In this document: in pieces, positions 1 to 22,786 of the stretch
Layout: the number at the start of each line of letters is the position of its first letter
How positions within the stretch are numbered: position 1 is the stretch's first letter
Origin: a virus
Reading direction: 5' to 3' (one strand)
DNA: 22,786 bases
Virus record (IMG/VR): IMGVR_UViG_3300017605_000188
Location: 1 to 22,786 of that record
The notes under the pieces: model-generated
Seen by the model: the letters and a program-made list of their open reading frames with translations, nothing else
What the model was told of the DNA's origin: nothing
Databases searched by the model: none
Program-made: the position numbers and the translations under genes

Positions 1-68
1 GTTGTGTAGCCGACCCGCCCCCCTCTCGCAACGTCTCATGTTTTCGTTCGAGTAAACCGGAAACCCGA

Positions 69-84
69 CCGTCAACCGTCAACC
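69..84 (+). repeat. Short tandem direct repeat upstream of terminase
   Basis: The seven-base unit CCGTCAA occurs twice in a row and begins a third time (CC), 28 bases before the terminase small subunit start. It could be a protein-binding or packaging-related site because it lies directly upstream of the terminase gene, but nothing else supports that. The first 111 bases hold no convincing gene. Confidence 0.3.
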
Positions 85-93
85 ACGCACGCA

Positions 94-108
94 GGGGCGT
101 GCCGCCCC
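94..108 (+). other. Hairpin just before terminase small subunit start
   Basis: GGGGCG and CGCCCC form a six-pair stem around a three-base loop, ending three bases before the ATG at 112. The only purine-rich stretch near that start (AGGGG, 93-97) lies in the left arm, about 14 bases from the ATG and so too far for ideal ribosome binding. If the hairpin forms in mRNA it would tend to reduce initiation of the small terminase. This is inferred from base pairing only. Confidence 0.35.
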
Positions 109-111
109 CGC

Positions 112-864
112 ATGCGTTTGATCTCTCGCGCCGCGCTGGCGCGCGCCGCTGGCGTCTCCAAGCAGGCGATCTCCAAGGCTTGCAAGAAAGACCTAAAGCC
201 GGCGTGCTCCGGCGAGCGCGTCGACCTCGACCACGAGGCGGTGACCGCCTACCTCGCTGCGCACGGGCGGAAGGCGCCTGCGGCTCCCGCCGCTCCGGCC
301 CCGCAAACCGACGCCAGTCCGACGCCCTCGCCGAAACGGAAGGCCACTAAGGCTGACGCTCCGCCCGCCCCGAAGAAGAACGTCGGTGGCCGGCCACGCA
401 AACCGACGGCGGATCCCTCGGACGAGGACGATGACGTCGGGCACATGCGCCCCCCGCCTGGTGTCGTCGAGGGCTCGAGCGAAGACCTCAAGGGACTGAC
501 CGAGCTGCTCGATCCCCTGGTGGATCGGTTCGGCACCGACATCCGCTTTTCCGACTGGCTCTCGAGCCTGAAGGACATCGAGCTCATCCGCGAGAAGCGG
601 CTGAAGAACGGCGAGACCGAGGGCGGCTACATCAGCCGCGAGCTCGTGAAGAACTTCGTGTTCGGCGCGCTCGAGTCGTTCAGCAAGCGCCTGTTGGGCG
701 ACGCCTCCAAGGCCATCGTCACCAAGGTCGCCAACATCGTTCGAGCGAACGGCAGCCTCGAGGAGGCGCAGCGCATCGCTCGTGAAGAAATCAGCAAGCA
801 GCTCAAACCGGTCAAGGTCACGGCTGCTCGCAACTTGAGGCACAAGAACGATGGGAAGGCGTAG
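112..864 (+). CDS. Terminase small subunit, Nu1-like
   Basis: This is the DNA-recognition subunit of the packaging motor, which binds phage DNA and delivers it to the large terminase. Residues 1-53 look like a winged helix-turn-helix of the Nu1/MerR kind (ARAAGVSKQAISKA, followed by VDLDHEAVTAYLAAHG). Residues 54-105 are a low-complexity Ala/Pro/Lys linker with an AT-hook-like GGRPRKP at 92-98 and an acidic DPSDEDDD patch. Residues 120-250 are helical and charged, a plausible oligomerisation and large-subunit-binding part. The gene overlaps the large terminase by 14 bases, which is typical of terminase pairs. No good Shine-Dalgarno sequence precedes this ATG, so a different start is possible, but the helix-turn-helix begins right at this one. 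The family call rests on architecture and position. Confidence 0.8.
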   Translation: MRLISRAALARAAGVSKQAISKACKKDLKPACSGERVDLDHEAVTAYLAAHGRKAPAAPAAPAPQTDASPTPSPKRKATKADAPPAPKKNVGGRPRKPTADPSDEDDDVGHMRPPPGVVEGSSEDLKGLTELLDPLVDRFGTDIRFSDWLSSLKDIELIREKRLKNGETEGGYISRELVKNFVFGALESFSKRLLGDASKAIVTKVANIVRANGSLEEAQRIAREEISKQLKPVKVTAARNLRHKNDGKA

Positions 865-2875
865 CGCCTCGGCGGCCGCGCAGCATCTGTCGTTCGAAGA
901 CGCGTACGAGACTCCCGAGCAGCGGGAATGGCTCGCTCAGCAGTTCGAGGGGCTCACCTCCGAGCTGAAGGTGCTCAGCCCGAGCGAGTGGGCCGAGCAG
1001 AACCGATACCTGCCCCCGTCGGTCACGCCGATCCCCGGGCTCTTCGGGTTCGACGTCACGCCGTACCTACGCGAAATCCTCGACTGCATGGACGTCGAGT
1101 CTCCCGTCCGGGAGGTCACGTTCATGAAGGGCGTCCAGGTCTGCGCGACCACGGGCGTGCTCGAGAACGCCATCGGTTACTACATCGCCCAGGTTCAAAC
1201 CGAGGCGGTGATGCTGCTCACCGCAGACGCCGAGCTCGCGAAGCTCCGCGTCGAGCAATACATCACGCCGATGATCCAGCTCTCGGGGCTGGAGCACCTG
1301 ATCAAGTCGTCGGACGAGCGCAACCCGCGCAAGACCGGCAAGACCGACAAGAAGATCGAGTGGTTCGGCGGCGGGTTCCTGCTGCCGTTCGGCGCCATCA
1401 ACGCCAACAAGCTGCGCTCGGTGCCGATGCGCGCGCTCCTGCGCGACGAGATTGACACCTATAAAGCGGTCGTCGGCAAGGACGGCGACCCGATGAAGCT
1501 GTCCGAGAGCCGCACCGCGGCCTTCGAAGGCAGCCGTAAGATCCTCAACATTTCGACGCCGCTCTACAAGGGGCAGTCGAACATTGAGGCCAAATACCTC
1601 TCCGGCGACCAGCGGAAGTATTTCGTCCGCTGCCTCAAGTGCAACTTTCCCCAAGAGTTGCGGTGGCGCCACGAGAACCCGACGACCGGCGAGGTCACCG
1701 GCATCTCGTGGAAGCTGGACGAGAAGACGGGGCAGCTCGACCCCGACTCGGTACGCTGGCTCTGCGCGGAGTGCAGTCACCCGCACACGAACGACGACAA
1801 GACGCGTCTGCTCTCGCCAGCCAACGGCGCAGAGTGGAAGGCGACCTCAGTCGCTGTCGATCGAAACCACCGGAGCTACCATCTCAGCGCGCTCTACTCG
1901 CCGCCGCAGATGCAGACGTGGGCCGCGTGCGTGCGGCAATGGCTCGACGCGTGGGACGTAGACCGCAACCGGATGATCTCGTCCGGCAAGCTGCAGGTCT
2001 TTTACAACAACGTTCTCGGCGCTACCTACGAGGAGCGCGGCGAGAAGGTTCGCTTCGACGCGGTCTCCGCGCACCGGCGCGCCGACTACCACTTTGGGCA
2101 GATCCCCAACAAGTTCGCGGAGAAGTACTGCGGCAGCAAGGTGCTGCTGCTCACGTGCACGGTCGACGTCCAGAAGGAAAACCTGGCCGTCGCGGTGTTC
2201 GGCTGGTGCGCGGACGGCCGCGCGATCCTGATCGACTACTGGCGCTTCGAAGGTAACACCGAGCAGCTAGACGACAAGGGTACATGGGGCCAGCTTCGAG
2301 AGCTGCTCTGGAAGAAAGTCTACGCGTCCGACGATGGCGCCAAGTACCGCATCAAGATCACGCTGGTCGATTCGGGTTACTTGACCGACCAGGTCTATCG
2401 GTTCTGCGACGAGTTCCCGGGCGGCGTGTTCCCGTGCAAGGGCAAGGAAGCGCCGCCAACAAACAACATCAAGCCCTATTCGGAGTTCAAGACGCCGAAC
2501 GGCTTGGTCGGCTTCCTCATCACCGTCGACTTCTACAAGGATCGCTGGAGCGCTTCGTTGCGGCGTGAGTGGGACGGCATTGGGCTGCAACCGGTCGGGC
2601 ATTTCAACGCCCCGCACAACGTCACGGACGCGCAGCTCAAAGAGCTCACCGTCGAGACGAAGCGCCCGCGCGCGGCGTCGCAGACTGGGCACGACTCAGG
2701 CTTCGCTTGGCACCGTATCCCCGGCGCGGCCAACGAGCTCTGGGATTTGATCATATACGCCAACGCAGCGCTCGAGCTGCTGGCGGCGAACTTCTCGCAG
2801 GGTGCGAAGTTCGCCTACACGAACTGGCCACTCTTCTACAAGACGTGCGCCGAGAAGAAGCTCTTCATCGACTGA
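851..2875 (+). CDS. Terminase large subunit, GpA family
   Basis: This is the ATP-driven packaging motor and nuclease that cuts concatemeric DNA and pumps it into the prohead through the portal. At 674 residues the length is normal for GpA-type large terminases. Visible elements in order: a Walker A-like segment FMKGVQVCATTG (91-102); an adenine/coupling region LLTADAELAKLRVEQY; Walker B ALLRDEIDTY with D199 and E200; the GpA signature GDPMKLSESRTAAFEGSRKI and ISTPL (about 212-238); a zinc-binding pair C261xxC264 and C305xxC308; and a C-terminal nuclease with acidic candidates D439 (TVDVQ) and D507 (LVDSGY). The phosphate-loop glycine expected in this family (QVGxT) is a cysteine, C98. A GAGG at 837-840 can serve as ribosome binding site inside the upstream gene. 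Confidence 0.95.
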   Translation: MGRRSASAAAQHLSFEDAYETPEQREWLAQQFEGLTSELKVLSPSEWAEQNRYLPPSVTPIPGLFGFDVTPYLREILDCMDVESPVREVTFMKGVQVCATTGVLENAIGYYIAQVQTEAVMLLTADAELAKLRVEQYITPMIQLSGLEHLIKSSDERNPRKTGKTDKKIEWFGGGFLLPFGAINANKLRSVPMRALLRDEIDTYKAVVGKDGDPMKLSESRTAAFEGSRKILNISTPLYKGQSNIEAKYLSGDQRKYFVRCLKCNFPQELRWRHENPTTGEVTGISWKLDEKTGQLDPDSVRWLCAECSHPHTNDDKTRLLSPANGAEWKATSVAVDRNHRSYHLSALYSPPQMQTWAACVRQWLDAWDVDRNRMISSGKLQVFYNNVLGATYEERGEKVRFDAVSAHRRADYHFGQIPNKFAEKYCGSKVLLLTCTVDVQKENLAVAVFGWCADGRAILIDYWRFEGNTEQLDDKGTWGQLRELLWKKVYASDDGAKYRIKITLVDSGYLTDQVYRFCDEFPGGVFPCKGKEAPPTNNIKPYSEFKTPNGLVGFLITVDFYKDRWSASLRREWDGIGLQPVGHFNAPHNVTDAQLKELTVETKRPRAASQTGHDSGFAWHRIPGAANELWDLIIYANAALELLAANFSQGAKFAYTNWPLFYKTCAEKKLFID

Positions 2876-2905
2876 ACGACGCGAGTCGCGCGCTGGGATT
2901 GCTCA

Positions 2906-3166
2906 ATGTCAGCCGTATTCACCGCCGAATTCATCAACGAGCAGATCGTCAGCCTCAAGGCGCAGCTCGTGGCCAACGCGACGGCGCGGGCGAAGGCGCA
3001 GGAGAGCCAATCCTATTCTCTGGACACCGGGCAAACCAGGATCAGCGCGTTCCGTGCGCAGCTCGCCACGCTCGGCAACGAGCGCGCCAGCATCCTGAAC
3101 GAGCTCAGGTACTGGGAGAATCAACTCTGCGGAACCGGCACCATCGTCGGCCGGCCTGGCTGGTGA
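2906..3166 (+). CDS. Small head-tail joining protein candidate, gpW-like position
   Basis: This 86-residue, mostly helical protein sits between the large terminase and the portal, exactly where lambda has gpW. Residues 7-32 and 47-73 look like two amphipathic helices around a small beta-turn segment, SYSLDTGQTR (36-45). This helix / SYS...G hairpin / helix layout is seen in small phage connector proteins. In lambda, gpW joins the portal vertex after packaging and is needed before tail attachment. Sequence identity to gpW itself is not evident to me, so the function is inferred from size, fold pattern and gene order. The stop (TGGTGA) supplies the GGTGA ribosome binding site for the portal gene. 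Confidence 0.6.
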   Translation: MSAVFTAEFINEQIVSLKAQLVANATARAKAQESQSYSLDTGQTRISAFRAQLATLGNERASILNELRYWENQLCGTGTIVGRPGW

Positions 3167-3170
3167 ACTG

Positions 3171-4823
3171 ATGTTCGGCTTCGGCAAGAAGAGAGACCTG
3201 TACGACGAGCTCTACGGGAAGGCGGCTCCCCGTGCGCCCATCGTCATTCGAGAGGCGGCGCCGGCGGGCCCCAGCAAGACCGTAGCCGTCGCTTCTCTCC
3301 CCACGTACCGCTATGGCTGGGACACGGGAGAGAAATTCGCAGGCGGACTCGGCCCTATCGATATCCTGTTCAAGGACTACTGGGCCCTACGTCAGCGCAG
3401 CGCGGACCTTTTCGAACGCAACATTTACGGTCGCGGCATCATCCGCCGCCTGGTGACTAACGTCATCAACTCGGGGCTCCACCTCGAGGCGACGCCGGAA
3501 GAGAAGATCCTCGGCTTCGAAGAGGACGACCTCGCGGCGTGGTCCGAAGAGGTCGAGTGTCGCTTCAAACTCTGGTCCGACAACGCCTATCAGTGCGATT
3601 TCAACGAGCGCCTTTCCTTCGGCGCGCTGCAGGCGGAGGCCTATCGCGAGGCCCTGATCTCGGGTGACGTGCTCATCGTCATTCAGCAGGATCCGCGCAC
3701 TCGGGTGCCCCGCGTTCGGCTCATCAGCGGCGACAACGTTCAGACGCCGGCCCTCGGATACTCGACCAATAGCGCGAAGATCGTCCACGGTGTCGAGCTT
3801 GACGCGAAGGGTCGGCACGTCGCGTTCTGGGTGACGCAAGAGGACGGTTCTTCCAAAAGGATTCCTGCTTTCGGTGAGAAGTCGGGGCGCCAGATCGCCT
3901 GGCTCGTGTACGGCACCGACAAGCGCATGGACGAGGTGCGTGGCACACCGATGCTCGGCCTGGTGCTGCAGGGGATGAAGGAGATCGACAGGTACCGCGA
4001 CGCGACGCTGCGCAAGGCAGTGCTGAACGCGATGCTGGCGGTTTGGATCGAGAAGGGCGAGGAGCGCATCGGGACGCGTCCAATGACGATGAGCGCGACG
4101 ACGCTCAACGTCGAGACGACGGTCGACGATCAGGGGAAAGAGCGACGCTTCCGCGCGGCCGAGTTCCTGCCCGGAGTGGTGATGGACGAGCTCCAGTTCG
4201 GGGAGAAGCCGCACACCTTCCAGTCGAGCCAAGCGGTCGAAGGATTCGGCGTCTTCGAGGAAGCCGTCGTGCACACGTTCGCGTGGGCGAACGAGATCCC
4301 GCCAGAGATCCTGCTGCTTTCGTTCTCGAGCAACTACAGCGCAAGCCAAGCGGCGATCAGCGAATTCAAGCTCTTCCTGACGCCGACTCGGATGCGCTTC
4401 GGTGATTCATTCTGTTCGCCAGTCTACGAGGATTGGCTGCTGTCGCAGGTGTACATCGGGCGAGTCGAGGCGAAGGGCTTCATCGAGGCGTTCTACGACG
4501 CCAGGCAGGACGACATCTTCGGAGCTTGGGTGTCGAGCGACTGGAGCGGCCACGTCAAGCCAGCCGTCGACATGGTGAAGACCACGCGCGCATACACCGA
4601 GCAAGCAGAGCAAGGTTTCTGCACTCGAGATCGCGCTTCGCGAGAAATCAACGGAACCAAGTTCTCGAAGAACGTCCAGAAACTGGCGCGCGAGAACATC
4701 AAGCTTGCTGAAGCGATGCGCCCCCTCCTCGAGGTGGAGGCGCTGCTCAAGGCCGCCTCGACTCCGCTCCCGGCAGACGCGCCGGAGCCGGAGAACGGCG
4801 GCAAGCAAGGGAAGGCTGCCTGA
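3171..4823 (+). CDS. Portal protein, lambda gpB family
   Basis: This is the dodecameric ring at the unique capsid vertex through which DNA enters and leaves and to which the neck binds. The 550 residues match the family's usual length of about 500-550. Diagnostic stretches include LRQRSADLFERNIYGRG (73-89) followed by IIRRLVTNVINSGLHLEA, then GDVLIVIQQDPRTRVPRVRLISGDNVQTP, IVHGVELDAKGRHVAFWV, and the core LLLSFSSNYSASQAAISEF near residue 385-400. The C-terminal tail (GFCTRDRASREINGT, then an Ala/Pro/Glu-rich end) is also typical. GGTGA four bases before the ATG is a good ribosome binding site. The protease gene follows after two bases, the B-C order of lambda. Confidence 0.95.
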   Translation: MFGFGKKRDLYDELYGKAAPRAPIVIREAAPAGPSKTVAVASLPTYRYGWDTGEKFAGGLGPIDILFKDYWALRQRSADLFERNIYGRGIIRRLVTNVINSGLHLEATPEEKILGFEEDDLAAWSEEVECRFKLWSDNAYQCDFNERLSFGALQAEAYREALISGDVLIVIQQDPRTRVPRVRLISGDNVQTPALGYSTNSAKIVHGVELDAKGRHVAFWVTQEDGSSKRIPAFGEKSGRQIAWLVYGTDKRMDEVRGTPMLGLVLQGMKEIDRYRDATLRKAVLNAMLAVWIEKGEERIGTRPMTMSATTLNVETTVDDQGKERRFRAAEFLPGVVMDELQFGEKPHTFQSSQAVEGFGVFEEAVVHTFAWANEIPPEILLLSFSSNYSASQAAISEFKLFLTPTRMRFGDSFCSPVYEDWLLSQVYIGRVEAKGFIEAFYDARQDDIFGAWVSSDWSGHVKPAVDMVKTTRAYTEQAEQGFCTRDRASREINGTKFSKNVQKLARENIKLAEAMRPLLEVEALLKAASTPLPADAPEPENGGKQGKAA

Positions 4824-4825
4824 CC

Positions 4826-6205
4826 ATGCAATGGCTCATCGATCACACCGCCGCCCACCAGATGGAGCGCGCCTGGAAGGGCGGGCTCCGCGCGACGGCG
4901 GAACAGTCAGCTTCGTGGATGAAGCTGGTCGAGGACACGCGCCAGCGGGCCGAAGCCTATGAGGCGCGCGTGGCGGGCAAGACGTCCGCCGCGATCTCCG
5001 ACAGCTACCCGCGCAACGTGAAGGTTGCGGGCGACATCGCCGAGATTCGCGTCGAAGGCATCCTCACCAAGAAGCCCGACTTCTGGAGCTGGTTGCTCTA
5101 CGGGGCGAACACCACCTACGAGAGCATCCAGCAAGCGCTGGCGCTCATCGCTTCGGACGTTGCCATCAAGCGCGTCACCTTTTTCGTCGACAGCCCCGGC
5201 GGCACAGTCGATGGCCTCTTCGAGGCGCTCGCCGCGATCGAGGCGTTCCCGAAGCCGATGAGCGTGCGTTCCTGCTACGCCTGCTCGGCAGCCTATTCGA
5301 TCTCCGCCCTGGCCGGGACGATCGAGGCGACGACGGAGGCCGCGCAGTTCGGCAGCGTGGGCGTGGCTGTCACCTATTTCGTCGATGAGAATGTGATCGA
5401 CATCACGTCCTCGAACGCGCCAAACAAGCGTCCCGATCCGACGACACCAGCCGGTAAGGCGGTCATCGTCGAAGGACTCGACGCGATCGAAGAGATCTTC
5501 GTGGAGGCGATCGCCAAGGGCCGCCAGACGACGACCAAGGACGTCACGAAGAACTACGGCCGCGGCGGCACGGTGCTCGCTGGCAACGCCAAGAGACTCG
5601 GAATGATCGACACCATCGCGAAGCCGCAGACGCGTGTGACGACCATCTCCGGTGAGCCAGCTCCCGACGAAGACGAGACGTCCCCGGACGGCGCGCCCGA
5701 AGAGGCGATCGTTCAAGACAACCCGAGCGCCGGTACGCCGGAAGCTCCTCAAAAAGATGCATCCGCCGTTAGCGGCGGGGCTGCAAAGGCAAGTAAGAAC
5801 ATGACCAAAGAAGAATTGCGTACGCAGCACCCCGAGCTGTTTTCGGCGGTGTACGAAGAGGGCAAGGCTGCAGGCGAAAAGGCCGGCAAAGAGGCGGGCG
5901 AGAAGGACGAGCGCAAGCGCGTCACCGACCACCTCAAGCTGGGTGCCGCCAGCGGTGATCTCGATACCGCCCACAAGGCGATCGAGTCCGGCGCCAGCAT
6001 GGCCGACAAGCAGGCTGACTACCTCGCTGCTTCGATGAAGCGCGGAGCTGTCGCCGTGCGACAAGAAGAGACGGATGCCGCCGGCGCCGCCGCAGACGGC
6101 GCGAAGCCCAAGCCCGTCGTCACGAAGGACGAGCAGGACGAAGTCGCGGCCGAGCTCGAGCGGCTCATGGGTCCGCCCAAGGCCAAGCCGGGAGCGGCGG
6201 CCTAA
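4826..6205 (+). CDS. Head maturation protease with C-terminal scaffold, S49 family (gpC-like)
   Basis: This is a serine peptidase of the SppA/S49 type that processes proheads, fused to a scaffold region. Residues 70-265 carry the protease: FFVDSPGGTVDG (119-130), the nucleophile region YACSAAYSIS with candidate S154, FGSVGV (175-180), and candidate catalytic lysine K201 in APNKRPDP. The Ser-Lys spacing of 47 is close to that of lambda gpC. Residues 275-325 are an acidic, Pro-rich linker. From M326 the protein changes to a helical, Lys/Glu/Ala-rich scaffold (ELRTQHPELFSAVYEEG, then AAGEKAGKEAGEKDERKR), the same arrangement as lambda C with nested Nu3. GGGAAGG (4809-4815) precedes the start. 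It lies between portal and decoration genes, as in lambda. Confidence 0.92.
   Translation: MQWLIDHTAAHQMERAWKGGLRATAEQSASWMKLVEDTRQRAEAYEARVAGKTSAAISDSYPRNVKVAGDIAEIRVEGILTKKPDFWSWLLYGANTTYESIQQALALIASDVAIKRVTFFVDSPGGTVDGLFEALAAIEAFPKPMSVRSCYACSAAYSISALAGTIEATTEAAQFGSVGVAVTYFVDENVIDITSSNAPNKRPDPTTPAGKAVIVEGLDAIEEIFVEAIAKGRQTTTKDVTKNYGRGGTVLAGNAKRLGMIDTIAKPQTRVTTISGEPAPDEDETSPDGAPEEAIVQDNPSAGTPEAPQKDASAVSGGAAKASKNMTKEELRTQHPELFSAVYEEGKAAGEKAGKEAGEKDERKRVTDHLKLGAASGDLDTAHKAIESGASMADKQADYLAASMKRGAVAVRQEETDAAGAAADGAKPKPVVTKDEQDEVAAELERLMGPPKAKPGAAA
5801..6205 (+). CDS. Nested scaffolding protein candidate, Nu3-like internal start
   Basis: An in-frame ATG at codon 326 of the protease gene would produce a separate 134-residue scaffold, mirroring lambda Nu3 inside C. 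The peptide begins MTKEELRTQHPELFSAVYEE, which reads like a natural N-terminus for phage scaffolds. The codons after the ATG (ACC AAA GAA GAA TTG) are unusually A-rich for this GC-rich region, as expected where ribosomes load. Upstream, AAGGCAAG (5786-5793) is a weak ribosome binding site seven bases from the ATG. It would act as the internal template for capsid assembly and then be removed by the protease. The domain boundary and start context are seen; separate translation is inferred. Confidence 0.55.
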   Translation: MTKEELRTQHPELFSAVYEEGKAAGEKAGKEAGEKDERKRVTDHLKLGAASGDLDTAHKAIESGASMADKQADYLAASMKRGAVAVRQEETDAAGAAADGAKPKPVVTKDEQDEVAAELERLMGPPKAKPGAAA

Positions 6206-6233
6206 TCGGGCCCGCCGGAAAGGTAGAAAAACC

Positions 6234-6935
6234 ATGGCAAACATCACCATCACGAACGTGGACGAAGGCTCGATCCAGGTCGGCGAATGCGAGTTCCGGG
6301 ACGAGCTCGTCACCTTCGCTGGCGCGGGCACCCTCGCCGAGGGAACCCTTCTCGCGCGCCAGGACGTCAGTCTCACGCTGACGGCTGGCACCGTTCAGGG
6401 CGGCACCGGCACCGGCACCGTGACCGTGCTCTCGATCCCCAATTCCACCGTCCTCCCGATGGTCGGCGATTGGGTGCTCACGGTCGTCGAGGCCGTAGCC
6501 AACGGCGGCATTTTCAAGCTGGCCGACCCCAACGGCATGATCGTGGCGACCGACCTCCGCATGACTGCGGGCTCGGGCGGCGCGACCGTCGTCGAGGTCG
6601 CTGGCATGCAGTTCACCATCACGGACGCGACCGATTTCATCGCCGGGAACTTCTTCCTGATCACGGTGGCGGCTGGCAGCGGGAAGATGGTGCCGTACAG
6701 CGCCACCGGTGCTGGCGGGGCTCAGTTTCCGAAGGCGGTGCTCGCGAAGGCGCTCACTGCGACCGGAGCTGGCGACCTACCGACGAGACCCATCATCAAG
6801 GGCAAGGTTGCGAAGGAGCGCCTGGTCATCAACGGCGGCGGCTCAATCGGTGCGGCGCTGCTCGATCAGTTGCGCGCCTACGGCATCATCGCCGAGCCCG
6901 TGAAGCAGCTCGCCCGAATCGACAACCCGCAGTGA
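6234..6935 (+). CDS. Head decoration protein, gpD family with inserted beta domain
   Basis: This trimeric cement protein caps the expanded capsid and stabilises it against internal DNA pressure. The gpD-like core is split. The N-terminal part is residues 1-57 (LVTFAGAGTLAEGTLLARQD), and it resumes at about 150 with KMVPYSATGAGGAQFPKAVL, ending in LLDQLRAYGIIAEPVKQL. Lambda gpD is only about 110 residues; this protein is 233 because of an insertion at 58-150 (GTGTGTVTVLS ... NGGIFKLADPNG ... FTITDATDF ... FFLITV). A closely related insertion is found in the tail sheath of this same genome. The start at 6234 is preceded by GGAAAGG with good spacing; the frame stays open further upstream but overlaps the protease gene. 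Two stops in a row (TGA TAA) end it, and a hairpin follows. Confidence 0.88.
   Translation: MANITITNVDEGSIQVGECEFRDELVTFAGAGTLAEGTLLARQDVSLTLTAGTVQGGTGTGTVTVLSIPNSTVLPMVGDWVLTVVEAVANGGIFKLADPNGMIVATDLRMTAGSGGATVVEVAGMQFTITDATDFIAGNFFLITVAAGSGKMVPYSATGAGGAQFPKAVLAKALTATGAGDLPTRPIIKGKVAKERLVINGGGSIGAALLDQLRAYGIIAEPVKQLARIDNPQ
6405..6683 (+). repeat. Inserted beta-rich domain, copy 1 (in decoration protein)
   Basis: Codons 58-150 of the decoration gene. Its key positions GTGxGT, LS, GxWxLxV, AVxNGG, DPxG, FTITD, TDF and ITV are shared with the copy at 10642-10920. By hand alignment about 40 of roughly 90 residues are identical. The DNA is clearly diverged, so the duplication or acquisition is not recent. 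Confidence 0.8.
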
Positions 6936-6941
6936 TAACCA

Positions 6942-6963
6942 GCGGGCCCGCAATCGGGCTCGC
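6942..6963 (+). other. Strong hairpin after decoration gene
   Basis: Arms 6942-6950 and 6955-6963 pair over nine positions with one G-T wobble, around a CAAT loop, seven bases after the decoration stop. It is followed by ATTCTGA, not a T-run, so it is a poor intrinsic terminator. An mRNA-stabilising end or partial attenuator between decoration and capsid genes is more likely. Confidence 0.5.
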
Positions 6964-6980
6964 ATTCTGAAGACACGAGA

Positions 6981-7014
6981 GCGCGGCGTTCCCGGAGACG
7001 GAGCGACGCCGCGC
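6981..7014 (+). other. Inverted repeat in capsid leader
   Basis: GCGCGGCGT (6981-6989) and ACGCCGCGC (7006-7014) are a perfect nine-base inverted repeat with a 16-base spacer, lying about 100 bases before the capsid start. There is no T-run. Two smaller perfect stems follow in the same leader: GGACC/GGTCC at 7023-7037 and GCGCT/AGCGC at 7055-7067. No promoter with recognisable -35 and -10 boxes is visible in 6936-7113. Confidence 0.5.
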
Positions 7015-7113
7015 GCCACATAGGACCAAAGGGGTCCACCGGGCTTCCCTGTCGGCGCTGCGAGCGCACGCGGGGTCGCACAGGTGCGTCCTCGCTTCTG
7101 AAGGAACACGACC

Positions 7114-8208
7114 ATGAGTGACGCATCTACCAAGACCATGCTGCGCCCGTTCATCGAGATGGCGCCGGCGCCTCTCTTTCTTTCGGGCTTTTTCCAGAGC
7201 CCCGAGCAGAACTTCTACCAGAGCCAATCGGTAGAAATCGACCTGCAGCGCGACGGCGAAGACGTTGCCGTTGCGATCACGGATCTCGCGACTGGCAATC
7301 GCTACAACGAGAACAGCCTCGGCTCAAACAAGGAGTTCACGCCTCCGATCTTCAAAGAGGTCGGATCCATCAACGCGTTCCAGCTGCTGACGCGCGAGAT
7401 GGGCGACAACCCGTTTCAGACGCGCCCGTTCCAGGCGAAGGCCACGCTGCGCGCGGCGATGCTGTCGTCGAAGATCCAGAACAAGATTCGACGCTCGCTA
7501 GAGTTGCAGGCGTCGCAGGTGTTTCAGCTCGGCGTGGTGACTCTGGTCAACGATGCCGGCGTCGCCGTGTACACCTTGGATTTCCAGGCCAAGAGCACCC
7601 ACTTCGTCACGCCCACGGCGTGGGCTGCGGGTGGCGCTACTGGCGATCCCTACGGCGACATCGACAGCTTGGCGCAGGTGATCCGCAAGGACGGTCGCCG
7701 TACCGCGGACACGCTGATCCTGGGCACCACCGCGCAAACGCGGTTCCTCGACAACGCCAAGATCAAGGACATTCTGAAGTACGACGGCTTCTACGGCGCC
7801 ACGGGCCGGCCGCAGATCGTACCGGAGCGCACCGGCTCGGACGGCGCGAACTTCCTCGGCAACATCACGATCAACAACTACCGCTACGCCCTCTGGGGTT
7901 ACGACGGTCGGTTCAACCACCCGCAGACGGGCACGTCCACGCCGTTCGTCTCGGACAACAAGGTCATCATGTTGTCGAGCAAGGCGCGATACGACGCGAC
8001 CTTCGGCGCGATCCCGATGATCGCGCAACCGGAAGGGCGCGCCCTCCCGTTCCTGCCTCCGCGCGTGTCGAACGTCGGCGGCGGCATGGACATGATGGTG
8101 AACGCTTGGCTGTCGCCAGATGGCCAGACGTTGTCGGTGTCGGTGTCAAGCCGACCGCTGCTCATCCCGACCGAGGTCGACTCGTACGGTTGCCTCACCG
8201 TCGCCTGA
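7114..8208 (+). CDS. Major capsid protein, gpE family
   Basis: This is the main HK97-fold shell protein. The 364 residues compare with about 340 for lambda gpE. Family features include the early segment LFLSGFFQSPEQNFYQS followed by SVEIDLQRDGEDVAVAITDL (39-58), then NKEFTPPIFKEVGSINAF (72-89, the region before the long helix), and the long helix TLRAAMLSSKIQNKIRRSLE (111-130). The central domain has FLDNAKIKDILKYDGFYG, and the C-terminal part has KVIMLSSKARYDATFGAI and a final PLLIPTEVDSYGCLTV. AAGGAA about ten bases before the ATG is the ribosome binding site. It is the only gene with a long (178-base) structured leader, fitting its role as the most highly expressed product. Confidence 0.93.
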   Translation: MSDASTKTMLRPFIEMAPAPLFLSGFFQSPEQNFYQSQSVEIDLQRDGEDVAVAITDLATGNRYNENSLGSNKEFTPPIFKEVGSINAFQLLTREMGDNPFQTRPFQAKATLRAAMLSSKIQNKIRRSLELQASQVFQLGVVTLVNDAGVAVYTLDFQAKSTHFVTPTAWAAGGATGDPYGDIDSLAQVIRKDGRRTADTLILGTTAQTRFLDNAKIKDILKYDGFYGATGRPQIVPERTGSDGANFLGNITINNYRYALWGYDGRFNHPQTGTSTPFVSDNKVIMLSSKARYDATFGAIPMIAQPEGRALPFLPPRVSNVGGGMDMMVNAWLSPDGQTLSVSVSSRPLLIPTEVDSYGCLTVA

Positions 8209-8217
8209 GCGTGAGAG

Positions 8218-8676
8218 ATGGCGAGCAACAAGGATCTGAGGGCGGATATCGTGGCGCTGTGCGCAGAGCGCAGCGTCGCGGTGCCCGACAGCCTCGAGAG
8301 TCTCAACAACGGGAAGCTGACGGAGCTTCTCGAAAGCCTTCGTCAGCAGCCCGTGGCGCCAGCACCTGTCGAGGAGACGGCGCTTCGTCCGCTTATCGCG
8401 CCGTTGCCGCCTGAGGCAGAGGCGGCGCCAGCGAAACCCTCGGTGGACGAGGACAAGTGCGACGCGCCAGCGGCAACGCTGACTCGTCCGTCCGAGAGCG
8501 CCGCAACGACTGGGGCGCGCGGCTACTTCGTCGCTGCGGGCAAGACCGTCACCAAGACTGTCATGACGTCCAAAGAACTCGCGGGTGCGTTCCAGAACGT
8601 GCACGCCAGTGACTTCGCGGGCGGGCAACGTGAGCTCGATGAGCTTCTGGCCGCTGGCTGCGTGTTCAAGAGGTAG
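8218..8676 (+). CDS. gpFI-position head completion candidate, first paralogue
   Basis: This 152-residue protein follows directly after the capsid gene, where lambda has FI. Residues 1-45 form a small helical domain (SNKDLRADIVALCAERSVAV, then LESLNNGKLTELLESL) that resembles the N-terminal domain of gpFI-like proteins. Residues 46-100 are an Ala/Pro/Glu linker. Residues 100-152 form a small folded tail: RGYFVAAGKTVTK, then NVHASDFAGGQRELDELLAAG. In lambda, gpFI promotes docking of the terminase-DNA complex on the prohead. Its two domains are both repeated in the next gene. The function is inferred from position and domain pattern, not from clear sequence identity. Confidence 0.5.
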   Translation: MASNKDLRADIVALCAERSVAVPDSLESLNNGKLTELLESLRQQPVAPAPVEETALRPLIAPLPPEAEAAPAKPSVDEDKCDAPAATLTRPSESAATTGARGYFVAAGKTVTKTVMTSKELAGAFQNVHASDFAGGQRELDELLAAGCVFKR

Positions 8677-8679
8677 CCC

Positions 8680-9036
8680 ATGGCAAGCAAAGCAGATACG
8701 CGCGCCGCAATCGCCGCGCTGGCGCAGTCGCTCAACGTAGAGACGCCGGACCTGGAAGCCATCGACAAGCTCGAGCCACTCGAGCAGCTGCTCCGTGAGC
8801 TCCAGGAAACGAAGGCCGCGGAGGCGAATCCGCCGCCGCCTGACGAGAGCGGAGCGCCGTCGCCAGCTCGCCGCTACCAAGTGGCAAGCGGCAGGTCGGT
8901 CACCGCAACCAAAAGAGGCGAGCAGTTGGGCGCCCTCAAGACGGTGAGGGCTCGTGACTTCGCGCGTGGCCAGGACGAGCTGGACGAGCTCGTGGCCGGC
9001 GGCTACGTGACGTCGACCGACAGCGCCCGGAGCTGA
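8680..9036 (+). CDS. gpFI-position head completion candidate, second paralogue
   Basis: This 118-residue protein begins three bases after the preceding gene, whose end (AGAGGTAG) provides its ribosome binding site. It repeats the upstream protein's plan: an MASKADTRAAIAALAQSLNV helical head with LEPLEQLLRELQE, a shorter Pro-rich linker (NPPPPDESGAPSP), and a tail RRYQVASGRSVTA followed by TVRARDFARGQDELDELVAG. The matching endings (DFxxGQxELDEL) show the two genes are a tandem duplication that has since diverged. One copy may keep an FI-like packaging role while the other serves as a capsid or neck accessory. The exact role is unknown. Confidence 0.5.
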   Translation: MASKADTRAAIAALAQSLNVETPDLEAIDKLEPLEQLLRELQETKAAEANPPPPDESGAPSPARRYQVASGRSVTATKRGEQLGALKTVRARDFARGQDELDELVAGGYVTSTDSARS

Positions 9037-9038
9037 TC

Positions 9039-9419
9039 GTGAACCTTCTCGAGCAGGCTGCCGCCGACCTGCAAACGATCCTCACGGACAACGTCGGCGG
9101 TTTCGCGACACCGATCACCATCGTCTCGCCGCAAGGCTTGAAGGTGACGATCAACGGGCTGGCCGCCGACATCGGTTTGTCGGTCGACCCCGATACGGGA
9201 ATGTCCGTCTCGGGCCAGAAGGCGTCCGTCGCGCTCCCGATTCGCTCTCTCGAAACGGCTGGCATCGGTCAGCCGCGTGGAGTGAGCGGTCGCGACGCGA
9301 ACCCCTGGCTCGTCAGCTTCACGCTGCCGACTGGTGGTGAGCAGACCTTCAAGGTCTCGAGCTCGGCGCCGGACAAGCTCGGCTGTCTCGTCTGTTTCCT
9401 TGAGTACTTCAACGCATGA
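9039..9419 (+). CDS. Head-tail connector or head completion protein candidate
   Basis: This 126-residue protein has a GTG start preceded by CGGAG at good spacing. The sequence is beta-rich: TPITIVSPQGLKVTINGLAA (24-43), then DIGLSVDPDTGMSVSGQKAS and VALPIRSL, and a C-terminal PWLVSFTLPTGGEQTFKVS ending LGCLVCFLEYF. I recognise this type as a small protein often found between the capsid and sheath genes of Mu-like and related myophages, usually left unnamed; a head-closure or stopper role (lambda gpFII-like position) is the most reasonable guess. It overlaps the next gene by ATGA, implying translational coupling with a neck partner. Confidence 0.5.
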   Translation: MNLLEQAAADLQTILTDNVGGFATPITIVSPQGLKVTINGLAADIGLSVDPDTGMSVSGQKASVALPIRSLETAGIGQPRGVSGRDANPWLVSFTLPTGGEQTFKVSSSAPDKLGCLVCFLEYFNA

Positions 9420-10114
9420 CCGGGCGGATCGAAGCTCTCATCGAACGGGCTGATAACGTCGAGATCATCCGCGATCAGATCGCGGGGATCCTCCTCGAAG
9501 AGTCGGCGCGGCAGCAGGATCTCGCGCGCGAGGGCGGCAAGAACCCCGACGATTTCAAGCTACGCGTCTTCACCGAGGCCTCCAATCCCTGGGAGGAATA
9601 CCTCAGCGACCCGCAGCAGGGGCAGCGGATCGAAGACCCAACACCGCTGGTCAACGTCCAGTGGGACAAGTCCGAAGACGACGCTAAGTCGAGCAACACG
9701 GTAGAGCGCCAGAAGGTTTCGGCGACCTACCACATCGACTGCTACGGCTGCGGCATCGGAGCGGCGACGAGCACCGGGCACATGCCTAGTGATCAGCACG
9801 CCGCGCTCGAAGCCCAGCGCGCTGCGCGCCTCGTGCGCAGCATCTTGATGGCGGGCCATTACACGTACCTCGGTCTGCGAGGAACGGTGTGGGGCCGCTG
9901 GCGCACAGGCGCTCAATCGTTTCACCCGCCGCGCGACGAGCGACCGACGCAGCACGTGCGCGGGGTCCGCATCTTTCTGCGCGTCGACTTCAACGAATTC
10001 TCTCCGCAAGTCGAGGGCACGCCCCTCGCGCTGATCACGGTCCGCATCACGCGAGGCCTGACCGGTGAAGTGACGCTTTTCGAAGGCAGCTATCCGCAGG
10101 AGCTAACGCCATGA
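9416..10114 (+). CDS. Neck or tail terminator/completion protein candidate
   Basis: This 232-residue protein is linked to both neighbours by ATGA overlaps, between the connector candidate and the tail sheath. Residues 1-30 are helical (RIEALIERADNVEIIRDQIA). The middle has a beta strand, PLVNVQWDKSEDDAKSS, then VSATYHIDCYGCGIGA with two cysteines. A helix, ALEAQRAARLVRSILMAG, follows, then a C-terminal beta region VRGVRIFLRVDFNEFSPQVE and TPLALITVRIT. The mixed fold and position before the sheath fit a tail terminator or tail-completion protein, the kind that caps the tube and sheath and joins the head. No clear named homologue is recognised. Confidence 0.5.
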   Translation: MTGRIEALIERADNVEIIRDQIAGILLEESARQQDLAREGGKNPDDFKLRVFTEASNPWEEYLSDPQQGQRIEDPTPLVNVQWDKSEDDAKSSNTVERQKVSATYHIDCYGCGIGAATSTGHMPSDQHAALEAQRAARLVRSILMAGHYTYLGLRGTVWGRWRTGAQSFHPPRDERPTQHVRGVRIFLRVDFNEFSPQVEGTPLALITVRITRGLTGEVTLFEGSYPQELTP

Positions 10115-11904
10115 CTGGTATCGATCAATCCGCCGTAGCGAGTGTGCTTGGCGTTTCCGCTGAGTTCGTCGACCTCCGTTCCGGGAGCATCTTGTATCTG
10201 CCGCAGCGCCTCGCGATCTGCGCCCAAGGTGAGACCGCTGTTTCGTTCAGCACCGACAAGTGGACCGCCACGGGCGTCGCTGCGACCGGAACGAAATACG
10301 GGTTTCGCTCGCAGATTTACCACATGCTGCGGTCGCTCTTGCCGGCCAACGGCGACGGCGTCGGCACCATCCCGATCGACATCCTGCCTCTCGAGGACGA
10401 CGACGACGCGGTGGCAGCGACGGGGACCGTCACGCTTTCTGGCACCGTGACCGAGGCGGGCGCCTATCGCTTGCGCGTTTCTGGAATCCTCTCGAAGGAG
10501 TTCGTGCTTCCCGAGGGTGCGCTCACCGGCGCCGCGCTCTACGCAGCGCTGCGTGACATGGGTGCGAAGTGCACCGAGGCGATCGACCTTCCGGCTACGG
10601 TCTCGTACACCTACGGCTCGGTCACGGCTTCCGCCCTGGTCGGTACCGGTAACGGCACGATCACCGCGCTGTCGGTCAACGTTGGCTCGACGCCGAAGCC
10701 CGGCGCCTGGACGCTCAAGGTCAACACGGCCGTGACGAACGGCGGCGTCTGGACGCTCACCGATCCGGACGGCGTGGTCATCTCGACGACCGTGACGCAG
10801 ACTGTCGGCGTCGGCGCCGTCACCGTGTTCGACAACGTGGGCGGCCTGGACTTCACGATCACGGACGGAACCACGGATTTCGCGCTCAACGAGACCTTCA
10901 CGATCACGGTGCCGGCCACGAACATGAAGCTCGTGAGCGCATGGAAGGGCGTCAGCGCGAACGACCTCTACATTGAGGTCATCGGTGACACGACGCTCGG
11001 CGCGACCTTCGCGATCGTTCAACCCACGGGCGGGCTCGTGAATCCCGAAGTCGACGCAGCGCTCGACAAGGTGGGCAGCGTCTGGAACACGATGCTCATC
11101 AACGGCCTGAACATCGAGGACGAGGTCGCGCTGGACGCGTACCAGACCTTCGGTGAAGCGCGCTGGGCTCCGACGGTGCGCCGCCCGCTCGTCGTCTTCA
11201 CCGGGAACACGGAGCTCGATGTCGAGGACGCCACAGCGATCTGCTCGACGCGTCGCGACGACCGCGTCAACGCGCAGCTCGTGGCGCCCGGCAGCGTGAA
11301 CCTGCCCTGTGTCGTGGCCGCGCGGCAGGCGGGGCTCATCGCCCGCCAAGCCAACAGCAACCCGCCGACCAGCTATCAGAAGACGCAAGCGACCGGCATC
11401 ATCGCCGGCGCCGACGAGCTGCAGTGGGACGCGACCACGCGCGACGCGGCCGTCAAGCTCGGTAGCTCTACCGTCGAAGTGGCCGACGAGATCGTCCGGA
11501 TCTCCGACGTCGTCACCTTCTACCGCCCCGTCGGTGAAGAGCCGCCTGGCTTCCGCAAGGTGGTCCACATCGTCCGCATCTCGAACGCGATCTTCAACAC
11601 GGACATCGAGTTCGCGAAGAAGGAGTGGGCAGCCGCGCCCGTCATCGCCGACGAGGACGCAACGACGAACGACAAGGCCAAGCAGCCCAAGATGTTCAAG
11701 GCGAAGATGAACCAGATTCTCGAGAATCTGGGCGACGCCGCGATCATCAAGAACGTCACCGCTGCGAAGAAGCTGACGACGGCTGTCGTCAATGCGCAGA
11801 ACCCCGACCGCGTGGACCTGCGCGCGCGTTTCCCGCTCTCGTCCAACGCCGACATCATCAACGTCGACTTGGAGTTCGGCTTCTTCGGCGGAGCAGCCGC
11901 CTAA
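10111..11904 (+). CDS. Contractile tail sheath protein, Mu gpL-like, with inserted beta domain
   Basis: This protein forms the outer sheath that contracts to drive the tube into the cell. Its 597 residues exceed Mu gpL (about 495) mainly because of an inserted domain. N-terminal segments (LPQRLAICAQGETAV, FRSQIYHMLRSLLPANG, TIPIDILPLED) match the Mu-like sheath plan. A polymorphic outer domain (TGTVTLSGTVTEAGAYRLRV ... DLPATVSYTYGSVTASA) is interrupted at about 178-270 by the insertion, then resumes with KLVSAWKGVSANDLYIEV. The C-terminal core (RKVVHIVRISNAIFNTDIEF, then MFKAKMNQILENLGDAAII and IINVDLEFGF) supplies the inter-subunit strands. Presence of the sheath makes the phage a myovirus-type particle. 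Confidence 0.9.
   Translation: MTGIDQSAVASVLGVSAEFVDLRSGSILYLPQRLAICAQGETAVSFSTDKWTATGVAATGTKYGFRSQIYHMLRSLLPANGDGVGTIPIDILPLEDDDDAVAATGTVTLSGTVTEAGAYRLRVSGILSKEFVLPEGALTGAALYAALRDMGAKCTEAIDLPATVSYTYGSVTASALVGTGNGTITALSVNVGSTPKPGAWTLKVNTAVTNGGVWTLTDPDGVVISTTVTQTVGVGAVTVFDNVGGLDFTITDGTTDFALNETFTITVPATNMKLVSAWKGVSANDLYIEVIGDTTLGATFAIVQPTGGLVNPEVDAALDKVGSVWNTMLINGLNIEDEVALDAYQTFGEARWAPTVRRPLVVFTGNTELDVEDATAICSTRRDDRVNAQLVAPGSVNLPCVVAARQAGLIARQANSNPPTSYQKTQATGIIAGADELQWDATTRDAAVKLGSSTVEVADEIVRISDVVTFYRPVGEEPPGFRKVVHIVRISNAIFNTDIEFAKKEWAAAPVIADEDATTNDKAKQPKMFKAKMNQILENLGDAAIIKNVTAAKKLTTAVVNAQNPDRVDLRARFPLSSNADIINVDLEFGFFGGAAA
10642..10920 (+). repeat. Inserted beta-rich domain, copy 2 (in tail sheath)
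   Basis: Codons 178-270 of the sheath gene hold a domain related to the insertion in the decoration protein (6405-6683): GTGNGTITALS, GAWTLKV, AVTNGG, LTDPDG, LDFTITDGTTDF and FTITV. It sits between two strands of the sheath's outer domain, so it should project outward from the tail. Confidence 0.8.
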
Positions 11905-11931
11905 CCCATTCCGCGGCTTGCTCCAAACCTC

Positions 11932-11950
11932 CGCCGCGTAACGCGCGGCG
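11932..11950 (+). other. Hairpin between sheath and tube genes
   Basis: CGCCGCG (11932-11938) and CGCGGCG (11944-11950) form a perfect seven-base stem with a five-base loop inside the 93-base gap after the sheath gene. No T-run follows. It may protect the mRNA end or act as a processing signal so that tube mRNA is regulated separately. The rest of the gap holds only the AAAAGGA ribosome binding site for the tube gene. Confidence 0.4.
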
Positions 11951-11997
11951 ACGACGGGTGAGGTGCGTCCGCGACCACTCCGAAAAGGACCAGCACC

Positions 11998-12384
11998 ATG
12001 TCAGCAGCCGTTGGCGGATCCGTAGAATCAGTAACCATCGACGGTCGTCGCTTCGCCGTAGCGGCAGACGCCGACGCGAACCGCGACCTCGGCGGTTACA
12101 CGAACGAAGTTCAACCGAACGGAGACGGTTCCGCACGCATCGTCAAAACCCGCAAGGCGTGGAAGATCGACGGGCTCACGCTCGAGGTCAGCGCGCTGCG
12201 TGGCGATCCCGAATTCTTGCAAGAGAAGGCGGACGCCAAGGACTTCTATCCCATCACCGTCACGCATGCTGATGGCAGCGTGTACGCGGGCGCCGGAATC
12301 ATCACTGGCGACCTCGCAGCGAGCACGATGAAGGCGACCTGCCCGGTCACCTTCTCGGGCCACAAGAAGCTCGAAGTTCAATAG
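11998..12384 (+). CDS. Tail tube protein
   Basis: This 128-residue protein lies directly after the sheath, the invariant place of the tube gene in contractile-tailed phages. It is beta-rich and Gly-spaced: GSVESVTIDGRRFAVAADAD, a central KAWKIDGLTLEVSALRG, then FYPITVTHADGSVYAGAGII and a final ATCPVTFSGHKKLEV. The last two segments look like the closing strands of the tube beta-barrel that lines the DNA channel. The length is close to the 115-170 typical of Mu-type and P2-type tube proteins. AAAAGGA with good spacing precedes the ATG. Hairpins flank it on both sides. Confidence 0.8.
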   Translation: MSAAVGGSVESVTIDGRRFAVAADADANRDLGGYTNEVQPNGDGSARIVKTRKAWKIDGLTLEVSALRGDPEFLQEKADAKDFYPITVTHADGSVYAGAGIITGDLAASTMKATCPVTFSGHKKLEVQ

Positions 12385-12390
12385 AGCCAC

Positions 12391-12419
12391 GTGAGCGCTG
12401 GAGTTTGGCCAGCGCTCGC
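12391..12419 (+). other. Strong hairpin between tube and chaperone genes
   Basis: GAGCGCTGG (12393-12401) and CCAGCGCTC (12409-12417) are a perfect nine-base inverted repeat with a seven-base loop; a G-T wobble and one more G-C pair extend it to eleven. It fills most of the 60-base gap after the tube gene. There is no T-run, so a stabilising or partially attenuating structure that lowers chaperone output relative to tube is the likely role. Confidence 0.5.
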
Positions 12420-12444
12420 ACGCACCGATACGGAGTGAATGCCC

Positions 12445-12846
12445 ATGTCTGATAAAGTTGCAGCGGACGTTTGTGCGGCAGAGTTCAAAAAACTCTGTGA
12501 ATTGCGCCGGATCGACACCGACCCGGCCAACATGTCGGAGCTCGAGGCCGCGCAGTTCGAGGGTCGCAAGAAGGCGATCCTGCGCGCGATGGCTCGCAAG
12601 GAAGTGGTGGTCAACCCGGACGGCCTTGTCGTCTTCACGCCGCAAGGCGGCAAGGCCATCACGTTCTACAAAGCCACGGGCGCGACTCTCATGGCGCAGG
12701 ACGGACACGGCCCGTATCACAACATTGCTCGCGTCGTAGCGATTGCCACGGAGTTGACGAAGTCGCCGCCCGGCAATCTGTCCGAGCTGCCCATCGAGGA
12801 CTTCGAGCTGGTCTGCGAGATTACGAATTTTTTGTTGGTTCGGTAG
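12445..12846 (+). CDS. Tail assembly chaperone, zero-frame product
   Basis: This 133-residue protein lies between tube and tape measure genes. That is the place of tail assembly chaperones (lambda G, P2 E, Mu gp41-type), which bind the tape measure before tube assembly and are absent from the virion. It is helical with a small beta part: DVCAAEFKKLCELRRID, MSELEAAQFEGRKKAILRAM, KEVVVNPDGLVVFTPQGGKA, then LSELPIEDFELVCEITNFLL. I chose the ATG at 12445 over 12439 because GGAG at 12432-12435 is nine bases from the former but only three from the latter. The last codons run through a T TTT TTG slippery site, and a -1 shift gives the long form. Confidence 0.8.
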   Translation: MSDKVAADVCAAEFKKLCELRRIDTDPANMSELEAAQFEGRKKAILRAMARKEVVVNPDGLVVFTPQGGKAITFYKATGATLMAQDGHGPYHNIARVVAIATELTKSPPGNLSELPIEDFELVCEITNFLLVR

Positions 12847-13073
12847 GCACAGACCTTCTCGTCCTGGACGGGAGGGACGCGCGTGCACCAGTCGACAAGA
12901 AATCAGGACTGAGCGGGCAGGCCGTCTTCGCCGTGCACCGCACGATGCTGCGGCAAGTCTGCCTGGACTACAGGTTCGGGTCTGACCCGCGAACGCTAAC
13001 GATCGCAGAGATCCTGTTTTGGTACGACGGGCTGCGGCCCACACTTTACGAACGTACGAAGCGAAGAAGCTAG
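12445..13073 (+). CDS. Tail assembly chaperone, long frameshifted product (GT-like)
   Basis: This product is read in the zero frame to 12834, then in the -1 frame from GTT at 12834-12836 to the TAG at 13071-13073, giving about 209 residues, of which 79 are extension. The extension begins VGSVGTDLLVLDGRD, contains SGLSGQAVFAVHRTMLRQVC, and ends TIAEILFWYDGLRPTLYERT, a helical ending like the T part of other chaperone fusions. Without the frameshift, the 230 bases between the short chaperone and the tape measure start would be unexplained. No separate start codon with a ribosome binding site is evident for the extension. The tape measure gene starts seven bases after this stop, the usual arrangement. 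Confidence 0.85.
12828..12834 (+). other. Programmed -1 ribosomal frameshift site, T TTT TTG
   Basis: The heptamer is in the correct phase: zero-frame codons are AAT TTT TTG, so both tRNAs can slip back one base and re-pair. It sits four codons before the zero-frame stop (12844-12846). The -1 frame is then open without interruption to a TAG at 13071-13073. I recall the same heptamer being used for the P2 E/E+E' frameshift. A weak stem CGTCC/GGACG at 12860-12879 could act as a stimulator, but that is uncertain. Confidence 0.85.
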
Positions 13074-13079
13074 GACCCA

Positions 13080-15260
13080 ATGGGCGCGGCGGCGATTGGG
13101 CTCAAGGCCGTATTCTCTGCGGAGGACAGAGGCGTATCCGCGACCGTAGCGCGCCTCTCGGGTGCGGTCCGGGGGCTCACCGCTGCTGGTCAGGGGCTCG
13201 GGAAGCTCGATGCGCTAAACAGCCGGATCGCCGGCGGCATGCGGACTGCGGGGCTCGCGCTCGGCACCGTCGGCATCGGCGCGGGGTTCGTCGCCAAGAA
13301 CGTCATCGACGCCGGCGCCGACTTCGAACAGGCGATCACCAACGTCGGAGCGGTCTCGCTCATGACGCGGGCGCAGATCGCTCCCCTCGAAGAGCTAGCC
13401 AAGAAGCTCGGCGCAACGACGAAATTCTCCGCCACCGAAGTCGCGAACGCGATGGAGGAAATGGGGAAGGCGGGCCTCGACAACAGCCAGATTCTTGCGG
13501 GCGTCGGGGGCATCCTTTCTGCTGCGGCAGCGGATGGCGGCGAGCTCGCCGAGACAGCGGCCAACGTCTCGAGCGTGCTCAAGGGCATGGGCTTGGCAGC
13601 GGGCGACACTTCGCGTGTCGCCGACGTCCTCGCACTCGCGAGCGTCCGCACCAAGAGCTCGATCGGCAGCCTCGGCGAGTCCATGTCCAACGTGGCCTCG
13701 ACGGCGCGCCAGCTCGGCGTGCCGCTCGAAGACACGGTGGCGATGGTCGCGCTGCTGCAGGACGTCGGACTCGACGCTTCTGAAGCGGGCTCTGCCCTGA
13801 ACACGATGCTGACGAAGATGTCGGCGCCGACCAAGGAGGTCGCCGCGCAGATGTCGGCGATGGGGGTGAAGTTTGACGACGCAGCGGGCAACATGCTCGC
13901 GCCATCGAAGGTGCTCGAGCAGCTCGTGAAGGCTGGCACGAAGGCCGGCGGCAACATGAAGCAGGTCGCGTTCTTCGCGGACCTGGTCGGGCTTCGCGGT
14001 CAGAAGGCCGCGATCAACCTGAAGGATCTGTTCGCTGGCGGAAAGGTCGGCAAGCTCACCGAGGAACTCTACGGGGCCCAGGGCGTAGCCAAGCAAATCG
14101 CCGACATCAGGATGGACACCTTCAAGGGTGACATCGAGACGCTCGGCGGAAGCATCGACAGCCTGAAGATCAAGCTGTTCGACCTGCAAGGCGGCGCGCT
14201 GCGCGGCCTTGTGCAGGGGATGACGGCGTGGCTCGACGCTAACAACGAGGTCATCGCTAGCGGAATCAACAACTTCATCAAGGAAGTTACTCCGCTGGTC
14301 ATCGGGTTTGCAGAAGGTCTCCGCTCTGCGTTCCTGGAACTTGGCCCAGAGATCAAGGGTGTCGCCGGAGCGCTGGGAATCTTCAAGAGCGACACGATCG
14401 GTGCGCAGTCGCAGGCTTACTTCTTCGCCAAGGACTTGGTGAAGTGGGGCACTCGCTGGGTCGAGTTCACGGTCATCCTCAAGGCTGGCCGAGTAGCGAT
14501 CTGGGGCATCACCAACGCGACCAAGATCGCGCGGCTCACCGCCATCGCCTACAACGCGACGATGGGGTTTTTGCGCGCGACGGTCTACGCGTACCAGATG
14601 GCAACTGGCGTGGGGACCGCCAGCACCATCGCGATGAGCGGCGCCCTCACCGGCGTCGGCGCAAGCGCCGCTGGCGCAGAGGCTGGCATCGCTGGGGTTG
14701 GCGCGGCCGCGACGGTTGCCGTCATTCCAGTCCTAGCCTTGGTCGCGGCGATCACGAGCCTGCTCGCAGCCGGCTACCTCGCCTACGAATTTGCAAGAGT
14801 GAACGGTGGCGTCGAAGGCGTGGAGGCCTTCTTCACGCCCACCGCCGGGCAAAGCCCGTTTGAGAGCGTCGATGCCGTCATGGATCGGCAGGCGCGCGAA
14901 GAGGCGATTCGCGAGGGGCGCTACAAGCCAGTCGTGCCCGAGGCGCCTCGCGCCGCCGCGACGCCCAAGGAGGCCGCGGTCTTCGGCGCACTCGACAAGT
15001 ACGGCATGCCGCTGGAGGGCGGTGGCGGCGGTGGCTACGCCGCAGCCTTCGGGCTCCCGCCTGCTCCTGGCATGACGCCGCCGGAAGCGGCCGCGCCAGC
15101 ATACGGCCCACAGGTTCCCACGAAGGAAGAATTCAGCGCCATGGTGCAGCAAGAGCTCACCATCAAGCTGAAGGCGGAACCGGGGACCACGGCCGAGGTT
15201 GAGAAGAAGCCGAAGGGCTCGAAGGTCAATCTCCCCGCGAGCGGTGGGTTCTACCAGTGA
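13080..15260 (+). CDS. Tail tape measure protein, TP901 type
   Basis: This 726-residue protein sets tail length and is ejected with the DNA. Residues 80-280 carry the TP901-type core: DFEQAITNVGAVSL, FSATEVANAMEEMGKAG, ETAANVSSVLKGMGL, VADVLALASVRTKSSIGSLG, MVALLQDVGLDASEAGSALN and MLTKMSAPTKEVAAQMSAMG. A long hydrophobic Ala/Gly/Val region at about 515-570 could insert into the host membrane. The C-terminal third is Pro/Ala/Gly-rich with a run of glycines at 647-652. By the usual rule of about 1.5 angstrom per residue, the tail would be near 110 nm. AGGA just after the upstream stop is the ribosome binding site. Confidence 0.92.
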   Translation: MGAAAIGLKAVFSAEDRGVSATVARLSGAVRGLTAAGQGLGKLDALNSRIAGGMRTAGLALGTVGIGAGFVAKNVIDAGADFEQAITNVGAVSLMTRAQIAPLEELAKKLGATTKFSATEVANAMEEMGKAGLDNSQILAGVGGILSAAAADGGELAETAANVSSVLKGMGLAAGDTSRVADVLALASVRTKSSIGSLGESMSNVASTARQLGVPLEDTVAMVALLQDVGLDASEAGSALNTMLTKMSAPTKEVAAQMSAMGVKFDDAAGNMLAPSKVLEQLVKAGTKAGGNMKQVAFFADLVGLRGQKAAINLKDLFAGGKVGKLTEELYGAQGVAKQIADIRMDTFKGDIETLGGSIDSLKIKLFDLQGGALRGLVQGMTAWLDANNEVIASGINNFIKEVTPLVIGFAEGLRSAFLELGPEIKGVAGALGIFKSDTIGAQSQAYFFAKDLVKWGTRWVEFTVILKAGRVAIWGITNATKIARLTAIAYNATMGFLRATVYAYQMATGVGTASTIAMSGALTGVGASAAGAEAGIAGVGAAATVAVIPVLALVAAITSLLAAGYLAYEFARVNGGVEGVEAFFTPTAGQSPFESVDAVMDRQAREEAIREGRYKPVVPEAPRAAATPKEAAVFGALDKYGMPLEGGGGGGYAAAFGLPPAPGMTPPEAAAPAYGPQVPTKEEFSAMVQQELTIKLKAEPGTTAEVEKKPKGSKVNLPASGGFYQ

Positions 15261-16597
15261 CCGACTACGACACGCGTCTGCGCGAGGCGGCGTTCACTTC
15301 GCCGAGCGGCACCAGGATCAAGTTCCTGTATCAAGACGTCGGGCGCGACTACAACCTCCGCGGGACGGTCTTCGAGTTTCCAGGCGTCGACGAAGCGTTC
15401 GTGATGCGTACGGGCAACGGTCCGCGACGCTATCCGCTGCGCTGCTGCTTCACGGGCCCCAACTGCGACCTGCTCGCAACGAAGTTCGAGGAGGCGGTTC
15501 TCGAGCCCGGGCTTGGTAGCCTCGAACACCCGCGCTACGGAAAGATCCCCGTCGTTCCCTACGGTGACGTGGGCCGGCGAGACGATCTCGTGACATCCGT
15601 CAACGAGGCGATCGTCGAAGTCACCTTTTGGACGACGCTCGACGCCATCTATCCGACGAACGACGCGCACCCACAGAGCGAGATCCTCGCGGCTATCGCA
15701 GGTTTCGACCTGGCGAGCGCGCAGCAGTTCGCATCGAAGATGAACCTGGCAAGCGCCGTCAACAAGGCGGCGAGCAAGGCCACGATCCGGAGCATGCTGA
15801 AGCAGGTCGGCGGCGCGCTCGACGGCATTTCGTCGTCGGTGGCGGGCGTGCGGCGCGGCTTCGGCGAAGCCACGGCCACGATCAACGAGGGCATGGACGT
15901 ACTGATCGGGAAGCCGCTCGTCCTCGCCCAGCAGATTTCGCAGCTCATCCAAGCGCCAGGGCGCGCACTCACGGGGCTCGGCGATCGGCTCGACGGCTAC
16001 GGTCTCATGGCCGAAACCATCATGGGCTCGACGCCGGCCAACCCTGGCCAGCGAATCGACGTCACGTCCTCGCTGCTCAGCCGCCGGCAGCGGGTGGCCA
16101 ATGATTTCCACTCCTCCGACCTGTTCGTTCTGAACGCGATCGCCGGCAGCATCGTCGCTGTTACGGCGCAGCCTGTAGATGACCAAGGTCGGGTCGTTCG
16201 CGGTCCCATCTTCAGAACCAGGCCGCAAGCCACCGCCGCCGCCGCGACGCTGCTCGAGCAGCTCGACGCCGTCATCGAGTGGCGCGACCGGGGCTTCGCT
16301 GCCTTGGGCACGCTGCCCGCCGTGGGCGGCGATCAGGTCGACACGGGCGAGGGCTACCAGGCCATCAAGCAAGCAGCCGCGCTGGCGGCCGGCAACCTGG
16401 TGCAGTCGTCCTTTGCTCTCGTGCCGGAGAAGAGCATCACGCTCGACCGCAACCGCACCATCATCGACGTGTGCGCGCAGGTCTACAAGACCGTGGACAG
16501 CCGACTCGACTTCCTGATCGAGACCAACAAACTTTCCGGAGACGAAATTCTCGAGCTTCAACGCGGACGCAAGATTCTCTACTATGCAGCCGCGTGA
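15257..16597 (+). CDS. DNA circularisation protein, Mu gpN-like
   Basis: The GTG start overlaps the tape measure stop (GTGA), suggesting coupling. Residues 1-135 match the N-terminal domain of Mu gpN-type DNA circularisation proteins: REAAFTSPSGTRIKFLYQDV, a VFEFPGVDEAFV segment, RRYPLRCCFTGPNCD, and EEAVLEPGLGSLEHPRYGKI. Residues 140-446 are mostly helical, with a middle that looks membrane- or tape-associated (AGVRRGFGEATATINEG, LAQQISQLIQAPGRAL). In Mu the protein is a tail or baseplate component that follows the tape measure gene; the name reflects an older proposal that it protects or joins DNA ends. The 446 residues fit Mu-like homologues. It overlaps the next gene by 14 bases. Confidence 0.85.
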   Translation: MTDYDTRLREAAFTSPSGTRIKFLYQDVGRDYNLRGTVFEFPGVDEAFVMRTGNGPRRYPLRCCFTGPNCDLLATKFEEAVLEPGLGSLEHPRYGKIPVVPYGDVGRRDDLVTSVNEAIVEVTFWTTLDAIYPTNDAHPQSEILAAIAGFDLASAQQFASKMNLASAVNKAASKATIRSMLKQVGGALDGISSSVAGVRRGFGEATATINEGMDVLIGKPLVLAQQISQLIQAPGRALTGLGDRLDGYGLMAETIMGSTPANPGQRIDVTSSLLSRRQRVANDFHSSDLFVLNAIAGSIVAVTAQPVDDQGRVVRGPIFRTRPQATAAAATLLEQLDAVIEWRDRGFAALGTLPAVGGDQVDTGEGYQAIKQAAALAAGNLVQSSFALVPEKSITLDRNRTIIDVCAQVYKTVDSRLDFLIETNKLSGDEILELQRGRKILYYAAA

Positions 16598-17687
16598 GAA
16601 CGTCGCGATCGTCATCGGCGACGATACGGATCCCACTACCGGTCGCACCGGATCCTATTTCGGCTACTGGTCGAACGTCGAGATTCGCCGCTCGATCGAT
16701 ACCTACTCGACGGTGAAGTTCGACGCGCCCTTCGAGCCGAAGCGCAAAGAATTCCGCGATACCTTCCGGCCGTTCACGTACAAGAGGCTGCAATGCCTCA
16801 TCAATCTCGAGCCGATCGTCACGGGCTTCAGCCTTGGCATCGACCCGGAGACGGATTGGAACGGGCGCACGGTATCGGTCACCGGCTACGCGAAGCCGGC
16901 TGTCTTTTGCAACTGCAACATCCCGCCTGACGAGCTAGGCAAAGGCCTCTCGTTCAACGGTCAGGGCCTGCGCAGCATCGTGCAGCGCGTGGCAGCTCCG
17001 TTCGGCGTCGCCTGCGACTTTCGCAACGAAGACGCGACTCCGTTCGCGAAATGCAAGCTCGAGATCGACAAGAAGATCCACGAGTTCCTCGTCGACCTGG
17101 CGAAGCAGCGCAACCGAGTCTTCACGGACACGCCCGAGGGCGAGCTCCTGTGCTGGCAGTCGGTAGACCCGGGCAGGCCTGTCGCCTGGTTCGTCGAGGG
17201 TGAGCCGCCGCTGACGAAGGTCACGCCGAAGTTCAGCCCCGAGGACTATTTCTCGCAGATCACGGGATTCGGAAAGAAGAAGCGCGGGAAGAAGGACACC
17301 CGGTGGACGGTCAACAATCGTTGGCTAGAGGCGCCGCTTCGTCCGCACACATTCAAGCTCGAAGACGCAGAGCGCGCCGACGTCCCCGAAGCGACGCTCG
17401 TCAAGATGGGTAAGATGTTCGCCGCCGCGGCGAGCTTCACCATCGAAGATCTGCCGGGCTGGCGCGATCAACACGGAGAGCTCTGGACGCCGAACACGAC
17501 GCTGATGCTGGAGGCGCCGGGCGCCATGATCTACTCGCCGTATGAGTTCCTGATTCGTGACGTCACGCTGAAGCAAACCAAGGACGCCGACACGGCGACG
17601 CTCGAAGTCGTAATGCCTGGGGCGTTCAGTGGGAAAGTACCGGATTCGCTGCCTTGGTCCGAGGCTGACGAGAGCGCGGCACCATGA
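16584..17687 (+). CDS. Baseplate hub protein, Mu gp44/P-like
   Basis: This 367-residue hub is expected to form the trimeric ring joining the tail tube to the central spike, like T4 gp27 and Mu gp44. Visible segments are GYWSNVEIRRSIDTYSTVKF (28-47), a strand/loop LINLEPIVTGFSLGIDPETD, GRTVSVTGYAKPAVFCNC, then the linker helix FNGQGLRSIVQRVAAPFGV (about 125-143). A second hub domain follows (EFLVDLAKQRNRVFTDTPEG, FSPEDYFSQITGFGKK). The C-terminal part ends YEFLIRDVTLKQTKDADTAT. The gene lies between the circularisation gene and the spike gene, matching Mu order, and its stop overlaps the spike start by ATGA. Confidence 0.85.
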   Translation: MQPRENVAIVIGDDTDPTTGRTGSYFGYWSNVEIRRSIDTYSTVKFDAPFEPKRKEFRDTFRPFTYKRLQCLINLEPIVTGFSLGIDPETDWNGRTVSVTGYAKPAVFCNCNIPPDELGKGLSFNGQGLRSIVQRVAAPFGVACDFRNEDATPFAKCKLEIDKKIHEFLVDLAKQRNRVFTDTPEGELLCWQSVDPGRPVAWFVEGEPPLTKVTPKFSPEDYFSQITGFGKKKRGKKDTRWTVNNRWLEAPLRPHTFKLEDAERADVPEATLVKMGKMFAAAASFTIEDLPGWRDQHGELWTPNTTLMLEAPGAMIYSPYEFLIRDVTLKQTKDADTATLEVVMPGAFSGKVPDSLPWSEADESAAP

Positions 17688-18280
17688 GCGACGAGAGCGG
17701 CACCCTCGCCACCGTTATTTCGACGGAGCGCAGGGAAGAGGAAGGCGTCCAAATGGTGGACGTCATTGTCGATGCTGGCGGCGGCGACAACGTCCCGGCT
17801 GAGCTCTACCAGCCGCCAGGCGAAGACTCGCTTCCGCTACCTGGAGATGGGGCGCTCCTGCAAGAGGCTCCTGGCACGGGCTCCAAAGCGGTCGTCGGTT
17901 TCCACGATCCGCTGAACACTGGCACCGCCGCAGACGGCGAGAAGCGCGGCTACTCCCGCAAAGCGGACGGAACGCCGGCGGCTGAGTTTTGGTTGAAAGC
18001 GGACGGCAGCGTCCACATCAAGAGCTTCGTACCGACCGGCACAATCTTCATCGAATCCGAAGGGCCCGTCATCGTGAAGAGCCCCGACGTTCGCGTGGGC
18101 GACGAGACGGCGAGCCGTGCGATCGCGTGTGTCGGTGACCTGGTAGCGGGTTCCATCAAAGCGCTCACCTCCACGCCGGGCAATCCGATCCTACCCGGAG
18201 CAGGCGCTCCAACGGCTTCGGGTGGCGTGCCATTTGTGGCGCAGATCATCTCGGGCTCGGCGAAAGCGAAAGGCGTTTAG
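17684..18280 (+). CDS. Baseplate central spike protein, Mu gp45-like
   Basis: This 198-residue membrane-piercing spike probably forms a trimer at the tip of the tube. Residues 1-60 form an OB-fold-like N-terminal region (MVDVIVDAGGGDNVPAELYQ, PLPGDGALLQEAPGT). Residues 68-98 contain VVGFHDPLNTGTAADGEKRG and KADGTPAAEFWLKADGS. From about 105 onward short repeated strands (HIKSFVPTGTIFIESEG, PVIVKSPDVRVGD) suggest the triple beta-helix typical of spikes, followed by a Gly-rich end with IACVGDLVAG and a FVAQIISGSAKAKG closing segment. Family members are of similar size. The ATGA overlap links it to the hub gene. Confidence 0.82.
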   Translation: MSDESGTLATVISTERREEEGVQMVDVIVDAGGGDNVPAELYQPPGEDSLPLPGDGALLQEAPGTGSKAVVGFHDPLNTGTAADGEKRGYSRKADGTPAAEFWLKADGSVHIKSFVPTGTIFIESEGPVIVKSPDVRVGDETASRAIACVGDLVAGSIKALTSTPGNPILPGAGAPTASGGVPFVAQIISGSAKAKGV

Positions 18281-18282
18281 CT

Positions 18283-18597
18283 GTGGCGCTCAACGCTGGC
18301 ACGGTGGAAGTCGACGAAGACGGCGAGGTTTCCGGCACGGGCCTGTCTCTCGCGATCTTCAACGGCACTCTCGCCGCAATCGACGAAGAGCAGCGGCAGA
18401 AGGTCGCGGCAGCGATGGCGCCGTTCTGCAACGGGCTCGCCGCAGCGATCGTCGACCACATCCTGGCAAACGCCGAAGTGGTGGTCACGATCACCACGGC
18501 AGACGCTGGCCTGCAGACGGTACCGAACCCTGCAACGCCAGGGTCGCCAACCGCTGGCCCCGCTTCGGACAAGACTTTCAACGGGACACTGACCTAG
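18283..18597 (+). CDS. Small uncharacterised tail-region protein
   Basis: This 104-residue protein has a GTG start two bases after the spike stop. It begins with VEVDEDGEVSGTGLSLAIFN, continues as a helix (AIDEEQRQKVAAAMAPFCNG, then LAAAIVDHILANAEVV), and ends in a Gly/Pro-rich tail (TADAGLQTVPNPATPGSPTA). I do not recognise a named family with certainty, though small proteins with this helix plus GLQ..PNP tail turn up near baseplate genes of related phages. The helical middle suggests oligomerisation. Because it lies between the spike and the next baseplate genes it may be a minor baseplate component or an assembly factor. Confidence 0.6.
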   Translation: MALNAGTVEVDEDGEVSGTGLSLAIFNGTLAAIDEEQRQKVAAAMAPFCNGLAAAIVDHILANAEVVVTITTADAGLQTVPNPATPGSPTAGPASDKTFNGTLT

Positions 18598-18600
18598 GCC

Positions 18601-19683
18601 GTGGCCCTCACGCGTGTCGGCTCGCTGCCGGTCTCCGCGATCAACGTAGGTCTAGCCGCGTCGGTCGCTGGCTTCGGGCTCCAGGCCGCGAAGCTCCAGG
18701 CCGACATCACGAAGCTCGCGCTCTCGACCATCGCGCAAGCGAAGGTCGCTCTCGACTTTCCGCCCAACCCTGCATCATTCGCACCAGCGGCAGCGATCGC
18801 GCTGAACCCGGCTGAGCTCGCCTCGATCCTGAACCCGATCTCAGTCGCGGGCGGCAGCGTCGACGCCGTGCTGGATGTCACGGTGGACCTGGCGCTGGTC
18901 TCGGCGCAGCTGGCCGTCGCCGACGCGCTGCGCGGGTCCCTGACGCTCGGTCTCGACGCCGGCGGCGTAGCCGGCTGGAGCTACTCGGGCAACGCTCCTG
19001 GCTTCGGTGTACAGCTTGAGCGCTACACGGCGAACGGCTTCGGCAAGACCGCCGCGAACGCTCAGATCCAGGGCGTCATCATCGCTACCGAAAGCTTCAG
19101 CGGGTGGGGCGCTTTCTCGAAGGGCGCCAACACCGGCGGCACGGCGAACACTGAAGCCGACGCGCAGCTCGAGCGCTTGGCCTACCTCGGAGAGCTCTCC
19201 GGCTCGCGCTGGAACCCTGGCGTCGCCTCGGTGTTCACCGGCCTTGACCTGTTCGTCGCCGAGCTCCGCGGCAAGAAGCAGGCGCTAGAGGGCTCACTCG
19301 TGCTGATGGCGGGGCTCGACCTGCCTGACCCCACGGTGATCGTGGAGGCCGGGCTTTCGATCTTCGGCGACCTCGGGATCGACGGGCTGCTCGAGAACAT
19401 GCTGACCGTGCAGGCCGACATCGGCGGCGCGATCGGCACCGTCACGGGCAAGCTCGACGCGCTGCTGGCCGGCGCGGCCGACATCGGCGCGCAGCTCTCC
19501 GCCGGCGGCCTGACCTTCTGGACCTATTCCGGCGCCGCAAGTGCCATGGGTGCGGAGCTGCGCAGCGAGCTCGCGCGCGGCATCCCCGGCGGCACGGGAG
19601 CCCGCGCGCCCGCATACGGGCTCGCCCTCGCTGGCTCGCCCACGGCCATGACCCTCTTCGGCAGCATCTTCAAGACCGCCTGA
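18601..19683 (+). CDS. Uncharacterised baseplate-region protein with internal repeat
   Basis: This 360-residue protein is very rich in Ala, Leu and Gly, with a GTG start three bases after the previous stop. It contains two related modules: residues 117-180 (LDAGGVAGWSYSGNAPGFGV and onward) and 298-360 (LSAGGLTFWTYSGAASAMGA and onward). Each is preceded by a hydrophobic helix with regular Leu/Ala spacing (VDLALVSAQLAVADALRGSL; LDALLAGAADIGAQ). The second module ends in TLFGSIFKTA and the first has GVIIATESFSGWGAFSKGA, again similar in plan. Mu has no gene here between gp45 and gp46. It may be a structural baseplate or tail-tip component; no function can be assigned. Confidence 0.7.
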   Translation: MALTRVGSLPVSAINVGLAASVAGFGLQAAKLQADITKLALSTIAQAKVALDFPPNPASFAPAAAIALNPAELASILNPISVAGGSVDAVLDVTVDLALVSAQLAVADALRGSLTLGLDAGGVAGWSYSGNAPGFGVQLERYTANGFGKTAANAQIQGVIIATESFSGWGAFSKGANTGGTANTEADAQLERLAYLGELSGSRWNPGVASVFTGLDLFVAELRGKKQALEGSLVLMAGLDLPDPTVIVEAGLSIFGDLGIDGLLENMLTVQADIGGAIGTVTGKLDALLAGAADIGAQLSAGGLTFWTYSGAASAMGAELRSELARGIPGGTGARAPAYGLALAGSPTAMTLFGSIFKTA

Positions 19684-19696
19684 TCCAAGCAAACCG

Positions 19697-20131
19697 ATGT
19701 CCGACGTCAGGCTGTACCAAACGCCCGACGGCGGCGAGGTCGATTGGAAGAACGGCGAACCGCTCACTGCCGACGGGCTCGAGTCGGCGGCCTACCTCAG
19801 CTTGTTCGGTGGCAACCAGGAAGACAGCGGGCTCACCGATGGCGAGCCGAAGCAGTGGTGGGCGAACGTCGAGATCAGCGTTCCAGAGCAGCGCATGCGC
19901 AGCCAGCTGCAGAGCGTGCTGCGCGGCATGCCAGCGACGCCATTCAACCTGAACCGAGCCGAGGACGCCGCAGCAAGCGACCTCGCGTGGATGGTCAAGG
20001 AACTCGAGGCGAAGGTGACCGTCGAAGCCAGCATCCCCGCGCACGAATGGCTCGCTCTCCACGTCGAGATTGAAATCGGAACCACGAAGTATCCCTTCGA
20101 CTTCACGTCGCAGTGGACCGGCGGACAATGA
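19697..20131 (+). CDS. Baseplate wedge protein, Mu gp46-like
   Basis: This 144-residue protein matches the gp46 plan: DVRLYQTPDGGEVDWKNGEP (3-22), then DGLESAAYLSLFGGNQEDSG, a KQWWANVEISVPEQRMRSQL segment, and a C-terminal half KELEAKVTVEASIPAHEWLA with LHVEIEIGTTKYPFDFT. Mu gp46 belongs to the baseplate wedge family related to T4 gp25. Its gene precedes gp47, and here too the stop overlaps the next start by ATGA, so the pair is probably made in matched amounts. No strong Shine-Dalgarno sequence is visible before 19697; a 13-base gap separates it from the upstream gene. Confidence 0.85.
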   Translation: MSDVRLYQTPDGGEVDWKNGEPLTADGLESAAYLSLFGGNQEDSGLTDGEPKQWWANVEISVPEQRMRSQLQSVLRGMPATPFNLNRAEDAAASDLAWMVKELEAKVTVEASIPAHEWLALHVEIEIGTTKYPFDFTSQWTGGQ

Positions 20132-21309
20132 GCCTCGCAACGCCTACGACTCGGGAGATCAACGACCAGATCGTGGGGCACCTCGCCGCCTCGCTCTCGC
20201 AGTCGATCCCGATCCTACCGAAGGCTTTCGCGCGCGTGCTTGCGTGGGTGCTCGCGGGCGTTTTCATCCTGCTGTTCAAGTACAGCGGCTGGATCGCGCT
20301 GCAGCTCTTCGTCGCTCACGCGAGCGACCAAGAGACGACGGTCAACGGCAAGAAGCTCATCCCGCTCGTCGAGTGGGGCGTGCTCCTCGGTGTTGGCCGC
20401 CCGCTACTCGGAACGCGCGCCGAGCATATGGTGTCCGTCACGGTCACCAATCAGGTGGGCAGCTTGCCCGCCAACACGACGCTGTTCCGTTCGGAAACGC
20501 GGGTCATCTACCAGACCGTCGCGGCCATCGCCCTCGATGCGCCGACGATTCAGCTGCGCATCAAGGCGATCGGTGACGAGTCAGGCGGAGATGGCTCTGG
20601 CGACATCGGCAACCTGACGAACGGCGACGAGCTCACGTTCGCGAACCAGCCACCCAATGTCGGCCGCATCGCTACCGTGGTCTCGCAGGTCGCGACCGGC
20701 GCTGACGCGGAAACCTCCGATGCCTACCGCGCCCGCATCGTACGACGCGTGCAGCGCCGCCCGCAGGGTGGAGCCTACGCCGACTACCAAGCTTGGGGCG
20801 AAGAGGTCGAGGGCATCGTCCACGTTTACCCCTACGCGGGTGACCCTGGAGAGGTGGACGTTTACGTGGAGGCTAGCGAGGAAAGTTCGGGCGATCCGGA
20901 CGGAATCCCGACTGCTCCTCAGCTCGCAGCTGTGCTCGAGTCGATCGAGCTGAACGAAGCTGGTCTCGCCACGCGGCGACCAGTGAATGCGGCGCTCAAC
21001 GTGCTGCCAATCACACGGCAGGCTTTCACAGTGACCATCTCTGGATTGGATCCAGACACCGTGGAGAACAAGGGCGCGATCAAGGATGGTCTTGACGAAT
21101 ACCTGCGCTCGCGCGAGCCGTTCATCGTTGGGCTCTCGTCGCTCCCGCGCGAAGACCGAATCACCGAAGCCGCCATCAGCGGGATCGTCGACTCGATCGT
21201 GAACGCGCAAGGCGCCACCGTGACCATCGTGACGATGACGCCAGGCCCTGCCTACACGCTCGGCCCAGGTGAACTCGCGAAACTAAACGGCGACCCCGTC
21301 TTCGTCTGA
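20128..21309 (+). CDS. Baseplate wedge protein, Mu gp47/J-like
   Basis: This 393-residue protein is the second wedge component (T4 gp6-like family, baseplate J). The start at 20128 is chosen over an ATG 15 bases upstream because it gives an ATGA overlap with gp46. Family signs are the N-terminal ATPTTREINDQIVGHLAASL, a hydrophobic helix (ARVLAWVLAGVFILLFKYSG, then WIALQLFVAHASD), the conserved beta-region GVLLGVGRPLLGTRAEHM, and the diagnostic block AETSDAYRARIVRRVQRRPQ followed by GGAYADYQAWGEEVEGI and HVYPYAGDPGEVDVYVEA. The C-terminal part has FTVTISGLDPDT, then KDGLDEYLRSREPFIVG and RITEAAISGIVDSIVNAQGA. Confidence 0.9.
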   Translation: MSLATPTTREINDQIVGHLAASLSQSIPILPKAFARVLAWVLAGVFILLFKYSGWIALQLFVAHASDQETTVNGKKLIPLVEWGVLLGVGRPLLGTRAEHMVSVTVTNQVGSLPANTTLFRSETRVIYQTVAAIALDAPTIQLRIKAIGDESGGDGSGDIGNLTNGDELTFANQPPNVGRIATVVSQVATGADAETSDAYRARIVRRVQRRPQGGAYADYQAWGEEVEGIVHVYPYAGDPGEVDVYVEASEESSGDPDGIPTAPQLAAVLESIELNEAGLATRRPVNAALNVLPITRQAFTVTISGLDPDTVENKGAIKDGLDEYLRSREPFIVGLSSLPREDRITEAAISGIVDSIVNAQGATVTIVTMTPGPAYTLGPGELAKLNGDPVFV

Positions 21310-21318
21310 GACCAATAA

Positions 21319-22749
21319 ATGGCGCTCGATCCTTCCGTTGAATACGTCGGCCAAGTCGACACGAGCGACGCTGGTTACCCGTACGGCAAGCCGCAGAACG
21401 TCACCGTCGAGGGCGACGGGACGGGCACGCCACTCGAGGCGGCGCTCGTCAGCGATATCTTCGGCTTTCAGCAAGCGTTGCTGGTGGCGACGGGGATCAC
21501 GCCCAGCGGAACGCCCGACAAAGTCGGCGGGTCGCAGTACCTACAGGCGCTCGTTCGGATCCTGCGTAGGGCGGATGGGTGGGGCGCTGTCGGTGACGAC
21601 GCTGCTGACGACACGACACCGCTACAGAACGCTCTCAACGCTTTCGGTGCGCTAGCGGGCCGCCAGGACTTTCACTTCGTACCCGGCAAGACCTATCGCA
21701 CGACTGGGCTGAGCGTCCCGGCGAACGTCGACCTGTACTTCAACGGCGCGACGCTCAAGATCAACCACGCGACCAACGCGCTCCTGACGTATTCTTCAGC
21801 GGTCAGCGGGAAGCGGCCGCTGAAGATCGTCGACGCTGTTTTCGCATCAACGGGCACGGCGAACTCTGGCCCGACCATCTTTCTGGGAACGACCAACGTC
21901 ATCCTCGAAATTGAGGACTGCTGGTTTGGTTCGTCGTCAAATACGAACGGCAAGTTCGTCGACGGCGGCTCGATCACTGGGCAGGTTACGGCGAAGCGTT
22001 GCGTGTTCGAGGGGCGTGGTGATGCGATTCAGGTTCATCTCGGGGCTGGCGTGCTGCGCGAGGAAGACTGCCGGCACATCGTGCCTGCCACGTACAGCAA
22101 TTCCTGCGTCAAGGTCGGTGCCGGCCAAGCGTGGGTGTCCAAAGCATCCTTCGAGCTGACGGCTCACTCGTCGGGCACGATGGCGTGCATCGAGGTGACC
22201 AGCGCGAACTCGGTTCTGCACCTCGATGACAACGACTTCCTGAACGATACCGATCCGGCGACTTCCGTCGCGATCAAGTGGGGTGCGCTCGCGGCGAAGA
22301 TCGTGGAGCGCGGCTCGACGTTCGCCGGAAACATCACGCCCTATAGCGGTTCCGTTGTCTTGGCAGACGGCTCGTCCTTGGAGCTGCGGCAACACGGCAC
22401 GGAAAGCCCGACGACCGAGACCTATACGATCCCGGACGACTTCGAGAGTTTCACGCTGGTAGCCGACAACTTCAACACGTTCCCCATCGCGCTCACGATG
22501 CCGAAGATTCGGTTCATCGGGCAGGAGTTCGACCTACAGGTCTACAACAAGGGCGTCACGCCCTGGGCCACCACGCCAGACATCGACGCAATGGGTCCGG
22601 ACCTGTGCACCGTCAGCGATCCGCTCAATGGAGCGTTCATCAAGACGGGCCGCTTCCGGGTCATGCTCAATGACTTTGGAGCTGACTACCGTTGGACGCT
22701 GGTCGGCGGATGGTCGGAAGCGTACCAACGCGGGGTCACGATCGGCTAG
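21319..22749 (+). CDS. Tail fibre/tailspike with pectate-lyase-like beta-helix
   Basis: This 476-residue protein is a candidate receptor-binding protein that may also degrade surface polysaccharide. The N-terminal 82 residues (GTGTPLEAALVSDIFGFQQA, then LLVATGITPSGTPDKVGGSQ) match the virion-attachment part of many phage fibres. Residues 86-147 resemble the start of the pectate-lyase superfamily: WGAVGDDAADDTTPLQNALN, DFHFVPGKTYRTTGLSVPAN, LYFNGATLKI. Residues 165-370 continue as short strands with recurring I/V-x-D/E-x-x-F/W turns (ILEIEDCWFGSS, VTAKRCVFEGRGDAI), the look of a right-handed beta-helix. The last 100 residues are a beta-rich cap. No catalytic residues can be assigned by eye. 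The preceding bases (GAGACCAATAA) contain no good ribosome binding site. Confidence 0.8.
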   Translation: MALDPSVEYVGQVDTSDAGYPYGKPQNVTVEGDGTGTPLEAALVSDIFGFQQALLVATGITPSGTPDKVGGSQYLQALVRILRRADGWGAVGDDAADDTTPLQNALNAFGALAGRQDFHFVPGKTYRTTGLSVPANVDLYFNGATLKINHATNALLTYSSAVSGKRPLKIVDAVFASTGTANSGPTIFLGTTNVILEIEDCWFGSSSNTNGKFVDGGSITGQVTAKRCVFEGRGDAIQVHLGAGVLREEDCRHIVPATYSNSCVKVGAGQAWVSKASFELTAHSSGTMACIEVTSANSVLHLDDNDFLNDTDPATSVAIKWGALAAKIVERGSTFAGNITPYSGSVVLADGSSLELRQHGTESPTTETYTIPDDFESFTLVADNFNTFPIALTMPKIRFIGQEFDLQVYNKGVTPWATTPDIDAMGPDLCTVSDPLNGAFIKTGRFRVMLNDFGADYRWTLVGGWSEAYQRGVTIG

Positions 22750-22786
22750 TTGCAGGAGACGCACGACGCTTGGTCGCCGCTCTCGA

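Follow-up and report, generated by a model that had tools for sequence, protein, structure and literature searches.

The head decoration protein and the tail sheath protein of a contractile-tailed phage (IMG/VR record IMGVR_UViG_3300017605_000188) carry one and the same domain. The window, that is the whole stretch of DNA analysed here, comprises 22,786 nt, and its two copies of the domain (decoration residues 57–150 and sheath residues 178–270) are, with high confidence, one homologous module cleanly inserted into both proteins. The observations are probably best explained by a promiscuous accessory module of the virion surface, of the type of the D2 domain of the flagellar proteins FlgL and FlgK, which would face outward and make weak multivalent contacts.

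The features of the window are collected in Table 1. The decoration gene lies between the protease and the capsid genes, which is the expected place of a gpD gene. The genome is a mosaic, in which a head module of the lambda type (Clp/S49 protease, gpD and PF03864 capsid; 4826–8208) stands beside a Mu-like contractile tail (10111–11904). In the interval between the capsid and neck genes, two open reading frames (ORFs; 8218–8676 and 8680–9036) look by eye like tandem paralogues, sharing the start MAS, a YxVAxG block and an end of the RDFAxGQxELDEL type.

Table 1. Genes of the window that bear on the inserted domain, and predicted strands of its two copies.
Feature	Position (nt)	Strand	Evidence or remark
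S49/Clp-type protease	4826–6205
gpD-type head decoration protein, 233 aa	6234–6935	+	ATG at 6234; PHROG 49, E 1.1e-7; Pfam HDPD, E 7.4e-6
Inserted domain, decoration residues 57–150	6402–6683	+	BLASTP against the sheath copy; absent in gpD relatives; predicted strands within 62–145
PF03864 capsid protein	7114–8208
Neck-position protein	9416–10114	+	PHROG 4671, E 1.6e-46; directly upstream of the sheath gene; domain-free in the window
Mu-type tail sheath protein, 597 aa	10111–11904	+	PHROG 165, E 2.4e-59; Foldseek, Mu sheath, E 6e-27
Linker strand, sheath residues 163–177	10597–10641	+	Absent, like the domain, from L044, L049, L053 and L187
Inserted domain, sheath residues 178–270	10642–10920	+	Block matches the decoration copy; predicted strands within 183–267
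Strands 1–4, decoration/sheath residues			62–67/183–189, 78–88/198–208, 91–97/211–217, 103–109/223–229 (AlphaFold)
Strands 5–7, decoration/sheath residues			117–122/237–243, 125–130/246–251, 140–145/262–267 (AlphaFold)

The similarity of the two copies is directly visible in pairwise comparison. BLASTP of the two proteins aligns decoration residues 57–153 with sheath residues 178–275, with 46 of 99 positions identical (E 2e-19), and tblastn within the record recovers the same block at 49% identity (E 4e-18). The initial annotation had counted by hand about 40 identical positions in roughly 90; this homology is borne out, and its list of shared motifs, its residue ranges and the points where the host proteins resume (KMVPYS in the decoration protein, KLVSAWKG in the sheath) proved correct on re-checking. 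When the gpD and sheath cores were used as controls in the profile comparison, probabilities stayed below 0.3%, and the similarity of the domains is therefore not due to chance.

Both hosts were identified by comparison with known families. The decoration protein is assigned by profile match to the gpD head decoration family (PF02924/PHROG 49). Its match to Pfam HDPD (PF02924) reaches 26.5 bits, just under the cut-off of 29.1, and bridges residues 35–202 against profile positions 34–98, being split because of the insert that lies inside it. The sheath is of the Mu type (PHROG 165) by both profile and fold; its best Foldseek match is the Mu sheath gp39 (9ki1, 9khy), with a TM score of 0.79 normalised by the target. 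The Mu structure has 493–494 modelled residues against 597 in the window sheath, and the difference fits an insert of about 104 residues, which is the size of the sheath block when the linker strand, present or absent in step with the domain, is counted. In alignments, empty sites are found for both hosts: four sheaths 46–48% identical to that of the window (L044, L049, L053, L187) and six gpD proteins (L174, L177, L180, L181, L032, L034) lack the block. Since these relatives are without exactly this segment, the insertions are clean. Together with the homology and the common order of predicted strands, the empty sites uphold the proposal of a module that sits as an insert in both virion proteins and can pass from one protein family to another.

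The AlphaFold models of the two copies are confident, with a mean pLDDT within the domain of 89.5 in the decoration protein and 87.8 in the sheath. Both contain seven strands in identical order and with near-equal spacing. Different folds, which would have spoken against a single module, are thus not what the models present at the level of strand order. The domain alone gave no convincing match in Pfam, PHROG and NCBIfam scans, and sequence searches of the PDB returned no relevant match. The initial annotation had expected a common immunoglobulin-like (Ig-like) fold; the closest fold found is instead the 5+3-strand beta-sandwich of flagellar FlgL/FlgK D2, and no named Ig-like family was reached.

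A beta-sandwich spread over many virion proteins could be an ordinary phage Ig-like domain, of the Big_2, I-set or FN3 class of Fraser 2006, which the profile libraries have missed. Tailed phages are known to carry promiscuous Ig-like domains in virion proteins of different families, decoration and major tail proteins among them (Fraser 2006, reviewed in PMC7602432), and the additional domains of sheaths are often Ig-like (PMC9230969). The window domain resembles the former as a single predicted beta-sandwich family found across unrelated virion proteins, and it differs from them in having no sequence match to those families and in a fold search that favours FlgL. The window copies have no credible match to an Ig family in Pfam, and neither does a 24-row alignment of the phage domain, where one Big_9 match was obtained (E 0.046); the Foldseek list, moreover, is led by FlgL and not by Ig structures. 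The Ig-like assignment is accordingly improbable. With the additional sheath domains described by Evseev 2022 (PMC9230969) the window domain shares its beta-rich character and its position in the middle of the sheath, away from the conserved core. Unlike them, its sequence family also occurs on the capsid decoration protein, a link that the available text of that study does not report.

The search of the decoration model against the PDB with Foldseek placed FlgL first (Xanthomonas 5zj0 and 5ziz, Legionella 7c7z), with 5yti in sixth position. The FlgL matches had a probability of 1.00 and modest E-values of 3e-3 to 1e-2, obtained with the whole protein as the query rather than the domain. For these two reasons, the kinship with FlgL was tested by sequence. 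The D2 alignment was compiled from FlgL genes of bacteria with related prophages and of the order of one such bacterium. Aligned by hhalign with this D2 set, the phage domain alignments reached probabilities of 93.8% and 93.5% over 75–77 columns. Larger phage alignments gave 85–94%, controls (300 column-shuffled runs, three reversed) at most 4.9%, and the gpD and sheath cores below 0.3%, so the likeness of the profiles exceeds an effect of composition. None of 24 phage members matched Pfam PF21158 (flgK_1st_1, D2-like) directly, and a Paraburkholderia FlgL D2 itself matches it weakly (22.1 bits against 24.2). The HMM of the phage domain found FlgL below threshold, with the D2 region in register, and when the D2 model was run on 17,159 ORFs of phages and prophages, E-values were weak, with known carriers of the domain making up 23 of the top 50.

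In FlgL, D2 is a beta-sandwich inserted in the helix bundle of D1; it is missing from the FlgL of Bacillus cereus, is common to FlgK and was modelled as exposed on the flagellar junction ring (PMC6155364). The phage domain, a predicted beta-sandwich, is like the flagellar D2 an optional insert in a tube-forming protein, and each is common to two proteins of one structure (PMC6155364). FlgL D2 typically starts with NTGTGxI and ends with GDxFTV, and the phage domain likewise has a GTGxGxI start and a GDxFTV end. The phage copies differ from FlgL/FlgK D2 in the extra loops NGG, DPDG and DGxTDF, in their location on virions and in the lack of a direct PF21158 match. It is reasonably probable that the phage domain is kin to the FlgL-D2 type. 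The profile comparisons make common descent of the two likely, but do not prove it. The broader proposition, that a single transferable outer domain has come down by common descent to both tailed phages and the bacterial flagellum, and that phages have installed it on proteins of the head, neck, sheath and tail tube and on further virion proteins, is about evenly balanced. In the literature searched, mostly outside the subscription journals, no earlier link between flagellum and phage was found, nor was the relation to flagellar D2.

The domain is not peculiar to the particle of this phage; it belongs to a large family that spans at least nine virion protein families, where it is inserted or terminal. 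IMG/VR was searched with domain-focused and sheath-group queries, and the loci were dereplicated to 165, the window included; a whole-sheath pattern search of IMG/VR gave no match. Of two scans of genome contigs, the first found no relatives and the second, which used a tandem-type profile, found 23. In the 165 loci, 235 domain copies were detected in 177 ORFs; these counts are skewed relative to true frequencies because the searches started from the domain. After excision of the domain, 144 ORFs were classified as gpD-type decoration proteins and 25 as Mu-type sheaths of one clade, and the remainder comprised two neck-position proteins, one T4-type sheath with two copies (L022) and five others. 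Thus other sheaths do carry the domain, a point on which the initial annotation had called for a survey, and they include T4-type ones. PHROG and Pfam scans named as further hosts PHROG 23 sheaths (L154; L248, from Methylobacterium), Phage_cement_2 (L200), PHROG 687 structural proteins (L170, L254), a PHROG 807 major tail protein (L265), PHROG 11591 (L022) and a giant virion protein of PHROG 10938 (L021). Among cultured phages, the siphophages Ab19 and Bhz54 carry the domain in a structural protein whose gene immediately follows that of the tape measure, and Pseudomonas phage Turba has one copy in its head decoration protein.

Tandem copies occur in roughly 40 of the 144 decoration ORFs. At least three full or partial copies were noted in the decoration proteins of L066, L083, L151, L152 and L157, and that of L083 (6113–7792, 560 aa) seems to be built of repeats that are nested or overlap. 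In a genome bin of Desulfobacteraceae, a protein of 2231 aa (L264, 2316–9008) has one copy near its C-terminal end and a partial match to PHROG 7803.

The head and tail copies are not coupled, as their distribution over loci shows. The domain is present in both the decoration protein and a Mu-type sheath in nine loci (the window, L003, L047, L050, L052, L079, L176, L186 and L188). Ten loci have it in the Mu-type sheath only, with a domain-free gpD present, and 25 loci with a Mu-type sheath have it in the decoration protein only, some of these sheaths ending at the contig edge. For six further loci with a domain-bearing sheath the decoration gene is not visible. Two of the phages (L052 and L079) carry the domain in three proteins, namely decoration, neck and sheath, the neck copy being a divergent one in a PHROG 4671 protein (5444–6394 and 5407–6456, respectively). 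A prophage-like locus from a gammaproteobacterial genome bin (L265) has it in the decoration protein (7794–8456) and in the PHROG 807 major tail protein (10258–11376), which is a head-plus-tail pattern in a non-contractile type.

On the domain tree, which has few columns and many unresolved forks, the copies cluster by host, those of sheaths together and those of decoration proteins together. The exception is formed by L052 and L079, where the decoration and neck-protein copies make up one distinct group. Recent copying between the decoration and sheath genes of the window was considered and rejected: the two copies are not mutual nearest neighbours and rank 48 and 29. On the tree of sheath cores, the presence of the domain requires two state changes within a supported clade, either a gain and a loss or a pair of gains. 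As the copies track their host gene, the domain passed between the two gene families long ago and has since been inherited with the host gene.

The history of the domain bears on its function. Recombination could spread a tolerated insert of little function into permissive loops, in agreement with its being optional in relatives and with the uncoupled head and tail copies. This is very improbable, given that the domain persists throughout a deep clade of sheaths, its state changing about twice, and that it is conserved above the host core. Within the sheath clade, conservation is 0.56 for the domain and 0.50 for the core, with the domain higher in 167 of 231 (non-independent) pairs; in related decoration proteins the values are 0.615 and 0.478, with the domain higher in 143 of 153 pairs, likewise non-independent. 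Such conservation speaks against a neutral insert. Conservation is highest at turn glycines, asparagines and aspartates, as well as at aromatics, which probably sit in the domain core; no invariant candidate ligand site stands out.

The same conservation speaks for a cementing module, whose inserts would touch neighbouring copies or the core of a neighbour and make the capsid lattice or the extended sheath more rigid. Cements are frequent among decoration proteins (PMC7602432), FlgL D2 was suggested to reinforce the flagellar junction (PMC6155364), and for an extra domain of the phage 812 sheath PMC9230969 cites a proposed role in stabilising the disk. Nevertheless, cementing is unlikely: related sheaths exist without the domain, and the hosts vary in geometry (gpD, sheath, neck, tail tube, terminal in a cement protein) and in tandem number, which makes one common lateral contact implausible. 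The simplest factor common to single, tandem and terminal copies in hosts of such different geometry is surface exposure, and this favours a generic contact of the outer surface over cementing.

Surface display, already proposed in the initial annotation, is supported indirectly, by gpD being a capsid-surface protein and by domain III of the Mu sheath, which extends outward and is the divergent, variable part of sheaths (PMC11915804). The additional domains of sheaths are situated away from the tube (PMC9230969). Judging by the fold match, the window sheath insert would sit in the outer part corresponding to Mu domain III. The accessory surface module would then be a seven-strand beta-sandwich of about 85–95 residues, inserted between strands or appended at the ends of virion proteins, pointing outward on capsid and tail, as homology suggests, and dispensable for assembly. 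Its display on many decoration and sheath subunits would provide avidity to a weak multivalent contact between the particle surface and its surroundings, such as the cell envelope or other polymers. The adhesion step itself, for instance weak multivalent adhesion as a generic outer-surface contact, is tentative, falling somewhat short of an even chance; the initial annotation had thought of glycans or surfaces as possible targets. Conservation above the core counts against this explanation, as it is atypical of a fast-evolving receptor binder, and so does the failure of an obvious conserved ligand site to stand out.

Promiscuous phage Ig-like domains and extra sheath domains are already known, and hence so is the kind of element described here. 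Neither the sequence family of the domain nor its occurrence on proteins of head, neck, sheath and tail turned up in the literature searched, mostly outside the subscription journals. The domain represents a further promiscuous family of the virion surface beside the Ig-like ones, unmodelled in general profile libraries, and a single phage bears it on capsid as well as contractile sheath proteins. For each of the two hosts, natural counterparts that have the domain and that lack it are available, which makes its role directly testable, and cultured phages of Pseudomonas and Stenotrophomonas offer relatives in which such tests are practical. The connection with the flagellar junction suggests that the extracellular assemblies of bacteria and viruses use one pool of outer domains; if the common descent is true, virions and flagella would be decorated with the same part.
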